Source: Demequina sp. B12 (GTDB lineage Bacteria; Actinomycetota; Actinomycetes; Actinomycetales; Demequinaceae). Taken from it: a stretch of 64,000 bases of DNA. The stretch covers positions 124,001-188,000 of the forward strand of contig NZ_JAPEHU010000002.1 in assembly GCF_028823635.1 (NCBI RefSeq), in the 5' to 3' direction. A model generated the notes under the pieces. That model was not told the origin of the DNA. It searched no databases and saw nothing but the letters and a program-made list of their open reading frames with translations. The translations under genes were made by a program, and so were the position numbers. Below, piece by piece: positions 1 through 64,000 of this stretch (the first letter of the stretch is position 1; the number at the start of each line of letters is the position of its first letter).

Positions 1-865
1 ACGCGTTCTCCAAGGTGAGCGAGTAGGCGGGGTCAGTCGTGGACGGCATGACGTCGGGGTAGAGCGAGCCGAAGATCAGCACCACTGCCGCGGCAATGGC
101 GACCGCGTTGGTAGCGAATGCCTTGCCGTAGCTTCCTTGGTTGCCAAAGAACATCGACCCCAGGAGTGCGACCGCGGCGATGGCCACGGCAGCCCAGGTC
201 CAGGTGACCGAGTAGGCGAGCTGGGTCCACACCGCGAAGGCGCCGGCGACGACGACTGCGATGGGGGCCAGGGTCTTCGCGACTGCCGCGGCACGGTCGT
301 GAACCTCGCCCGACGTCTTCAATGCAAGGAAGATCGCACCGTGGCTGAGGAACAGCACCAGAGTCGTGGCGCCACCCAGGAGAGCGTAGGGGTTGAGGAG
401 GTTGAAGAAGCCTCCGGTGTACGTCATGTTCTCGTCGATCGGGACACCACGCACGATGTTGGCGAACGCCACGCCCCACAGGATCGACGGGATCCATGCC
501 GATCCCATGATCATCCAGTCCCAACGGCGACGCCAGGCATCGTCGTTGATCTTGCCGCGATACTCGATCGCCACGGCACGCACGATGAGCGCCACCAGGA
601 TGAGCAGCAGGGGTAGGTAGAAGCCCGAGAAGAGGGTGGCGTACCAGTGAGGGAAGGCCGCGAACATGGCGCCACCCGCGGTGAGCAACCACACTTCGTT
701 GCCGTCCCACACGGGGCCGATGGTGTTCAGGGCGACGCGGCGACCCTTGTCACCCTTGCCGACCTTCTCCATGAGCATGCCGACGCCAAAGTCGAATCCC
801 TCAAGGACGAGGTATCCGGTCCACAGGACCGCGATGAGAATGAACCATACAAGTGCCAGATCCAT
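1..865 (-). CDS. cydB: Cytochrome bd oxidase subunit II (partial, 3' end outside window)
   Basis: Reading the minus strand from the ATG at 865 gives an open frame to the window edge (288 codons) beginning MDLALVWFILIAVLWTGYLV, followed by LEGFDFGVGML, the typical CydB start. Several hydrophobic segments follow, with the conserved WDGNEVWLL stretch. The product is the second membrane subunit of the quinol-oxidising, high-affinity terminal oxidase; it pairs with CydA in the cytoplasmic membrane. It starts 9 nt after the cydA stop, so the two are co-transcribed and translated in order. The C-terminus, and any cydDC genes expected beyond it, lie outside the window. Confidence 0.95.
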   Translation of the reverse strand, partial: MDLALVWFILIAVLWTGYLVLEGFDFGVGMLMEKVGKGDKGRRVALNTIGPVWDGNEVWLLTAGGAMFAAFPHWYATLFSGFYLPLLLILVALIVRAVAIEYRGKINDDAWRRRWDWMIMGSAWIPSILWGVAFANIVRGVPIDENMTYTGGFFNLLNPYALLGGATTLVLFLSHGAIFLALKTSGEVHDRAAAVAKTLAPIAVVVAGAFAVWTQLAYSVTWTWAAVAIAAVALLGSMFFGNQGSYGKAFATNAVAIAAAVVLIFGSLYPDVMPSTTDPAYSLTLENA

Positions 866-874
866 GGGGGACTC

Positions 875-2344
875 CTAGTATGCGAAGGACATGGGGCGGT
901 CAGGATCGGTGGAGTGTTCCTCCGGCTCCGGGTTCGGAGCTCCTTCGATCGCATAGCGATGCATGAGCTTGAACCAGAAGACACCCAGGATCGCGTACAC
1001 CAGCGTGAACGTGGTGAGGGAGATCACAACTTCGGTGACTGAGGTCGACTCGGACACGCCGAACATGGTCATCAAGAAAATCTGGTCAGAGCCCGTGGGG
1101 TTCGGTGCAACGACGAAGGGCTGACGGCCCATCTCCGTGAAGATCCAGCCGAAGCTACCCGCGAGGAACGGCATGGGCAGGGAAATGATGGCGAGCTTCG
1201 ACATCCACCCTTGATCGATTGCCTTGTTCTTGCGCGTGAACCAGAAGATCGCGACGCAGAGGGCTGCAGAGAACGCGGCGAGACCGATCATGAGGCGGAA
1301 CGACCAGTACGTGATCATCAGGTTCGGCTGGTACGAGATCTCCTCACCGTCAGGGGTGGTCGCGCCGTAGCGCTCCGCGTACATCTCCTGCAGGTCATCG
1401 AGCCCGAGCACGGTGCCGTCCCAGTCCCCGGTCGCCATGAAGGCGAGCATGCCGGGAACCTCGATGAGGTGCTGGACAGATCCGCAGTCGTCACCCGCCA
1501 AGTTTCCGATCGTCAGCAGCGAGAACGCGGCTCCTTCTTCGGTATGACACAGGCCTTCGGCTGCCGCCATCTTGTAGGGCTGCTGCTCGAACATGAGCTT
1601 GGCTTGAATATCACCGGTGACGATGACACCGATGCCGGCCAGCAACATGACGACCGCGCCAAAACGCGCCGCCGTGCGGTACATCGGCAAGTCCTCGTGA
1701 GTCTTGCTTTCGCGAGACTTCCGCACCATCCAGTAGACCGCGATACCTGCCACGAAGGTTCCCGCGACCAAGAACGCCGTCGCTATGACGTGGGGGAATG
1801 CCGCCAACGTGGTGTTATTCGTCAACACCGCCCAGATATCTGTCATCTCTGCGCGGCCGGTCTCCGCGTTGTACTCCGCACCCACGGGGTGCTGCATCCA
1901 GGAGTTGGCCGCAATGATGAAGTAAGCGGACAGCAGTGAACCGATCGCAAAGGACCAGATGGTCGCAAGGTGGACCTTCTTGGGAAGCCTGTCCCAACCG
2001 AAGATCCAGAGCCCGAGGAAGGTCGACTCCAGGAAGAACGCCATGAGCGCTTCCATCGCTAGCGGGGCGCCAAAGACGTCGCCTACGAACCGCGAGTACT
2101 CGGACCAGTTCATGCCGAACTGGAACTCCTGCACGATTCCGGTAGCGATACCGAGTGCAAAGTTGATGAGCAGAAGCTTCCCGTAGAACTTGGTCAGTCG
2201 GTAGTACTTCTGCTTTCCGGTACGGACCCAGGCAGTCTGCATGATGGCGACCAGTGTCGACAGACCGATGGTGAGTGGCACCAAAATGAAGTGGTAGACG
2301 GTGGTGATTCCGAATTGCCACCGCGCGAGTTCAAGCACATCCAC
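875..2344 (-). CDS. cydA: Cytochrome bd ubiquinol oxidase subunit I
   Basis: The 489-aa product starts at a GTG and begins MDVLELARWQFGITTVYHF, with His18 as the expected haem b595 ligand. The GRQPFVV motif of CydA is present (MGRQPFVVAPNPTG). The length fits the short Q-loop class found in Gram-positive bacteria. CydA binds the haems and oxidises quinol in the membrane, giving respiration at low oxygen. A purine-rich GAAGGGAAG upstream of the GTG can act as the ribosome binding site. It is the first gene of a cydAB operon and is divergent from rne. Family assignment is secure; which quinone it uses cannot be read from sequence. Confidence 0.97.
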   Translation of the reverse strand: MDVLELARWQFGITTVYHFILVPLTIGLSTLVAIMQTAWVRTGKQKYYRLTKFYGKLLLINFALGIATGIVQEFQFGMNWSEYSRFVGDVFGAPLAMEALMAFFLESTFLGLWIFGWDRLPKKVHLATIWSFAIGSLLSAYFIIAANSWMQHPVGAEYNAETGRAEMTDIWAVLTNNTTLAAFPHVIATAFLVAGTFVAGIAVYWMVRKSRESKTHEDLPMYRTAARFGAVVMLLAGIGVIVTGDIQAKLMFEQQPYKMAAAEGLCHTEEGAAFSLLTIGNLAGDDCGSVQHLIEVPGMLAFMATGDWDGTVLGLDDLQEMYAERYGATTPDGEEISYQPNLMITYWSFRLMIGLAAFSAALCVAIFWFTRKNKAIDQGWMSKLAIISLPMPFLAGSFGWIFTEMGRQPFVVAPNPTGSDQIFLMTMFGVSESTSVTEVVISLTTFTLVYAILGVFWFKLMHRYAIEGAPNPEPEEHSTDPDRPMSFAY

Positions 2345-2757
2345 AGGGGGGACTTCCCTTCAATGTCGTATGGCGATAACGCTACCTGGCGGTGCGCCCG
2401 GATGCCGCAGGGACCAAGGTCCCGGGGTGCGTTACGGTTCGGTCACGATGGCGGGGACACGCTGTTCCCAGGGGCTTTGGGCCGGTAGTGCATGCCGTGT
2501 GTCACAATGGTGGGCAGGTCCGCACCCAGCCACACCGGGTGCCAACCGCGCGACAGACGCAGCGACTGCGCAGCAGCCAGTCCCGTCCTGGTCCCGCCGG
2601 GCTACAGCCGGCAGGCGGAGACATCGGGGATAGGCGCTCGATAGGCAGGCGCCGCTGTCCGCCGCGACCTGAAGACTTGGTGGCCACGAACCCGTGAGCC
2701 ATGACCGACAACCAAAGTCGGCGCGGAGTGTGGTCCGTGTCGATTCGAGGTACCCGC
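2345..2757. other. Intergenic region between divergent cydA and rne
   Basis: About 410 bases lie between the divergent cydA and rne starts. No convincing coding sequence is seen: the open frames here lack ribosome binding sites and have arginine-rich, shadow-like compositions. The region must hold the cydA promoter and the rne promoter with a long rne leader. A 13-base string CACAATGGTGGGC at 2503-2515 recurs exactly at 5304-5316 just downstream of rne, and may mark a shared -10/initiation sequence. No clear -35 partner was found. Confidence 0.6.
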
Positions 2758-5301
2758 GTGAGCGAGGAAAAGACCACACCCGAGACCGCGACTACAGCCG
2801 TGATCTTCCAGGCGCCTGAGCCTGCCCAGCCCCGTCGAGCATCGGCCCCTGCCGGTCCGCCGGCAGCTTCGAGCGACAATGCCGCAGATAAGCCTGCGAA
2901 GAAGGCTCCTGCCAAGAAGACGCAGGCAAAGTCGGGCGCCAAGTCTGCCGACAAGCCCAAGAGCGGCGGTAAGAAAGACGACACCGCTACTGACGCTGGC
3001 AAGTCCACGAAGCAGGCCGGCAAGTCTGCATCGGCAGACGGAGACGCATCTCAGAAGCAGACCAAGCCGCGCAATGCCAAGGCATCCACGAAGAAGGACG
3101 ATGCTGCTTCCGCCGACGCACCTGCGAAGGACACCCAGGAGGCCTCTGCCGCTGCAACTGCAGACGGGGCATCGCAGTCCGCAGGGAACGAGGGCGAGGC
3201 AGGAACTGACGCTGGGGCCAAGCGTCGCCGTCGCCGTGGCGGCCGCGGCCGTGGTCGCAGCAAGACGGGTGGTGACCAGGGCGGCAACGCCGAGGGCGCC
3301 GATGCCTCCGACAGCGAGAGCGGTCAGAGCGACAAGCAGCAGAAGCCAACACCTTCGGAGAACTCCAGCACCGACGGTGGCGCATCCGACAACGCCGCTG
3401 GCGGCCAGTCGGGTGACGCACAGGGTGCCGACCAGGGTGACACCGAGGGCGAAGGAGAGGCGGGCGGTTCCTCGCGCCGTCGTCGCCGTCGTCGTGGCTC
3501 ACGTTCGGGGTCTGGTTCAGGAAACGGCGGGGGAGCCGCTCAGGACGACCAGTTGCAGGGATCAACCCGCCTCCAGGCCAAGCGTCAGCGCCGACGCGAG
3601 TCACGTGACGGCCAGCGCCGTCGCCCAGTGATCTCGGAAGCGGAGTTCCTTGCACGCCGCGAATCAGTGAAGCGTTCGATGGTGGTGCGCGAGAAGGACC
3701 ACCGTGTCCAGATCGCGGTACTCGAAGACGATGTGCTCGTCGAGCACTACGTCAGCCACCAGGCGCAGCAGTCCATGGCTGGCAACGTGTACTTGGGTCG
3801 TGTGCAGAACGTCCTTCCCGGAATGGAAGCGGCGTTCGTTGACGTGGGCCGTGGTCGCAACGCTGTGCTGTACGCGGGTGAAGTCAACTGGGATGCCGCC
3901 GGACTTGAAGGCAAGCCGCGCCGTATCGAGTTGGCATTGAAGCCCGGTGACACCGTCATGGTCCAGGTCACTAAGGACCCCATCGGCCACAAGGGTGCTC
4001 GCGTCACGAGCCAGATTTCGCTCGCGGGACGCTTCCTGGTGTTTGTTCCCGGCGGTGGAGTGACCGGCATCAGCCGCAAACTTCCCGACACTGAGCGCGC
4101 TCGCTTGAAGAAGCTTTTGCGTGAAGTGATTCCGGCCGATGCTGGGGTCATCGTCCGTACTGCCGCCGAGGGCGCCTCGGAAGACGAACTGCGTGCAGAC
4201 GTCGAGCGCTTGAAGCGTCAGTGGGAGAACATTCAGGCTGAGGCAGCGAACGGCAAGGCCCCTAAGCTGCTCCGTGGCGAACCCGACATGGCGATCCGTG
4301 TCGTGCGAGACATCTTCAATGAGGACTTTGACTCGCTCACGATTCAGGGCGAGGACACGTGGAACTCGCTCAGCGCGTACGTGGGCCAGGTCGCACCAGA
4401 CTTGATGGACCGGTTGCACCGCTACCACGGTGACGGCGATGTGTTCACTGACTCCCGCGTTGACGAGCAGTTGGCGAAGGGCATGGATCGCAAGGTGTGG
4501 CTGCCGTCTGGTGGATCCTTGGTGATCGACCGGACCGAAGCCATGACGGTGATCGACGTCAACACCGGCAAGTTTGTGGGCAAGGGCGGCACTCTCGAAG
4601 AGACGATGACGCTCAACAACCTCGAAGCCGCAGAAGAGATCGTGCGCCAGCTCCGCCTGCGCGACATCGGCGGCATCATCGTGATCGACTTTGTCGACAT
4701 GCTGCTGGAAGCGAACCGTGACCGGGTGTTGCGCCGACTCATCGAGTGCTTGGGCCGCGACCGGACCAAGCATCAAGTTGCGGAGGTCACTTCCCTGGGT
4801 CTGGTCCAGATGACGCGCAAGCGTGTGGGCCAGGGATTGGTGGAAGCGTTCTCCGAGACCTGCGACCACTGCAAGGGTCGTGGCTTCTTGGTCCACGGGG
4901 AGCCCGTGGCCGAGGCCAGCGAGAAGCAGCCCGAGCGTCGCCGTGGCGGACGCAATAAGGGTCAGCAGAACCAGCAACAGCAGAACCAAGGTTCGCAGCC
5001 TCAGCAACAGCAGCAGCAGAAGAAGGCTGAAGTAGTTGAGGAGGACAGCCCCAAGGGTGAGACACACGCTCTGGACGACCGTGAAGAGGCCCGGGCCGCC
5101 GTGAAGGCGACCCTGGCATCGATTGCGGCCGCTGCAGAGAAAGCTCACCACGCTGACGAGTTGCCCGCTGAAGGCGAGCAGCCCGTCTCGGATTCCTCGG
5201 CGGCTGACGTCGAGGAGACCGTTGTTGAGGTGCCTGCACAGGATGACTCCGCGCCCGCGGAGGCCCCTGCTGCAGACGCAGACGACAACACTCAGAAGTA
5301 G
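2758..5301 (+). CDS. rne: Ribonuclease E/G with long disordered termini
   Basis: The 847-aa product has a disordered Lys/Ala/Arg-rich N-terminal region (about residues 1-310, with several RRRRR-type clusters), then an S1 domain, the RNase E/G catalytic core and a Gln-rich tail. Catalytic acidic residues appear as D600 in IDVNTG and D644 in VIDFVDM; the Zn-link CDHC is at 702-705. It performs endonucleolytic mRNA decay and rRNA processing. The GTG at 2758 is preferred because GAGG lies 8 nt upstream. The in-frame ATG at 2701 has no ribosome binding site, and the 19 extra codons look non-coding. The next genes are rplU-rpmA-obgE, the usual actinobacterial order. Confidence 0.95.
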   Translation: MSEEKTTPETATTAVIFQAPEPAQPRRASAPAGPPAASSDNAADKPAKKAPAKKTQAKSGAKSADKPKSGGKKDDTATDAGKSTKQAGKSASADGDASQKQTKPRNAKASTKKDDAASADAPAKDTQEASAAATADGASQSAGNEGEAGTDAGAKRRRRRGGRGRGRSKTGGDQGGNAEGADASDSESGQSDKQQKPTPSENSSTDGGASDNAAGGQSGDAQGADQGDTEGEGEAGGSSRRRRRRRGSRSGSGSGNGGGAAQDDQLQGSTRLQAKRQRRRESRDGQRRRPVISEAEFLARRESVKRSMVVREKDHRVQIAVLEDDVLVEHYVSHQAQQSMAGNVYLGRVQNVLPGMEAAFVDVGRGRNAVLYAGEVNWDAAGLEGKPRRIELALKPGDTVMVQVTKDPIGHKGARVTSQISLAGRFLVFVPGGGVTGISRKLPDTERARLKKLLREVIPADAGVIVRTAAEGASEDELRADVERLKRQWENIQAEAANGKAPKLLRGEPDMAIRVVRDIFNEDFDSLTIQGEDTWNSLSAYVGQVAPDLMDRLHRYHGDGDVFTDSRVDEQLAKGMDRKVWLPSGGSLVIDRTEAMTVIDVNTGKFVGKGGTLEETMTLNNLEAAEEIVRQLRLRDIGGIIVIDFVDMLLEANRDRVLRRLIECLGRDRTKHQVAEVTSLGLVQMTRKRVGQGLVEAFSETCDHCKGRGFLVHGEPVAEASEKQPERRRGGRNKGQQNQQQQNQGSQPQQQQQQKKAEVVEEDSPKGETHALDDREEARAAVKATLASIAAAAEKAHHADELPAEGEQPVSDSSAADVEETVVEVPAQDDSAPAEAPAADADDNTQK

Positions 5302-5315
5302 CGCACAATGGTGGG

Positions 5316-5337
5316 CCCGTCAGTTTGACCTGACGGG
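5316..5337 (+). terminator. Hairpin between rne and rplU overlapping the rplU -35
   Basis: CCCGTCAG (5316-5323) and CTGACGGG (5330-5337) form an 8-bp perfect stem with a 6-nt loop, 14 bases after the rne stop. There is no U-run, which is common for actinobacterial terminators. It overlaps the candidate -35 of the rplU promoter, so it could equally be an operator. Confidence 0.45.
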
Positions 5338-5353
5338 TTGTGCCGCGTATATT
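5325..5353 (+). promoter_or_regulatory. rplU-rpmA promoter
   Basis: TTGACC (5325-5330) and TATATT (5348-5353) are separated by exactly 17 bp, giving a near-consensus vegetative promoter 87 nt upstream of the rplU ATG. It is the best -35/-10 pair seen in the window and would drive the ribosomal protein genes independently of rne. Confidence 0.65.
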
Positions 5354-5439
5354 TGTACGTCGGTGCGCAAGCGCCAAGGCCTGCCTGCGCCGTGCATGGC
5401 AGCGGCAGGAAAACCACAAGCTTTGAAGGATTCGAATTC

Positions 5440-5748
5440 ATGGTGTACGCGATTGTGAAGGCGGGCGGCCGCCAGGAGAAGGTGTCCGAAGGCGACATCA
5501 TCGTCGTCGACCGTCTCAAGGCGGAGCAGGGCTCCACTGTTGAGCTCGCTCCGGTGCTGCTCGTCGACGGTGACAAGATCACCTCGGACGCAAAGTCTCT
5601 GTCCAAGGTCAAGGTCACCGCTGAGGTCGTTCGCGACGAGCGTGGACCCAAGATCGACATCCTGAAGTACAAGAACAAGACCGGCTACCGTAAGCGCATC
5701 GGCCACCGTCAGGAGCTCACGCGCCTGAAGGTCACGGGCATCAAGTAA
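5440..5748 (+). CDS. rplU: 50S ribosomal protein L21
   Basis: The 102-aa protein begins [19 protein letters not shown], the standard L21 N-terminus, and ends with the basic KKR-type tail typical of the family ([17 protein letters not shown]). The ATG at 5440 has GAAGGA about 9 nt upstream; a longer in-frame extension exists but lacks family similarity and contains the promoter region. L21 binds 23S rRNA in the large subunit. It is followed 13 nt later by rpmA (L27), the near-universal gene pair. Confidence 0.97.
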
Positions 5749-5761
5749 GCGAGGAATACTC

Positions 5762-6013
5762 ATGGCACACAAGAAGGGCGCGAGTTCCTCGCGCAACGGT
5801 CGTGACTCGAACCCCCAGTACCTGGGTGTGAAGCGCTTCGGCGGCGAGGCTGTCTCCGCAGGTGAGATCCTCATCCGTCAGCGTGGCACGCACCACCACC
5901 CCGGCCACAACGTGGGCCGCGGTAAGGACGACACCCTGTTCGCCCTCGAGGCTGGCACGGTGCAGTTCACCAACCGTCGTGGCCGCAAGGTCGTCGACGT
6001 GGTGGCAGGCTAA
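5762..6013 (+). CDS. rpmA: 50S ribosomal protein L27
   Basis: The 83-aa product begins [20 protein letters not shown] and has the [20 protein letters not shown] core of L27. The N-terminal tail lacks the extension that is cleaved in Firmicutes. It sits near the peptidyl-transferase centre of the 50S subunit. GCGAGGAA upstream serves as ribosome binding site. It is the second gene of rplU-rpmA and is closed by a strong hairpin. Confidence 0.97.
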
Positions 6014-6034
6014 GAGCCACACTTCATTCTTTAA

Positions 6035-6071
6035 CGTCAGGGGCGTCGCCGGTGAGGTGGCGCCCCTGACG
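6035..6071 (+). terminator. Terminator after rpmA
   Basis: CGTCAGGGGCG (6035-6045) pairs perfectly with CGCCCCTGACG (6061-6071): an 11-bp stem with a 15-nt loop, 21 bases after the rpmA stop. No U-run follows. It separates rplU-rpmA from obgE. Confidence 0.7.
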
Positions 6072-6121
6072 CGTATCTCACCGGGTGCACCACACCCACG
6101 ACTCTGGGAGGCTCAGCGACT

Positions 6122-7648
6122 ATGGCATCGTTCGTTGACCGCGTCGTCTTGCACGTCGCAGGCGGCAAGGGTGGACACGGCGTAGCCTCCGTGCACCGCG
6201 AGAAGTTCAAGCCTTTGGGCGGACCTGACGGTGGCAACGGTGGTCGAGGCGGCTCGGTGGTCTTGGTCGTTGACCCGCAGGTGACGACGCTCCTTGACTA
6301 TCACCATTCGCCGCACCGGGCAGCTGACAACGGCGCCCAGGGCGCCGGTGATCACCGTCACGGGGCCAACGCGAAGGATCTGCGCCTCGGCGTGCCCAAC
6401 GGCACGATCGTGAAGACCACTGACGGTGAAGTCCTCGCGGACCTGGTCGGCGACGGTGCGGAACTCGTGATCGCCGCGGGTGGCCGTGGCGGCCTGGGCA
6501 ACGCGGCACTCGCCACGCAGAAGCGCAAGGCCCCTGGCTTTGCCCTCCTCGGCGAACCCGGCGATGAGGCCACGGTTGTCCTAGAACTCAAGTCGATCGC
6601 CGACGTCGCACTCGTGGGCTACCCCAGTGCAGGGAAGTCCTCTCTGATCGCGGCCATGAGTAAGGTCCGTCCCAAGATTGCGGACTACCCCTTCACCACG
6701 CTGGTGCCGAACCTTGGCGTGGTCCAGGCCGGAAGCGCCCGTTTCACGATGGCTGATGTGCCCGGCTTGATCGAAGGCGCGTCGCAAGGAAAGGGCCTAG
6801 GCCACAACTTCTTGCGCCACATCGAACGGTGCTCCGTGATCGCGCACGTGCTTGACACCGCCACGCTGGAAACGGACCGCGATCCAGTCAAGGATCTCCA
6901 GGTGATCTCTGACGAGTTGCGCGCGTACACCGGAGACGAGGCGATCAGCGGCGTACCGCTGGCAGAACGCCCCCAAATCATCATCCTCAACAAGATTGAT
7001 GTGCCGGACGGACGTGAACTTGCCGCGATGGTGCACGACGACCTCGCCGCTACCGGGCTGCCCATCTTTGAGGTCAGCGCGGCATCTCATGAGGGTCTAC
7101 GGGAACTAGGTTTTGCACTGGCGAAGATGGTGGCCGACCACCGTGCCGCGGAGCCAGTGCTGGAGAAGGCCCCGATCACCATCCGCCCCAAGGCTGTCGA
7201 CGACAGCGGCTTCACTGTGACCCACGTGCGCGATGGTGCGCTGGACTACTTCCAGGTGCGGGGAACCAAGGTGGAACGTTGGGTCAAGCAGACTAACTTC
7301 GCCAACGACGAGGCCGTCGGATACTTGGCCGACCGCTTGGCGCGAGCTGGCGTTGAAGACGCCCTGTTCAAGGCGGGCGCAGTGCCTGGTTCGGAAGTCG
7401 TCATCGGTCCGCGAGACGGTGGTGTGGTGTTCGACTGGGAACCCACAATGGCTGCCGGCGCAGAGCTGCTGGGCTCGCGGGGGACGGACCTGCGTGTCGA
7501 AGAGCACGAGCGTGGAAGCAACCGCGCCACGCGCGCTCAGAAGCGCGCCGACCACAAGGAACGCATGGACGCCAAGCAGGCTGCCCGTGAGGAACTGTGG
7601 ACCGAGCGAGATGCCGGACACTGGACGGATCCCACGGAGGACGAGTAG
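6122..7648 (+). CDS. obgE: GTPase Obg/CgtA
   Basis: The 508-aa product has the Gly-rich Obg fold (residues 1-158, with GGKGGHG and [12 protein letters not shown]), a GTPase domain with P-loop GYPSAGKSS at about 166-174, switch [13 protein letters not shown] and SAA motifs, and a C-terminal OCT domain with a charged tail. Obg GTPases act in 50S assembly and in the stringent response. It follows rpmA in the conserved order, starts 50 nt after the terminator, and its stop is 2 nt before the proB ATG, so the two are probably translationally linked. Confidence 0.97.
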
Positions 7649-7650
7649 GC

Positions 7651-8769
7651 ATGACCGTGCGGGAGACCATTGCTCAGGCACACAGAGTCGTTGTCAAGAT
7701 CGGTTCGTCTTCCCTGACGGGTATCGACGGTCAACTCGATGAGGCCGCGCTGGGCGCTCTCGTCGATGTTCTCGCTTCGATGCGTGCCGCTGGCCGCGAA
7801 GTGATCTTGGTGACCTCGGGCTCGATCGCTGCCGGCATCGGCCCCCTGGGATTGCCGAGCCGTCCACGTGAACTCTCCACCGCGCAGGCCACTGCGTCGG
7901 TGGGTCAAGGCATGCTGATCGCCGCGTACTCGCGTGCGTTTGGCGCCCACGGACTCCACGTGGGCCAGGTCTTGCTGACCGCGGACGACATGGTGCGGCG
8001 TACCCACTACGGGAACGCCCAGCGCGCACTCGATCGTCTGCTGGAACTCGGTGTCGTCCCCATCGTCAACGAGAATGACACTGTCGCGACCGACGAGATC
8101 CGCTTTGGTGACAACGACCGCCTCGCCGCCCTGGTGGCGACCGTCGTGAGAGCCGATGCCTTAGTGCTGCTGACGGACGTCGACGGCTTGTACACCGCTG
8201 CTCCGGACACTCCTGGAGCGCGCCGTATTGACGTGGTGGCGGGCCCCGAGGATGTCGCTGGAGTCGATATCTCCAAGCGAGGGTCTGCGCTGGGTACCGG
8301 CGGCATGGTCACCAAGCTGGAAGCGGCGACCATTGCGACCTCGTCGGGAGTCGTGACCGTGTTGACATCCGCGCCCTCCGTGGCTGCAGCAGTGTCGGGA
8401 GACAGCGTTGGCACGTTGTTCCTCCCCACAGGCAAACGCGCAGGTACACGGCTGACCTGGTTGGCGCACGCCGCGCGCATGGAGGGACAACTGCTGCTCG
8501 ACAGCGGTGCCGCGCATGCTGTCGAAGGGCGGCGCGCCTCCCTGCTGGCTGCGGGCGTGAGAGCGGTGCGTGGCGAGTTCGACGCGGGCGATCCTGTCGA
8601 GTTGGTCTCACCCACCGGCGTGGTAGTAGCCCGGGGCCTGTCGGGCTTTGCCTCACATGAGATACCCCAGATGCTGGGTCAGACGACGGACCAACTGCGC
8701 AACGACCTGGGTGAACACTTTGCACGGCCGCTTGTTCACATTGACGACCTCATCGTGACCGTGCCATAG
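7651..8769 (+). CDS. proB: Glutamate 5-kinase
   Basis: The 372-aa protein carries the amino-acid kinase domain (VVVKIGSSSLTG at the N-terminus, NENDTVATDEIRFGDND substrate region, GTGGMVTKLEAA) and a C-terminal PUA domain from about residue 275. It phosphorylates glutamate, the first step of proline synthesis. The ATG at 7651 lies 2 nt after the obgE stop; a longer in-frame reading would overlap obgE and add non-family sequence. Its pathway partner proA lies 2.9 kb downstream, with a P-type ATPase gene in between. Confidence 0.96.
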   Translation: MTVRETIAQAHRVVVKIGSSSLTGIDGQLDEAALGALVDVLASMRAAGREVILVTSGSIAAGIGPLGLPSRPRELSTAQATASVGQGMLIAAYSRAFGAHGLHVGQVLLTADDMVRRTHYGNAQRALDRLLELGVVPIVNENDTVATDEIRFGDNDRLAALVATVVRADALVLLTDVDGLYTAAPDTPGARRIDVVAGPEDVAGVDISKRGSALGTGGMVTKLEAATIATSSGVVTVLTSAPSVAAAVSGDSVGTLFLPTGKRAGTRLTWLAHAARMEGQLLLDSGAAHAVEGRRASLLAAGVRAVRGEFDAGDPVELVSPTGVVVARGLSGFASHEIPQMLGQTTDQLRNDLGEHFARPLVHIDDLIVTVP

Positions 8770-8826
8770 CGGACTCCCGCGGCACCGGGACCTCGGCAAC
8801 AGGAAGGTGAGGCCCAGTAGGCCATA

Positions 8827-8856
8827 GACTCCAAAGCACTGGACCTCTTTGGAGTC
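8827..8856 (+). promoter_or_regulatory. Inverted repeat over the ATPase ribosome binding site
   Basis: GACTCCAAAG (8827-8836) and CTTTGGAGTC (8847-8856) form a perfect 10-bp inverted repeat with a 10-nt spacer, ending 4 nt before the ATG at 8861. The right arm contains the only Shine-Dalgarno-like sequence (GGAG, 8851-8854). It could sequester the ribosome binding site in read-through mRNA or be an operator. A possible -10 (TAGACT, 8825-8830) overlaps the left arm. Confidence 0.6.
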
Positions 8857-8860
8857 ACAT

Positions 8861-11611
8861 ATGGCGCAAGATAGGCAGGATTCCCCGTCAGCGTGGTGGA
8901 CGATGTCCGCCTCGGACGTCGCACAAGTAGTGGACAGCTCGCTTGACGGGTTGACCGCAAGCGATGCACGTGAGCGATTGGAACGCTACGGTCCCAACGC
9001 ACTGACTGCTGCGCCTCCGCCCACGATCTGGCAGCTAGCGTTGCGGCAGTTGGCTGATCCGATGAACATCATGCTGATCGCGGTGGCGATTGTGTCGATG
9101 GCGATCGCACAGTGGTCGACCGGCGTGCTCGTAGCGGCGCTGGTGGTGTTCAATGTGTGGTCCGGTGCCAGCCAGGAACGCAAAGCCCAAGCAAGCGTGG
9201 ATGCGTTGGCCACGATGCAGATCCCACACGTCAGGGTGAATCGCGGGGGAGCGGTCGTCGAGGTTCCGGCAACTGAGATTGTTCCCGGTGACGTGGTGGA
9301 ACTTGAAGCGGGTGACATTGTCCCCGCCGACGCGCGCATTCTGAGGGCAACCACGCTGGAGACGCAAGAGGCTGCGTTAACCGGCGAAAGCGCACCCATT
9401 GAGAAGCACGCCGAGCCCGTCGCCGCGGCGGACACGCCCTTGGGTGACCGAGTGTCGATGGTGTACCAAAACACCTCAGTGACGCGCGGTACTGCCACGG
9501 TGCTCGTGGTCGCCACGGGGATGCAGACGGAGATGGGTTCCATCGCGTCGATGCTGACCGCGGTGGAACGCGTGAAGTCGCCTCTGCAACGTGAACTCGC
9601 AGGCCTCACGCGTGTGATCAGCGCGTTCGCCTGGGGTGCCGTGGTCTTGATCGTGGGTCTGGGCCTGATCCGAGGGCAGTCATTCGCGGACCTGATGTTC
9701 CTGGGAACCGCGGTCGCGATCTCTGCAATCCCTACAGGTATGCCCACGTTTGTTCAGCAGTTGCTGGCGTGGGGTGCATCGCGTCTGGCTGAGTCGAAAG
9801 CGATCATTACTTCGCTGAACGACGTGGAGACGCTGGGTGCCACGAGCGCGATTTGTTCGGACAAGACCGGCACGCTCACCATGAATCAGATGATGGCACG
9901 CACCATCTGGCTGGGTGGGGAGACCTTCACTGTTGACGGCGCCGGGTACTCCTTTGAAGGCCACATCCGGCGCACTCAGGGTGACGTAGTTGAGCCGGGG
10001 CCCGCGCTGGCCTACGGCCTGGCGCTTCCGAACGACGCAACGGTGTCCGCTGACGGGGCGGTAGTCGGTGATCCCACCGAGGCAGCGTTCGTGGTGTTGG
10101 CAGAAAAGCTTGGCGTCGACGCAGACGAGACACGACGTCGCTTCCCTCGTGAAGCAGAGGTGCCCTTCGACTCCGACTACAAGTTCATGGCGACGTTCCA
10201 CCATGTCCAGTGGCAAGGACAGCGGCGCTTGATTGCCGTCGTCAAGGGAGCGCCAGATGTTCTGTTGGACCGTTCCACGTCTGCAGTGAAGGAGCGAGAC
10301 CGGACAGTCGACATCGCGGCGGTCAGCGACGAGATCACGGCGGAGATTGAACGACGCTCCGCCGAAGGTTTGCGTACGTTGGCACTGGCGATCAAGGTCA
10401 TCGCACCTGAGGACGAAGGGGCGGCCATCGCCGATCCGATGGCCGCCATCTCCGACCTGGCGTTCGTCGCGGTCGTCGGGATCGTGGATCCCTTGCGCCC
10501 CGAGGCGAAGAAGGCGGTGGATGAAGCACACGCTGCGGGTATTGCGGTGCGCATGATTACCGGTGACCACGTCGTGACCGCGCAAGCGATCGGGCGTGAA
10601 CTGGACCTGCCCGGTGACGGTCTTTCTGGAGCTCAGTTTGCGGCGCTGACGGACCAAGAGATCGATGAACGCGTCGACGACCTGGGCGTGTTCGGACGAG
10701 TCACTCCGCAAGACAAACTACGGCTCGTTCAACGTTTGCAAGCCCGTGGTGATGTGGTGGCGATGACAGGCGATGCTGTGAACGATGCTGCGGCGATCAA
10801 GCAGGCCGACATCGGCGTCGCAATGGGCTCCGGCTCTGAGGTGACGAAGCAGGCTGCGAAGCTGGTGCTCACTGACGACAACTTTGCCACCCTGGTCCGC
10901 GCAGTGAAGCTCGGTCGCGTCGTCTACGCGAAAATCTCGAACTACCTGGTGTTCCAGATGTCTCAGTTGATCTCGCTGATCTTGCTGTTCTTGGTCGCGA
11001 GCATCCTGAACCTCAATGGCGGAAACGCGCTCACCCCCGTCATGGTGCTGATGTTGAACTTCTCCGTGGCGATGTTCGCGGTCGCCGCCATCTTGCTGGA
11101 AGACGAGCAACCTGGCCTGATGGAGCGGCCCCCGAGGGATACGAGCGAAGGAATCGCCTCGAAGGGCAATGTGTTGCGGTGGCTCCTCTATGGCGGAGTG
11201 CTGATGCTTGCTGCGCTTGTGCCGCTCCTGGTGTGGAACGACCAGCTGTCGACTGAGCATGCATCGGCGCCAGTCACTATGGCCTACGCGATCATCGCGC
11301 TGGGAACCTTCATCAGCGGCGCACAGCTCCGGCGCGACCCCGAGTCAGGTCTGCGCGGGCCCTGGGGAAAAGTTCCCACCCTTGCGCTTGCCACGGTGGT
11401 GTTTGTGGTGGCTACGACCGAGGTTCCGTTCTTGCAGAACTGGCTTGGCTCGACCAGTTTGTCCCTGGGCCAGTGGGGCATCGTTCTCGCATTGACGTCA
11501 GTCATGGTCATCACCATCGAGGTGGACAAAGCGGCGCGTCACCGCCGCGACCGAGAGGCGCGCGAACCGGAGGAGCCTGTCGCTGCAGTCGTGCCGCAAC
11601 GCGCACGCTGA
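8861..11611 (+). CDS. P-type cation-transporting ATPase, divergent P2-like
   Basis: The 916-aa membrane ATPase has an N-terminal cation-ATPase domain, the actuator TGES motif, phosphorylation loop DKTGT (D334), TGDAVNDA hinge (D638, with Ala instead of the usual Gly) and C-terminal membrane helices. The overall layout is that of SERCA/Na,K-type pumps. However, the M4 PEGL motif is replaced by PTGM (T292), M5 carries Met and Leu where Asn and Glu are expected (about 700 and 703), and M6 has LNFSVAM instead of NLVTDG, so the usual Ca/Na ligands are missing. The transported ion cannot be inferred. The ATG at 8861 is chosen over an in-frame TTG at 8849 because of GGAG 6 nt upstream. Confidence 0.88.
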   Translation: MAQDRQDSPSAWWTMSASDVAQVVDSSLDGLTASDARERLERYGPNALTAAPPPTIWQLALRQLADPMNIMLIAVAIVSMAIAQWSTGVLVAALVVFNVWSGASQERKAQASVDALATMQIPHVRVNRGGAVVEVPATEIVPGDVVELEAGDIVPADARILRATTLETQEAALTGESAPIEKHAEPVAAADTPLGDRVSMVYQNTSVTRGTATVLVVATGMQTEMGSIASMLTAVERVKSPLQRELAGLTRVISAFAWGAVVLIVGLGLIRGQSFADLMFLGTAVAISAIPTGMPTFVQQLLAWGASRLAESKAIITSLNDVETLGATSAICSDKTGTLTMNQMMARTIWLGGETFTVDGAGYSFEGHIRRTQGDVVEPGPALAYGLALPNDATVSADGAVVGDPTEAAFVVLAEKLGVDADETRRRFPREAEVPFDSDYKFMATFHHVQWQGQRRLIAVVKGAPDVLLDRSTSAVKERDRTVDIAAVSDEITAEIERRSAEGLRTLALAIKVIAPEDEGAAIADPMAAISDLAFVAVVGIVDPLRPEAKKAVDEAHAAGIAVRMITGDHVVTAQAIGRELDLPGDGLSGAQFAALTDQEIDERVDDLGVFGRVTPQDKLRLVQRLQARGDVVAMTGDAVNDAAAIKQADIGVAMGSGSEVTKQAAKLVLTDDNFATLVRAVKLGRVVYAKISNYLVFQMSQLISLILLFLVASILNLNGGNALTPVMVLMLNFSVAMFAVAAILLEDEQPGLMERPPRDTSEGIASKGNVLRWLLYGGVLMLAALVPLLVWNDQLSTEHASAPVTMAYAIIALGTFISGAQLRRDPESGLRGPWGKVPTLALATVVFVVATTEVPFLQNWLGSTSLSLGQWGIVLALTSVMVITIEVDKAARHRRDREAREPEEPVAAVVPQRAR

Positions 11612-11657
11612 TCCGCGAGGAAAGAAAGGCCTCTTCGATCTGAGATCAGGTGCTGGC

Positions 11658-11663
11658 TAGACT
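11658..11663 (+). promoter_or_regulatory. -10 element of proA (leaderless)
   Basis: TAGACT lies 6 nt before the proA ATG, with a weak TTCGAT at 11634-11639 as a possible -35 (18 bp spacing). No ribosome binding site is present, so transcription probably starts at or next to the ATG. Confidence 0.55.
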
Positions 11664-11669
11664 GGCCGC

Positions 11670-12956
11670 ATGACTGACACCTCCGTAACCCCGGACGTTG
11701 AGACGGCTGTCCTGGAAGCGTGCCAGCGCGCCAAACTTGCGTCACGAGCGCTCGCATCCGCCACGCGCGTCGTGAAGGACGCGGCGCTGCACGCCATGGC
11801 CGATGCACTCGTGCAGCAGTCTGCGCGGATTGTGGAGGCCAACGGCCGTGACGTGGCTCGTGGGCGCGAGCATGGGATGGCAGCGGGGCTTGTCGACCGG
11901 CTGACTCTGACCGACGAGCGGGTGCAGGCGATTGCTGATGCCTTGAGGTATCTCGCCGGGCTGCCGGACCCCGTGGGCGAAGTGAAGCGCGGTTCGACGC
12001 TCCCCAACGGCATTCGGCTGGTGCAGAAGGCCGTGCCGATGGGAGTGGTCGGCATGATCTATGAAGCCCGGCCCAACGTCACCGTGGACGCTGCAGGCCT
12101 GGCGCTGAAGTCAGGCAACGCGGCGGTGTTGCGCGGTGGATCAGCTGCCGCGAACTCGAATGAAGTGATCGTGGCCGTGCTCCAGGACGCACTGGAGAGT
12201 GTGGGTCTACCCCGTGACGCGGTGCAATCTATCGACTCCTACGGGCGTGAAGGCGCACGCGTGCTGATGAATGCACGCGGTCTTGTCGATGTCCTCGTTC
12301 CGCGTGGAGGACGCGACCTGATTCAAACTGTCGTGCGGGAAGCGACGGTGCCTGCCATCGAGACCGGTGAGGGCAACTGTCACGTGTACCTCGATGCATC
12401 TGCGCCGCTGCAGCGGTCCATCGACATCGTGGTCAACTCGAAAGCCCAGCGTGTGGGCGTGTGCAATGCTGCGGAGACCTTGCTGGTGCATCAAGACGCC
12501 GCGCCTTCAGTTCTCCCGGCCGTGATGACCGCTCTGCACGAGCAGCATGTGACTCTGCACGTGGATCAGGCAGCGGCGGACCTTGCGCCGGACGGGGTGC
12601 AGACGGTTCCCGCAACGGATGATGACTGGGCCACGGAGTACCTGAGCCTGGATCTCGCTGTGAAGGTCGTGGACAGCCTCGATGAGGCAGTCGCTCACAT
12701 CGCTCTGTACAGCACCGGTCATACCGAGGCGATTGTCACCGACGACATTGGCGCCGCCGATCGTTTCGTGGCAGGCATCGACACCGCGGCGGTCATGGTG
12801 AATGCTTCGACGCGCTTCACCGACGGTGCGATGTTTGGGCTCGGTGCAGAGATCGGAATCTCGACACAGAAACTGCACGCCCGTGGGCCCATGGGGCTTG
12901 GTGAGCTGACGACCACCACCTGGATCGCCTACGGAGATGGTCACGTGCGTCCCTGA
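11670..12956 (+). CDS. proA: Glutamate-5-semialdehyde dehydrogenase (gamma-glutamyl phosphate reductase)
   Basis: The 428-aa aldehyde-dehydrogenase-fold protein has the catalytic Cys265 in [10 protein letters not shown], and the family segments [19 protein letters not shown] and [12 protein letters not shown]. It reduces glutamyl-5-phosphate with NADPH in proline synthesis, directly after ProB. The ATG has no Shine-Dalgarno sequence but is 6 nt from a -10 element, suggesting a leaderless message. Having its own promoter is consistent with its separation from proB by the P-type ATPase gene. Confidence 0.97.
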
Positions 12957-13012
12957 CGCTCTCCATGTCCATGGAATAATGACGGTCAATCTTGACGGAA
13001 GGAAGTCCCCCA

Positions 13013-13162
13013 GTGATCTTCGCGGAAGCCGCTGCTGAGTCCACGCACGTTGTCAATGAACTCCCCATTCCTGCAGAGGCCTTTGGTCTCATTGCCTTCA
13101 CTGGTCTGATGGCGTTGCTGTTCGTGACGTTCGCATTCCGGAGCATTGGCACCCGCCACTGA
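13013..13162 (+). CDS. Small single-span membrane protein (49 aa)
   Basis: A GTG at 13013 preceded by GGAAGGAAG (12998-13005) opens a 49-codon frame ending TGA at 13160-13162. The product begins MIFAEAAAESTHVVNELPIP and has one hydrophobic helix (AFGLIAFTGLMALLFVTFAF) and a short basic end (RSIGTRH). The strong ribosome binding site and tight fit between proA and nadD support a real gene. From memory, small hypothetical membrane proteins occur at this position in related actinobacteria. Function is unknown. Confidence 0.8.
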   Translation: MIFAEAAAESTHVVNELPIPAEAFGLIAFTGLMALLFVTFAFRSIGTRH

Positions 13163-13163
13163 C

Positions 13164-13760
13164 GTGACCGCACCGCATCAGCGAGTCGGTGTCTTTGGCG
13201 GCACATTCGATCCGATCCACCACGGCCATCTCGCCGCTGCGTCGGAGGTGTGTGCCGCCCTCGGCCTGGACCGCATGATTGTGGTGCCCACACACGTGCA
13301 ACCCTTCAAGCAAGGGGAGCAGGTGGCCTCCGACGAGCATCGGTTGGCGATGTGTCGGCTCGCCGTCGCGGACGATCCCCGCTTCTCCGTGTCGTCAGTC
13401 GACATCGACCGCGGGGGAACCACCTACACAGTCGATACGTTGAGAGACCTGGCGAACGCCAATCCCGGTGCGCAGTTGTACTTCATGGCGGGGGCCGATG
13501 CCCTGGCTCGCTTGTCAGAATGGAAGGACGCTGAGGAACTTTCCACACTTGCCACATTTGTGGGAGTGACTCGGCCCGGTCATTCGTTGGGTCAGTTGGA
13601 TACTCCACACGCGCTGGTTGAAGTACCAGCCATGGCGGTATCCTCGACAGACGTCAGGCGCCGGGTGAGGGCGGGTGCGCCGATTCGCTACCTGGTGCCG
13701 AGCGCCGTGGCGGATTACATCGCGCAACACGACCTGTACGCAGGAGGATTGGATGACTGA
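13164..13760 (+). CDS. nadD: Nicotinate-nucleotide adenylyltransferase
   Basis: The 198-aa product has the nucleotidyl-transferase signature GVFGGTFDPIHHGHL near its N-terminus and SSTDVRRRV near its end, both typical of NadD. It converts nicotinate mononucleotide to deamido-NAD in NAD synthesis. The GTG at 13164 lies 1 nt after the stop of the small membrane protein, suggesting translational coupling; an in-frame TTG at 13146 is possible but has a badly spaced GGAG. The gene overlaps the next by 8 nt. Confidence 0.94.
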   Translation: MTAPHQRVGVFGGTFDPIHHGHLAAASEVCAALGLDRMIVVPTHVQPFKQGEQVASDEHRLAMCRLAVADDPRFSVSSVDIDRGGTTYTVDTLRDLANANPGAQLYFMAGADALARLSEWKDAEELSTLATFVGVTRPGHSLGQLDTPHALVEVPAMAVSSTDVRRRVRAGAPIRYLVPSAVADYIAQHDLYAGGLDD

Positions 13761-15573
13761 CCAGGAGCGGCCGCACTCACGTCGTGAGCGTCGTGCACGC
13801 GAGCAGCGGGAGGCGCATCGCCTCGATGACACCGCACCGCTCGAGCCTGGGCTCGACACGCACGGCATCCCTATGGAGACGTCCGAGTTGCGCGCGATCT
13901 CGCGCCGTGAACGCCGCCGTATGGAGCGCCTGGAGCACCCCGTCGAAACGTGGACCGCGGAAGAGGAGATGATCGCGACAGGTCAGATCCCCGCGATGAC
14001 TCCGGAGCGTATCGCCGAGCAGGAGAAGATTGCCCGCGATAAGGCCGCCGCGGCTCAGCGCGATGCGCAAACGGCTTCTGACGAGATCGCCCAGGTGCGT
14101 GGCGCAGTCTCGCCCCAGGCGCCCAACTCAGGTGCTCCGGTCGCAAGTCCCGAGTCCGCCTCGCCACGGCGGTCCTCGCTGATTCCCGACACCGCAGACC
14201 CCGCAGGAACTGCAGATTCGGCGCCGGCGGCATCACAGTCGTGGTCCGCACCGCAGCCGCAGTCGGCACCACACGTTGCTTCTGCGCCGGCAGCGCCTAG
14301 CGCCCCTCGTGAGCCCGCGACATCTCAGCCGCTGCCTCCGGCGCAGTCGCCACAGCACCCAACTTCACAGCACCAGTCGCCACAGAGCCCTTCTCCACAG
14401 AGCCCTTCGCCACAGAGTCAGCCCATGACGGCAGCGACTCCTGTCAACGCGAGTGGACCTGCCTCCGTGGTCTCGGCCCCGCCCGCCGAGCCCGCATCGG
14501 CACCTGCGAGCGCCTCAGCACCAGCGGCGCCTTCCGCACCTGCACAGGAACCTGCACGCCCCTTGGGTATGCCCCCGGGGATGACCCCCGAGATGTTCGA
14601 CATGCTGTTCCCCCCGGGTTCCGCGCAGCGGCGCTTGATGGAACGTCAGGCAAGTGGCGAGGCTGCCGAATCCGCAGGTTCGTCGCTGACAGCGCCGAGC
14701 GCGTACTCCGCAGCATCTGCACCCGCCGCAACCTCACACGTGTCAGCACCTTCGGCTGCGTCCGCGCCGGCACCTTCGGCCCCCAGCCAAGCTGCCCCGT
14801 CCGCGCCTTCTGCGCCGATGGGAGCGCAGCCGCAGGCGCCCTCGGCCCCGCAGAACGATGACGGCCCGCTCTACGCAGACGATGACGCGGCGCCCTCGGG
14901 AGGCTACGCCGCCGGCACCTACGACCAGTGGGGCGGTCATCATTCTGTGCCGAGCGCGGCATCGGCTCCTGCATACGACCATCAGTCACCGGCACCGCAG
15001 CCGTCCTACGACACTCGTGCCGACGAGCCACAGTATGAGGCGCCAGCGCAGCAGCCCACGCCTGCCCCCAACCTCGAACCCTGGGAACCCGCCGAGAGCA
15101 GTGGTGAGTCGACCGACCTCCAGTCCGGCACGCAATGGGGATTCAGCAGCGATGACGAAGACGGTCCCGGACACGACTCCCTGACGCCTGGTTCGGGCGC
15201 AGAGCCGTCGTTCGATGCGATTCTGGGGGCCCCGTCCGCTGGGGAAGCGGCATCCCAATGGGACAGCCACCCGCTCATGACGGCAGAAGTGCCCGCCGTG
15301 ACCGGCCAGATCGAAGTCGACGTCGATCGCGAGCAGCTGGAAAGCGAAGCGCTCCCACTACCGGACCTGTCCAACGTGCGAACGTCGACCTTCCAGCCAG
15401 CCGCGCACGTGGACCCGGTCGAGACCGGTAACTTCGAGATCGAACCTCGGGAAAAGCCAGAACTCCACCCCGCGGGCGGTCGCCACCACTTTGGATGGGC
15501 GCAACTCGCGGTCATCGGTGCCGTAGCCTTCGTGCTGGGAGTCATCGTATGGAACGTGTTGAAGGGCAATTGA
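13753..15573 (+). CDS. Pro/Ala/Ser-rich disordered protein with C-terminal membrane anchor
   Basis: The 606-aa product starts at an ATG with AGGAGG 5 nt upstream. It opens with two Arg-rich segments (SRRERRAREQR and ISRRERRRMERL), runs through some 400 residues of low-complexity Pro/Ala/Ser/Gln sequence including PQSPSPQSPSPQS, and ends in a single transmembrane helix (QLAVIGAVAFVLGVIVWNVL) near the C-terminus. The long N-terminal part is predicted to be cytoplasmic and tail-anchored. No enzymatic domain is recognised. Position between nadD and rsfS resembles hypothetical proteins in related genomes. Function is unknown; an envelope or division role would be a guess. Confidence 0.85.
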   Translation: MTDQERPHSRRERRAREQREAHRLDDTAPLEPGLDTHGIPMETSELRAISRRERRRMERLEHPVETWTAEEEMIATGQIPAMTPERIAEQEKIARDKAAAAQRDAQTASDEIAQVRGAVSPQAPNSGAPVASPESASPRRSSLIPDTADPAGTADSAPAASQSWSAPQPQSAPHVASAPAAPSAPREPATSQPLPPAQSPQHPTSQHQSPQSPSPQSPSPQSQPMTAATPVNASGPASVVSAPPAEPASAPASASAPAAPSAPAQEPARPLGMPPGMTPEMFDMLFPPGSAQRRLMERQASGEAAESAGSSLTAPSAYSAASAPAATSHVSAPSAASAPAPSAPSQAAPSAPSAPMGAQPQAPSAPQNDDGPLYADDDAAPSGGYAAGTYDQWGGHHSVPSAASAPAYDHQSPAPQPSYDTRADEPQYEAPAQQPTPAPNLEPWEPAESSGESTDLQSGTQWGFSSDDEDGPGHDSLTPGSGAEPSFDAILGAPSAGEAASQWDSHPLMTAEVPAVTGQIEVDVDREQLESEALPLPDLSNVRTSTFQPAAHVDPVETGNFEIEPREKPELHPAGGRHHFGWAQLAVIGAVAFVLGVIVWNVLKGN

Positions 15574-15927
15574 TTGACCGCGACTGATCGAGCAGTAGAA
15601 CTCACCCGCGAAGCCGCCAAAGCCGCAGACGACAAGAAGGCCAGCAACATCGTGGCCCTCGATGTCACGAGCGCGATGCCGTTGACCGATGTCTTCGTCA
15701 TCGCCTCAGCCTCGAACGAGCGCCAAGTGGTCGCGATCGCGGACGCCATCGAGGAGTCCCTTCACGGGCTCGGATCGAAGGCGATTGGCCGTGAAGGTCA
15801 CCGTGAGGGTCGCTGGGTGTTGCTGAACTTCAACGACATCATCGTCCATGTGATGCACGATGAGGAGCGCGCCTACTACGACCTGGAGCGCCTCTACAAG
15901 GACTGCCCGGTCGTATCCCTCGCCTAG
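15574..15927 (+). CDS. rsfS: Ribosomal silencing factor
   Basis: The 117-aa product contains the RsfS/Iojap core: VALDVTSAMPLTDVFVIASA, EGHREGRWVLLNFNDIIVHVM and YYDLERLY. RsfS binds L14 on the 50S subunit and blocks subunit joining in starvation. It starts with TTG immediately after the preceding TGA (15571-15573), with GAAGGG about 8 nt upstream, so translation is coupled. The nadD-X-rsfS order is widespread in actinobacteria. Confidence 0.95.
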   Translation: MTATDRAVELTREAAKAADDKKASNIVALDVTSAMPLTDVFVIASASNERQVVAIADAIEESLHGLGSKAIGREGHREGRWVLLNFNDIIVHVMHDEERAYYDLERLYKDCPVVSLA

Positions 15928-15973
15928 GTTCCCGGTAGGCACGTACCGACAGACCTGACGTAAGGACACAGAC

Positions 15974-16627
15974 GTGCAGTTGTATGTAGTGCGGCATGGC
16001 CGTACGCAGTGGAATGCAGATGGACGCCTCCAAGGCGCCTCTGACATTCCGTTGAATGCCGACGGCCGTGACCAGATCGCGCGGACCGCCCACGCGCTGG
16101 CTCCGTTGCTTCCCGCCGACTCGACGGTGGTGTCATCACCGTTGGTGCGAGCCGCAGACACGGCCCAAGCCATTGGCTCGGCCGCAGGGCTCGACGTCGC
16201 CTTCGACCCACGGTTCCAAGAGCGTGCGTACGGAGTGTGGGAAGGTCTCACCATTGCCGAGCGAGAGGCCACCTATCCCGACCAGATGAAAGTCTGGCGG
16301 GGTGGGGGAGAGCCGCAGATCGACGGCTATGAAACGCATGCCCAGGTGACGGCGCGTGTCATCGCGGGCATCGAGGAGTGGGCGCAGCGCGCGGACTCGA
16401 CTCTCGTGGTTGTCGCTCACGGATCAGCAATCACCCAGGGCCTTCACGCACTGCTTGATCTTCGTGCCACGCCACGCACCCTTGAGCCGCTCGACAACGC
16501 CCAGTGGAGCCGGCTACAGCGCCGGAATGACGGGCGTTGGACACTCGAACGCCACGGCATCGGGCCGGATACCGTGGGCGATCGCTTGAATGGGCTTTCC
16601 TCGGTGACCACGGCGGTCAACTCATGA
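15974..16627 (+). CDS. Histidine phosphatase family protein (phosphoglycerate mutase-like), copy 1
   Basis: The 217-aa protein starts at a GTG with AAGGA upstream and begins MQLYVVRHGRTQWNADGRLQ. It has the RHG nucleophile motif, the acidic RAYGVWEG motif and the second His in VVAHGSAI, so the catalytic set is complete. Members dephosphorylate sugar phosphates, nucleotides or other small substrates; the substrate here is unknown. It overlaps a second homologue by 4 nt (ATGA), an apparent tandem duplication. Confidence 0.93.
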   Translation: MQLYVVRHGRTQWNADGRLQGASDIPLNADGRDQIARTAHALAPLLPADSTVVSSPLVRAADTAQAIGSAAGLDVAFDPRFQERAYGVWEGLTIAEREATYPDQMKVWRGGGEPQIDGYETHAQVTARVIAGIEEWAQRADSTLVVVAHGSAITQGLHALLDLRATPRTLEPLDNAQWSRLQRRNDGRWTLERHGIGPDTVGDRLNGLSSVTTAVNS

Positions 16628-17223
16628 CCACGATCGTGTTGTGGCGTCACAGCCGCACCGGCTTCAACACGGAGGGGCGGCTCCAGGGGTCGTTGGACAT
16701 CCCGCTTGGAGACGAGGGACGTGCCCAAGCCCGTATCGCTGGTCAACGCATCGTCGATGCGTGGGGGACAGACCTCCACATTGTGAGCTCCCCGCTCGCG
16801 AGGGCTCGCGACTCGGCTGCCGAACTCGCCAACCTTGCCGGTGTGCCTGTCCAGGTCGACGAAGCGTTGACCCAGCGCTCCTATGGAGTGTGGGAAGGGC
16901 TGACGCACCAGGAGGTCGCAAGCCGTTGGCCCGAGGAGTACGCCGCGAAGCAGCGTGGCGAGGACCCCCAGATCGACGGGTGGGGCACCTCGGCCGATGT
17001 CGCCGCCCGCGTGGGCCAATGCCTCCGTCAGCTAGCCAAGGTGGAAGGGGGCGTCGTTGTGGTCAGCCACGGTTCCGCAATCCAGTTGGGGCTGTCTCAC
17101 GTCTTGCACGTTTCACCTACCCAGAGCCCCTTAGGACATGTCCCTCACGCGGCCTGGTCTGTCGTGACGCCCAGGCCAGACGGGCCATGGAAACTCGACG
17201 CGTATGGGTGCGGAGCGCTGTAG
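16624..17223 (+). CDS. Histidine phosphatase family protein, copy 2 (RHS variant)
   Basis: The 199-aa product begins MTTIVLWRHSRTGFNTEGRL and keeps the acidic RSYGVWEG and second-His VVSHGSAI motifs. It is clearly similar to its upstream neighbour. The canonical RHG is RHS here (Ser10), so the nucleophile His9 remains but the following Gly is lost. This may alter activity or specificity. It starts inside the stop of copy 1 and is the last gene before tRNA-Ala. Confidence 0.92.
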   Translation: MTTIVLWRHSRTGFNTEGRLQGSLDIPLGDEGRAQARIAGQRIVDAWGTDLHIVSSPLARARDSAAELANLAGVPVQVDEALTQRSYGVWEGLTHQEVASRWPEEYAAKQRGEDPQIDGWGTSADVAARVGQCLRQLAKVEGGVVVVSHGSAIQLGLSHVLHVSPTQSPLGHVPHAAWSVVTPRPDGPWKLDAYGCGAL

Positions 17224-17252
17224 CGAAGGCGCCTGAGGAGCCGATGCGCGGA

Positions 17253-17282
17253 TTAGGTTTCGGCGCAAGATTGGGCTACTAT
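17253..17282 (+). promoter_or_regulatory. Putative tRNA-Ala promoter
   Basis: TTAGGT (17253-17258) and TACTAT (17277-17282) are separated by 18 bp and lie about 37 nt before the mature tRNA 5' end. It is the best candidate in the gap. Confidence 0.4.
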
Positions 17283-17319
17283 TACTTTCGCCCTCAGGGG
17301 CACGGGATCGCAAGATCAC

Positions 17320-17392
17320 GGGGCTGTGGCGCAGCTGGTAGCGCACCTGCATGGCATGCAGGGGGTCAGGGGTTCGAGTCCCCTCAGCTCCA
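17320..17392 (+). tRNA. tRNA-Ala (GGC anticodon)
   Basis: The 73-nt sequence folds as a standard cloverleaf: acceptor GGGGCTG/CAGCTCC, D arm GCGC-AGCTGGTA-GCGC, anticodon stem CCTGC/GCAGG with loop ATGGCAT giving anticodon GGC (17353-17355), a 5-nt variable loop, and T arm AGGGG-TTCGAGT-CCCCT. The discriminator is A at 17392 and CCA is not encoded. It reads GCC and GCU alanine codons. No tRNA-end repeat or integrase was seen nearby. Confidence 0.97.
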
Positions 17393-17416
17393 CGATGTGT
17401 TGAGACAGCATCGTAG

Positions 17417-17442
17417 AAAAGCCGCTCTTCGGAGCGGCTTTT
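17417..17442 (+). terminator. Terminator after tRNA-Ala
   Basis: AAAAGCCGCTC, a TTCG tetraloop and GAGCGGCTTTT form a 7-bp GC stem (GCCGCTC/GAGCGGC) flanked by A4 and T4. This is a classic intrinsic terminator that could work in both directions. Confidence 0.88.
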
Positions 17443-17540
17443 CGCATATCTGGGTGCAGACAATCCTGCGCTGTACATGACCGCGACACCACATCGTGCC
17501 AACACGGGTTCCCCTTGTTGCAATGGCGCGTTGGACGACC

Positions 17541-18206
17541 CTACGTTTGCCGGTTGACCATCTCGTTGATCCAAGCCGGCGCATACGGGGACGTGCAGTT
17601 CGGCGGCGTCGGATAGTCCTTGAGGACTTCGAGGCGCTCCCCAACGTCGAGTGCTCGGTCCCGCAGGTCGGCGTTTTCGATCCCGATGTTCGCGAGCGTG
17701 TTGTTCATCTCCCACTGGAGACGGTCGGGTGCGTCCTTCATGTCCTGTTCGATCAGGGTCAACAGGGCCGGCATGTCGAGACCTTCGGGGGATTTGCGCA
17801 CGCGGAGTGACGTGAGCGCCCAACCTGCAGCCGCCACCATCGGATCCTTGTCGTCGAACCAGGCCACCCGCAGATCCTCCATGTGAGGGCTTTTCGCCAC
17901 CACATAGTTGATGAGCCAGTCGCGGACCTTGGGGATACGCGCGTCTCGCATCATGGCGTCCAGCTCGGCAGCAGAGAAGTTCTTCGGTCGACAGATCAAC
18001 AAAGACACCAGGCGAGCCGCGGAGTCGCCCGAAGCCCACAACTCCAGCGCAAGATCGTGGTTGGTCTTGACCGACTTCGCGATGGCACGCACCTTGGTGA
18101 GGTTCACGGCGTGATCGTCGCCGTGGCGCTGGTTGACCGCCAGGATCTTGGGGTCCTCGAGGTCGGCGAGAGCCGCCATGACTGCGGGGACAGTAGCTTC
18201 TGTCAT
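17541..18206 (-). CDS. DNA alkylation repair family protein (AlkD-like HEAT repeats)
   Basis: The 221-aa product is alpha-helical and resembles the DNA alkylation repair (AlkD-like) family: a run of HEAT-type helices including LLICRPKNFSAAELDAMM, VRDWLINYVVAKSPHMEDL and DPMVAAAGWALTSLRV. AlkD enzymes excise 3-methyl- and 7-methyl-purines without base flipping; whether this distant member is catalytic cannot be judged. It is the last gene of a three-gene minus-strand unit with a small membrane protein and a glutathione peroxidase, pointing to stress defence. Confidence 0.75.
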   Translation of the reverse strand: MTEATVPAVMAALADLEDPKILAVNQRHGDDHAVNLTKVRAIAKSVKTNHDLALELWASGDSAARLVSLLICRPKNFSAAELDAMMRDARIPKVRDWLINYVVAKSPHMEDLRVAWFDDKDPMVAAAGWALTSLRVRKSPEGLDMPALLTLIEQDMKDAPDRLQWEMNNTLANIGIENADLRDRALDVGERLEVLKDYPTPPNCTSPYAPAWINEMVNRQT

Positions 18207-18232
18207 GGGTGCAGGTTCCTCAGTGCTGGTGG

Positions 18233-18670
18233 CTACTTTGCCTGTGAGTCCGCGATGATCCGTGCGATCCGGTCTGCTTCCTCAGGCTCCACAAGATAGT
18301 CATGACGACCAGCGTGGTTGTCACGCAGCGTGATCGACGCGCCGTCGGGGGTATCCCGGCGGTTCATCAGGCGTACAACGGTGCGGCGTCGGTTCATGCC
18401 CCACAGCCAGAACACGATTCCTGCAGGTACCAGCAAGATGAGTGCCCAAATGATGGATGCGAGCAGCGAGTTCTCCACGTGGTCCGTCGTCGTCATGACT
18501 CGGTAGGTGTTGACGGCGTAGAAGAGCACCAGAAGCACAGGAACCCAAGCCGCCCAGGGGCTGCGGTGTTGGAAGACGCTGACTTTCGAGTCGGTGACGG
18601 CGAGTTCCCAGTAGCGGTCACGTAGATCCTTGGCCGACAGTTCCTTGCCGCCCGAGTCGATCCGGCTCAT
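18233..18670 (-). CDS. Two-span membrane protein of unknown function
   Basis: The 145-aa product begins MSRIDSGGKELSAKDLRDRY and has two hydrophobic segments (WVPVLLVLFYAVNTYRV and SIIWALILLVPAGIVFWLWG), with soluble basic ends (NRRRTVVRLMNRR). No family is recognised. Its start overlaps the glutathione peroxidase stop by 4 nt, so the two are co-translated. Some role in redox or envelope stress may be inferred from context only. Confidence 0.8.
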   Translation of the reverse strand: MSRIDSGGKELSAKDLRDRYWELAVTDSKVSVFQHRSPWAAWVPVLLVLFYAVNTYRVMTTTDHVENSLLASIIWALILLVPAGIVFWLWGMNRRRTVVRLMNRRDTPDGASITLRDNHAGRHDYLVEPEEADRIARIIADSQAK

Positions 18671-19161
18671 GCGTGTGCCTCCGTGGTGAGTGCTTTTTCA
18701 ATGTCTGCGGCGATCTGCTCGGGCTCCGTGTTGGATCCGTAACGCGCGATCACGTGTCCGTCCCTGCCCACCAGAAACTTGGTGAAGTTCCACTTGATGG
18801 CAGAGCCCAGCATTCCGCCAGCTTCCGATTTGAGCCACTGATACACCGGGTGCGCGTTCTTGCCGTTGACGTCCACCTTTGCGAACATCGGGAAACTCAC
18901 ACCGTAGTTCGCTTGGCAGAACTCGCCGATCTCTTCTTCCGTGCCGGACTCCTGTGACCCAAACTGGTTGCACGGGAACCCCAACACGGCGAAGCCTTGC
19001 TCCGAGTAGCCCTTGTACAGGGTTTCGAGGCCGGCGTACTGCGGCGTAAAGCCACATTTCGATGCCGTGTTCACGACCAGCACCACCTCACCGGCAAAAT
19101 CTGCAAGGCTGCGTTCTTTGCCGGACAGGGACGTCGCTGTGAAGTCGTGCAAGGTTGGCAT
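18667..19161 (-). CDS. Glutathione peroxidase family thiol peroxidase
   Basis: The 164-aa product begins MPTLHDFTATSLSGKERSL and carries the catalytic tetrad C36 (ASKCGFTP), Q66 (FPCNQFG), W124 and N125 (KWNFTKF). Cys replaces selenocysteine, as in most bacteria, where the enzyme usually takes electrons from thioredoxin to reduce hydroperoxides. The ATG at 19161 matches the family start, though GGAGG ends only 1 nt upstream; an in-frame TTG at 19182 is the alternative. It is first in an operon with a membrane protein and an AlkD-like gene. Confidence 0.93.
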   Translation of the reverse strand: MPTLHDFTATSLSGKERSLADFAGEVVLVVNTASKCGFTPQYAGLETLYKGYSEQGFAVLGFPCNQFGSQESGTEEEIGEFCQANYGVSFPMFAKVDVNGKNAHPVYQWLKSEAGGMLGSAIKWNFTKFLVGRDGHVIARYGSNTEPEQIAADIEKALTTEAHA

Positions 19162-19198
19162 GCCTCCATGGTCGCACAGCAAGGTCCCGGTTCCCAGA

Positions 19199-19204
19199 TA
19201 CTGT
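19199..19204 (+). promoter_or_regulatory. -10 element of SGNH hydrolase gene (leaderless)
   Basis: TACTGT lies 7 nt before the ATG at 19212, with no ribosome binding site. The overlapping bottom-strand TATCTG (19195-19200) could serve the divergent peroxidase operon, making CAGATACTGT a two-way -10. Confidence 0.45.
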
Positions 19205-19211
19205 GGCCCGT

Positions 19212-19970
19212 ATGCGCATTGCTTCGATCGGGGACAGCTTTACCGAAGGTGTGGGGGACGACCTTCCCCACGGTGGTGTTCGCGGGTGGGCGGACCTTGT
19301 CGCGGCGGGGCTTGCCGCCGGTCTCGACGAGCCAGTCGAGTACGTCAATGTCGCCATCCGTGGCCGCTTGATCGAGCCGATCGTCCACGAACAGCTCGAG
19401 CACGTGTTGGGCCTGGACCCTCTGCCCACGGTGGTGACGTTTAATGGCGGCGGCAACGACATGATGAGGCCTGGGTTCGATCTTGACCGCATCATGGAGT
19501 TGATCGAGATGTCGATTGACCGGTGCGACGCCGCTGGCGTTGAACTTCTGCTGCTCTCCGGAGGCGACCCCACGGCTCGCTTACCGCGTGGAGCGATGAT
19601 GAGCCAACGGGGGAAAATCTACCTCGACGCCGTCGCGGAGCTCCTCGAGCGACGTCCTGATCAGCCGTTCGTCGACAACTGGTCTGACACCGAGCTGGCG
19701 CGTGCTCCGTACTGGTCTGCCGACCGCTTGCATTTGAACGCTCTGGGGCACTCCCGTGTTGCTGCCCGCGTGCTGACACACCTGGGGGTAGAGACAGCGT
19801 TGCCGGCGGCTGACGGGGAAGAGGTCGTGGCAACCGGGGCGCTTGCAGAGGCGCGCTACTACGCCACATACGTGCTGCCCTGGCTGGGGCGACGTCTGAC
19901 ACGGCGCTCTTCAGGGGACGGGCGCGAACCGAAACACCCCACCTGGACTCGGATCACACCGCTGACCTGA
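19212..19970 (+). CDS. SGNH/GDSL hydrolase family protein
   Basis: The 252-aa product begins MRIASIGDSFTEGVGDD, with the Ser of GDSFTEG as nucleophile. It has GGNDM (block III Gly-Asn) and DRLHLNALGH (catalytic Asp-x-x-His). No signal peptide is present, so it acts in the cytoplasm. SGNH enzymes are esterases, lipases or deacetylases; the substrate is unknown. It is divergent from the peroxidase operon and likely translated from a leaderless message. Confidence 0.9.
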   Translation: MRIASIGDSFTEGVGDDLPHGGVRGWADLVAAGLAAGLDEPVEYVNVAIRGRLIEPIVHEQLEHVLGLDPLPTVVTFNGGGNDMMRPGFDLDRIMELIEMSIDRCDAAGVELLLLSGGDPTARLPRGAMMSQRGKIYLDAVAELLERRPDQPFVDNWSDTELARAPYWSADRLHLNALGHSRVAARVLTHLGVETALPAADGEEVVATGALAEARYYATYVLPWLGRRLTRRSSGDGREPKHPTWTRITPLT

Positions 19971-19981
19971 CGCGTGGTCCC

Positions 19982-20013
19982 GGCCCTAGGGCTCAGGGCC
20001 ACGCGCCGTGGCC
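19982..20013. terminator. Bidirectional terminator-like hairpins
   Basis: Two mutually exclusive stems lie between convergent genes: GGCCCT/AGGGCC (19982-20000) and GGCCACG-cgc-CGTGGCC (19997-20013). Neither has a U-run. Confidence 0.45.
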
Positions 20014-20032
20014 GGTGGTGTGCTCGCTTTCG

Positions 20033-21502
20033 CTAGTGCGCGGCGACGGCAGGGCCGTCAGCTGACTCGGGCTTGCGGATCAAGGTGGCAAGTCCGATGC
20101 CGCAGGTGGCGATGATCGCGCCAATCAGGAAGGCGGTCGTGATGCCCTCAGCGTGGGCTGCCGTTTCTGAAGCCCCCGCTGCTTCCTGCGACACCATCAC
20201 TGCTGTCATCGACGCCACAAAGAGTGCGGTGCCCGCGGCCGCCGCTACTTGTTGGATGGTCGACACGATGGCGGAGCCGTGCGAGTACAGGTGCCGGGGT
20301 AGCGACCCCAGCGACGCGGTGAACAGCGGCGTGAAGATCAGGGCAAGGCCCACGGACATGGTGATGTGAATCGCAAGCACCACCCACCAGGCCGTCGTCT
20401 CGCCCAGGATCAGCGCTGCCGACCACAATGCGATCGATACCAGCACCGTGCCCGGGATGAGGAGTGCGCGTGGCCCGATCTTGTCGTATGCGCGGCCTAC
20501 CGGCGTGGCCAGTAGTCCCATGGTGAGGCCGCCGGGCAAGAGCAGCAGACCCGCCTGGAGCACTGTCATGCCAAGGACGCCCTGCGTATACAGCGGGAGC
20601 AGGATGATGGTGCCGAACAGCGACATCATGCACACGACAAACATCGCGGTCGACACTGCGAAGGTACGTGACGCGAAGGTCCTGAGATCAAGCAACGCCC
20701 GGTCTTGCCGTTGGAGCGCGATCTGACGCCAGACAAACAGGCCGATGACCCCGGCTCCCACGGCGCAGTAGCTGATGGCCACGGCAATATTGCCCTCTGC
20801 GGACTCGCCGATGAGGCTCAAGCCGTAGACCAGGGTGCCGAACCCCACTGCCGACAACAGGACGGAGAACCCGTCCAAGGGCGTCTTCTTGGGCTCATTG
20901 GTGGACCGCATCGACATGATGCCGAAGACCAGCACGGTGATCGCCACAGGCAAGACAGCGACGTACAGGAAGCGCCATGACAGGAAGGCCAGAATGAGGC
21001 CAGAGATCGTGGGACCGATGGCGGGCGCCACGGAGATCACCATGCCGATGGTGCCCATGCGCTTGCCACGTTCCTTTTCGGGAACGAGGGAGATCACGGT
21101 CGTCATGAGCAGCGGCAGCATCACGGCAGTACCGCATGCTTGCACGATGCGTGCCAGTAGCAGCACCTCGAAGCCCGGCGCGATAGCGGCCATGGCAGTG
21201 CCCGCGACAAACACGGACATCGCGATGATGTACAGCGGTCGGGTGGGGAACCGCTGGAGCAGGAACCCCGTGATCGGAATCACGACGGCCATCGTCAAGA
21301 GGAATGCGGTCGTGAGCCATTGGGCGTCGATCGCGGTGATGCCCAAGTCCGTCATGAGGTGAGGAATGGCAACACCCATGATGGTTTCGTTCAAGATCAC
21401 CGTGAATGCCGAGATGATGAGGACCCGGATGACAAGGTTGTCCCGGGCGGTCGTGGACTCGGTATCAGTGGAGACGGCGGTGCGGGCCGCAGCGTCAGTC
21501 AT
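20033..21502 (-). CDS. MFS drug-efflux transporter (DHA2/EmrB-like)
   Basis: The 489-aa product is highly hydrophobic with about 14 predicted spans. It contains the EmrB-type start (NETIMGVAIPHLMTDLGIT), DAQWLTTAFLLTMAV, and the export motif C region VAPAIGPTISGLI. It is a likely proton-driven multidrug exporter in the membrane. The ATG at 21502 fits the family start and has AAAGG about 10 nt upstream; a longer upstream extension is arginine-rich and rejected. It is monocistronic with its own promoter; no adjacent dedicated regulator is seen. Confidence 0.9.
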   Translation of the reverse strand: MTDAAARTAVSTDTESTTARDNLVIRVLIISAFTVILNETIMGVAIPHLMTDLGITAIDAQWLTTAFLLTMAVVIPITGFLLQRFPTRPLYIIAMSVFVAGTAMAAIAPGFEVLLLARIVQACGTAVMLPLLMTTVISLVPEKERGKRMGTIGMVISVAPAIGPTISGLILAFLSWRFLYVAVLPVAITVLVFGIMSMRSTNEPKKTPLDGFSVLLSAVGFGTLVYGLSLIGESAEGNIAVAISYCAVGAGVIGLFVWRQIALQRQDRALLDLRTFASRTFAVSTAMFVVCMMSLFGTIILLPLYTQGVLGMTVLQAGLLLLPGGLTMGLLATPVGRAYDKIGPRALLIPGTVLVSIALWSAALILGETTAWWVVLAIHITMSVGLALIFTPLFTASLGSLPRHLYSHGSAIVSTIQQVAAAAGTALFVASMTAVMVSQEAAGASETAAHAEGITTAFLIGAIIATCGIGLATLIRKPESADGPAVAAH

Positions 21503-21629
21503 GCGAGAGTGCCTTTCTGGTCGACACGTGGGTGCGGATCGGATCCGCACAGACAGCGCGCATCGACGGGGACATTCAGTATTCTCGCACCGAGGTGTGA
21601 CATCCCGAAAGCCCCGGGGTGCAAGCGAC

Positions 21630-22466
21630 CTAAATCAGGCCCAGTTCTCGGAACGCTGACACGAGACCGTTGTCGCGCGGAGGCCGTGCCACGACATCGG
21701 CGTGCGCCATCAGTTCAGGCAGCGCACCTTCGACGACGATGGCCGTGGCGGCTCCTGCCAGCATTTCGAGGTCGTTGGGACCATCACCTGCAGCGACGAC
21801 GTTCTCCGGCCGGACGCCCAGTGCAACTCTGGCTGCTTCCATGCCGACAGCCTTGGTGATGTGCGTGAGGTGAATCTCACCGGTGCGCTCGCCCAGCGAC
21901 TCGTTGGAGCCCGCGACTACGGACACCTCGGGACCAATCTCTGCCACCACATCGGCCATCAGCCCACCGGAGTTGAACACAAAGATCTTGGCGCAATCGT
22001 GCTCGCCCAACGCATCACTGACGACCAAAGCGCCGCGGAACACTTCCCATGCCTGGTGACGCTCCTTGGTGGCCGCAGGCCCGGGCGCCAACGTGTCGAG
22101 CAGTTGCTCCACCGCCGCGGACGCGTACATCGCTTGAGGTGCCTCCAGGGCATAAGTCGCCCCATGGCTCTCGAGAACCTCGACGGCTCGGCGCGTGACC
22201 TCCTGCGGGAACAACGTGCTCGTGATGATGTCGCCACCGATGTCGACGCGTGCGCCAGCTGAACTCACAATGCCGTCAAAACCGGCTGCCGTCAGCAGGG
22301 GAGAGACAGCACAAGCAGGGCGTCCCGTACACAGCAGCGCATAGTGGCCATTTGCGCGCAGCTCGCGGACAGCCTCCACGTGGGCAGGGGGGACCACGCC
22401 ATGGTCCGCATACGTGCCGTCCACGTCCAAGAAGACAGCGCGGTGAGAATCCTCAGCAAAAGTCAC
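21630..22466 (-). CDS. HAD-superfamily phosphatase (Cof-type)
   Basis: The 278-aa protein has HAD motif I (FLDVDGTYADHG), motif II in LLCTGRP and motif IV (GDGPNDLEML), with a large C2-type cap between, as in Cof/YidA sugar-phosphate phosphatases. The substrate is unknown. The GTG at 22466 is preferred because it lies exactly 7 nt from a TAGGGT -10 on this strand; the alternative GTG at 22475 overlaps that -10. It is divergent from, and shares a symmetric promoter with, an F420-reductase-like gene. Confidence 0.9.
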   Translation of the reverse strand: MTFAEDSHRAVFLDVDGTYADHGVVPPAHVEAVRELRANGHYALLCTGRPACAVSPLLTAAGFDGIVSSAGARVDIGGDIITSTLFPQEVTRRAVEVLESHGATYALEAPQAMYASAAVEQLLDTLAPGPAATKERHQAWEVFRGALVVSDALGEHDCAKIFVFNSGGLMADVVAEIGPEVSVVAGSNESLGERTGEIHLTHITKAVGMEAARVALGVRPENVVAAGDGPNDLEMLAGAATAIVVEGALPELMAHADVVARPPRDNGLVSAFRELGLI

Positions 22467-22469
22467 GAG

Positions 22470-22504
22470 AGTCACCCTAACTGTGTGCGTCGCCTAGGGT
22501 GACT
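22470..22504. promoter_or_regulatory. Mirror-symmetric divergent leaderless promoter
   Basis: AGTCACCCTA (22470-22479) and TAGGGTGACT (22495-22504) form a perfect 10-bp inverted repeat around a 15-nt spacer. Each arm holds an outward-facing TAGGGT -10, and each is followed by exactly 7 nt and a GTG (22466 on the minus strand, 22508 on the plus strand). Confidence 0.65.
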
Positions 22505-22507
22505 TCC

Positions 22508-23131
22508 GTGACCGACTCGAGACTTACCGTAGGGATCCTGGGCGCCGGCCGCGTCGGAAAGGCCATCGCCGCGCTGCTTCGCACCGCCGGCTATGACGTG
22601 GCGATGGCGGGCTCGCTCGACGACCCTGGCACTGTGGTGAGCGCCGATGTCGTGGTGCTGGCAGTGCCCCTGCACCAGTACCGCAACCTCCCGGACCTGG
22701 CTGGGACTCTCGTGATCGATGCGATGAACTACTGGTGGGAACTCGACGGCTCCCGGCCCGAGTTTGAAGACGCGACCACGTCATCGTCCGAAGTTGTGGC
22801 ACTCCACCTCCCCGGGGCGCGCATCGTGAAGACACTCAACCATCTCAGTGGCTACGCCCTGGAAGAGCTGGCGCGCCCTCGTGGCAGCGCGGACAGGATT
22901 GCGGTCGCGGTAGCCGGCGACGACTCCGCCGACACTGAGGTCGTGGCCACCCTGGTCGACCACATGGGCTTCGAGCCGGTCCGCGCGGGGAAACTCGCAT
23001 ACGGCGTGAAGTTCGAGCCGCTGACAGAGGCCTTTGGTGCCGATGCTTCCGCAGCCGAGCTGCACGACATGCTTGAGCGGTTTTGGGGCTCTCAACGCGG
23101 GCGGGTAGTAGCCCGCGCTCGCGGCTTGTAG
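22508..23131 (+). CDS. NADP oxidoreductase, F420-dependent reductase family (Rossmann)
   Basis: The 207-aa product begins MTDSRLTVGILGAGRVGKAI, a Rossmann dinucleotide fold (GxGxxG) similar to the NADPH:F420 oxidoreductase/NpdG family. VVLAVPLHQYRNLPDL and VIDAMNYWWELDG follow. It probably transfers hydride to or from NAD(P)H; whether F420 is the partner is unknown, as no F420 biosynthesis genes are in the window. GTG 22508 fits the leaderless signature; GTG 22499 is the alternative. Confidence 0.82.
   Translation: MTDSRLTVGILGAGRVGKAIAALLRTAGYDVAMAGSLDDPGTVVSADVVVLAVPLHQYRNLPDLAGTLVIDAMNYWWELDGSRPEFEDATTSSSEVVALHLPGARIVKTLNHLSGYALEELARPRGSADRIAVAVAGDDSADTEVVATLVDHMGFEPVRAGKLAYGVKFEPLTEAFGADASAAELHDMLERFWGSQRGRVVARARGL
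23096..23117 (+). terminator. Hairpin at the 3' end of the F420-reductase-like gene
   Basis: CGCGGGC (23096-23102) pairs with GCCCGCG (23111-23117) around an 8-nt loop. It lies within the last codons of the gene and before a convergent gene, so it may terminate transcription. There is no U-run. Confidence 0.35.
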
Positions 23132-23156
23132 GGCTCGGACGTGGGAGCGAGCGCCG

Positions 23157-23468
23157 TTAGGAGGAGCGAGGCGCCGGCCATTCGATGGTGAAGCCGGGGT
23201 CGTCACAGCGGCGCAGGTAGCGCGCAAGGTAGGGGCAGGCAGGAACGACGACCGTGTCACGCGTGGCGAGGTCTGCCATGGCCCCGGCGGCCAGCTCGCG
23301 AGCGACCCCGGTTCCATGGAACTCTTCGGGGACCTCGGTGTGAGTCAAGATGGTCCGCGGGCCCTCGACGACAAACTCAATGAACCCCAGAAGATCGCCG
23401 TTGAGAGAGTACTCGTAACGGGAACTGGCGTCGCTACGAACGACGTCTGAGTCACTGTGAAGAGTCAT
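23157..23468 (-). CDS. GNAT-like N-acetyltransferase (YjdJ type)
   Basis: The 103-aa protein matches the small Gcn5-related acetyltransferase family (YjdJ/CG type): RYEYSLNGDLLGFIEFV, ILTHTEVPEEFHGTGVARELA with the acetyl-CoA pyrophosphate loop, and CPYLARYLRR near the end. The substrate is unknown. The ATG has AAGGA 7 nt upstream. It is monocistronic and convergent with the F420-reductase-like gene. Confidence 0.88.
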   Translation of the reverse strand: MTLHSDSDVVRSDASSRYEYSLNGDLLGFIEFVVEGPRTILTHTEVPEEFHGTGVARELAAGAMADLATRDTVVVPACPYLARYLRRCDDPGFTIEWPAPRSS

Positions 23469-23556
23469 CTAGGTCCTTACTCACCAGGGGGCTGTCACGA
23501 GGCTAGCGCCCGATCATTGCCAGTTGCACCCACTGCAACACACTTGTGACCTCTGG

Positions 23557-24270
23557 TTACCGTGGCGTGGTCGGTTTGTCTCTATTTCGTGACGTTTGTG
23601 ACGGCAGGGTGCCGCCCGCCGCGAGCTTCATGACGGCACTCGAGAAGTCGACCGTCACCTCGCGGCCTGCGTCAGAGCCGAACTCGTGGCTATAGGTGTC
23701 CCAGGTCTCACCGCGGACGGCACGAGCAAACCCGGACTCCATCAGCAACACGAGTTCCTGTGCTGCACGGTCAATCCGGGACCCCAACGCAGGATCGTTC
23801 ATGTCTTCGGGCGCCGCGAAGAGACTGGTCGGCACCGGCAGCGCACGCAAGTACGCGAACATGCCGCGCACTTCTTGGTCGATCACCAGAGCATGCCGGG
23901 ACGTTCCCGCCGTCGCCGCCAGCACTGCCGGCTTGCCGATGAGGAGATCGTTGTCGAGAACCTGGAAAAATCCGCTGAAGGCTGCCGATGCGCCGGCCTT
24001 GTAGACCGGTGTTGCTGCGATGACGCCATCGGCTTCGGCAAGCAGGTCGATCGCACGGCGGAAGCCGGGCCCCATGAACTGAGTCGACAGTGCTTGCGGG
24101 AGTTCGGGCAGGAGTTCGCGCAGTTCGACCACGCTGATTTCCACATCGTGCCCGTGCGCCCTGGCAAGCGCGACTGCGCGTTGTGCCGTGCGGTCGGCCA
24201 GCATGCTGGTGGACGAGGGATTCGACACTCCGGCCGACACCACCACGATGCGGTACGTCTCTTGGGTCAT
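23557..24270 (-). CDS. NAD(P)H-dependent FMN reductase (CE1759-type)
   Basis: The 237-aa flavodoxin-fold protein has the flavin phosphate loop near its start (VVVSAGVSNPSSTSMLADR) and the ATPVYKAGASAAFSGFFQ segment of NADPH-dependent FMN reductases that partner LLM monooxygenases. It would supply reduced FMN to the LLM-type enzyme in the same operon. It overlaps the MarR gene by 4 nt (ATGA). The last 25 residues are polar and likely disordered. Confidence 0.9.
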   Translation of the reverse strand: MTQETYRIVVVSAGVSNPSSTSMLADRTAQRAVALARAHGHDVEISVVELRELLPELPQALSTQFMGPGFRRAIDLLAEADGVIAATPVYKAGASAAFSGFFQVLDNDLLIGKPAVLAATAGTSRHALVIDQEVRGMFAYLRALPVPTSLFAAPEDMNDPALGSRIDRAAQELVLLMESGFARAVRGETWDTYSHEFGSDAGREVTVDFSSAVMKLAAGGTLPSQTSRNRDKPTTPR

Positions 24271-24722
24271 GACATCTCCAGTGTTGCAGCGATGAGTTTG
24301 CGGTGAAGCGCCTCAAACGTGGCGATTTCTTCGTCCGTGAACGCGGTCTGCATGACGGTGGCGACGTGAGCGCCGTGGCCCCGACCGATCTTGCGTTGGA
24401 GAGCGACGCCTTCAGGGGTGAGGGATAGGTGAGTGGCCCGAGCATCGGCCGGATCCACGCAGCGACTGATCAGCCCGCGGGAGACAAGACGATCGACCAT
24501 GCGCGACAGTGCGGGCTGGCTCAACAGCACCCCGTGGCCCAGGGCGCTGAGCCTCAACGGCTCCTTCGCTTTGGCCAGGGTGTACAGCACGTCGTACTCG
24601 CGGACGCTGAGATCGCACCACACATCATGCGCGGCGAAGGTGCGCATCAGCACGGCATGGGTGGTCATGGCCTGCTCCCATGCGACATTGGCTTCCCGCG
24701 TGCGGCTCTTGGCGCTGGTCAT
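24267..24722 (-). CDS. MarR-family transcriptional regulator
   Basis: The 151-aa product contains the MarR winged-helix core: LSVREYDVLYTLAKAKEPLRL, LLSQPALSRMVDRLVSRGLI (recognition helix) and wing DPADARATHLSLTPEG. It has GAGGA 6 nt before the ATG. Placed between an LLM-type flavin monooxygenase and its FMN reductase, it most likely represses its own operon in response to a small aromatic or oxidant ligand. A palindrome fitting a MarR site lies at 26001-26022 over the operon -10. Confidence 0.92.
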   Translation of the reverse strand: MTSAKSRTREANVAWEQAMTTHAVLMRTFAAHDVWCDLSVREYDVLYTLAKAKEPLRLSALGHGVLLSQPALSRMVDRLVSRGLISRCVDPADARATHLSLTPEGVALQRKIGRGHGAHVATVMQTAFTDEEIATFEALHRKLIAATLEMS

Positions 24723-24729
24723 GGCTTCC

Positions 24730-25917
24730 TCACAAGGTCGGATACACGGCTTGGGTGCCTTCGGAGTCCTGGTAAGGGGAAGCTCCGGTGACGTTGTCGC
24801 CGCGATTAGCGTTGGGGCGTGGCTGCCGGGGCTCACTGTCACCATACTTGGCCTTCACCAGGTCGGCGTGCGAGGGCGGGTTGGCGGGCGCGGCCTGATC
24901 GCGGCGAGACTCGGTCTCCTTGCGCAGCACAGGAACTACTTCTCCGCCCAAGAACTCCAACTGTTCCAGCACCATCTCGACAGGCAGCCCCGCATGGTCG
25001 ATGAGGAACAGCTGGCGCTGGTAATCGCCCACGTACTCGCGGAAGGTGAGGGTCTTGTCGATGACTTCCTGAACAGACCCGACGGCCAGCGGTGTCTGCG
25101 TCGAGAAGTCCTCGAGTGAGGGGCCGTGGCCGTAGACGGGAGACTCGTTGAAGTAGGGGCGGAAGCGGTCGCGGGCCTCCTGCGACGTCTTGCCGATGAA
25201 GGTCTGACCACCCAACCCCACGATCGCGTCCTTGGCGGCGCCGTGGCCGTAGTGTTCGAAGCGTTGGCGGTAGAACTGCACCATGCGCTGGGTGTGTTCC
25301 TTGGGCCAGAAGATGTGGTTCGCGAAGAAACCGTTGCCGTAGTAGGCGGCTTGTTCTGCGATCTCGGGGGTGCGGATCGACCCGTGCCACACGAAGGGGG
25401 GAACGTCGTCCAAAGGGCGGGGAGTGGAAGTGAAGCCTTGGAGGGGTGTGCGGAAGTTTCCTTCCCAGTCGACAACGTCCTCCCGCCACAAACGGTGCAG
25501 CAGGTTGTAGTTCTCCAGGGCGAGGGGCAGTCCTTGGCGAATGTCCTGGCCGAACCAGGGGTAGACCGGACCTGTGTTGCCGCGGCCCAACATGAGGTCC
25601 ATGCGCCCGTGGGTGAGGTGTTGCAGCAGTGCATATTCCTCCGCGATGCGCACAGGATCATTGGTGGTGATCAATGTGGTGGAGGTCGTCACTGTGAGGT
25701 GCTCAGTCTGAGCGGCAATGGACGCGAGCAGCGTGGTGGGGGACGAGGAGAAGAACGGCGGGTTGTGGTGCTCACCGATCGCGAAGACGTCGAGTCCGAC
25801 CTCTTCCGCTTTGAGGGCGATGGCAAGGGTGTTCTTGATGCGCTCGGCCTCGGACGGGGTGTAATCGTTGACAGGGTCGCGGGTGATGTCCGAGACGGAC
25901 ATGATGCCGAACTGCAT
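24730..25917 (-). CDS. LLM-class flavin-dependent oxidoreductase
   Basis: The 395-aa protein begins MQFGIMSVSDITRDP and follows the luciferase-like monooxygenase (TIM barrel) pattern, with VGLDVFAIGEHHNPPFFSSS, HGRMDLMLGRGN and YVGDYQRQLFLIDHAG. It would use FMNH2 from the reductase two genes on to oxidise an unknown substrate. AGGAGG lies 6 nt before the ATG. It leads the LLM-marR-FMN reductase operon. A long polar tail after about residue 345 is probably flexible. Confidence 0.92.
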   Translation of the reverse strand: MQFGIMSVSDITRDPVNDYTPSEAERIKNTLAIALKAEEVGLDVFAIGEHHNPPFFSSSPTTLLASIAAQTEHLTVTTSTTLITTNDPVRIAEEYALLQHLTHGRMDLMLGRGNTGPVYPWFGQDIRQGLPLALENYNLLHRLWREDVVDWEGNFRTPLQGFTSTPRPLDDVPPFVWHGSIRTPEIAEQAAYYGNGFFANHIFWPKEHTQRMVQFYRQRFEHYGHGAAKDAIVGLGGQTFIGKTSQEARDRFRPYFNESPVYGHGPSLEDFSTQTPLAVGSVQEVIDKTLTFREYVGDYQRQLFLIDHAGLPVEMVLEQLEFLGGEVVPVLRKETESRRDQAAPANPPSHADLVKAKYGDSEPRQPRPNANRGDNVTGASPYQDSEGTQAVYPTL

Positions 25918-26000
25918 GGGAGCCTCCTGGGGGTGACGAGCGCGGGACGGATGACGGGCGCCGCGAGGTCTCACGTTGCGGGCCGTCCGCCACTCTCGTA

Positions 26001-26022
26001 ATTATATGCGTTTGCATCTAAT
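26001..26022. promoter_or_regulatory. MarR-type operator overlapping a consensus -10
   Basis: ATTATATGC (26001-26009) and GCATCTAAT (26014-26022) form an inverted repeat with one mismatched pair around GTTT. On the minus strand the first bases read TATAAT (26006-26001), a perfect -10 for the LLM operon. A repressor bound here would block transcription. It lies 84 nt upstream of the LLM start. Confidence 0.6.
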
Positions 26023-26066
26023 AACGCAGGCGGTTGCCGTCTATTCCCGCCGTCGCTGACGGGGGC

Positions 26067-27278
26067 CTACCGAGTGGCCTTCGGAGCCATCGAGCCGGCA
26101 AGCGCAACAACAAGGAGCCCAAAGACCGGCATCAGAATGAGCCCTACGCGCAGCGAGGTCGCGTCAGCGATCGCGCCCACGAGGGCTGGGGAGAACAGAA
26201 ACGCCAAGCGAAGCAGCCACGACAGGATCGTGAGCCCCGTACCCGCCCGCAAGCCCGGAAGCTCATTCGCCGCATGCATCGCACCAGGGATCAGCGTCGC
26301 GACACCAAAACCCGCCACGCCAAACGCCACAACAGTGCCCCACGCTGACGGAAAGGCGAGCGCCAGACCCATACTCACCGCAACGAGTGAGCCACCCCAG
26401 CGAGCGACGGAGCGCTGGCCCCACTTGTCGACCATCGCATCGCCCAGGAGTCGCCCGACGAACTGAGAACTCTGCATCGCAATGAACGCGAACGCCGCGA
26501 CCGCTGCCGTGGCGCCCAGCTCGTCATACATGTAGCTTGCGGACCAGGTAGACGCTGAATCCTCGGTCCACCCTCCGCCAATGGCGATGATGGTCAAGGC
26601 GAGGAGCAGGCCCCAGGTACGCCAGGGGATAGAACGCAACGGAGTGTGCTGAGGAACACCCGCCTCACCGGCACCTTCGTCGGCCACCGACTGCGGCTCA
26701 GGCCCTGCCAACAGCCACCGGTAGACCGCCACATTGACCGCTGTGACCAGCACCGCTTGAGCCCCAAACTGTGCCGCCACCGACACATCGGCGCCCGCAC
26801 ACACCGCGCCGATCACGCCACCGGCGACCGCGCCTGCACTCCACAACGCGTGAAACGAGTTGAAAATCGAACGGCCGTAACGTCGTTGGACCCGTAAACC
26901 GTGGGCGTTCTGCGCGACGTCCACCCACGCATCGGTCGCTCCCACCCAGAACAGCGCAACGCCGAACACCCACACATTGCCAGCAGTGCCCGCCAGCACC
27001 ATCGCGAGCGCCGATGCGACCATTCCCACCGTCGCGACGCGTGACGATCGCAGGTGGCGCACCATGGGTGCTGCCGCAAGCCCCAACAGCAGCGCACCTA
27101 CCGGCCACATCGACATGGCGAGGCCGAACGTGCCGTACGTCAGATCCAGATGGTCCCTGATAGCAGGCACGCGCGGAGCGAATCCGCCTAGGACGATCCC
27201 GTTGGTGAAGAAGATCAGCGACACCGCCAGGCGTGCGCGGGAAAGTTCCCGCGTGATCACAGGGGTGGGCGCCGTCAT
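26067..27278 (-). CDS. MFS transporter linked to GH3 gene
   Basis: The 403-aa product has about 12 spans and begins MTAPTPVITRELSRARLAV, with LGGFAPRVPAIRDHLDL in the first loop, resembling the YbjJ-like MFS group. It begins 3 nt after the GH3 stop and is therefore the distal gene of that operon, so it is a candidate sugar or glycoside permease; an exporter role is also possible. AGGAGC lies about 10 nt before the ATG. Confidence 0.88.
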   Translation of the reverse strand: MTAPTPVITRELSRARLAVSLIFFTNGIVLGGFAPRVPAIRDHLDLTYGTFGLAMSMWPVGALLLGLAAAPMVRHLRSSRVATVGMVASALAMVLAGTAGNVWVFGVALFWVGATDAWVDVAQNAHGLRVQRRYGRSIFNSFHALWSAGAVAGGVIGAVCAGADVSVAAQFGAQAVLVTAVNVAVYRWLLAGPEPQSVADEGAGEAGVPQHTPLRSIPWRTWGLLLALTIIAIGGGWTEDSASTWSASYMYDELGATAAVAAFAFIAMQSSQFVGRLLGDAMVDKWGQRSVARWGGSLVAVSMGLALAFPSAWGTVVAFGVAGFGVATLIPGAMHAANELPGLRAGTGLTILSWLLRLAFLFSPALVGAIADATSLRVGLILMPVFGLLVVALAGSMAPKATR

Positions 27279-27281
27279 GGA

Positions 27282-29528
27282 CTAGCGCTCCTGCACGTGA
27301 AACGGCGCGGTAAGGAGGTCGGACAGTCGCGACGACGGGCCTACGAGCAGGGTGAAGTCTCCCGGCTCGACCACGCGTTCTTCATGAGAGTTCACGATGG
27401 AGCAAGCGGACACGGGGATCTCGATTGAGGCCGTCGCTGACTCGCCCGGAGGCACCGGCAGTCGTACAAACGATTTAAGTTCACGGTCTGCCCAGGTGGC
27501 TGACGTGACGTTGTCTCGCACGTAGGCCTGCACGGTTTCGAGGACGGGCCGCGTTCCCGTGTTTGTCACGGTGACGTGCGCCCGGACCGTGTCTGTCGGT
27601 CCTAGTGAAGGCTCGTGGATAGTGAGGTCGCTGTACTCAACCGTCGAGTAGGAGAGTCCTTCACCGAAGACCCAACGAGGCTCCTGAGTGAGGTCCGCAT
27701 AGCGGTACCCGTGCTGGGCGTCGATCTGGTTGTAGAACGTGGGCTGTTGGCCTACATGGCGCGGCCACGACAGAGGGAGGCGTCCCGACGGCTCGACCGC
27801 GCCGAAGATCAGGTCGGCTAGGGCGTGCCCGCCCGCCATCCCGGGGTTCGCTGCCCAAATCACGGCCGCAGCCTTGTCGGCTGAGCGTGGCAGCACGTGC
27901 GGCTTGGATGCCAGAACCACCAGAATGACTGGCGTCGAGGTTTCAACCAGGGCGTCAAGCAGCGCGACTTGGCCGCCCAGGAGTTCCAAAGTCGCGGTCG
28001 ACTTACCTTCGCCAACGAGTTCGATGCGGTCGCCCAGCACCGCGATGACGGCGTCGGCGCCGGTAGCGGCCTCGACTGCCTCCGCAATCATGGCGGGGTC
28101 AGGGTCGACGGGAAAGGCAATGTGCGGGCGTGGTTGCCCGTCAGGGAAGAACGCGCCTTGGGGGTCGGGGCCGGTCGTGATGATGTCGGCACCGCGCGCG
28201 TGAATGACGGTCGAGCCAGCGGGTGCCCCGGCGCGAACACCGTCGAGCACGGTGGAGATCATGTCGCGCGGGTGGCCCTCCATCAGCCAATCGGCCTGGC
28301 CCGAGGCCCCCGCCCAGTCGCCCAGTGTGGTGTCGGGGTCGTCTGCGTTCGGGCCCACAACGGCCACGGTGAGCGGCGTCTGAGACGCTAGCGGCAGCAC
28401 GCCGTTGTTCTCGAGCAAGACCAGCGACCGTTGTGCCGCTTCCCGGTTCAGCGCGCGGTGTTCGGGGCTGGCGATGACGGCGGCTTGGCGCTGGGGGTCT
28501 GCCATGCGGGAGTCCTCGAACAGCCCGAGTGCGAACTTCAAGGTCAAGACTCTGGCGACCGCCTCGTCAATGCGCGACTCGTCCAAGAGCCCCTGCTCGA
28601 CGGCGTCTTGCGCCCCCTCGAAGAACGCAGGAGTGGTCATGATCATGTCGTTGCCGGCGTTCACGGCCGCCGCCGAAGCGTGAGCGTAGTCCGGGAACAG
28701 GCGCTGTTCGCGAACCAGGTTGCCCACGTTGTCCCAGTCGGTGATCAGGGTGCCGGTGTAGCCCCACTCGTCGCGAAGTACGTCGTTGAGCAGCCACGAG
28801 TTGATCGTGATGGGGACGCCGTCAGTCGACTGATAGCCGAGCATGAACGTGGCGGACCCTTCGCGGGCGACGCGTTCGAACGGCGGCAAATACCAGGAGC
28901 GCAGTTTGCGTCGCGAGATGTCGGCTTCGGATGCGTCACGGCCGCCTTGAGTTTCGGAGTACCCGGCGAAGTGTTTGGACGTAGCGAGGATGGCCGTGGG
29001 GTCTGCGAGGCCGTCGCCTTGGTAACCGCGCACCATGGCGGCGCCCAGTTCGCCCAGGAGGTGCGGGTCTTCGCCGAAGGTTTCTGACACGCGCCCCCAT
29101 CTGAGGTCGCGGGCGATGCACAGAACGGGGGAGAAGGTCCAGTGGATGCCTGTCGAGGCGACCTCAACGGCAGTTGCGCGGGCCACTCGTTCGAGCAGGT
29201 GTGGGTCAAATGATGCGGCCATGCCCAGTTGGGTGGGGTAGATTTCCGCGCCCTTGAAGAAGGAGTGGCCGTGGATGCAGTCCTCGCCGATCAGCAGGGG
29301 GATGGCGAGCCGTGTGCGCGCGTTGAGCTCGTGGGCGCGTGCGAGTCGTTCGGGGGAGGCGTGGAGGATCGATCCGACGTGCAGGTCGGTGATGAGGTGG
29401 TCGACGCCCCCGTAGGTGTGCATCTGCATCATTTGCCCCACCTTCTCCGGGAGCGTCATGCGGCCCAGAAGGTCGTCCACTCGAGACGGGATGGGGAGGG
29501 ATGGATCGAGGTAGGCGACGGTGCTCAC
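27282..29528 (-). CDS. Glycoside hydrolase family 3 beta-glucosidase-like
   Basis: The 748-aa protein has the GH3 N-terminal TIM barrel (KHFAGYSETQGGRD around 185-198; nucleophile D264 in LITDWDNVG, where SDW is more common), the C-terminal alpha/beta sandwich, and a fibronectin-III-like end domain (from about residue 630). There is no signal peptide, so it is cytoplasmic and would cleave imported beta-glucosides or related oligosaccharides. It starts with GTG preceded by AAAGGA. It is in an operon with an MFS transporter and divergent from a TetR regulator. Confidence 0.93.
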   Translation of the reverse strand: MSTVAYLDPSLPIPSRVDDLLGRMTLPEKVGQMMQMHTYGGVDHLITDLHVGSILHASPERLARAHELNARTRLAIPLLIGEDCIHGHSFFKGAEIYPTQLGMAASFDPHLLERVARATAVEVASTGIHWTFSPVLCIARDLRWGRVSETFGEDPHLLGELGAAMVRGYQGDGLADPTAILATSKHFAGYSETQGGRDASEADISRRKLRSWYLPPFERVAREGSATFMLGYQSTDGVPITINSWLLNDVLRDEWGYTGTLITDWDNVGNLVREQRLFPDYAHASAAAVNAGNDMIMTTPAFFEGAQDAVEQGLLDESRIDEAVARVLTLKFALGLFEDSRMADPQRQAAVIASPEHRALNREAAQRSLVLLENNGVLPLASQTPLTVAVVGPNADDPDTTLGDWAGASGQADWLMEGHPRDMISTVLDGVRAGAPAGSTVIHARGADIITTGPDPQGAFFPDGQPRPHIAFPVDPDPAMIAEAVEAATGADAVIAVLGDRIELVGEGKSTATLELLGGQVALLDALVETSTPVILVVLASKPHVLPRSADKAAAVIWAANPGMAGGHALADLIFGAVEPSGRLPLSWPRHVGQQPTFYNQIDAQHGYRYADLTQEPRWVFGEGLSYSTVEYSDLTIHEPSLGPTDTVRAHVTVTNTGTRPVLETVQAYVRDNVTSATWADRELKSFVRLPVPPGESATASIEIPVSACSIVNSHEERVVEPGDFTLLVGPSSRLSDLLTAPFHVQER

Positions 29529-29562
29529 GCGAATCCTTTCGACTTACAGATGTAGGGGGAAA

Positions 29563-29588
29563 CTACCATGTTTCTGACCGTATGGTAG
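29563..29588. promoter_or_regulatory. Operator between GH3 operon and TetR gene
   Basis: CTACCAT (29563-29569) and ATGGTAG (29582-29588) are perfect 7-bp arms with a 12-nt spacer. The right arm overlaps TATGGT (29581-29586), the -10 of the TetR gene, 6 nt from its GTG at 29593. A TetR dimer here could control both divergent units. Confidence 0.6.
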
Positions 29589-29592
29589 ATTC

Positions 29593-30249
29593 GTGGTCGT
29601 GAACGACAAATTGACCACCATTCAGGAAGAATCTGCCGAAATGGGCGAATCAGTAGCCGAGCGCACCTATGCCCGCGGACGCGCCACGAAAGCCCACATC
29701 CTTGATGTGGCGATGGCGCAGTTCGCAGAAAACGGCTACCGCGGTAGCTCGTTGCGCGACATCGCTGGGCGGGCCGGCATGTCTCACCCGGGCCTGCTCT
29801 ATCACTACCCCACTAAGGAAGCGCTGCTCATGGCTGTCCTTGAGCGTCGCGATCAGCAGGATGGGGAAGTCAACCCCGTCAACGGGGAAGACGGCATCGA
29901 GGCCCTCAAGAGCTTGGTGCGATCGGCCCGCTTGAATGAGAACCGACCAGGCGTGGTCGAGTTGTACGCCGTTGTGTCAGCGGAGGCGACGTCGAAGAAC
30001 CATCCCGCCCGGAACTTCTTCATCGAACGCTACGACAACCTTGTCTCGCGCATCGAGGCTGCCTACCGCACCGCGGCCTCCCAGGGGCAGGTTCGCGATG
30101 GCGTCGACTGCGCTGCCGCCGCCCAGCAGGCCGTCGCGGTCATGGACGGACTGCAGGTGCAGTGGTTGATGGGAGTGCGCGCGACCCCCATGAGTGAGGT
30201 GCTCAAGCACCACTTCGAGGCACACCTCACCGTGACGCTCGACGCTTAG
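29593..30249 (+). CDS. TetR-family transcriptional regulator
   Basis: The 218-aa product has an N-terminal TetR DNA-binding domain (KAHILDVAMAQFAENGYRG, SLRDIAGRAGMSHPGLLYHY) and a variable ligand-binding helical domain with a TetR_C-type helix near EVLKHHFEAHL. It probably represses itself and the divergent GH3-MFS operon via the operator just upstream. GTG 29593 is 6 nt from a -10, so the message is probably leaderless; a second GTG at 29599 is possible. Confidence 0.92.
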   Translation: MVVNDKLTTIQEESAEMGESVAERTYARGRATKAHILDVAMAQFAENGYRGSSLRDIAGRAGMSHPGLLYHYPTKEALLMAVLERRDQQDGEVNPVNGEDGIEALKSLVRSARLNENRPGVVELYAVVSAEATSKNHPARNFFIERYDNLVSRIEAAYRTAASQGQVRDGVDCAAAAQQAVAVMDGLQVQWLMGVRATPMSEVLKHHFEAHLTVTLDA

Positions 30250-30258
30250 GTACACAAG

Positions 30259-30302
30259 CCGATGCGTGAGGCTGCCGTGCCCGGCCTTGCCTCACGCATC
30301 GG
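30259..30302. terminator. Bidirectional terminator
   Basis: CCGATGCGTGAGGC (30259-30272) pairs perfectly with GCCTCACGCATCGG (30289-30302): a 14-bp stem with a 16-nt loop, located between the convergent TetR and M3 peptidase genes. Confidence 0.8.
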
Positions 30303-30311
30303 GCCTGTGCG

Positions 30312-32234
30312 CTATGCGAGGGATGCCAGCCAGGCGGCGTAAGCGTCCGTCGTGAAGGGCCTCCCCAGAAAGTCCTCGACCAGTTGAGCGGCAGGCTTCG
30401 ACCCGCCAGGTGCGAGCACAGTGTCGCGATAGCGCCGGGAGTGTTCCACGTTCAGCAAGTCATCGATATCAAACCCGGTGGCGAGATCCTTCGCGATCGA
30501 CAGGCTCCACTGGTACGTGTAGTAGCAGGACGAGTACGTCGTCAGGTGCCCAAAGGAGCGGTACTGGTGAGTGCCGTCCAAGGGCTCTCTGACATCGAAC
30601 TCACGCTCGACGGCCGCCGATGCTGCCGCCAAGTCCTCCGGTACATCGCGGTGCAGACGGTAGGACAAGTTCGCGTAGACCAGTTGACGGCAGGTCAGGA
30701 GACCGCCGCCCAAGTCACGGCTGGCGCGGATGGAATCGACGAGTGACGCAGGGATGGGCTCGCCTGCATCATTCGTGGCGAAGTCCTTCAAGACGGCGTG
30801 GGAGTACGCCCAGTCCTCGAGCAACTGTGACGGTGCCTCGACAGAGTCCCACTCGCCGCGTTCGCTCAAGCCCGCAAGGCGCGCATAGCGTGCACGGCCT
30901 GACACAATGCCGTGCATGAGGTGACCGAACTCGTGCAAGAAGGTCTCGAGATCGTCAAAAGTCATCTTGCCGCGCGGGAAGTTACACACCAAGGCGTTCT
31001 CCGCCAGATGCGTGTCGGCAATGCCGCCCACCACGCCAAAGCACGCCATGTGACCGTACTTTCCCGCGCGCGGGTGCATGTCCAGATGGATGCGGCCGAT
31101 GCGCGTTCCCCCGGCATCGGCCACGTCGTAGACCTCGACGTCCTCGTGCCAGCGTGGCGCGTCGCTCACCGGCGCAAACGTGAGCTCGAAGAGGGTTCCG
31201 GCGAGTGCGATGATGCCGTCACGCACCCGTGCGTAGTCCAAGTACTCGCGGACGACGCGTCCGTCAACGCCGAACTTCTCCGCCTTCAACACTTCAAGGT
31301 AGTAACGCGAATCGGAGACTTTGACTGCGGTCGCGTCCGGGTGATCCTGCTGAAGCCGGTCCAGGATCATCTGGACATCTTTCAGCCCAGCCGGGTGAGC
31401 AGCCGCGTTGACCTCCGTGAGGAAAGTCTCGATCCCATCGCCATCGGTCATCATCATGGGCGCGGTCGCATAGTCAGGCCACGACGCAAAGCCCAAAGCT
31501 TGCGCCTTCTGCTGGCGTAGCGCCAGGAGCCTACGGAGCACCGCGTCATTGGCGGGCGCGCGGTTGTAGTCCGCGCGCATGAGGGCTTCGCGTGCGTCAC
31601 GGTCCGCCGCCATGTCGAGGAACGGCACCATGTCGGGGTAGTCCGTTGTGATGGTCACGAGCCCGTCGGGTCCAGGCGTGTGCGCGTCGATGTAGTCCTG
31701 GGGCAACCCCGCGAGCGCGGCGGCGGGTACCTTCACGGAGCCGACATCTTCGCGAATGTTGTCGGAGAACTCGTTCGAGGCCTGAGTGATCTGGGCGGTC
31801 ACGTCGGTGATGTGGGCGCGCGCCTCGTCATCGAGATGTGCGCCCTCCAACTCGAAGTCGCGCAACACCAAGGCGCGGAGGTACTCCGTTTCCGGGTCTG
31901 TGGCGACGAGCCGATCGCGCACGGCTGCGTAGAGGACGGGGTCGCTGTCGCGCCGCGAGACAAATCCGACGACATCTTGATGGAGTTCGCTCGCACGCTT
32001 GCGCACGTCTGCCAGGGGGTGAACCTCGGCCAACGTCTCCATGAGCGTCGCGGCTTGGTCTGTCGCGATGTCCGCTGTGTTCCACGAACCCAGCGCGTCC
32101 TGCGTTGACCCGTCACGCAGAGCGTCAAGCTCGCGGCCAGCCAGCCCGAGACGCTCAGCGACATATGTGTCGGAAAAGTCCAGCCAAGCAGGGCTGTCGT
32201 GGGCGGGGAGCGCGAGTGGTGAGAGTCCAGTCAT
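30312..32234 (-). CDS. M3-family metallopeptidase (oligopeptidase)
   Basis: The 640-aa product contains the zinc motif HEFGHLMH (H434, E435, H438) and the downstream Glu-rich segment RGEWDSVEAPSQLLEDW that supplies the third ligand in thimet-type M3 peptidases. It has the length and all-helical character of Dcp/OpdA enzymes and no signal peptide. It cleaves short peptides in the cytoplasm. ATG 32234 lies 6 nt from TAGCAT and has no ribosome binding site. Confidence 0.93.
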   Translation of the reverse strand: MTGLSPLALPAHDSPAWLDFSDTYVAERLGLAGRELDALRDGSTQDALGSWNTADIATDQAATLMETLAEVHPLADVRKRASELHQDVVGFVSRRDSDPVLYAAVRDRLVATDPETEYLRALVLRDFELEGAHLDDEARAHITDVTAQITQASNEFSDNIREDVGSVKVPAAALAGLPQDYIDAHTPGPDGLVTITTDYPDMVPFLDMAADRDAREALMRADYNRAPANDAVLRRLLALRQQKAQALGFASWPDYATAPMMMTDGDGIETFLTEVNAAAHPAGLKDVQMILDRLQQDHPDATAVKVSDSRYYLEVLKAEKFGVDGRVVREYLDYARVRDGIIALAGTLFELTFAPVSDAPRWHEDVEVYDVADAGGTRIGRIHLDMHPRAGKYGHMACFGVVGGIADTHLAENALVCNFPRGKMTFDDLETFLHEFGHLMHGIVSGRARYARLAGLSERGEWDSVEAPSQLLEDWAYSHAVLKDFATNDAGEPIPASLVDSIRASRDLGGGLLTCRQLVYANLSYRLHRDVPEDLAAASAAVEREFDVREPLDGTHQYRSFGHLTTYSSCYYTYQWSLSIAKDLATGFDIDDLLNVEHSRRYRDTVLAPGGSKPAAQLVEDFLGRPFTTDAYAAWLASLA

Positions 32235-32240
32235 GCGCCG

Positions 32241-32246
32241 ATGCTA
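32241..32246 (-). promoter_or_regulatory. -10 element of the M3 peptidase gene (leaderless)
   Basis: On the minus strand TAGCAT lies 6 nt upstream of the ATG at 32234; no Shine-Dalgarno sequence intervenes. Confidence 0.45.
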
Positions 32247-32394
32247 CGCGCCCCAGATGAGCAGAGTGTGACGGATGTGACAGTTCGGCAAAGACCTGCG
32301 GTTTCCCTCTGCCGTGAACAGGGATCGGGAGTACTGTGTCAAATGAGGCGCCCTGACGGACGCGTCTTACGTATCCGCATCAAAGGAGACAACG

Positions 32395-32979
32395 ATGACT
32401 ACCACTGAATCCACCAGCGGGGAGTTGACCGGCCCCGTAGGTTCAAAGACCGGCTGGGTCTTCCTGTCGATCACCCGCATTGCGATCGGCTGGGTGTTCC
32501 TGTGGGCCTTCCTCGACAAGCTCTTCGGGCTTGGATTCTCGACCTGCCGCACCACGGCAGAAGACGGTTCGTTCACCATCGAGGCTATGTGTGACTCAGC
32601 ATGGCTGAGCGGTGCCCGCATTACCGAGGGGTACCTCGTTTATGCAGGTAACCCGAACAGTCCGTTCCACGACTTCTTCGTTGACCTGGGCGGCCAGGCG
32701 TGGACCGACTGGCCCTTCATGCTCGGCCTTGCTGGCGTGGGCCTCGCCCTCGTTCTCGGTATTGGCACGCGTGTCGGCCTGTTGGCTGGTTCCGCGATGC
32801 TCTTCATGATGTATCTCACTCAGATGCTTCCTTCGACCAACCCCTTCCTCGACGAGCACATCGTTTACATCATTGCGCTCCTCGCAGTAGTGCCGCTTGA
32901 GGTTCGTTACCAAGCAATTGGATTGGGAACCTGGTGGAAGAAGCTGGACGTGGTCCAGAAGAACCGCTGGCTCATTTAA
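32395..32979 (+). CDS. DoxX-like membrane protein
   Basis: The 194-aa product has about four spans and matches the DoxX-like layout: RIAIGWVFLWAFLDKLFGLG, an extracytoplasmic loop with two Cys (FSTCRTTAEDGSFTIEAMC), FMLGLAGVGLALVLGIGTRV and MYLTQMLPSTNPFLDEHIVY. DoxX proteins are tied to thiosulfate or quinone redox and thiol stress, but the role here is open. A good ribosome binding site, AAAGGAGA, precedes the ATG. It is monocistronic and convergent with an SGNH gene. Confidence 0.85.
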   Translation: MTTTESTSGELTGPVGSKTGWVFLSITRIAIGWVFLWAFLDKLFGLGFSTCRTTAEDGSFTIEAMCDSAWLSGARITEGYLVYAGNPNSPFHDFFVDLGGQAWTDWPFMLGLAGVGLALVLGIGTRVGLLAGSAMLFMMYLTQMLPSTNPFLDEHIVYIIALLAVVPLEVRYQAIGLGTWWKKLDVVQKNRWLI

Positions 32980-33007
32980 ACCTCACGGGGCAGCGTCGCC
33001 TGTCCCG

Positions 33008-33787
33008 TCAGCCACGAAGGGCGTCGTCGGCAGAGTGTCGACGGCGCCCTTCGTGCGCCAGCTCCGTGGCGATCACACCCACCACGGCGGGCAGAAGATC
33101 CTTGCTGCGCTTGAAAGCCCACGGTGTCCCATGCTGTACGAGCCACCACATCTGGGCGGGCCGTGACGGCGTCGGTGGGGCTGCGGGGATCCGTGCCGTC
33201 ATGGGCCACTGCGGGGTCACCACGGTCACCGCTTGCTGTGCCAAGGCACGGTGACCCAACGGCGAGGGGTGGATGCGATCCACATGCCACCCCCGCACGC
33301 CCACATCAGCCATCACGGCCGCGCCGTCCACCCAGCTCACCTGGACCAGGTCGCCCGCGCTTCTGAGCGCCGTATTGACTCTCTGGGCACGTTCAGCCAT
33401 GACGGCACTGACTCGTCGTGGCATCAGGTCAAACAAGCCGATGCGGTCGATCGTCATGAGGACAAGCCTGCGCGGGGGAGCGGCTAAGAGTTGCAGCGCG
33501 CGAGTCGCGCACTCTTGCACCTCGTGGGCATCGAAATCCGCTCGCAAGGCGTCGTTGCCGCCAATAGTGCACAGCACGATGTCGGGGTTCCAGCGGCGCA
33601 CCCGAGCAGCCTGCGAAGGCAAGTCCCTCGCCCTGGCGCCGTTGGCAGCGGTACACAGGTAGTCCGAGGCGCCCAGCGCATCGGCCGTATGCCGGGCCCA
33701 CCCCACTTGCCCCCACGCTTGCTGGAGTCCATCGCCAACACCCAGCGTCATGGAGTCGCCAATGGCCGCAACGCGGGGACCGGTCAT
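33008..33787 (-). CDS. SGNH/GDSL hydrolase family protein
   Basis: The 259-aa product begins MTGPRVAAIGDSMTLGVGDG, with Ser of GDSMTLG as nucleophile, GGNDAL in block III and DRIHPSPLGH as the Asp-His block. No signal peptide. It overlaps the upstream glycosyltransferase by 4 nt, so it belongs to a three-gene minus-strand unit with two GT4 glycosyltransferases. A role in removing or adding acyl or acetyl groups on their glycolipid product is plausible. Its last codons contain a long hairpin. Confidence 0.88.
   Translation of the reverse strand: MTGPRVAAIGDSMTLGVGDGLQQAWGQVGWARHTADALGASDYLCTAANGARARDLPSQAARVRRWNPDIVLCTIGGNDALRADFDAHEVQECATRALQLLAAPPRRLVLMTIDRIGLFDLMPRRVSAVMAERAQRVNTALRSAGDLVQVSWVDGAAVMADVGVRGWHVDRIHPSPLGHRALAQQAVTVVTPQWPMTARIPAAPPTPSRPAQMWWLVQHGTPWAFKRSKDLLPAVVGVIATELAHEGRRRHSADDALRG
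33013..33055. terminator. Long hairpin terminator between convergent genes
   Basis: CACGAAGGGCG (33013-33023) pairs with CGCCCTTCGTG (33045-33055), then a T-G wobble and CGTCG/CGACG extend it to about 17 bp around a 9-nt loop. It lies inside the last codons of the SGNH gene on the minus strand and just after the DoxX-like gene. Confidence 0.7.
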
Positions 33788-34944
33788 CGGAGTGTCCGGG
33801 AGGCGTGGCGTGTATGCAGGTCCTGGTGAATCGCCAGCATCCGTTCGACGGTGGCCGTCCACGGCATCGACTCCGCCTGCAGGCGTGCACGCTCTCGCCG
33901 AACGCGCGAGTCCCGTGCCAGCAGCGCTGAAATGGCTGTCGCCATATCGCCTGGGGTGCCGCGGGCAGCAATCCCGGCGTGGCCCACGACCTCGGAAAGC
34001 GCTGACGCGGCATTCACTACTACTGGGGTGCCACACGCGAGCGCTTCCACGGCAGCGAGTCCAAAGGTTTCGATGGGGCCGGGCGCGATGGCGACATCCG
34101 CGGTGGCGAGGAGAGCGGCGAACTGGTCCTGGTCGTCGATGAACCCGCACCATCTGACCGGGATTCCGGCTGCTCGCGTGCGTAGTGAACGTTGGAGCGG
34201 ACCAGCACCGGCCACGACCAGGGTCGCTTTCACCCCACGTGAGTGCAACAGGCGCGCAGCATCGATGGCGAGTTCTGGTTGTTTCTCGCGCGCGAGGCGA
34301 GTCGCCATGACCAGGACCACATGATCGGGGGGTGCAAGAGTGTGGCGCAGCGCGGGGCTCAGGGCGCCGGGGTCGAACCGGTCGAGATCGACGCCGAGCG
34401 GAACATGCCGCGTGGCGAGGCCTAGCCGGGAGAACTCGGCGGCGGCGAACTGGGTGGTGCACACCACCGTGGTGAATCGAGCATGGATGGCCGCATTGTG
34501 AGTGTCGATTGCGGGGCGCCACCACCGGGCCGGTGCCTTTCCGCGAGGCCGCAGGGTGGCGGGTGCATACGCATTGACGAGGCCGTCCACGCGTTCATGG
34601 GCAAAGAAGATCGTCGGGATGCCGCGGGGGGCGGCCCACGATCCGAGGCCGCTGAGCGTGGTGCGGTCGGACACTTCGAGGATGTCCGGCGCAAACCGTT
34701 CCAAGGTGTCTCGCACGGCAGCGAGCCGGGTGATGACACGGTAGTTGCCTGTCCCCGGCAGCAGGGGTGAGCGGATGGTGACGCGGGTTCCGGACGCGGT
34801 GCGTTCAAGTCCGTCTCGCGCGCCTGGAACAACAATGAGGACGTGGTGGCCGTGTTCGGCGTAGCCCCTTCCCAAGGCATTGACCGCGGTCCGGAGTCCT
34901 CCAGAGCGGGGCCCATAGAAGTTGGCGACATGTGCGATCTTCAC
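33784..34944 (-). CDS. Glycosyltransferase family 4 (second of pair)
   Basis: The 386-aa product begins MKIAHVANFYGPRSGGLRTA (GTG start overlapping the upstream stop, GTGA) and has the GT4 GT-B fold, with VMATRLAREKQPELAI and the nucleotide-sugar motif GPIETFGLAAVEALACGTPVV. It probably transfers a hexose, likely from a GDP- or UDP-sugar, to a lipid or glycan acceptor at the membrane. Donor and acceptor cannot be told from sequence. It is the middle gene of a GT4-GT4-SGNH operon. Confidence 0.9.
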   Translation of the reverse strand: MKIAHVANFYGPRSGGLRTAVNALGRGYAEHGHHVLIVVPGARDGLERTASGTRVTIRSPLLPGTGNYRVITRLAAVRDTLERFAPDILEVSDRTTLSGLGSWAAPRGIPTIFFAHERVDGLVNAYAPATLRPRGKAPARWWRPAIDTHNAAIHARFTTVVCTTQFAAAEFSRLGLATRHVPLGVDLDRFDPGALSPALRHTLAPPDHVVLVMATRLAREKQPELAIDAARLLHSRGVKATLVVAGAGPLQRSLRTRAAGIPVRWCGFIDDQDQFAALLATADVAIAPGPIETFGLAAVEALACGTPVVVNAASALSEVVGHAGIAARGTPGDMATAISALLARDSRVRRERARLQAESMPWTATVERMLAIHQDLHTRHASRTLR

Positions 34945-36101
34945 GATGCGACTTCCACGAGTGGGGTGCGGGCACGGGTCTCGATGACGTCGCGGTAGTG
35001 CTCGACCAACTGGTCGCACACTGCAGTCCAGGTCCGGCCCTGGACGGCGACACGTCCATGGTTGCCCGCACGCGCGCGCCATTGTGGATGAGTGACGGCA
35101 TGCGTCACGGCGGCACGTAACTGGGCCGCGTCCCCCGGGGCGTAGAGCATGCCATTGAGGCCGTCCTCGATCAGGTCCACCGGGCCGCCGCGCCGGGGAG
35201 CAACGACGGGAACGGAACTCGCGTGGGCTTCTTGAATGGTTTGGCAAAACGTCTCGAGTTGCCCGCAGTGAACAAAGACGTCAAAGCTGGCCATCGCCTC
35301 AGCAAGATCATCACCGTCAAGGAACCCCGTGAACACCGCGTGCGGGAGGAGCCGTCGTAGTTGCGGTTCTGATGGCCCAGTGCCGACGATGACGAGCGTG
35401 GTGTTCGGGATGTTCGCGAGCGCCGCGAGGTCTTCGACCTGCTTTTCGGGGGCGAGCCGTCCGACGTATCCAATGACGGTGTGGTGGCCGGGCGCCCACG
35501 CGGCCCGCAACGCTGTCGATCGCCGTGCGGGGTGGAAGCGCGTGATGTCGACGCCTCGCCCCCATCGGTGGACGCGAGGCACGCCGCGCTGTTCGAGCTG
35601 GTGCTGGGCGTGGCTTGATGGAGCCAAGGTGCGGTCGGCACGGCCGTGAATGTCGAGCACGCGCCGCCACAGCAACTCTTCGCCCCAGGGTGCGCGGTAC
35701 CGGGCCGCATAGGACGGCACGTCCGTTTGGTAGACGGCGACCGTGGGCAGCCCCAGTGGCTGCGTTGCTTTCAACGCAGCCCATCCAAGCATGAAGGGTG
35801 ACGCCAGGTGAACGATGTCGGGTCTCCACGACGCGAGCGTTCGGCCGATGCGCGCGGGACCGGCGGTGCATACCCGCACGTCTCTGTAGCCCGGCCAGCC
35901 GATGGCCGGCACGGGGGTCACTGGCACCTCACGGTACGTGGGGTGGTGGTCGCCGTCTCCGCGTCGCGCTTGCGGCGTCATCACCATGGCCTGGTGCCCG
36001 TGGTCGAGGAGATGATCGATGACCCGCAGCAGCGAATGGGTGACGCCATTGGTGTGCGGGAGGAATGACTCTGCCACTAGCGCGACTCTCACATTTCCCA
36101 T
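34941..36101 (-). CDS. Glycosyltransferase family 4 (MgtA/PimB-like)
   Basis: The 386-aa protein begins MGNVRVALVAESFLPHTNGV and resembles the actinobacterial GDP-mannose-dependent mannosyltransferases of the MgtA/PimB group: IGYVGRLAPEKQVEDLAAL, FLDGDDLAEAMASFDVFVH, and QLETFCQTIQEAHASSVPVV with the Glu pair of GT4. It may mannosylate a lipid-linked acceptor in lipomannan-like glycolipid synthesis. It is first in the GT4-GT4-SGNH unit. ATG 36101 lacks a clear ribosome binding site; GTG 36092 is an alternative. Confidence 0.88.
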   Translation of the reverse strand: MGNVRVALVAESFLPHTNGVTHSLLRVIDHLLDHGHQAMVMTPQARRGDGDHHPTYREVPVTPVPAIGWPGYRDVRVCTAGPARIGRTLASWRPDIVHLASPFMLGWAALKATQPLGLPTVAVYQTDVPSYAARYRAPWGEELLWRRVLDIHGRADRTLAPSSHAQHQLEQRGVPRVHRWGRGVDITRFHPARRSTALRAAWAPGHHTVIGYVGRLAPEKQVEDLAALANIPNTTLVIVGTGPSEPQLRRLLPHAVFTGFLDGDDLAEAMASFDVFVHCGQLETFCQTIQEAHASSVPVVAPRRGGPVDLIEDGLNGMLYAPGDAAQLRAAVTHAVTHPQWRARAGNHGRVAVQGRTWTAVCDQLVEHYRDVIETRARTPLVEVAS

Positions 36102-36196
36102 GGTGGTCTGGCGGTGCGGCCTGGAGGTGAACGCTGGCGCAAAGGTGTGGTGAACCTTGAGTGGCCGGGAAGTGACGCAGGCGTCGCCCGCAATGG

Positions 36197-36202
36197 GACA
36201 AT
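36197..36202 (+). promoter_or_regulatory. -10 element of the copC-like gene (leaderless)
   Basis: GACAAT lies 6 nt before the ATG at 36209 with no ribosome binding site in between. It probably also drives the downstream hem genes. Confidence 0.4.
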
Positions 36203-36208
36203 GGCGGC

Positions 36209-36895
36209 ATGCCCTCCGTTGTGACTGTCCGTGCTCGTTGCGCCATCGTGGCGTTGCTGACTGTGGTCGGCATGGTGACTGTCGCCCCCGTCGCGGCAGC
36301 GCACACCGAGTTGCGAGCCTCCACGCCCGAACCCGGCACCACCGTCGAGTCGCTCGACATCGTGCGTTTGGACTTCACGTCGGCCATCTTGGACATCGGC
36401 TCCGAGCTTGCTCTCGTCGACGCGACCGGTGCCATCTATGAACTCGTACCGGAGTATCCGGAGGAGTCCGCGCTTGCTGCCGCCGTGGACGCCGACCTGC
36501 CTGCAGGCGACACCGTCCTTCAATGGCGGATTGTGGCCGAAGACGGGCACCCCATTGAGGGAACAATCGAGTTCACGTACGCTCCCGGCGTCGAGCCATC
36601 GGCCACACCGTCAGCAACACCGTCGGCCACCCCGTCCGCCTCAAGCGACACCCCAACGCCCACGGTGGAACCTTCGCCTATCCGCGCAAGCCTGGAAGCG
36701 ACCCCCGAGCCGAGCGCCACACCAACCGTCACAGCGGGGGAGACCGACGACTCGTCCCGCGTGTGGGTGTGGATCGTCGTGGCGGGTGCGGTGATCGCCA
36801 CGGCGACCGCCGCCATGATTGCGCAGTCCCGCCGCCGTCGGCCGGACGACTCCGCCCATGGCTCCGCAGACCCCCAGTCCGACCCCACCGAGTGA
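36209..36895 (+). CDS. CopC-domain lipid-anchored-like/membrane protein
   Basis: The 228-aa product has a signal peptide (RARCAIVALLTVVGMVTVAPVAAA) whose mature form begins AHTELRASTPEPG, with the N-terminal His expected of CopC copper-binding proteins. The second conserved His is in EDGHPIEGTIEF. A Pro/Ser/Thr linker with PSATPSATPSATPSAS follows, then one C-terminal transmembrane helix. It would bind Cu(II) outside the membrane. It lies 13 nt upstream of hemC in the same direction, so it may head the heme operon. Confidence 0.85.
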   Translation: MPSVVTVRARCAIVALLTVVGMVTVAPVAAAHTELRASTPEPGTTVESLDIVRLDFTSAILDIGSELALVDATGAIYELVPEYPEESALAAAVDADLPAGDTVLQWRIVAEDGHPIEGTIEFTYAPGVEPSATPSATPSATPSASSDTPTPTVEPSPIRASLEATPEPSATPTVTAGETDDSSRVWVWIVVAGAVIATATAAMIAQSRRRRPDDSAHGSADPQSDPTE

Positions 36896-36908
36896 AAGAG
36901 TGCCAATC

Positions 36909-37826
36909 ATGAAGCTTCGTCTGGGTACGCGTGCCTCCAAGCTTGCGCGTACGCAGTCCGGCATGGTTGCGGACGCCATTGCTCAAGCCGCTGCCGCCCG
37001 CGGTGTCGACCTTGACGTGGAAATGGTGCACATCCGCACCGAAGGTGACGTCTCCCAAGGGTCGCTCGTGGGGCTGAGTCAGACCGGCGTGTTCGTCAAC
37101 GCGCTTCGCGATGCTCTCCTCAACGGCGTGTGCGACGTGTTGGTTCACTCGCTCAAAGACCTTCCCGTCGCTCTCCATCCCGACATTGAGCTTGCTGCCG
37201 TCCCCGAGCGCGAAGACGTGCGTGACGCACTCTGCACTCGGGGAGTGTCCCTTGCCGACCTTCCCTCGGGCGCTCGCGTCGGCACCGGGTCCCCGCGACG
37301 GGCCGCGCAGCTGCTCGCGCTACGCCCTGACCTGAAGGTCGAGGGATTGCGCGGCAACATCGACACCCGCTTGGGCAAACTGCACGAGGGGCTTGACGGC
37401 GTGGTGCTGGCAGCTGCGGGACTTCGTCGCGTCGACCGCATCGAAGAGGCAACCGAGCTGTTCGAACCCGCCCAGATGCTCCCGGCACCCGGCCAGGGAG
37501 CGCTCGCGGTCGAGATCCTTCCCGATGCGGACCCCATGTGGGCCGATGCTGTGCGCGACCTTGAGCATGCGGATACGCGCCGCGCCGTGACGGCAGAGCG
37601 CGCGCTCCTCGGCGTCTTGGACGCCGGTTGTGCTGCGCCCGTGGGGGCGTTGGCTACCGTGGAAGGCGACCGTCTGACGTTGAAGGCTCGCGTGATCAAT
37701 GGCGCGGGTACTCTCGCTTTGAACGAAACCACCAACGGCCCTGCTCAGGAGGCAGCGTCGCTTGGCCGCAGTACTGGATTCACCTTGCTCGGACGTGGTG
37801 CCGGGCGACTCATGGGAGGCAGTTGA
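36909..37826 (+). CDS. hemC: Hydroxymethylbilane synthase (porphobilinogen deaminase)
   Basis: The 305-aa product begins MKLRLGTRASKLARTQSGMV and carries the dipyrromethane-cofactor Cys241 in DAGCAAPVG, plus HSLKDLPVAL, GTGSPRRAAQLL and GLRGNIDTRLGKL. It polymerises four porphobilinogens into hydroxymethylbilane. GTGAAAGAG lies upstream of the ATG. It opens hemC-hemD-hemB-hemL; hemA, often adjacent in other genomes, is not in the window. Confidence 0.97.
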   Translation: MKLRLGTRASKLARTQSGMVADAIAQAAAARGVDLDVEMVHIRTEGDVSQGSLVGLSQTGVFVNALRDALLNGVCDVLVHSLKDLPVALHPDIELAAVPEREDVRDALCTRGVSLADLPSGARVGTGSPRRAAQLLALRPDLKVEGLRGNIDTRLGKLHEGLDGVVLAAAGLRRVDRIEEATELFEPAQMLPAPGQGALAVEILPDADPMWADAVRDLEHADTRRAVTAERALLGVLDAGCAAPVGALATVEGDRLTLKARVINGAGTLALNETTNGPAQEAASLGRSTGFTLLGRGAGRLMGGS

Positions 37827-37829
37827 TTC

Positions 37830-38687
37830 ATGGACCTGTCAGCACTTCGTGGAAAGCGCCTGCTGGTGCCCGTCACCGCCCAGCGACGTCACCTGGCTCA
37901 GCGGCTCGCCGCAGCGGGCGCCATCGTGGAGGAGGTCGAGTTCATCGCGATTGCAGGTCCGGCATCCCCGGAGGCGCTCGAGGAAGCCACTCTCGCCTGG
38001 TGTGCGGGGGATTATGACTGGATGGCAGTCACGAGCCGCAACGCGGTCATCGCGATGGACCAGATCGCACGTTCGCGTGGCATGCGGCTGAGCAACCCTC
38101 AGCCCCAGGCGAAGGCCGCCACCGTGGGTGAAGCCACCCGAACTGTCTGTCAGGACGTCGGTCTGGCTGTTGACTTGGTCCCCGAGGACAAGCAGAACGC
38201 TCGCGGCATTGTGGCCGAGTTTCCTGAGGGTCAGGGGCGCGTGCTCGCGCCTTTGGGCAATCTCGCGTCTCCTGTGCTCGAACGGGGATTGGCGCGCAAG
38301 GGCTGGACTGTTGACATCGTTGAGGCGTACCGCACCGTTGATGGCGACGGCCCTGACCCCGATGTTCGCGAGATGCTCGCGGACGGTGCCTTCGACGGTG
38401 TGCTGCTGACGTCGGGTTCTGTTGCTGAACGACTCGCTGCGACCTGCCCCGAAATGGCTGCTGACACGCCTGTGATTGCCATCGGTGACATGACTGCGGC
38501 CGCCGCTCGCGCCGCGGGCCTGTCCGTTGCTGCGGTCGCGCAGGCTCCGTCGTACGACGGGATTGTTGCGGGCTTGCTGGAAGCTCTCGATCCGGAGTCC
38601 GCCGCAGTGCAGTCAGAGGACACAGAGGCCGCTGAACCCGACCCCAGCGACGAGGCCATCGTGCCCGAGGCCCCCGAGGAGAAGTAA
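37830..38687 (+). CDS. hemD: Uroporphyrinogen-III synthase
   Basis: The 285-aa product begins MDLSALRGKRLLVPVTAQRR and has the two-domain HemD pattern: MAVTSRNAVIAM, EVEFIAIAG, GRVLAPLGNLASPVLERGL and DGVLLTSGSVAERL. It closes hydroxymethylbilane with ring-D inversion, giving uroporphyrinogen III, the branch point to haem and sirohaem. The end is an acidic, Glu-rich tail of about 30 residues. It starts 3 nt after hemC and its stop overlaps hemB by 1 nt (TAATG). Confidence 0.93.
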   Translation: MDLSALRGKRLLVPVTAQRRHLAQRLAAAGAIVEEVEFIAIAGPASPEALEEATLAWCAGDYDWMAVTSRNAVIAMDQIARSRGMRLSNPQPQAKAATVGEATRTVCQDVGLAVDLVPEDKQNARGIVAEFPEGQGRVLAPLGNLASPVLERGLARKGWTVDIVEAYRTVDGDGPDPDVREMLADGAFDGVLLTSGSVAERLAATCPEMAADTPVIAIGDMTAAAARAAGLSVAAVAQAPSYDGIVAGLLEALDPESAAVQSEDTEAAEPDPSDEAIVPEAPEEK

Positions 38688-39667
38688 TGGCTTTCCCGCA
38701 ACGCCGCCCGCGCCGCTTGCGTACCACTCCGGCGATGCGGCGACTGGTGTCCGAGGTCCGGGTGGACCCAGCCCAGTTGGTGTTGCCGGTCTTCGTCAAG
38801 GAAGGCCTCACGGAGTCGCGTCCCATCGTGTCCTTGCCAGGCGTTCACCAGCATTCGCTGGCCGCCCTTGACGATGTCGTCGAGCAAGCAGTCACTGCCG
38901 GCCTCGGCGGCGTCATGCTTTTTGCGATCCCGGAGGTGCGTGACGCGGATGGCAGCGGTGCCGTCGACCCCGGCGGAATCCTTAACCTCGCCATCGCACG
39001 CGCCACCGCAGCGGCAGCGGGTCGCCTGGTCGTGATGGCTGACCTCTGCCTGGACGAGTTCACGGACCACGGCCACTGCGGCGTGCTCGCACACGACGGT
39101 TCTGTCGACAACGACTCCACGCTCACCATCTATGGCCACATGGCCCTGGCCCAAGCGCGGGCGGGCGCGGATGTCCTCGGACTGAGTGGAATGATGGACG
39201 GCCAGGTGGCCGCAGTCCGCGACGCTCTCGATGCTGAAGGCTTCACCGACACCAGCATCCTGGCGTACAGCGCCAAATATGCCTCGGCTGCGTACGGGCC
39301 CTTCCGTGACGCGGTGGAGTCGGAACTCACGGGTGACCGCAAGACGTACCAAATGGACCCCGCGAACCGTCGCGAGGGTTCCGTGGAGGCGGACCTTGAC
39401 CAAGGTGAGGGGGCCGACTTCGTGATGGTGAAGCCAGCCCTCCCGTACCTGGACGTGCTCGCGGACGTTGCCGCAACATCGGCCGTCCCCGTGGCCGCGT
39501 ACCACGTCTCAGGCGAGTATGCCCAGATCGAAGCCGCCGCAGAACGCGGCTGGATTGACCGCCGCTCAGCGCATCTTGAGGCCGTGACCTCGATCGTTCG
39601 TGCCGGCGCTGACATTGTGCTGACCTATGCGGCCCTTGAGGTCGCACAGTGGCTGAAGGAGCGTTGA
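38687..39667 (+). CDS. hemB: Delta-aminolevulinic acid dehydratase (porphobilinogen synthase)
   Basis: The 326-aa TIM-barrel enzyme has the Schiff-base lysines K197 (YSAKYAS) and K249 (MVKPALPYL). The metal-site segment reads DLCLDEFTDHGHCG, so one usual Cys is Asp, as in Mg-dependent forms. It condenses two ALA to porphobilinogen. Its start is coupled to hemD by the TAATG overlap, and it ends directly before hemL. Confidence 0.97.
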   Translation: MAFPQRRPRRLRTTPAMRRLVSEVRVDPAQLVLPVFVKEGLTESRPIVSLPGVHQHSLAALDDVVEQAVTAGLGGVMLFAIPEVRDADGSGAVDPGGILNLAIARATAAAAGRLVVMADLCLDEFTDHGHCGVLAHDGSVDNDSTLTIYGHMALAQARAGADVLGLSGMMDGQVAAVRDALDAEGFTDTSILAYSAKYASAAYGPFRDAVESELTGDRKTYQMDPANRREGSVEADLDQGEGADFVMVKPALPYLDVLADVAATSAVPVAAYHVSGEYAQIEAAAERGWIDRRSAHLEAVTSIVRAGADIVLTYAALEVAQWLKER

Positions 39668-40969
39668 ATGAGTATCCGTAGCGACCGTGCCCGTGCGATC
39701 CTGCCGGGTGGTGTGAACTCGCCTGTCCGCGCGTGGAACGGCGTCGGCGGTGAGCCTGTGCCGATTGCGTCCGCCCAGGGGTCTCGTGTGACTGACGCAG
39801 ATGGGCGCGACTACGTGGACTTTGTGGGCTCGTGGGGCCCCGCGATTCTGGGCCACGCACACCCCACGGTGGTGCAGGCCGTTCAGGAAGCTGCCGCGCG
39901 CGGGCTGTCGTTCGGCGCCACGACCGAGCGTGAGGTGGAACTCGCAGAAGAGATTCGCGGCCGGTACGCGCCAGCAGAACGTGTCCGGCTGGTCTCCACC
40001 GGCACCGAAGCCACGATGACGGCAATCCGGTTGGCACGCGGAGCCACCGGTCGCGACGTGATTGTGAAGTTCGCTGGCTGCTACCACGGGCACTCGGATG
40101 CGCTGCTCGTTGCCGCAGGCTCTGGCCTGGCCACCGCAGGCGTTCCGGAATCGGCTGGCGTCACTGCCGGTGCAGCCGCCGACACTCTGGTACTGCCGTA
40201 CGGAGACGAGGACGCTCTCACCGCAGCGTTCGCCGAGCATGGCGCGCGCATCGCGGCTGTGATCACGGAGGCCGCTCCGGCGAACATGGGAACAGTGACG
40301 CCTCCGCGTGGCTTCAACCGTCTCATTGCGACCTTGTGCCGCAATGAGGGCGCCGTGTTCATCGTGGATGAGGTGCTGACCGGCTTCCGTGCGGGGCCCG
40401 CAGGTTACTGGGGCGTTGAGCGTGACCTCGACATTGCGGCTGGCATCGAGCCGTGGCAGCCGGATCTCGTCACCTTCGGCAAGGTCATTGGCGGGGGAAT
40501 GCCTGTGGCCGCCTTGGGCGGGCGGACTGATCTGATGGAGCAACTCGCGCCGCTAGGCCCCGTGTATCAAGCGGGAACGCTCTCGGGAAACCCGGTAGCC
40601 GTTGCTGCCGGTCTCGCCACGATGCGACTGCTCACCGAGGACGTCTACACGCACATCGGCCGCCTCGCTGACGCGCTTGCCGCTGGTGTCTCTGCTGCCT
40701 TCACCGACGCCGGCGTCACGCATGCCGTGGGTCGTGCCGGCACGCTGGTGTCTTTCTTCCTGGGTCTGGAGCACAGCCCCGTGACCTTTGACCAGGCCGC
40801 TGTACAGGACACGCAAGCGTTTGCCTCGCTGTTCCACAGCATGCGGGAATCTGGCGTGTACTTGCCGCCCAGTGCCTTCGAGACCTGGTTCGTCTCCCAC
40901 GCCCACACGGATGCCGATGTGGCGACGGCGGTTGACGCAGCCGCGGCATGGGCACAGTCGCAGGGGTAG
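39668..40969 (+). CDS. hemL: Glutamate-1-semialdehyde 2,1-aminomutase
   Basis: The 433-aa class-III aminotransferase has PLP lysine K272 in [11 protein letters not shown] and begins [20 protein letters not shown]. It turns glutamate-1-semialdehyde into 5-aminolevulinate, so ALA is made by the C5 route. Its ATG follows the hemB TGA with no gap. Presence of hemL implies a glutamyl-tRNA reductase (hemA) elsewhere in the genome. Confidence 0.97.
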
Positions 40970-40979
40970 TGCGACGGCG

Positions 40980-42218
40980 ATGACTGCTCTTGTAGGACTT
41001 GACCTGCGCGGGAAGCGCGTCGTGGTGGCAGGTGGGGGAACCGTCGCAGCGCGCCGCGTGAGGCGTTTCTTGTCGGAGGGTGCCCGCGTGGTGGTCATCG
41101 CTCCTGAACTCGATGCCGACATTGAACGGCGTGCGTTGCACGGTGATCTGACGGTGCTGCAACGCGGCATCCGTGCCTCCGACCTGGACGACGCGTGGTT
41201 CGTGCTTGCGGCGACGAACAATCCCGAACTGAACGATGACGTTGCCCAATGGGCCGCGGAGCGCCGGACCTGGTGCATCGATGCCTCCCATGCTGCGCGG
41301 GGCACGGCACGCCAGGCGGCGATGAGCCACCACGGTGACCTTGCTGTGGGCGTGTTGTCGCTAGGAGACCCCGATCCTGCACGCATTCGTGCTGTCCGTG
41401 ACGCGGTGGCGGCTCATATCGACGCGGGTGAGGTTGATCTTCGGCGAAAGCGGCCAGGGGCGGGTCGGGTGATCTTGGTGGGTTCTGGCCCGGGCGACCC
41501 TGGGCTGGTCACCGTTCGTGGCAAGCAGGCGCTGGCGGAAGCCGATGTCGTGGTTGCCGATCGTTTGGGGGCGACGGAGCTGTTGGTCGCCGTGCCATAC
41601 GACGTCGAGGTGATCAACGTGGGCAAGTCGCCTGACCGGCACCCCGTTCCACAAGACCAGATCAACCGGATCCTCGTGGAGCATGCCGTGGCGGGGAAGA
41701 CGGTGGTGCGTCTCAAGGGTGGCGATCCGTACGTGTTTGGTCGCGGTGGTGAAGAGGTGCATGCGTGCCTTGAGGCCGGTGTCGACGTGGAAGTGGTGCC
41801 GGGCGTGACGAGTGCGTTGTCGGTCCCGGCGCTGGCTGGGATTCCCGTGACTCAACGTTCGGTCGCGACATCGGTGCTTGTCACCACTGGACACGCTGGG
41901 GCGGACAAGGCAGCGCTTGCGGCGATGGTCGCTGGCGCGACGGTGGTGTTTTTGATGGGAGTGACGGCGCTTCCAGACATCGCTGCGGCTGCCGTGGAGG
42001 CTGGTTGCGCGCCGGAGTTGCCGGTGGCGATTATCGAGAACGGGTCCACGCCGCGTGAGCGTGTCACGCGGGGTGTGGTGGGAGATATTGCTCGTATTGC
42101 CGCGGAAACAGGGGTGAAACCTCCGGCGATTATCGTCGTCGGCAAGGTCGCACAACCGGAGTTGTTGGCATCGGAGCTGGCAGCGACACCGTCGGTTCCC
42201 GCCGCTGACCTTGGATAA
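40980..42218 (+). CDS. CysG-like fusion: precorrin-2 dehydrogenase domain and uroporphyrinogen-III methyltransferase
   Basis: The 412-aa protein has an N-terminal Rossmann domain (GKRVVVAGGGTVAARRV; about residues 1-155) for precorrin-2 oxidation, joined to a SUMT domain (VILVGSGPGDPGLVTVRG, VVRLKGGDPYVFGRGGEE, VTSALSVPALAGIPVTQR). The N-terminal part is shorter than in E. coli CysG, lacking most of the region between the NAD fold and the methyltransferase. With cbiX next door, iron insertion is probably done by CbiX. Thus UroIII becomes sirohydrochlorin here. ATG 40980 matches the domain start; a longer frame overlaps hemL. Confidence 0.92.
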   Translation: MTALVGLDLRGKRVVVAGGGTVAARRVRRFLSEGARVVVIAPELDADIERRALHGDLTVLQRGIRASDLDDAWFVLAATNNPELNDDVAQWAAERRTWCIDASHAARGTARQAAMSHHGDLAVGVLSLGDPDPARIRAVRDAVAAHIDAGEVDLRRKRPGAGRVILVGSGPGDPGLVTVRGKQALAEADVVVADRLGATELLVAVPYDVEVINVGKSPDRHPVPQDQINRILVEHAVAGKTVVRLKGGDPYVFGRGGEEVHACLEAGVDVEVVPGVTSALSVPALAGIPVTQRSVATSVLVTTGHAGADKAALAAMVAGATVVFLMGVTALPDIAAAAVEAGCAPELPVAIIENGSTPRERVTRGVVGDIARIAAETGVKPPAIIVVGKVAQPELLASELAATPSVPAADLG

Positions 42219-42234
42219 CCCTGGGGGTTTGCGT

Positions 42235-42936
42235 ATGTCAACGTCGCCTATTTTGATCGGATGCGCGCACGGTACTCGCGAGGAAGCTGGGCAGCAGGTC
42301 ATCCGTGAGCTGTTGGATGACGTGAGGGCTGCCACAGGACTGGAGGTGCGTGAGGCGTTCGTTGACGTCCAGGACCCCAAAGTCGACGAGGTCGTGCATG
42401 CGATTCCCGAGGGCGAGGGCTTGAGTGCGATCGTGGTGCCGATCCTGCTTGCCGGTGGCTATCACGTGTATGTCGACATTGCGGAGGCGGTTGAGCATCG
42501 CGCAGATGTGGTCTCGGCCCCGGCGTTGGGCCCTGATTCGCGGCTGATCGACATTGTGGTGCAGAGGCTTGATGAGGAGGGGGTGCCGCACGATGCGACG
42601 GTGGTGCTTGCGGCAGCAGGCTCCTCGGATCCTCGTTCGCAGGCGGACACAGATGCGGCGGCGGAGATGCTCAGAGAGCGGTGGGGTGGTCCGGTGCGCA
42701 TCGGTTTTGCGGCGGGGACCCAGCCTTCGGTCGCCGATGCCGTGGCACAGGCTCGTGGCAACGGCGAGGACGGGGTGGTGGCTGTTGCTTCATACCTGCT
42801 GGCTCCCGGTTTCTTCCAGCGCCGGATTGAGAAAGCTGGTGCCGACTACGTGACGGGCCCGCTGGCTCCCCACCCGGCCTTGGTGCAGATCATGGCGGAT
42901 CATTACCAGTCGCTCTTGCCCGACGTGTCCTCGTAG
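42235..42936 (+). CDS. Sirohydrochlorin ferrochelatase, CbiX-like
   Basis: The 233-aa protein begins MSTSPILIGCAHGTREEAGQ and has the metal-ligand His in CAHGTR and in LAGGYHVYVD. The two-lobe length and second-half repeat (LAAAGSSDP, ASYLLAPGFFQRRI) match CbiX/SirB chelatases. It would insert iron to finish sirohaem for NirB. GGGGG lies 8 nt before the ATG. The downstream hairpin (42948-42964) and nirB promoter region follow. Confidence 0.9.
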   Translation: MSTSPILIGCAHGTREEAGQQVIRELLDDVRAATGLEVREAFVDVQDPKVDEVVHAIPEGEGLSAIVVPILLAGGYHVYVDIAEAVEHRADVVSAPALGPDSRLIDIVVQRLDEEGVPHDATVVLAAAGSSDPRSQADTDAAAEMLRERWGGPVRIGFAAGTQPSVADAVAQARGNGEDGVVAVASYLLAPGFFQRRIEKAGADYVTGPLAPHPALVQIMADHYQSLLPDVSS

Positions 42937-42947
42937 GTATTTAGTCA

Positions 42948-42964
42948 CGCAGGTTTGCCCTGCG
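42948..42964 (+). terminator. Short hairpin between cbiX and nirB
   Basis: CGCAGG, a 5-nt loop and CCTGCG form a 6-bp stem 11 bases after the cbiX stop; no U-run. It may attenuate read-through into nirB. Confidence 0.3.
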
Positions 42965-43055
42965 CGTGTGTAAAACTCGACGCACCTGGTAATACGGGAC
43001 TTGCTCGCTCTCTTGGGTCGGGACAAGACCCGTGCTAGACAACGGAGAGTGGCAC

Positions 43056-45617
43056 ATGAGTCCCGAACGCATCGTGGTGGTTGGCGCAGGCATGGTCGCC
43101 CAACGCTTTGTCCAAACCCTGCGCGAGCGCGACGTTGACGGTCGGTTCCACGTCACGGTGATCGGCGAAGAGTCGTACGCGCCGTATGACCGTGTGGCGC
43201 TGACGAGCTTCTTCTCGAAGGCAAACCCCGAGGATCTGCTGCTTGGCGATCAGCGACTATGGAACGACAGCGGCGTCACCTTGGTGCGTGACGCCCGCGT
43301 GGCCCGCATCGATCGTGCCGCCCGTGCAGTGACGACGGATGCTGGTGAAAGTTTCCCGTACGACCAGCTCGTTCTCGCGACAGGCTCGTCTGCCTGGGCG
43401 CCGCCGCTGCCTGGGCTCGACCTGCCGGGCGTGTTCATGTACCGGACGCTCGACGATGTTGCCGCCCTGCAAGAGTGGGTCCGTTCCCGCCCCGGACATG
43501 GCGGTCCCGTGCGGGGAGCCGTGATCGGTGGTGGTCTCCTGGGGCTCGAAGCCGCCGGAGCGCTGCAAAGCATGGGTGCCACCTCGACCGTCATCGAGTT
43601 TGCCGACCGGCTCATGGCGCTTCAGGTCGACCGTTCCGGTGGCGAAGCTCTCAAAGGTCTGATTGAACGAATGGGAGTCCAGGTCAAGTGCTCCTTGGCC
43701 ACCGATGCGGTGCTTGCCGGGGCGGACGGCAACGTGGGCTCCTTGCGATTCAACGACGGTTCCGAGCAGTTGTTCGACGTGGTGGTCTTTGCCACCGGTA
43801 TTCGTCCACGCGACGAGTTGGCGCGGGACGCTGGACTGGCGCTAGGCGAGCGCGGCGGAGTCAAGGTCGACGCCGCCTGCCGCACCGAAGACCCGCGCAT
43901 CTCCGCCATCGGTGAATGTGCGGCCAGTGAGCCAGATGCCTTCCTCTCCGTCGGGCTCATCGCTCCCGGTAACTCCATGGCAGATGTCACCGTGGAGCGC
44001 CTCCTGGGCGGCTCATCGCAGTACAACGGCGCGGATACCGCGACCAAACTGAAGCTCCTTGGTGTGGACGTCGCATCGTTCGGCGACGCCTTCGCCGCCA
44101 CTCCCGGGGCGCTCGAAGTGGTGTATTCCGATCCCTTCTCCGGTGCGTACAAGAAGCTGGTGATGACCGACGACGCGTCCGTCCTGTTGGGTGGAATGTT
44201 CGTGGGGGACGCATCGGCCTACTCGCAGTTGCGCCCCATGGTCGGCTCGGCGCTGCCTGGCGACCCGTCTAGCTGGATCCTTCCGGAGGGTGTCGCTGAG
44301 CGCCCCGAACTTGAGTTGCCTGATGAAGCCACCGTGTGCTCATGCAACAACATCACCGCGGGGTCCGTCCGGCATGCGGTCAACGAGGAAGGTTGCCACG
44401 ACCTGGGCGCAGTGAAGGCCTGCACCAAGGCGGGAACGGCGTGTGGATCGTGCCTGCCGCTGGTGAAGAAGATCATGAACACCGAGCTGGAGAAGGGCGG
44501 CTTTGAAGTCTCGAACGCCCTGTGCGAGCACTTCGCAATGTCGCGCTCCCAGTTGTTTAGCGCAATCCAGGTGGCTGGCCTGACTACCTTCACCGACATC
44601 ATCGACCGGTTTGGTGCCGGTCACGGTTGTGACATCTGTAAGCCCACTGTCGGATCCATCCTGGCGTCGATCTACAACGAGCACGTGCTGGCGGACGGCC
44701 GCGCCGCGCTACAAGACACCAATGACCGCGTCATGGCGAACATGCAAAAGGACGGCACCTACTCGGTGGTGCCGCGCATTCCCGGCGGCGAAATTACCCC
44801 CGACAAACTCATGGTGATCGCAGAGGTTGCGCAAGAGTTTGACCTCTACACCAAGATCACTGGCGGTCAGCGCATCGACCTCTTTGGTGCCCGCCTTGAA
44901 CAGTTGCCAGCGATCTGGCAGCGCCTCGTGGCCGCTGGCATGGAGTCAGGGCACGCCTATGGCAAGTCCCTCCGCACGGTGAAGTCGTGCGTGGGTTCCA
45001 CGTGGTGCCGCTTTGGCGTCCAGGACTCGGTGGGGATGGCGATCGCGCTCGAGTTGCGCTACCGCGGCTTGCGTAGCCCACACAAGATGAAGATTGGTGT
45101 GTCGGGATGCGCCCGCGAGTGCGCAGAGGCTCGCGGCAAGGACGTAGGCGTCATTGCGACGGAGAAGGGCTGGAACGTCTACGTGGGCGGCAACGGTGGC
45201 TTCGCCCCTGCACACGCTCAGTTGCTGGTTGAGGACGTTGACGATGCCACGGTTTTCCAGGTCATTGACAGGTACCTGATGCTGTACATCCGCACGGCAG
45301 ACCGCTTGCAGCGCACCGCGCCCTGGCAAGCCGAGTACGAAGGTGGCCTTGATGCAATCCGTGATGTCATCGTCAACGACTCGCTAGGAATCTGTGACGA
45401 CCTCGATGCGCACATGGCTCACCACGTGGACTCCTACGAGGACGAGTGGAAGGCCGTGCTGGACGACCCGGAACGCCTGCGCCAGTTCCAGAGTTTCGTG
45501 AACGCGCCCCAGGAGCCAGATCCGTCCCTGGCATACGTCGTGGAACGCGGGCAACGACGTCCGGCGACCGGTTCCGAACGCGAGTCCATGCTTGCCGATG
45601 CGGGAAGGGCCCTGTGA
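43056..45617 (+). CDS. nirB: Assimilatory nitrite reductase [NAD(P)H] large subunit
   Basis: The 853-aa protein has an FAD/NAD(P)H domain (VVVGAGMVAQRF), a BFD-type [2Fe-2S] domain with C428, C430, C463 and C466, and the sirohaem/[4Fe-4S] domain with C645, C651, C685 and C689. It reduces nitrite to ammonium. GGAGAG lies 6 nt before the ATG. It overlaps nirD by 1 nt and lies directly after the sirohaem genes, so cofactor supply and apoenzyme are linked. No nitrate reductase is in the window. Confidence 0.97.
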   Translation: MSPERIVVVGAGMVAQRFVQTLRERDVDGRFHVTVIGEESYAPYDRVALTSFFSKANPEDLLLGDQRLWNDSGVTLVRDARVARIDRAARAVTTDAGESFPYDQLVLATGSSAWAPPLPGLDLPGVFMYRTLDDVAALQEWVRSRPGHGGPVRGAVIGGGLLGLEAAGALQSMGATSTVIEFADRLMALQVDRSGGEALKGLIERMGVQVKCSLATDAVLAGADGNVGSLRFNDGSEQLFDVVVFATGIRPRDELARDAGLALGERGGVKVDAACRTEDPRISAIGECAASEPDAFLSVGLIAPGNSMADVTVERLLGGSSQYNGADTATKLKLLGVDVASFGDAFAATPGALEVVYSDPFSGAYKKLVMTDDASVLLGGMFVGDASAYSQLRPMVGSALPGDPSSWILPEGVAERPELELPDEATVCSCNNITAGSVRHAVNEEGCHDLGAVKACTKAGTACGSCLPLVKKIMNTELEKGGFEVSNALCEHFAMSRSQLFSAIQVAGLTTFTDIIDRFGAGHGCDICKPTVGSILASIYNEHVLADGRAALQDTNDRVMANMQKDGTYSVVPRIPGGEITPDKLMVIAEVAQEFDLYTKITGGQRIDLFGARLEQLPAIWQRLVAAGMESGHAYGKSLRTVKSCVGSTWCRFGVQDSVGMAIALELRYRGLRSPHKMKIGVSGCARECAEARGKDVGVIATEKGWNVYVGGNGGFAPAHAQLLVEDVDDATVFQVIDRYLMLYIRTADRLQRTAPWQAEYEGGLDAIRDVIVNDSLGICDDLDAHMAHHVDSYEDEWKAVLDDPERLRQFQSFVNAPQEPDPSLAYVVERGQRRPATGSERESMLADAGRAL

Positions 45618-45982
45618 TGACCGCTACCGTGAGCGAAATCCACGTCTGTCGCATCGACGACCTCACTCCAGGGCTGGGCGCGGCCGCGCTCGTCGAGGGT
45701 GAACAGGTCGCCCTGTTCCGCCTTGACGACGGTACGGTCCATGCGGTTCAGAACATGTGCCCATTCGCCGATGCTGCGGTGATCTCCCGGGGCATCACGG
45801 GGGACCGCGGGGGAGAGCCTACGATCTGTTCGCCGCTATACAAACAGGTCTTCTCGCTTGTCACTGGAGAGTGCCTGGTGACGATGGACAAGGAACCAGT
45901 CCACACGAGTCCCGATCTGACGGTGTACCCCGTGACAGTGCGCGACGGAGACGTGCTGGTCACTGTCGTGCGCTCGCTCTGA
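45617..45982 (+). CDS. nirD: Nitrite reductase small subunit
   Basis: The 121-aa protein has the Rieske-like fold of NirD (QNMCPFADAAVISRGI, ICSPLYKQVFSLVTGECL). The His residues that complete a Rieske cluster are missing, as in other NirD proteins, so it binds no Fe-S cluster. It is needed for NirB activity in the cytoplasm. Its start overlaps the nirB stop by 1 nt (TGATG). Confidence 0.95.
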   Translation: MTATVSEIHVCRIDDLTPGLGAAALVEGEQVALFRLDDGTVHAVQNMCPFADAAVISRGITGDRGGEPTICSPLYKQVFSLVTGECLVTMDKEPVHTSPDLTVYPVTVRDGDVLVTVVRSL

Positions 45983-46073
45983 ACTGGCGTCCTGCGGCAC
46001 GTGGCGCGGCGATGTTCTCCGACATTCCTGGGGCAACACTGCCAAGATGGCATTGACGGATAGGAGGCGCCTC

Positions 46074-46373
46074 ATGGCAGACACACAGTTGGAAGCCTGG
46101 GTCGAAGGGCTCGCAGGGGAGCTGGGACTCGACACCGGAATCGTCGATGTGGCACGCCTGGTGGAGTTGGCGCGAAGGGCTGGCACAGCAACACCAGACC
46201 GGGGCGTCCTGGCGACTTTTCTCGTGGGTCTAGCCGTAGGGCGGGCCGCGGATACTGAAGACGGCTACGACGAGGGTGCTGCCGCTATGGCTTTCGATGA
46301 CGCGATGCGTGCCGCGCAAGATGCGGCCGAACTATGGGCACGTGAAGCGTCCGGTGGAGGGCTACGCGACTAA
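46074..46373 (+). CDS. DUF6457-like small protein
   Basis: The 99-aa product begins MADTQLEAWVEGLAGELGLD and continues VDVARLVELARRAG and LATFLVGLAVGRA, matching the DUF6457 type that is often next to molybdopterin genes. AGGAGG ends 7 nt before the ATG at 46074, which decides the start over 46047. It follows nirD by 91 nt. Function is not known; a link to molybdenum cofactor is by family context only. Confidence 0.78.
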   Translation: MADTQLEAWVEGLAGELGLDTGIVDVARLVELARRAGTATPDRGVLATFLVGLAVGRAADTEDGYDEGAAAMAFDDAMRAAQDAAELWAREASGGGLRD

Positions 46374-46393
46374 CCGCGGTCGGACACGGGGAA

Positions 46394-46411
46394 GCCGCCC
46401 TTTACTGCGGC
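46394..46411. terminator. Weak hairpin between convergent genes
   Basis: GCCGC and GCGGC flank an 8-nt loop, between the DUF6457-like gene and the convergent regulator gene (overlapping its stop). Short stem and no U-run. Confidence 0.3.
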
Positions 46412-47154
46412 GTGGCCGAGGCTGGCGTCACCCGTTGGTGAGGTTCACGGTCGGTTCGGGCCAGATTGGCTCGGCACAGTCCAGGACGAGGCCACACTTC
46501 GAGTTCCCTCAAGCCAACGGTCCCGCCGGAAGAGGCCAGGATCTGTGCGATCACCTCTGCGTGAATGGTGCAGATCTCAGGCCGTGTGGCGATCAGCGGT
46601 GTGTAGGGGCACTCCGTGACTTCGATGTGGTCGCCCACGGCGTCGCTGGCGGCCTCGAATCCCAACTGTTCCAACGCATCGACGGCATCGCTGACCGCTT
46701 GATCGCCTGTCGCTTCGGTAGGCCGCGCGTGGTTTGCTGCCAGCCAGGTGGTTGCCGCGGCGGCGGCAACCTCCCCAGGAGATGCACTGACATGGGCATT
46801 GCCGAGGGCCTGGTCCAGCACGTGCAACGGGGTCAGGCGTTCCGGGACAGGGGAGTACAGCGTCCTGGGTCTGCCGCGTTCACCAGACCGTTCGCTGATG
46901 GCATGCGCGCACCCTTGGGCGACGAGGACGTCGAGGTGATTGCGGACCGTATTGGGGTGGAGATCCAGTGTGGCGGCCATGTCGTGGGCGCTGATACCGT
47001 CAGCCGCCTCGATCAGCGCGCGAATGACGCGCGCACGTGCAGCCGCAGGGTCCTCGGGAGTGCCTGTCAATGCTGCGGCACTGACTGCTCCTAGGGCGTG
47101 GCCGATTGCCGCGGCATCGATCTGACCGGAGTCAGGACGCTGGTCCGTAGCCAT
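46402..47154 (-). CDS. Winged-helix regulator with SufR-like cysteines
   Basis: The 250-aa product has an ArsR/DeoR-type winged helix (ADGISAHDMAATLDLHPNTV, VRNHLDVLVAQG, residues about 50-105) and a C-terminal half with C182 (ECPYTPL), C195 (EICTIH) and C227 (PGLCRANL). This spacing recalls SufR-type Fe-S regulators. GAGGA lies 5 nt before the ATG at 47154. It is convergent with nirBD-DUF6457, so an Fe-S, NO or nitrite-responsive role is plausible but unproven. Confidence 0.8.
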   Translation of the reverse strand: MATDQRPDSGQIDAAAIGHALGAVSAAALTGTPEDPAAARARVIRALIEAADGISAHDMAATLDLHPNTVRNHLDVLVAQGCAHAISERSGERGRPRTLYSPVPERLTPLHVLDQALGNAHVSASPGEVAAAAATTWLAANHARPTEATGDQAVSDAVDALEQLGFEAASDAVGDHIEVTECPYTPLIATRPEICTIHAEVIAQILASSGGTVGLRELEVWPRPGLCRANLARTDREPHQRVTPASATPQ

Positions 47155-47264
47155 AGTTCCTCGACTTTCCCAGGACATGCGCTGATACCAGCGATGCTAC
47201 CGACGGTGCAGCGAAGAAACCCGGGACTACCGGACTAGGTCGCGAACCGCCGGTCACGTGTGAC

Positions 47265-47780
47265 TCAACGGCCTTCTTCGTCCTCGATCTCGTCATAGAG
47301 CTCGTTGTAGAGCATGGCGTGAACCTTCTCGACCTCGGGGATATCGGTGAACTCGAGTGGGTCGTCCGACGCTGACTCGATGATCAGCGTGCCGGTACGG
47401 AACATCCGGTCGATGAGTCCGTGACGGAACTGGACAGTGTTGATTCGCGCGATCGGAATATCGATCCCTGACCGCGTAATGATGCCGGTGCGGAACAACA
47501 CCCGGCGGTCAGTCAGTACAAAATGGGTGCTCGCCCACCGCACTACTGGCGCAACGCCAAGCCAACTGAACAGCCCTAGCCACACGACCCCAAGCACAAT
47601 CCGCAGGACTAGCGCCGTGCCATCAGACAGGTCGGCTCCGCTGATCGCGACCAGGCCCCAGATCGCCAGGCCCGTATAGACCAAGAAGAGCAAGCCCGGC
47701 ACGATCAGTGCCTTCCAATGCTCGTGGCGGTGGAGCAGTAGGCGTTCTTCTGATGCTAGGAGATCCTCGGGATAGCCCAT
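47265..47780 (-). CDS. PH-domain membrane protein
   Basis: The 171-aa product begins MGYPEDLLASEERLLLHRH, has two spans (VPGLLFLVYTGLAIWGLVA and IVLGVVWLGLFSWLGVAPVV), and then a bacterial PH domain (THFVLTDRRVLFRTGIITRS, IDIPIARINTVQFRHG). Such YdbT/DUF304-type proteins sit in the cytoplasmic membrane; the role is unclear. ATG 47780 is 7 nt from TAGAGT. It is divergent from the ATP-grasp operon. Confidence 0.88.
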   Translation of the reverse strand: MGYPEDLLASEERLLLHRHEHWKALIVPGLLFLVYTGLAIWGLVAISGADLSDGTALVLRIVLGVVWLGLFSWLGVAPVVRWASTHFVLTDRRVLFRTGIITRSGIDIPIARINTVQFRHGLIDRMFRTGTLIIESASDDPLEFTDIPEVEKVHAMLYNELYDEIEDEEGR

Positions 47781-47787
47781 AGTTGGC

Positions 47788-47793
47788 ACTCTA
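47788..47793 (-). promoter_or_regulatory. -10 element of the PH-domain gene (leaderless)
   Basis: On the minus strand TAGAGT precedes the ATG at 47780 by 7 nt, with no ribosome binding site. Confidence 0.45.
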
Positions 47794-47878
47794 GCGGGCA
47801 GGGTGCTCCTGGGCGCGGCGATAGGCGTGCGATACCCACTCGATACGTTCTCGCCACGCGTTTGTCACGGACCCCGGT

Positions 47879-47884
47879 TAACGT
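47879..47884 (+). promoter_or_regulatory. -10 element of the ATP-grasp operon (leaderless)
   Basis: TAACGT precedes the ATG at 47891 by 6 nt and supports that start over the GTG at 47888. No Shine-Dalgarno sequence is present. Confidence 0.5.
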
Positions 47885-47890
47885 GGGGTG

Positions 47891-49504
47891 ATGACCGATG
47901 CTGGGACTCCGTGGAGCGGCTATGCGCCAGCAGCCGCGTGGGACGAGGCGATGGACCTCGACGGTGAGGTTCGTGAGCCGTACGCGCGCGTCTATGAAGA
48001 GATCGAGCGGATGTCGAGAGACGATCTGCGCTCGCGGGCGGAAGCCTTGGCGTCCACGTATCTTGCGCAGGGAGTCACGTTCGACCATGCGGGGGAGGAA
48101 CGACCGTTCCCGCTGGACATTGTTCCCCGAGTGGTGGGCGCTGATGAGTGGGACATCATCTCGCCCGGTGTGGCACAGCGCGTGCGAACTCTCGAAGCCT
48201 TCCTGGCGGACGTGTATGGCTCGCAGCGCTGTGTGACCGATGGGGTGGTGCCGCGCCGTCTCATTGCCACCAGTCAGTACTTTTACCGCGCGGTCGCGGG
48301 AGTCGAGCCCGCCAACGGGGTGCGTGTCCACGTGTCCGGAATCGACTTGGTGCGAGACCAGCATGGGATTTGGCGAGTTCTCGAAGACAACGTGCGCGTG
48401 CCGTCCGGCGTGAGTTATGTGTTGTCTAACCGGCGTGCGATGTCGCAGATGTTTCCTGAGCTCTTTGGAGCCATGGGGATTCGCCCCGTGTTGGAGTACT
48501 CCCGCCGGCTGCGTTCCGCTCTCGCGAGGAGTGCTCCAGAAGGGGTGCATGACCCGACGATCGTGGTGCTCACTCCTGGTGTGTACAACTCGGCGTATTA
48601 CGAGCACTCATTGCTGGCGCGCACGATGGGTGTCGAACTGGTCGAGGGACGCGACCTCGAGACGGTGAATGGGCACGTGTTCATGCGCACCACCGCCGGC
48701 CGCAGGCGAGTCGATGTGATCTACCGTCGAGTCGACGACGAGTTCTTGGACCCGGTGAAGTTCCGTCCGGACTCTGTTTTGGGCGCGCCAGGTCTCATTC
48801 ATGCTGCACGTCTTGGCAACGTGACCATTGCCAACGCCATCGGCAACGGCGTCGCTGACGACAAACTGATCTACACCTATATGCCGGACCTCACGCGCTA
48901 TTACTTGGGCGAGGAGCCGGTGCTCCCCAACGTCGACACGTGGCGACTGGAAGAAGACGAAGCGCGAGAGGAAGTGCTCGACCGGCTTGACGAACTCGTC
49001 GTCAAGCCCGTGGACGGGGCCGGCGGCAAGGGCGTACTCATCGGCACTCGCGCGAGCCGTGACGAACTTGCGGCGGCCCGTGCACAGATCCTTGCGGATC
49101 CTCGGGGATGGATCGCGCAACCTGTCGTGCAACTGTCGACCGTGCCGACCCTGACAGAGAGTGGCCTCGAGCCGCGACACGTCGACCTGAGGCCCTTCGC
49201 TATCAATGATGGCGAGGAGCCATGGGTGCTTCCCGGTGGCTTGACTCGTGTCGCTCTTCAGCGCGGTCAACTCATCGTCAACTCCTCTCAGGGCGGCGGG
49301 TCCAAAGACACCTGGGTCCTCGGTGGAGTCAGACAACGGCCCCACGGCGAACCACCTGTCGAGTCGCGCGTCGAGCTGGCGGGGCTCGCCTCCGTTCCTC
49401 AGTCCGCTCACCCAGAAGACGTTGTTGCGGGGCAGCAACAACAGCAGCAACAGCAACAGCAACACGAAGTTGGAGGCACAAGCGGGGGAGGTGCGCCATG
49501 CTGA
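47891..49504 (+). CDS. Circularly permuted type-2 ATP-grasp protein
   Basis: The 537-aa product matches the CP_ATPgrasp_2 family: RRLIATSQYFYRAVAGVEP, GIWRVLEDNVRVPSGVSYV, VDVIYRRVDDEFLDP and VVKPVDGAGGKGVLIG. It is probably an ATP-dependent ligase that modifies a peptide or protein; the substrate is unknown. The C-terminus ends in ten Gln codons (49433-49462) then HEVGGTSGGGAPC, beyond the conserved domain. It overlaps the alpha-E gene by 7 nt and leads the ATP-grasp/alpha-E/transglutaminase operon. Confidence 0.92.
   Translation: MTDAGTPWSGYAPAAAWDEAMDLDGEVREPYARVYEEIERMSRDDLRSRAEALASTYLAQGVTFDHAGEERPFPLDIVPRVVGADEWDIISPGVAQRVRTLEAFLADVYGSQRCVTDGVVPRRLIATSQYFYRAVAGVEPANGVRVHVSGIDLVRDQHGIWRVLEDNVRVPSGVSYVLSNRRAMSQMFPELFGAMGIRPVLEYSRRLRSALARSAPEGVHDPTIVVLTPGVYNSAYYEHSLLARTMGVELVEGRDLETVNGHVFMRTTAGRRRVDVIYRRVDDEFLDPVKFRPDSVLGAPGLIHAARLGNVTIANAIGNGVADDKLIYTYMPDLTRYYLGEEPVLPNVDTWRLEEDEAREEVLDRLDELVVKPVDGAGGKGVLIGTRASRDELAAARAQILADPRGWIAQPVVQLSTVPTLTESGLEPRHVDLRPFAINDGEEPWVLPGGLTRVALQRGQLIVNSSQGGGSKDTWVLGGVRQRPHGEPPVESRVELAGLASVPQSAHPEDVVAGQQQQQQQQQQHEVGGTSGGGAPC
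49433..49462 (+). repeat. (CAG/CAA)10 poly-glutamine tract
   Basis: Ten consecutive Gln codons, mixed CAG and CAA, close to the end of the ATP-grasp gene. Codon mixing reduces slippage, but length variation between strains is likely. Confidence 0.95.
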
Positions 49505-50424
49505 GTCGCATCGCCGAATCGCTGTTCTGGATTGGCCGGTACATCGAGCGCGCGGACAACACTGCCCGCCTGTTGGACGTTCACCTCAACGTGCTCCTGG
49601 AGGATCCCTGGGTCGACGAACCCAGTGCCAACGCGTCGCTCCTGACCGTGATGAACGTGCCCTGCGATGGGGGTGCGTCGAGAGCGCAAGTGCTGGAAAC
49701 CCTTGCGTTCGACCCGCAGCAGTTGTCCTCGATTGCAGGGGCGCTGATGGCCGCCCGCGAGAACGCTCGTCGCGCGAGGGAAGTGATCTCAACTGAGGTA
49801 TGGGAGTGCCTGAACACGACGCGCATGGACCTGCGCCGCTGGAATGGACGTACTGCCCGTCCCCATGAGTTCTTCGTGTGGGTCAGAGAACGTGCCGCAG
49901 TGACGCGCGGACTGGCCTCAGCGACAACATCCCGCGACGACGTGTGGAACTTCCTCGAACTTGGCCGGTCACTGGAACGCGCCGACATGATTGCGCGACT
50001 CCTCATGACCCGCTCTCTCGAAGGAACCGCTGGTCCCGACTGGACCACGCTGCTCCGCACCTGCTCAGCCCATGAGGCCTATCTGCGCACGGTGCGGGCC
50101 CTCGTCACGGAGGAGCGTGCAGCCGAGTTCCTTCTGGTCGACCGCCACTTCCCCCGCTCGATCGCCTACAACCTGAGCATGGCTGAGCAGTTCCTCACCA
50201 ACATTGAGGGGGAGGAACGCAGCCGGACCCTCGCAGGACGAGCCCAACTGGCGCTTGGCCGCGCGCGGACCAACCTCGAGTACTCACCGGTGCGGGAAGT
50301 CCTCGACGACCTCGCTTCTCAGATGCAGTCCGTCCAGCGGGCCTGTGCCACGGCATCGGACCTCATTAGGGACCGCTACTTCCTTCCCGACGCGACAGTC
50401 GTGTGGAGTCAGGAGGCGCTATGA
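49498..50424 (+). CDS. Alpha-E domain protein
   Basis: The 308-aa all-helical protein begins MLSRIAESLFWIGRYIERAD, the Alpha-E signature, and continues LLDVHLNVLLEDPW, FLELGRSLERADMIARLL and SIAYNLSMAEQFL. The family always sits with CP-type ATP-grasp and transglutaminase-like genes, as here, and may form a complex with them. Biochemical role is not established. It overlaps both neighbours (7 nt upstream, 4 nt ATGA downstream). Confidence 0.93.
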   Translation: MLSRIAESLFWIGRYIERADNTARLLDVHLNVLLEDPWVDEPSANASLLTVMNVPCDGGASRAQVLETLAFDPQQLSSIAGALMAARENARRAREVISTEVWECLNTTRMDLRRWNGRTARPHEFFVWVRERAAVTRGLASATTSRDDVWNFLELGRSLERADMIARLLMTRSLEGTAGPDWTTLLRTCSAHEAYLRTVRALVTEERAAEFLLVDRHFPRSIAYNLSMAEQFLTNIEGEERSRTLAGRAQLALGRARTNLEYSPVREVLDDLASQMQSVQRACATASDLIRDRYFLPDATVVWSQEAL

Positions 50425-51257
50425 CCACCCTGCGAATCGAGCACCGTACTCACTTTCGGTACGCCACAGACATCGGTTCTTCCTATAACGAGGCGCGCGT
50501 GACCCCTGCCTGGTTGCCGCGCCAGCGCGTTCTTGATTCCACCGTGGACATCGGTCCGGTCACCTGGCGCTCGAGCTACCGGGACTACTGGGAGTGCGAT
50601 GTCACCGTGTTCGAAGTCCTCCAACCCCACCAAAGCTTGACCGTGACAGCGCAGTCCGTGGTCGACGTCACCTCGCAGCCGCCGCGAGGAGAGAAAGCTG
50701 GCTGGGACGCACTCCAAGGTCCCCGTTTTCGGGACCTCCTATGTGAGTACCTTGCGAACTCCTCGGTGACATCACCGCCCGATGCTCTGGCGGAGTTCGC
50801 GCACGAAGCCTCAGCGAAGCTGGGACCGGAAGCCACCGCACGCGCAATCTGCGAACACCTCCACTCCGAGATGAAGTACGTCCCCGGTGCCACCACCGTG
50901 CACACCTCAGCGGCCGAGGCGTGGGAGAACCGGTCCGGGGTCTGCCAAGACTTCGCTCAACTTGCGATCGGCGCATTGCGCACCGTCGGGATTCCCGCCC
51001 GGTACGTCTCCGGATACCTCCATCCCAAGCGCGACGCCGGCATCGGCGAAACTGTCGAAGGAGAGTCCCACGCGTGGGTGGAATGGTGGACCGGAGAATG
51101 GACCGGCTTCGATCCCACTAACGACCGCGAGGTAGGCGACCACCACGTCATTGTGGGGCGTGCCCGCGAGTACAGCGACATTCCACCGCTGACTGGCGTG
51201 GTCGCAGGCGCAACCGAACAACTCGACGTCAGCGTCACCGTCACCCAAACCGCATAG
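50421..51257 (+). CDS. Transglutaminase-like protease family protein
   Basis: The 278-aa product has an N-terminal bacterial transglutaminase-like domain ([20 protein letters not shown]) and the Cys-His-Asp catalytic set in [22 protein letters not shown] and GFDPTND. Such proteins act as proteases, amidases or transferases, perhaps on a peptide made by the ATP-grasp partner. No signal peptide. It is the third gene of the operon, coupled by ATGA. Confidence 0.93.
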
Positions 51258-51324
51258 CGGCACCACCCCGCGCCCCGGCGCAGGGATGGACCGTAAGCCA
51301 GCATCGGCCTGTCGTAGTCACCGA

Positions 51325-51330
51325 TACAAT
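51325..51330 (+). promoter_or_regulatory. -10 element of leuS (leaderless)
   Basis: TACAAT precedes the GTG at 51337 by 6 nt; no ribosome binding site lies between. Confidence 0.55.
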
Positions 51331-51336
51331 CGCGGG

Positions 51337-53838
51337 GTGACTGTAACGCCCCAGAACGACGAATCCAGGTACGACTTCCGCGCGATCGAAGAGCGCTGGC
51401 TACCCGTGTGGCAGGAGACCCAGCCGTTCCGCTCCGGCGACGCGGCAGACGAGCGTCCGACGAAGTACGTGCTCGATATGTTCCCTTACCCGTCGGGCGA
51501 CCTTCACATGGGTCACGCTGAGGCCTACGCGCTCGGTGACGTGATCGCCCGCTACTGGGTCCAGCGAGGATTCAACGTCCTGCACCCCATCGGCTGGGAC
51601 TCGTTCGGGCTGCCCGCAGAGAACGCCGCCATCAACCGCGGCCTTGACCCTCGCGGCTGGACGGAAGACAACATTGCCCAGCAGCGCAGCTCGATGGAGC
51701 GCTACGCATGCTCGTTCGACTGGGATCGGGTACTGGCCACCCACCGTCCCGAGTACTACCACTGGAACCAGTGGCTGTTCACCCGCTTCCACGAGAAGGG
51801 CCTGGCTTACCGCAAGCACAGCGCCGTCAACTGGTGCCCCAAGGACCAGACGGTGCTCGCCAACGAGCAGGTTGTCGGAGGACTGTGTGAACGCTGCGAC
51901 ACCCCCGTCACCAAGAAGAAGCTGAACCAGTGGTACTTCAAGATCACGGAGTACGCCGACCGCCTGCTTGACGACCTCGACACCCTTGAGGGCAAGTGGC
52001 CGTCCAAGGTGATTGCGATGCAGAAGAACTGGATTGGTCGCTCCGCCGGTGCAGACGTGAAGTTCCAGATCGAAGGCCGCGACGAGCCGATCGACATTTA
52101 CACCACCCGCCCCGACACCCTGTTCGGAGCGACCTTCATGGTGGTGGCAGCAGACTCGGACCTCGCCGCGGAACTCGTGGCCGACGCTGACGCGGACGTC
52201 CAAGAGCAGTTCGCCACGTATGTGGAACAGGTCAAGGCCGCCTCGGACATCGACCGCTTGTCCACCGAACGCGAAAAGACCGGCATCTTCCTGGGGCGTT
52301 ACGCCGTCAACCCGGTCAACGGTGAACGTCTGCCGATCTGGGCCTCCGACTACGTGCTGGCCGACTACGGGCACGGCGCGATCATGGCGGTGCCCGCGCA
52401 CGACCAGCGCGACTTGGACTTTGCCCGTGCCATGGACCTGCCCGTCCGGGTGGTCCTCGACGTGCGCGACGAGGACGGCAACCAGGTAGGGGACCCCGCC
52501 GAGACCGGCATCGCTGCAGCAGGCGATGGCACCCTCGTGAACTCCGGGGCTCTCGACGGCATGCCCAAAGCCGATGCCATTGCGGCGATCATCGCGGACC
52601 TCGAGGCCAAGGGCCTGGGGGAGACCTCGACGAACTACCGTCTGCGCGACTGGCTGATTTCGCGTCAGCGTTACTGGGGCACCCCCATTCCGATCGTGCA
52701 CTGCGACGACTGCGGCGAGGTCCGGGTCCCCGACGACCAGCTTCCGATCGAACTTCCGCCCAGTGAAGGTTTGGATCTCAAGCCCAAGGGCACGTCGCCT
52801 TTGGGTGGCGCGACCGACTGGGTCAACACCGAGTGCCCCGACTGTGGCAAGCCTGCCAAGCGCGATACCGACACCATGGACACCTTCGTCGACTCGTCCT
52901 GGTACTACCTGCGTTATCTGTCGCCCACCAAGACGGACGGGCCGTTCGACCCGGAGGCCGCGCAGAAGTGGGCGCCGATCGACCAGTACGTCGGAGGCGT
53001 CACCCACGCCATCCTGCACTTGCTGTACTCGCGCTTCTTTACCAAGGCCCTCAACGACATGGGCCTGGTGGACTTCAACGAGCCGTTTAGTGCCCTACTG
53101 AACCAGGGCATGGTCCTGATGGACGGTTCCGCGATGTCGAAGTCGCGTGGCAACATCGTGCGCCTGTCGGAGCAGTTGGACGAGTACGGCGTGGACGCCG
53201 TGCGCCTCACCATGGCGTTCGCGGGACCTCCCGAGGACGACATCGACTGGGCGGATGTCTCGCCCGGCGCCACGTCCAAGTTCTTGGCACGTGCCTGGCG
53301 ACTGGCCCGCGACGTGTCATCGGAACCGGGCGTTGACCCTGCGACCGGTGACGCAGCCCTGCGTGCTGTGACCCACAAGACCATGCACGAGTGCGCAGAA
53401 CTGACGGAAGGGTTCCGCTTCAACGTGGTGGTCGCCCGCACCATGGAACTGGTGAACGCCACGCGCAAGGCAATCGACTCTGGTCCAGGAGCGGCTGACC
53501 CCGCCGTCCGCGAGGCGGTCGAGCAGGTGGCCGTGCTGCTGAGCATGTTCGCGCCCTATTGCGCTGAAGACATGTGGTCCATGCTGGGGCACGACAACGT
53601 GTCCCGCGGAGGCTGGCTCCAGGTCGACGAAGCTCTCCTGGTTGAGGACACCGTCACCTGCGTGGTGCAGGTCAAGGGCAAGGTCCGTGACCGCCTTGAA
53701 GTCTCGCCCAACATCTCGGAAGACGACCTGCGCGAACAAGCCCTTGCCGCACCTGGCGTGGTCCGTGCGCTTGAGGGTGCGGACATTCGGACTGTGATTG
53801 TGCGCGCGCCCAAGCTCGTCAACATCGTCCCTGCATAA
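51337..53838 (+). CDS. leuS: Leucyl-tRNA synthetase
   Basis: The 833-aa class-I synthetase has HMGH at about 57-60 ([14 protein letters not shown]), the CP1 editing domain ([16 protein letters not shown]), a Zn-type Cys set and a KMSKS-loop variant AMSKS (599-603, first Lys replaced by Ala). It charges tRNA-Leu. GTG 51337 is 6 nt from TACAAT, so the message is probably leaderless; the upstream in-frame ATG at 51286 lies before that -10 and is rejected. It is followed by a strong hairpin. Confidence 0.96.
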
Positions 53839-53873
53839 GGGGTTCTTTCCTGCCTGTGAGTCGCCAGACTCCT

Positions 53874-53916
53874 GATGCCCTGGGCGGCGCGCCTCTAGCG
53901 CGCTTCCCGGGGCATC
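53874..53916 (+). terminator. Terminator after leuS
   Basis: GATGCCC/GGGCATC (7 bp), a T-G pair, GGG/CCC and, after a small internal loop, GCGCGC/GCGCGC around CTCTA make a long GC stem 36 nt after the leuS stop. No U-run. The degV -10 begins 3 nt after it. Confidence 0.8.
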
Positions 53917-53918
53917 GC

Positions 53919-53924
53919 TAGGTT
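53919..53924 (+). promoter_or_regulatory. -10 element of degV (leaderless)
   Basis: TAGGTT lies 7 nt before the ATG at 53932, with no ribosome binding site; it starts directly after the leuS terminator. Confidence 0.5.
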
Positions 53925-53931
53925 ATGGCCC

Positions 53932-54801
53932 ATGGGTGAACGCATTGTCGTTGTCACAGACTCGGCTGCGTCCTTGCCCGCAGACGTCGCTGCGGAGCAC
54001 GGGATCGTGGTGATTCCGTTGTCCGTCATTGTTGATGGTGAAGTCTTCGATGAGGGTGTGTCCATCTCCAGCGGGCAAGTGCTCGACGCTCTCGAGGGTG
54101 GCGCCGCGGTGTCCACATCTCAGCCTGCGACCGCCGCTTTCACCCAGGCATACCGGGATGCCGAGGCCGCTGGTGCGGAGTCAGTGGTCATGATCGCGTT
54201 GTCCGCGCATTTGTCTGGCACGGTTGACAGTGCGCGAGCCGCGGCACGAGAAGTCTCCATCCCTGTCGACGTGGTGGACAGTGGCTCCGTCGCGATGGCG
54301 ACGGGTTTTGCCGCGATGGCGGCGGCCCGAGCGGTGCGTGCCGGCTATGCACGGGATCGGGTCGTGGAGATCGCTCGCCAGGTGGCAGAGTCCGCGGTCT
54401 GCGTGTTCACGGTTGACACGCTCGAGTACCTGCGTCGTGGTGGCCGGATCTCATCGGCGGCCGCGACTGTGGGGCGGATGCTGAGCGTGAAGCCGGTGCT
54501 GGAAATCACTGACGGCCAACCGCACGTCACCCATAAGGTGAGGTCGACCGCGCGTGCACGCGACGCCGTCCTGGTGAGAGCGGAGGCAGCAGTTGATGCT
54601 GCCGCTGACCCCGCGGTCGCGGTCATGACGCTCGGAGAGCCCAGCTTTGGGGACGATGCGGTGCGCGCGTTGCGTATGCATCACCACCAGTTATCGGCTT
54701 TGGTGACATCCACCGTGAGTAGCGTCCTTGCCGTGCACTCAGGCCCGGGGGCGCTAGCGGTGGTGGTGGCCGACATGGCTCCGCTAGCGGTCGCCGAGTA
54801 G
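53932..54801 (+). CDS. DegV family fatty-acid-binding protein
   Basis: The 289-aa protein begins MGERIVVVTDSAASLPADVA and has the DegV lipid-binding segments STSQPATAAFTQAYRDA, LSAHLSGTVDSARAA and DTLEYLRRGGRISSAAA. DegV proteins bind fatty acids, in some species for the FakA kinase; FakA is not in the window. It is downstream of leuS and upstream of comEA, an arrangement common in actinobacteria. Confidence 0.93.
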   Translation: MGERIVVVTDSAASLPADVAAEHGIVVIPLSVIVDGEVFDEGVSISSGQVLDALEGGAAVSTSQPATAAFTQAYRDAEAAGAESVVMIALSAHLSGTVDSARAAAREVSIPVDVVDSGSVAMATGFAAMAAARAVRAGYARDRVVEIARQVAESAVCVFTVDTLEYLRRGGRISSAAATVGRMLSVKPVLEITDGQPHVTHKVRSTARARDAVLVRAEAAVDAAADPAVAVMTLGEPSFGDDAVRALRMHHHQLSALVTSTVSSVLAVHSGPGALAVVVADMAPLAVAE

Positions 54802-54906
54802 TCCGGCCTGCGACACCTGGCTGGCAGCGCCCTCCCCAGGGCAGTAATGCGGACACGCTTCCCCACAGACTGACACCTCAGCGATCATGCGAGGGGCGGC
54901 CGGATT

Positions 54907-54912
54907 TAGCGT
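54907..54912 (+). promoter_or_regulatory. -10 element of comEA (leaderless)
   Basis: TAGCGT lies 6 nt upstream of the GTG at 54919; no Shine-Dalgarno sequence is seen. Confidence 0.45.
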
Positions 54913-54918
54913 CACGAT

Positions 54919-55683
54919 GTGACTCCACCTCCCGCCACTGCCTCCCAGGATCCCTCAGGGCTTTCCACCTGGCGTACTACTGCCGCTCACCACGCCGCAC
55001 GAGCATATGAAGCGGCACACGGGCGGGAGATCGATACGGTTCACCGCGGTGCCCGGTGGAGCGTGGAACCACGCGTCGCCGTCACGATCGTGGTGACTCT
55101 CGCGATTCTCGCCGGCGCCGTCTGGGCGATCATCGCTGGTGGCTCCCGGGCCACCGAACCGTCGCACGCATCGGGCCCCTCGCCCACCCCTTCCTACGCC
55201 ACGCTCAGCGTCACTGAGCCGCCTGAGCCGGAGGTCGTAGTGTTCGTGTCAGGTGCCGTGACCGCGCCGGGGCTTGTGGTCTTGCCAGCTCAAGCGCGGG
55301 TTGCCGATGCCTTGGAGGCAGCCGGAGGCGCCGCCCCAGAGGCCGCTCCTGACGCTCTTAACCTTGCGCGGCATGTCACCGATGGCGAACACATCCACGT
55401 CCTCACGCACGACGAATGGGAACAACACGCTGCCGCTGCGACCGGTGGTGGCGCGGACGTCGCAGGGACGCTCGCCGCCACCAGCGATGGTGGCCTCATC
55501 AATGTCAACAGCGCCACTGTCGACGAACTCCAGGGCTTGCCAGGCGTAGGCCCGGCAATCGCGGCCCGCATCAGCGACGAACGCGACACTGGCGGGCCCT
55601 TCGCGAGCGTGGATGATCTCCAACGTGTGGCAGGGATCGGCCCCGCAACCGTGGAGAAACTTCGCGCCCACGCGACTGTATGA
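54919..55683 (+). CDS. comEA: ComEA-like DNA-binding competence protein
   Basis: The 254-aa product has one N-terminal transmembrane helix (VAVTIVVTLAILAGAVWAII), an SLBB-like stretch (VVVFVSGAVTAPGLVVLPAQ), and a C-terminal helix-hairpin-helix domain (INVNSATVDELQGLPGVGPA, GIGPATVEKLRAH). ComEA binds incoming DNA outside the membrane and hands it to ComEC. Its stop overlaps the comEC ATG (ATGA), so the two are translated together. Confidence 0.93.
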   Translation: MTPPPATASQDPSGLSTWRTTAAHHAARAYEAAHGREIDTVHRGARWSVEPRVAVTIVVTLAILAGAVWAIIAGGSRATEPSHASGPSPTPSYATLSVTEPPEPEVVVFVSGAVTAPGLVVLPAQARVADALEAAGGAAPEAAPDALNLARHVTDGEHIHVLTHDEWEQHAAAATGGGADVAGTLAATSDGGLINVNSATVDELQGLPGVGPAIAARISDERDTGGPFASVDDLQRVAGIGPATVEKLRAHATV

Positions 55684-58085
55684 CTCCTCATGACGTGCGG
55701 TTGCTGCCAGCCGCTGGGACCGCATGGTTGAGCATCCTCCTCCTGGCCACAGGTGTCCCCACGTGGGCGGTCGTGGCAGTGAGCGCCGGCCTCGGCGTGC
55801 TCGCATGGGTCACCGCCGGTGTCACAGGAGGCCGTGTTGCCACACTCGCACTCACCGTGGCTGTCGCGTGTGCGAGTTCCCTGACTGCCACCGCAGCCCA
55901 AGCGGCGCATGAGGCACTGCAAACGTCGTGGGTGGCGAGTGTGGGGCAGAGTCCGGTGTGTATAGACGCGGTCGTCGTTGATGCGCCGCGCACCGTGGAT
56001 GTTGCCGGCCGGGAAGTGGCCATGATCCCGGTACGGGTGGACCGCTGGCGGGTCCACGGAGGGGACAGATGCGGTGCCACGGACGTGGCGCATGAGGGTG
56101 AAGACACCCCAGCAGATCAGCAGGCCACATGGCATCCCGCCCGCACCGCAGTGGTGTTAGCGGTGGAGGCCACATCGGGCGCGGCAGCCGTGTCGGGCGC
56201 GTCGGCTACGTCGGGCGCGTCCTCGGTGCCGCGCATCGGACGTGGGGCCCGTGTGTGGGCGCTGGCATCGTTCTCGACGCCGCAGCCGCGCCAAGACCCG
56301 GTGGCCTGGAACGCAGAGATTACGACCGTTCAAGCACCCACCTCCGTACCTGCGCAAGCGCGGACCGGACTGGTGGAGGCCAGCAGCGCCCTCCCCGCTG
56401 AGGTGCGCGGACTCGTGATCGGAATGACCACCGGTGACACCAGTCACATGCCCGACGAGCAAACAGACGCCATGCGTAGATCGGGCCTCGCCCATCTCAC
56501 TGCAGTCTCCGGGGCGCACTTCGCGACGGTGACGCTCGTCATGCTCGCGATCGCTCGGCGCACCCGTGCGCCCCGATGGGCACGCGCGAGCCTGATCATC
56601 GTGGCGGCCGCGACGTTTGTCGCGTTTGTTGGCACCCAGCCCTCGGTCGTGCGAGCGTGCGGGTTGGCGCTTGCAGTGGGGGTGGCGCTGGCCTTGGGAC
56701 GCCCCGCACAGGCACTGCCCGCATTGAGCGCCACGGTGCTGGTGCTCATGCATGTGTTTCCAGGGGTCGCGACTGAAGTCGGCTTCGCAATGTCTGTGAC
56801 CGCGGTGATCGCGATCGTGGTGGTCGCACCCCATATCGCGCGTCGGCTGAGTCGCGTGCTGACGCCCCGGCTCGCTTCCGCGATATCGATCCCCGTGGCG
56901 GCACAAGCGGCGCTGTTGCCTTTCTTGGTGTCGTTTGATCCTGGGATCAATCCGTATGCGGTCGCGGCGAACCTTGCGGCCGCTCCGTTGCTCCTGCCTG
57001 TCATGCTGGCGGGTCTGGGGTGTGCGGCAACATCGCTGTGGTGGCCGGGTCTCGCTGACGCGTTGGCACACATTGCTGGCATGGCGGCCCTCCCCATCGC
57101 CCGTCTTGCCGAGGCTGCGGCACAGGCACCCGGATCCTGGTGGCCGTGGCTGCCCGGCACCGCGGGACTGATCTGCGCGGGTGCCGCCGCGTGTCTGTGG
57201 CTCCTGGCTCCCATGGCTGGCTCGCGCACCGTTGCGGCCAGTATCGCGGGCGTTGCCTGCGCGGTGAGCGTCATCGGTCTCCAAGTGCCTGGAGCCCTGC
57301 TCGACCGGTGGACTGGCGTGCGGGTGCACGACTGGGATGTTGTCGCGTGCGACGTGGGACAAGGAGACATGATGATGCTGCGAGCCGGGCCTGACAGTGC
57401 AGTCGTGATCGACACAGGGGAGGACGGGCCTGCCGCGCAGCGATGCCTCCAGGACCATGGCGTCACCGCCGTTCCACTGTTGGTGCTCACCCACCCGGAT
57501 GCGGATCACGACGGTGCAGTCGCAGAGGTGATGGAGGTGGCGCGCGTGGACAACGCGTGGGTGTCGTCAGTGGCGCTGGGCGGGCGTGCCGTAGCGGAAC
57601 TTGAGAGAGACGGGGTTGACGTGGTGGTACCGGCGGACGGTGTCGAAGCCCGGGTGGGTGACGTGCACCTGACGGTGCTGCCGAGCGCGCAGGAGGGCGA
57701 CCCGGTGGCGCCGGGGGACAACGATGCCAGCATTGTGGTGCATGCCCAGGCCCGCGCCACCGCCGTGCTTGCCCTGGGTGATCTGGAACCGTGGGGACAG
57801 GACCGCCTTGCCGCCGCATTGGGGCGCGTCAGTGTGGATGTGGTGAAGGTGGCGCATCACGGCTCTGCTCATCAGTCTGCGGCACTTGCCGGTCAGATTG
57901 ATGCGGCGTGGGCCATCTACAGCGCCGGTCGTGACAATGACTACGGGCACCCGCGTGCCGAGACCGTTGCGTTGTATGCCGACCGCGGTGCCGCCCCGCT
58001 CGTGACGGCACAGTGCGGTGACGTGATTCTCGTCAGCGGTCAACCTCACGTGGCCTCGCGGTGTCACACTGGCATGGCACGCTAG
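55680..58085 (+). CDS. comEC: ComEC/Rec2 DNA-uptake channel
   Basis: The 801-aa protein has about ten membrane segments (Competence domain with AVSGAHFATVTLVMLAIARR) and a C-terminal beta-lactamase-like nuclease domain with THPDADHDGAV and KVAHHGSAHQS. It is the inner-membrane channel for single-stranded DNA in transformation. The presence of both comEA and comEC suggests DNA uptake ability, though pilus genes are not in the window. Its stop lies in the loop of an inverted repeat reaching into holA. Confidence 0.94.
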   Translation: MTPHDVRLLPAAGTAWLSILLLATGVPTWAVVAVSAGLGVLAWVTAGVTGGRVATLALTVAVACASSLTATAAQAAHEALQTSWVASVGQSPVCIDAVVVDAPRTVDVAGREVAMIPVRVDRWRVHGGDRCGATDVAHEGEDTPADQQATWHPARTAVVLAVEATSGAAAVSGASATSGASSVPRIGRGARVWALASFSTPQPRQDPVAWNAEITTVQAPTSVPAQARTGLVEASSALPAEVRGLVIGMTTGDTSHMPDEQTDAMRRSGLAHLTAVSGAHFATVTLVMLAIARRTRAPRWARASLIIVAAATFVAFVGTQPSVVRACGLALAVGVALALGRPAQALPALSATVLVLMHVFPGVATEVGFAMSVTAVIAIVVVAPHIARRLSRVLTPRLASAISIPVAAQAALLPFLVSFDPGINPYAVAANLAAAPLLLPVMLAGLGCAATSLWWPGLADALAHIAGMAALPIARLAEAAAQAPGSWWPWLPGTAGLICAGAAACLWLLAPMAGSRTVAASIAGVACAVSVIGLQVPGALLDRWTGVRVHDWDVVACDVGQGDMMMLRAGPDSAVVIDTGEDGPAAQRCLQDHGVTAVPLLVLTHPDADHDGAVAEVMEVARVDNAWVSSVALGGRAVAELERDGVDVVVPADGVEARVGDVHLTVLPSAQEGDPVAPGDNDASIVVHAQARATAVLALGDLEPWGQDRLAAALGRVSVDVVKVAHHGSAHQSAALAGQIDAAWAIYSAGRDNDYGHPRAETVALYADRGAAPLVTAQCGDVILVSGQPHVASRCHTGMAR

Positions 58086-58095
58086 TGCCATGCCA
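58070..58095 (+). promoter_or_regulatory. Inverted repeat over comEC stop and holA start
   Basis: TGGCATGGCAC (58070-58080) and GTGCCATGCCA (58085-58095) form a perfect 11-bp stem with loop GCTA. The holA ATG (58090-58092) is in the right arm and the comEC TAG spans the loop edge, so folding would hide the start until ribosomes finishing comEC open it. Confidence 0.55.
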
Positions 58096-59070
58096 CCTCG
58101 CAATCGCGCCCCAGAAGCTACGTGGTTTCGTGCCAAGCCAGCCCCCGTGGTCCTCGTCAGCGGACCGGAAACGGTGTTGGGACAGCGGGCGATCGAACGC
58201 ATTACGACCGCACGGCCCGATGCCGCGGTGACGCGCCTCGATGCCGGCGCCTACACGCGCGGCGCCCTGTTGGCCGCGGCCAGCCCGTCGCTCTTCGACG
58301 CCGCCGGCATCGTCGTTGTCGAAGGTGCGGAAGCAATGAACGACGAGTTTCTGACGGATGGATTGGCATACCTGGCCACCGCGGACCCTGACGTCTGTGT
58401 GGTCATTCGCCATGGCGGCGGCGTTCGCGGCAAACGTCTCCTCGACGCGATTCGCAAGTCGGGTGCGCCTGAGTACACCTGTCCCGCGGTGAAGAAAGAC
58501 TCCGAACTAGCTGACTTTGTGGCAGGGGAGTTCGAGCGTGGCAAACGGCCCGTGAGTGCCCAGGTCGTTCGAGCGCTCGTTGATGCTGTGGGCGCTGACG
58601 TGGCGGAACTGGCGGCCGCGTGCCAGCAGCTCATGCGGGACGTTGACGGTTCGGTCACGCCCGACACCATCACCAAGTATTACGGCACACGTGTGAACGC
58701 GACAGCGTTTGAAGTGGCCGATGCTGCGGTTGCGGGAGACTCCGCGAAGGCGCTCGCATTGCTGCGCCACGCCTTGTCAACGGGCACCGATCCTGTGCCT
58801 CTCAACGCGGCGTTGGCAGCAAAGCTGCGGGTCCTTGCCAAGGTGGGTGCAGCACGGGGGAGGCGCCTGGACCCCACCAAGGACCTGGGGATTGCGCCCT
58901 GGCAAGTGGATCGCGCACGTCGCGAACTCCAGCGCTGGACCGCTGACACGCTGGCAGAAGCGATCGAAGCGGTGGCACAGGCCGATGCCGAGATCAAGGG
59001 AGCGGCACGCGCACCTGAGTTCAGTCTTGAGCGGGCGGTTCGCACCATCGCTGGGCTGGCGAGCCGATAA
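58090..59070 (+). CDS. holA: DNA polymerase III delta subunit
   Basis: The 326-aa product has HolA features: VVLVSGPETVLGQRAIERI, LDAGAYTRGALLAAASPSLF, and C-terminal DPVPLNAALAAKLRVLAKVG and APEFSLERAVRTIAGLA. It is part of the clamp loader opening the beta clamp. Its ATG is 4 nt after the comEC stop and sits in an inverted repeat. It is convergent with rpsT. Confidence 0.94.
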   Translation: MPPRNRAPEATWFRAKPAPVVLVSGPETVLGQRAIERITTARPDAAVTRLDAGAYTRGALLAAASPSLFDAAGIVVVEGAEAMNDEFLTDGLAYLATADPDVCVVIRHGGGVRGKRLLDAIRKSGAPEYTCPAVKKDSELADFVAGEFERGKRPVSAQVVRALVDAVGADVAELAAACQQLMRDVDGSVTPDTITKYYGTRVNATAFEVADAAVAGDSAKALALLRHALSTGTDPVPLNAALAAKLRVLAKVGAARGRRLDPTKDLGIAPWQVDRARRELQRWTADTLAEAIEAVAQADAEIKGAARAPEFSLERAVRTIAGLASR

Positions 59071-59087
59071 CTCCCGCAGGGGACACA

Positions 59088-59127
59088 CTTAAGGCCCCGT
59101 CACGCCAAAGCGTCACGGGGCCTTAAG
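59088..59127. terminator. Bidirectional terminator between holA and rpsT
   Basis: CTTAAGGCCCCGT and ACGGGGCCTTAAG form a perfect 13-bp stem; after a mismatch ACGC/GCGT extends it, with loop CAAA. Flanked by A/T-rich pairs, it fits a two-way terminator. Confidence 0.9.
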
Positions 59128-59144
59128 AGAAAAGCGAATGCTCG

Positions 59145-59405
59145 TTAGAGCGCGGCAACCTGCTTGGCCAGCGCCGACTTGCGGTTAGCAGCCTGGTTCT
59201 TGTGGATGACGCCCTTGGAGACGGCCTTGTCGAGCTTGACTTCGGCGACCTTGAGAGCGGCAACAGCCTTGTCCTTGTCGCCAGCGGTGATGGCCTCGCG
59301 CACCTTGCGCACGTTGGTCTTCAGCTCGGACTTCACGGCGACGTTGCGCTGACGGGCCTTCTCGTTGGTGCCGATGCGCTTGATCTTCGACTTGATGTTT
59401 GCCAC
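59145..59405 (-). CDS. rpsT: 30S ribosomal protein S20
   Basis: The 86-aa basic product begins [20 protein letters not shown], the S20 start, and ends [18 protein letters not shown] 59405 has AAGAAGGA 5 nt upstream; a longer in-frame extension to 59486 lacks family similarity. S20 binds 16S rRNA in early 30S assembly. It is transcribed from the minus strand with the PemK-like gene 83 nt upstream. Confidence 0.96.
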
Positions 59406-59488
59406 AGCGATCCTTCTTGAATGTTGATGAAACTTGCGAAACTTAGAGGGCTGGAGCGCGAGCGCGCGCTCACACACAAACGACAATG

Positions 59489-60124
59489 CTACCAGTGATG
59501 CACTTCGTTTAGCGAATGCTGGACGGCCTCGAAGCGTTCCTTGTCAAGGATAGCGCCCTCGCGGCGCACCGCTGCCGGGTCTACACGGATGAGTCGGTCC
59601 AGCCTGACCTCGCTGGGACGGCGCTTGCGATCCCAGGGGCCAGAGCCAATGTCCAGCCAGTACCGGCCCCAACGGGCCTCTTGGGCGGCATCGAGATCGT
59701 GGTCTTTGCTCGTCAACTGCAGACCTACGAGCCACTCGCCCGCGTAGCCGATGAGCAGCACGGGCCGGTCCTTGCCCTGGGAGTGGTCTTCTTCAAAGGG
59801 AACCCAGGTCCAGACAATCTCGCCTGGGTCGGGGCGGCCGTCGGGGTGAGGGTCGTAATGCACCGTGACGTACCCGGTGTAGTCGCCCGGGTACGGGCGG
59901 GGCTGAGCCGTGGCGACACCACGTCCCCCGGACCGTTGTCCACTGTGGCCGTTCCTGCGTCCTGGCGAGCGGACGTCGTGGCCACGGGTCCGAGGACCCG
60001 TGGATCGGCTGCTGCCTCGGGGTGGGCGGGACGACGGCTTCTTGCGTGCTCCCGTCTGAGACCGGTTCACCAGCGTGAATCCAGCGATGGCGATGACAGC
60101 GAGGACTGCGAGCAGGGCTTCCAC
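59489..60124 (-). CDS. Membrane-anchored PemK/MazF-like protein
   Basis: The 211-aa product starts at GTG and begins [20 protein letters not shown], one N-terminal span, followed by a Gly/Arg/Ser-rich linker of about 60 residues. The C-terminal domain [59 protein letters not shown] and [10 protein letters not shown] resembles the PemK/MazF fold. Unlike true toxin-antitoxin loci there is no small antitoxin gene on either side. It may be a regulated RNase or have lost toxicity. Confidence 0.82.
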
Positions 60125-60128
60125 AGGG

Positions 60129-61793
60129 TCAGCGTAGCGAGTGAGACGGAGAGTCCCACGCGAGCCCGTGCGGGATCTGCGCCGCGGGCTTGGGGTGAGC
60201 GAACAAGTAGCCCTGGGCCAGCTTCCAGCCGTGCGCGATAGCAAGGCGACGCTGTTCCTCGGTTTCGATGCCTTCAATGATTCCGGTCATCTTCAGGCTT
60301 GCGACGAGCGACGAGATAGCGATGGAGATGCGGTCTCCGGTGGACTCGTCGCCCAACCGCAAGGTGAACTCGCGGGCGAGCTTCATGCCTGAGACGGGGG
60401 AGCGCAGCACCGACGACAGTGCCGAGTAGCCCGTGCCGAAGTCGTCAATCAAGAGTTCGACCCCCAGCTCGGTGAGAGCGTCGAGCTCGGTGCGCGTCGC
60501 CTGGGTCGCCAGCAGCATTCCGGTCTCAGTGATCTCGAGCGCAAGCCGGCTGGAGTGGATACCCGCATCAGTGATTGCGTCTCGGACGGCCTCCACCAGA
60601 CCGGCCCCGCCGATCTGCTGCGCGGACACATTCACGAGCACTCGCCCGTCAAACCCTGGCCTGTCGGCAAGGAATCGGCATGCGTCACGGAGCACCACCT
60701 CACCGAGCGGCACCACCAGGTTCGCTTCCTCACAGACGCCCAGGAAGTCTTCGGGCATGAGCAAACCGCGCTGAGGGTGAAGCCACCGGACCAACGCTTC
60801 GTAGGCACGGATCTCTCCGGTCGTGAGTTCCACGATCGGTTGATAGTGCACCTGCAACTGGCCTTCGCGAAGCGCCGCGCGCAGCTCTGACTCCACGGAC
60901 AAGCGCATACGCGCGTCGCGGCGCATGTCTTCGGAGAACATCTCCGCACTGTTGCGGCCACTGCGCTTGGCGCTCGACATCGCCACATCGGCATCACGAA
61001 TCAATGCCTCAGCACTCATCCCTGGAACGGCAAGGGTGAGTCCTGCCGACGCTGACGGCGTGACCTCGTGGCCATCGATCGCGACCGGACGGTTGACCGC
61101 TTCCTGAAGGTACGTGGCGTAGTCCGCGACAGCATCGGCGCTATCGATGCCCGGCGCGAGCACCACGAACTCGTCCCCGCCAAGTCGCGCCACGGTGTCC
61201 CCGGGCCGGCTAGCCATCTGCAAACGGCGTGAGATCTCCAGCAGCAAGCGATCGCCGGCTTCATGTCCCCACGACTCATTGACCAAAGTGAAGTCGTCAA
61301 TGTCAAGGAAGATGCATGCCGCACGCGGGGCAGGATGATCAAGAATGACTGTCGCACGGTCCAACAGCAGCGCGCGGTTCGGAAGCCCCGTCAGGTGATC
61401 GTGCAGGGTGCGGTGCTCAAGTAACTCTTGCGCACGCCGCGCCTCGGTAAGGTCCTCCACTTGAGCGACGATGCGCATCGGCTCACCGGGAACCCGGGAG
61501 AAGGTGGTGCGCGTCCAGACCACCTCACCGCTACGGGTCACGAGGCGACGTTGTGTGTGAATGTGGCCGGCAATGCCGCGCTTCAGACGGTCCAGGAGCC
61601 GCTGATCGCGGCCCAAGTCGTCAGGATGCGTGATGTGGGACAGCATCAATCCCGCCATGTCCTGCGGAGTGTGTCCAAGCCAGGTCGCCAAGGTGGGGTT
61701 GACCTCAAGAAGGCAGGCGCTTGCGTCGAGCACTGCCATCCCGAGCGCTCCGCCGGCAAAAGCCGTCCGGAAGAGCTCGTCGTCCGTTGCCAC
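60129..61793 (-). CDS. PAS-GGDEF-EAL cyclic-di-GMP signalling protein
   Basis: The 554-aa product has a PAS domain (FAGGALGMAVLDASACLLEV to about 120), a GGDEF domain with LGGDEF and an intact inhibitory I-site RPGD five residues before it, and an EAL domain (AYEALVRW, DDFGTGYSAL). It can therefore make and break cyclic-di-GMP, gated by the PAS domain. No membrane segment is seen. GTG 61793 is chosen for GGAGG 9 nt upstream; an earlier in-frame start at 61832 is possible. Confidence 0.92.
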   Translation of the reverse strand: MATDDELFRTAFAGGALGMAVLDASACLLEVNPTLATWLGHTPQDMAGLMLSHITHPDDLGRDQRLLDRLKRGIAGHIHTQRRLVTRSGEVVWTRTTFSRVPGEPMRIVAQVEDLTEARRAQELLEHRTLHDHLTGLPNRALLLDRATVILDHPAPRAACIFLDIDDFTLVNESWGHEAGDRLLLEISRRLQMASRPGDTVARLGGDEFVVLAPGIDSADAVADYATYLQEAVNRPVAIDGHEVTPSASAGLTLAVPGMSAEALIRDADVAMSSAKRSGRNSAEMFSEDMRRDARMRLSVESELRAALREGQLQVHYQPIVELTTGEIRAYEALVRWLHPQRGLLMPEDFLGVCEEANLVVPLGEVVLRDACRFLADRPGFDGRVLVNVSAQQIGGAGLVEAVRDAITDAGIHSSRLALEITETGMLLATQATRTELDALTELGVELLIDDFGTGYSALSSVLRSPVSGMKLAREFTLRLGDESTGDRISIAISSLVASLKMTGIIEGIETEEQRRLAIAHGWKLAQGYLFAHPKPAAQIPHGLAWDSPSHSLR

Positions 61794-61934
61794 CGTTACG
61801 ATCCTCCACCCATTGCGGACGTCCGCCGCCATCAGGACTTCTATCGGCAGAATCTACAACGGCATGAAGAAACTGCAGAACGTGGGAAAATGCTCGTTGG
61901 CCCGCATACACACATGTAAGGAACCCCCACCACC

Positions 61935-63788
61935 GTGACTGCCGCGACCCGCATCGAGCCCGCAGCGACTGCGCCCGAGCTCATCCGCAACTTCTGCATC
62001 ATCGCGCACATCGACCATGGCAAGTCGACGCTCGCTGATCGCATGCTTGGCATCACCGGTGTGCTCGAGGCACGTTTGCAGAAAGCCCAGTACCTGGACC
62101 GGATGGACATTGAGCGCGAACGTGGCATCACCATCAAGTCGCAGGCGGTGCGCATGCCGTGGCAGGTGGGAGACACCCCTTACGCGCTCAACATGATCGA
62201 CACCCCTGGCCACGTCGACTTCAGCTACGAAGTATCGCGGTCGCTCGCAGCGTGTGAGGGTGCGATCCTGCTGGTCGATGCGGCGCAGGGTATCGAGGCC
62301 CAGACCCTCGCCAACCTGTATTTGGCGATGGAGAACGACCTCACCATCATTCCCGTTCTCAACAAGATCGACCTGCCCTCCGCAGACCCGGACCGCTACG
62401 CTGCGGAGCTCGCGCAACTCATTGGTTGCGAGGAGGACGAGGTCTTGCGTGTGTCCGGCAAGACGGGGCTCGGTGTCGAGGCACTTCTTGATCGTGTGGT
62501 CCAGGACATTCCGGCCCCCGTGGGTGTTGCTGATGCTCCGACCCGCGCCATGATTTTTGACTCGGTGTACGACACCTACCGTGGCGTCGTGACCTATGTG
62601 CGAGTCGTCGACGGCTCGCTCAAGCCACGCGAGAAGATCGCGATGATGTCGACGAACGCGACCCACGATCTGCTCGAGATCGGCGTTATTAGCCCGGAGC
62701 CAAAGCCGACCAAGGGCTTGGGCGTGGGCGAGGTGGGCTACCTCATCACCGGCGTGAAAGACGTGCGCTTGTCGAAGGTAGGCGACACCGTCACCCAGGC
62801 AAACAACCGTGCCGCGGAGTCGCTCGGTGGATACCGCGACCCCAAGCCCATGGTGTACTCGGGCCTGTTCCCCCTCGATGGCTCTGACTTCCCGGTGCTG
62901 CGTGATGCGCTCGACAAGCTCCAGCTCAACGATGCTTCGCTTGTCTATGAGCCCGAAAGCTCAGTCGCTCTAGGCTTTGGCTTCCGCTGTGGATACTTGG
63001 GACTGCTGCACCTTGAGATCGTGCGCGACCGCCTGGAGCGGGAGTTCGGCATCGACCTCATCTCTACTGCCCCGAACGTCGTGTACGAGGTGGAGATGGA
63101 GGACGGCAAGATCGTCACCGTCACCAACCCCTCCGAGTTCCCCGCAGGCAAGATTTCTGAGGTGCGTGAGCCCGTCGTCGAAGCATCGATCCTGGTGCCC
63201 AGCGAGTTCATTGGCACGGTGATGGAACTGTGCCAGGAACGTCGTGGGCAGATGGGCACCATGAACTACCTGTCGGAGACGCGCGTCGAGATGCACTACA
63301 CGCTGCCGTTGGCAGAAGTGGTGTTCGACTTCTTTGACCAACTGAAGTCACGCACGCGTGGCTATGGCTCGCTGGACTATGAACCCGCTGGTGATCAGAG
63401 TGCTGACCTGGTGAAGGTCGACATCCTGCTCCAGGGCGAGGCCGTGGACGCGTTCAGCGCGGTCGTGCACCGAGATGCTGCGTACGCCTATGGCGTCAGC
63501 ATGGTGACGAAGCTCAAGGACCTCATCGACCGCCAGCAGTTTGAGATCCCAGTCCAGGCAGCGATCGGTGCACGCATCATTGCGCGCGAGACCATTCGTG
63601 CCATCCGCAAGGACGTGCTCGCGAAGTGCTACGGCGGTGACATCTCCCGTAAGCGCAAGCTGCTCGAGAAGCAGAAGGCCGGTAAGAAGCGGATGAAGAA
63701 CATCGGCTCTGTTGAGGTCCCGCCGGAGGCTTTCATCGCGGCGCTCAGCACGTCGGACGACGGCTCAGACAAGGGCAAGAAGAAGTAG
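61935..63788 (+). CDS. lepA: Elongation factor 4 (LepA)
   Basis: The 617-aa translational GTPase has the G1 motif [21 protein letters not shown], and the LepA-specific C-terminus ([20 protein letters not shown]). It back-translocates stalled ribosomes. GTG 61935 has AAGGA about 12 nt upstream. It is divergent from the GGDEF-EAL gene and followed 2 nt later by hemW, the usual order. Confidence 0.97.
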
Positions 63789-63790
63789 CA

Positions 63791-64000
63791 GTGACTCCAG
63801 CGTCACCCGCCCCGAACGCAAACCAGCGCGACTTTGGGGTGTACATTCACGTGCCGTTTTGTGCGGTGCGTTGCGGATACTGCGACTTCAACACGTATGC
63901 GCCGGGCGAGTCCGAGTTCTCCTCCCGTTCGGACTATGTGAGTGCCGCGCTCGCCGAGATGGCCCTGGCCGCGCAGTCCATGGCAGGGGACCGCCGCCCC
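63791..64000 (+). CDS. hemW: HemW-like radical SAM protein (partial, 3' end outside window)
   Basis: The first 70 codons read MTPASPAPNANQRDFGVYIH then VPFCAVRCGYCDFNTYA, with the radical-SAM CxxxCxxC motif and the Y-x-H-x-P-F-C start of HemW. HemW is a haem chaperone related to coproporphyrinogen III dehydrogenase. The GTG follows lepA by 2 nt. The rest of the gene is outside the window. Confidence 0.93.
   Translation, partial: MTPASPAPNANQRDFGVYIHVPFCAVRCGYCDFNTYAPGESEFSSRSDYVSAALAEMALAAQSMAGDRRP

Follow-up and report, generated by a model that had tools for sequence, protein, structure and literature searches.

In classical divergent operons with overlapping back-to-back promoters, the -35 region of each promoter overlaps the -10 box of the other, as the -35 positions would at the locus described here, and such operons usually combine -35 elements with a shared operator and a regulator. 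In Actinobacteria, approximately 20% of genes are reported to be leaderless, with a TANNNT element about 12 bp before the start (PMC3160421). In Mycobacterium tuberculosis, the predominant promoter type is TANNNT lacking a -35 motif, and one report states that "Closely juxtaposed divergent promoters are a common feature of the M. tuberculosis transcriptome" (PMC3898074). It also describes leaderless mRNAs for prpD as well as for Rv1129c, the divergent gene encoding its regulator. Bidirectional promoters, as another study presents them, have a shared -10 element and starts that are mostly 18 bp, and also 10 or 23 bp, apart (PMC12825309). In that study, the basal activity of the five Escherichia coli bidirectional promoters tested was too low for competition, which was seen once one direction was strengthened; separate divergent promoters were set apart as unaffected by such clashes and were not counted as bidirectional (PMC12825309). 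Among the literature matches listed, no title was devoted to the promoters of Demequina.

We analyzed a divergent gene pair in a 64-kb stretch (hereafter, the window) of the Demequina sp. B12 genome, which comprises 2.33 Mb in 52 contigs. The pair resembles prpD/Rv1129c in that the genes point outward, both mRNAs would be leaderless and TANNNT without a -35 element is the main promoter type genome-wide; it differs in that the starts were mapped there and are inferred here, and in that the two Demequina -10 boxes are identical and mirror-symmetric (PMC3898074). It is a further example of the known paired leaderless-type promoters, with two near-identical sides. It also resembles the bidirectional promoters described in two reports (PMC12825309, PMC10268837), being a short symmetric site that would serve both directions and leave no room for two polymerases. 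In those promoters one -10 element is shared, whereas here two boxes lie 15 bp apart and the presumed transcript starts 42 bp apart, which places the pair outside the shared -10 class. Given the close fit, it may nevertheless work much as bidirectional promoters do. Unlike the classical divergent operons, the Demequina pair had no -35 element, shared operator or regulator that we could find.

A sequence-only reading of the window had described, at 22464-22510, a perfect 10-bp inverted repeat with a pair of outward-facing TAGGGT boxes that lie 15 bp apart and 7 nt from their respective GTG codons. These details were exact: the arms are AGTCACCCTA (22470-22479) and TAGGGTGACT (22495-22504), the loop is 15 bp long, and the coordinates span the site from start codon to start codon (Table 1). 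The perfect arms form the core of 18-nt arms that match at 16 of 18 pairs, and each arm contains a GTGAC-N4-GTGAC direct repeat. Assuming a spacer of 17 bp, either promoter would have its -35 position overlapping the opposite -10 box by 4 bases. A further in-frame GTG lies upstream within each arm, at 22499 on the plus strand and 22475 on the minus strand; because the list of open reading frames places both starts at these upstream codons, GTG 22508 and GTG 22466 are given here as inferred starts.

Table 1. Coordinates in the window of the divergent promoter site and its two genes
Feature	Positions	Strand	Basis
Left arm, imperfect inverted repeat (perfect core 22470-22479)	22462..22479	-	sequence; 16/18 pairs with right arm
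Right arm, imperfect inverted repeat (perfect core 22495-22504)	22495..22512	+	sequence; 16/18 pairs
Inferred -10 TAGGGT, HAD gene	22474..22479	-	TANNNT 7 nt before GTG; equivalent at 27/30 genus HAD loci, own included
Inferred start GTG, HAD gene; presumed transcript start 22466	22464..22466	-	7 nt from -10; N-terminus length equal to that of the L002 ortholog (by eye)
Inferred -10 TAGGGT, reductase-like gene	22495..22500	+	TANNNT 7 nt before GTG; equivalent at 26/30 genus reductase loci, own included
Inferred start GTG, reductase-like gene; presumed transcript start 22508	22508..22510	+	7 nt from -10
Spacer between -10 elements, 15 bp	22480..22494	.	14-15 bp in five species; sequences unlike by eye
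HAD-IIB family hydrolase gene	21630..22466	-	PF08282 111.1 bits, TIGR01484 51.2 bits
NAD(P)-binding gene, F420-oxidoreductase superfamily	22508..23131	+	PF03807 34.1 bits, cut-off 21.6

The two genes had been read as a HAD phosphatase and an F420-reductase-like gene. The first designation stood at the family level, since the protein passed both HAD-IIB profiles (cut-offs of 20.9 bits for PF08282 and 41.8 bits for TIGR01484); its score against the Cof-type profile TIGR00099 was 100.6 bits, under the cut-off of 137. The second stood at the superfamily level only. The protein passed PF03807, but with 37.3 bits it fell under the NCBIfam equivalog cut-off of 149.8 for the NADPH-dependent F420 reductase (npdG, TIGR01915), and use of F420 by the reductase-like protein is therefore not shown. 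Its best 18 matches among named genomes were all from Demequina. The pair is flanked by an MFS transporter gene and a GNAT-type gene, and neither is a regulator by Pfam. On the minus strand at 23557-25974, genes for a CE1759-family FMN reductase, a MarR-type regulator and a CE1758-family luciferase-like monooxygenase are clustered.

To place the two boxes in the context of the genome, we used a 464-kb sample (the window plus 400 kb), in which a simple script, rather than a gene finder, called 383 genes. TANNNT elements were concentrated at two distances from the start, with 36 sites at 6 nt and 32 at 7 nt, whereas every other spacing from 0 to 19 nt had 1 to 8 sites (2, 4 and 4 at 5, 8 and 9 nt, respectively). 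Altogether, 67 of the 383 called genes had a TANNNT 6-7 nt before the start. The peak indicates that leaderless initiation is routine in this genome, in agreement with the reports on Actinobacteria, and it was also present in three further Demequina samples. In an order relative with 73% GC (G046), the peak was weak (6 and 2 sites), 8 of 245 genes had a 6-7 nt site and none of the 53 divergent pairs was leaderless on both sides, indicating that the leaderless pattern carries over unevenly. The specific pattern TAGGGT-N6,7-RTG was not enriched in the B12 genome over the reversed control (26 versus 53 matches), so a lone match proves little.

Conservation was assessed at the best 30 loci of each protein search (reductase and HAD), the window's own included. 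In the genus, an in-frame start preceded by TANNNT at 6-7 nt was kept at 26 of the 30 reductase and 27 of the 30 HAD loci, the exceptions being L026, L027, L028 and L029 for the reductase and L056, L058 and L060 for the HAD gene. Such promoters were conserved also at loci where the two genes are not adjacent. Together with the 6-7 nt peak, these counts bear out the earlier proposal of two outward leaderless-type promoters, and the reading of both TAGGGT boxes as promoters is well supported at the level of sequence comparison. Sigma-70 promoters with a -35 element were considered and rejected, as a scan of 22400-22600 yielded no -35/-10 consensus site. No terminator-like site was found in the same interval.

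The reductase protein had a match in 52 of 59 genomes, its own included, and the HAD protein in all 44 genomes of the genus, strongly (E below 1e-50) in 41 and weakly in G005, G019 and G021. Within the best 30 loci per search, the two genes were divergent neighbors in 10 of the 44 genomes (at 8 reductase loci and 10 HAD loci), and all 10 pairs had a leaderless-type promoter in each direction. The -10 boxes were separated by 15 bp in the window and at L002 and L033, by 14 bp at L004 and L036, and by more at L021 (29 bp), L022 (33 bp), L025 (34 bp), L023 (73 bp) and L003 (102 bp). When the two proteins were concatenated, their unrooted tree did not group the species with 14-15 bp as an exclusive clade, and the short spacing may therefore be old. 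In L003, the interval between the orthologous promoters holds a 17-bp tandem repeat of 4.2 copies (L003:2128-2199), whose unit contains the complement of TTAGGGT, resembling the adjacent promoter box.

The sequence-only reading had treated the mirror repeat as the key feature of the site, and this view was not sustained. When loops of 0-30 were allowed, the exact palindrome occurred in 1 of 44 Demequina genomes, and in each of the nine relatives that have the gene pair, start codon, leader length or -10 sequence differed between the two sides. At L033, both boxes read TAGGGT and are likewise separated by 15 bp, so that a shorter palindrome is present. The window contained 10 perfect inverted repeats with an arm length of 10 or more and a loop length of 3-20, and the adjoining 400 kb contained 46. 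Ten first-order Markov resamples of the window held a mean of 1.4, indicating that such repeats are commoner here than in random sequence, and the repeat at 22470-22504 was among the shorter ones. Longer perfect repeats were seen at 30259-30302 (14-bp arms, loop 16) and 59088-59127 (13-bp arms, loop 14).

We also compared promoters with one another within genomes, using script gene calls in five Demequina samples (G046 was left out and G001 was added). Only 3 of 7,982 within-genome promoter pairs matched at 16 or more of 18 positions and 7 were identical over the first 10 positions, the window's own pair being included in both counts. Among 271 divergent gene pairs there were 28 combinations with leaderless promoters on both sides, of which the window's pair ranked top (16/18), followed by one at 13/18. 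The likeness of the two promoters is thus uncommon, at about 1 in 1,000 pairs or less, for a site that was chosen for this likeness. A rarity of 3 in 7,982 makes pure chance uncomfortable as an account of this one pair. Nevertheless, the mirror symmetry is probably incidental and, as judged by comparison across the genus, it is a species-specific rather than a conserved feature. A DNA or RNA hairpin was considered and rejected: the single strand folded well, at -14.3 kcal/mol compared with -7.46 on average for shuffled sequences (z -3.62; 1 of 200 shuffles equally good), but RNAs begun at the GTGs would keep just the outer 5 bases of one arm.

Taken together, the locus is best explained as two housekeeping-sigma promoters without -35 elements that stand back to back and would serve the HAD-IIB hydrolase gene in one direction and the NAD(P)-binding reductase-like gene in the other. 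Transcription would begin on the first base of each start codon and yield leaderless mRNAs. With 15 bp between the -10 boxes, a single polymerase would occupy the site at any time. The mirror identity would reflect a species-specific likeness of the -10 boxes and of a few bases downstream, produced by chance or by local inverted copying, and would not mark a conserved operator. We give this explanation as a whole a probability of about 0.8.

A polymerase bound in one direction should, given its footprint, cover the other promoter. With the boxes 15 bp and the presumed starts 42 bp apart, two polymerases should therefore not bind together, and the exclusion that had been proposed for the site is physically reasonable on these distances. 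The geometry favors this part of the proposal, whereas the low basal activity of the E. coli bidirectional promoters counts against competition between the two directions (PMC12825309). Equal, near-identical promoters of this kind would offer a convenient natural construct for measuring promoter competition.

Several other explanations were weighed against that of two simple leaderless promoters. If the inverted repeat were the operator of a transcription factor controlling both genes, its overlap with the -10 boxes would lead to repression of both. In favor of such an operator, the near-palindrome spans both promoters, each arm carries the GTGAC direct repeat, and the symmetry is greater than promoters within a genome usually show. 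A gene for a MarR-type regulator is also located some 1.1 kb past the reductase-like gene (24267-24845). However, the palindrome is single-copy in the genome even when 3 mismatches are allowed, the half-site TAGGGTGACT has only two occurrences genome-wide, both at 22470-22504, the exact form is missing from 43 of the 44 genus genomes and the adjacent MFS transporter and GNAT-type genes supply no regulator. The restriction of both the exact mirror and its half-site to this locus argues against a shared operator, which we consider very unlikely. Still less probable is a placement of the true starts at GTG 22499 and GTG 22475 within the repeat, under other promoters and with coincidental TAGGGT boxes. 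The list of open reading frames chose these codons, and 17 of 21 bases at GTG 22499 agree with the start of the L002 ortholog (by eye), so that the reductase start may lie, or may once have lain, at this codon, but TANNNT is absent 6-7 nt before either GTG, although most orthologs keep one.

The spacing itself, rather than the symmetry, could have been selected as a mutual-exclusion switch that sets an either-or balance between the two gene products. Consistent with such a switch, the 14-15 bp distance recurs in 5 of 10 species despite spacers that are unlike by eye, the lack of an exclusive clade allows an old short spacing, and the reductase start seems to have shifted by 9 nt relative to L002 while 15 bp are found in both (by eye). 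On the other side, the remaining five species have 29-102 bp (the longest, L003, with its tandem repeat), the reductase gene is not the divergent neighbor at 20 of the 30 HAD loci, and no basal competition was seen at the five bidirectional promoters of E. coli (PMC12825309). We regard a selected switch at this pair as improbable. At 22499-22510, where the reductase start seems to lie 9 nt further downstream than in L002, the old L002-type start codon (GTG 22499) now falls within the -10 box.

Back-to-back boxes exactly 8 bp apart, with leaders of 6 nt, were found in all 44 Demequina genomes (83 sites; reversed control, 0 of 44). The same-leader pattern at 15 bp was found in 6 genomes (6 sites; reversed control, 1 genome). 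These patterns, like those of the CATG subset and the order-wide scan below, fix both leaders at 6 nt and so miss pairs with a leader of 7, including that of the window, which at 15 bp and leaders of 7 was rejected as a member of the 8-bp class. In the subset beginning with CATG, distinct places numbered 3, 5, 13 and 77 at 2, 6, 7 and 8 bp, respectively, then 10, 2, 8, 19, 4, 1 and 6 at 9 through 15 bp, and 0-8 per spacing at 16-30 bp. For one pattern of this subset, the reversed control matched 4 times across 44 genomes (3 forward, 1 reverse), and for the other it matched once. The tallies for 9-30 bp and the 83-site sum were recounted by script, and those for 0-8 bp were made by hand only. 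Because many of the 8-bp sites look by eye like a few loci recurring across species, the counts represent sites and not independent events.

Among 198 genomes from the order, 40 had an 8-bp match, comprising all 13 from Demequina and 27 of the 185 others (hand count). Outside the genus the sites numbered 30, compared with 11 for the control; the control sites came from 7 genomes, one of which contributed 5 (hand count). The 8-bp excess is thus strong within Demequina and slight beyond. It is conceivable, though unlikely, that the distance between -10 boxes is under selection in Demequina, at 14-15 bp with a freely changing spacer for the pair described here and at exactly 8 bp for the aminotransferase V/COX2 and M17 peptidase/dihydroorotate dehydrogenase pairs, as a distinct architecture without -35 elements in which one polymerase would gate the other. 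Pairs selected for spacing would differ from the described bidirectional promoters, whose starts are separated by 10, 18 or 23 bp. If such selection operated genus-wide, promoter geometry and no regulator would set the balance of neighboring genes in high-GC genomes lacking -35 elements. The 8-bp class, found in all 44 Demequina genomes, may deserve more attention than the pair in the window. In the B12 genome, 8-bp sites were seen at C21:293415-293452 (L155:3415-3452), C21:302290-302327 (L155:12290-12327) and C21:108825-108862 (L149:8825-8862). By Pfam, the gene pairs at the three sites are an M17 peptidase and a dihydroorotate dehydrogenase, a class V aminotransferase and COX2, and a DUF3515 and an AIRS-family protein.
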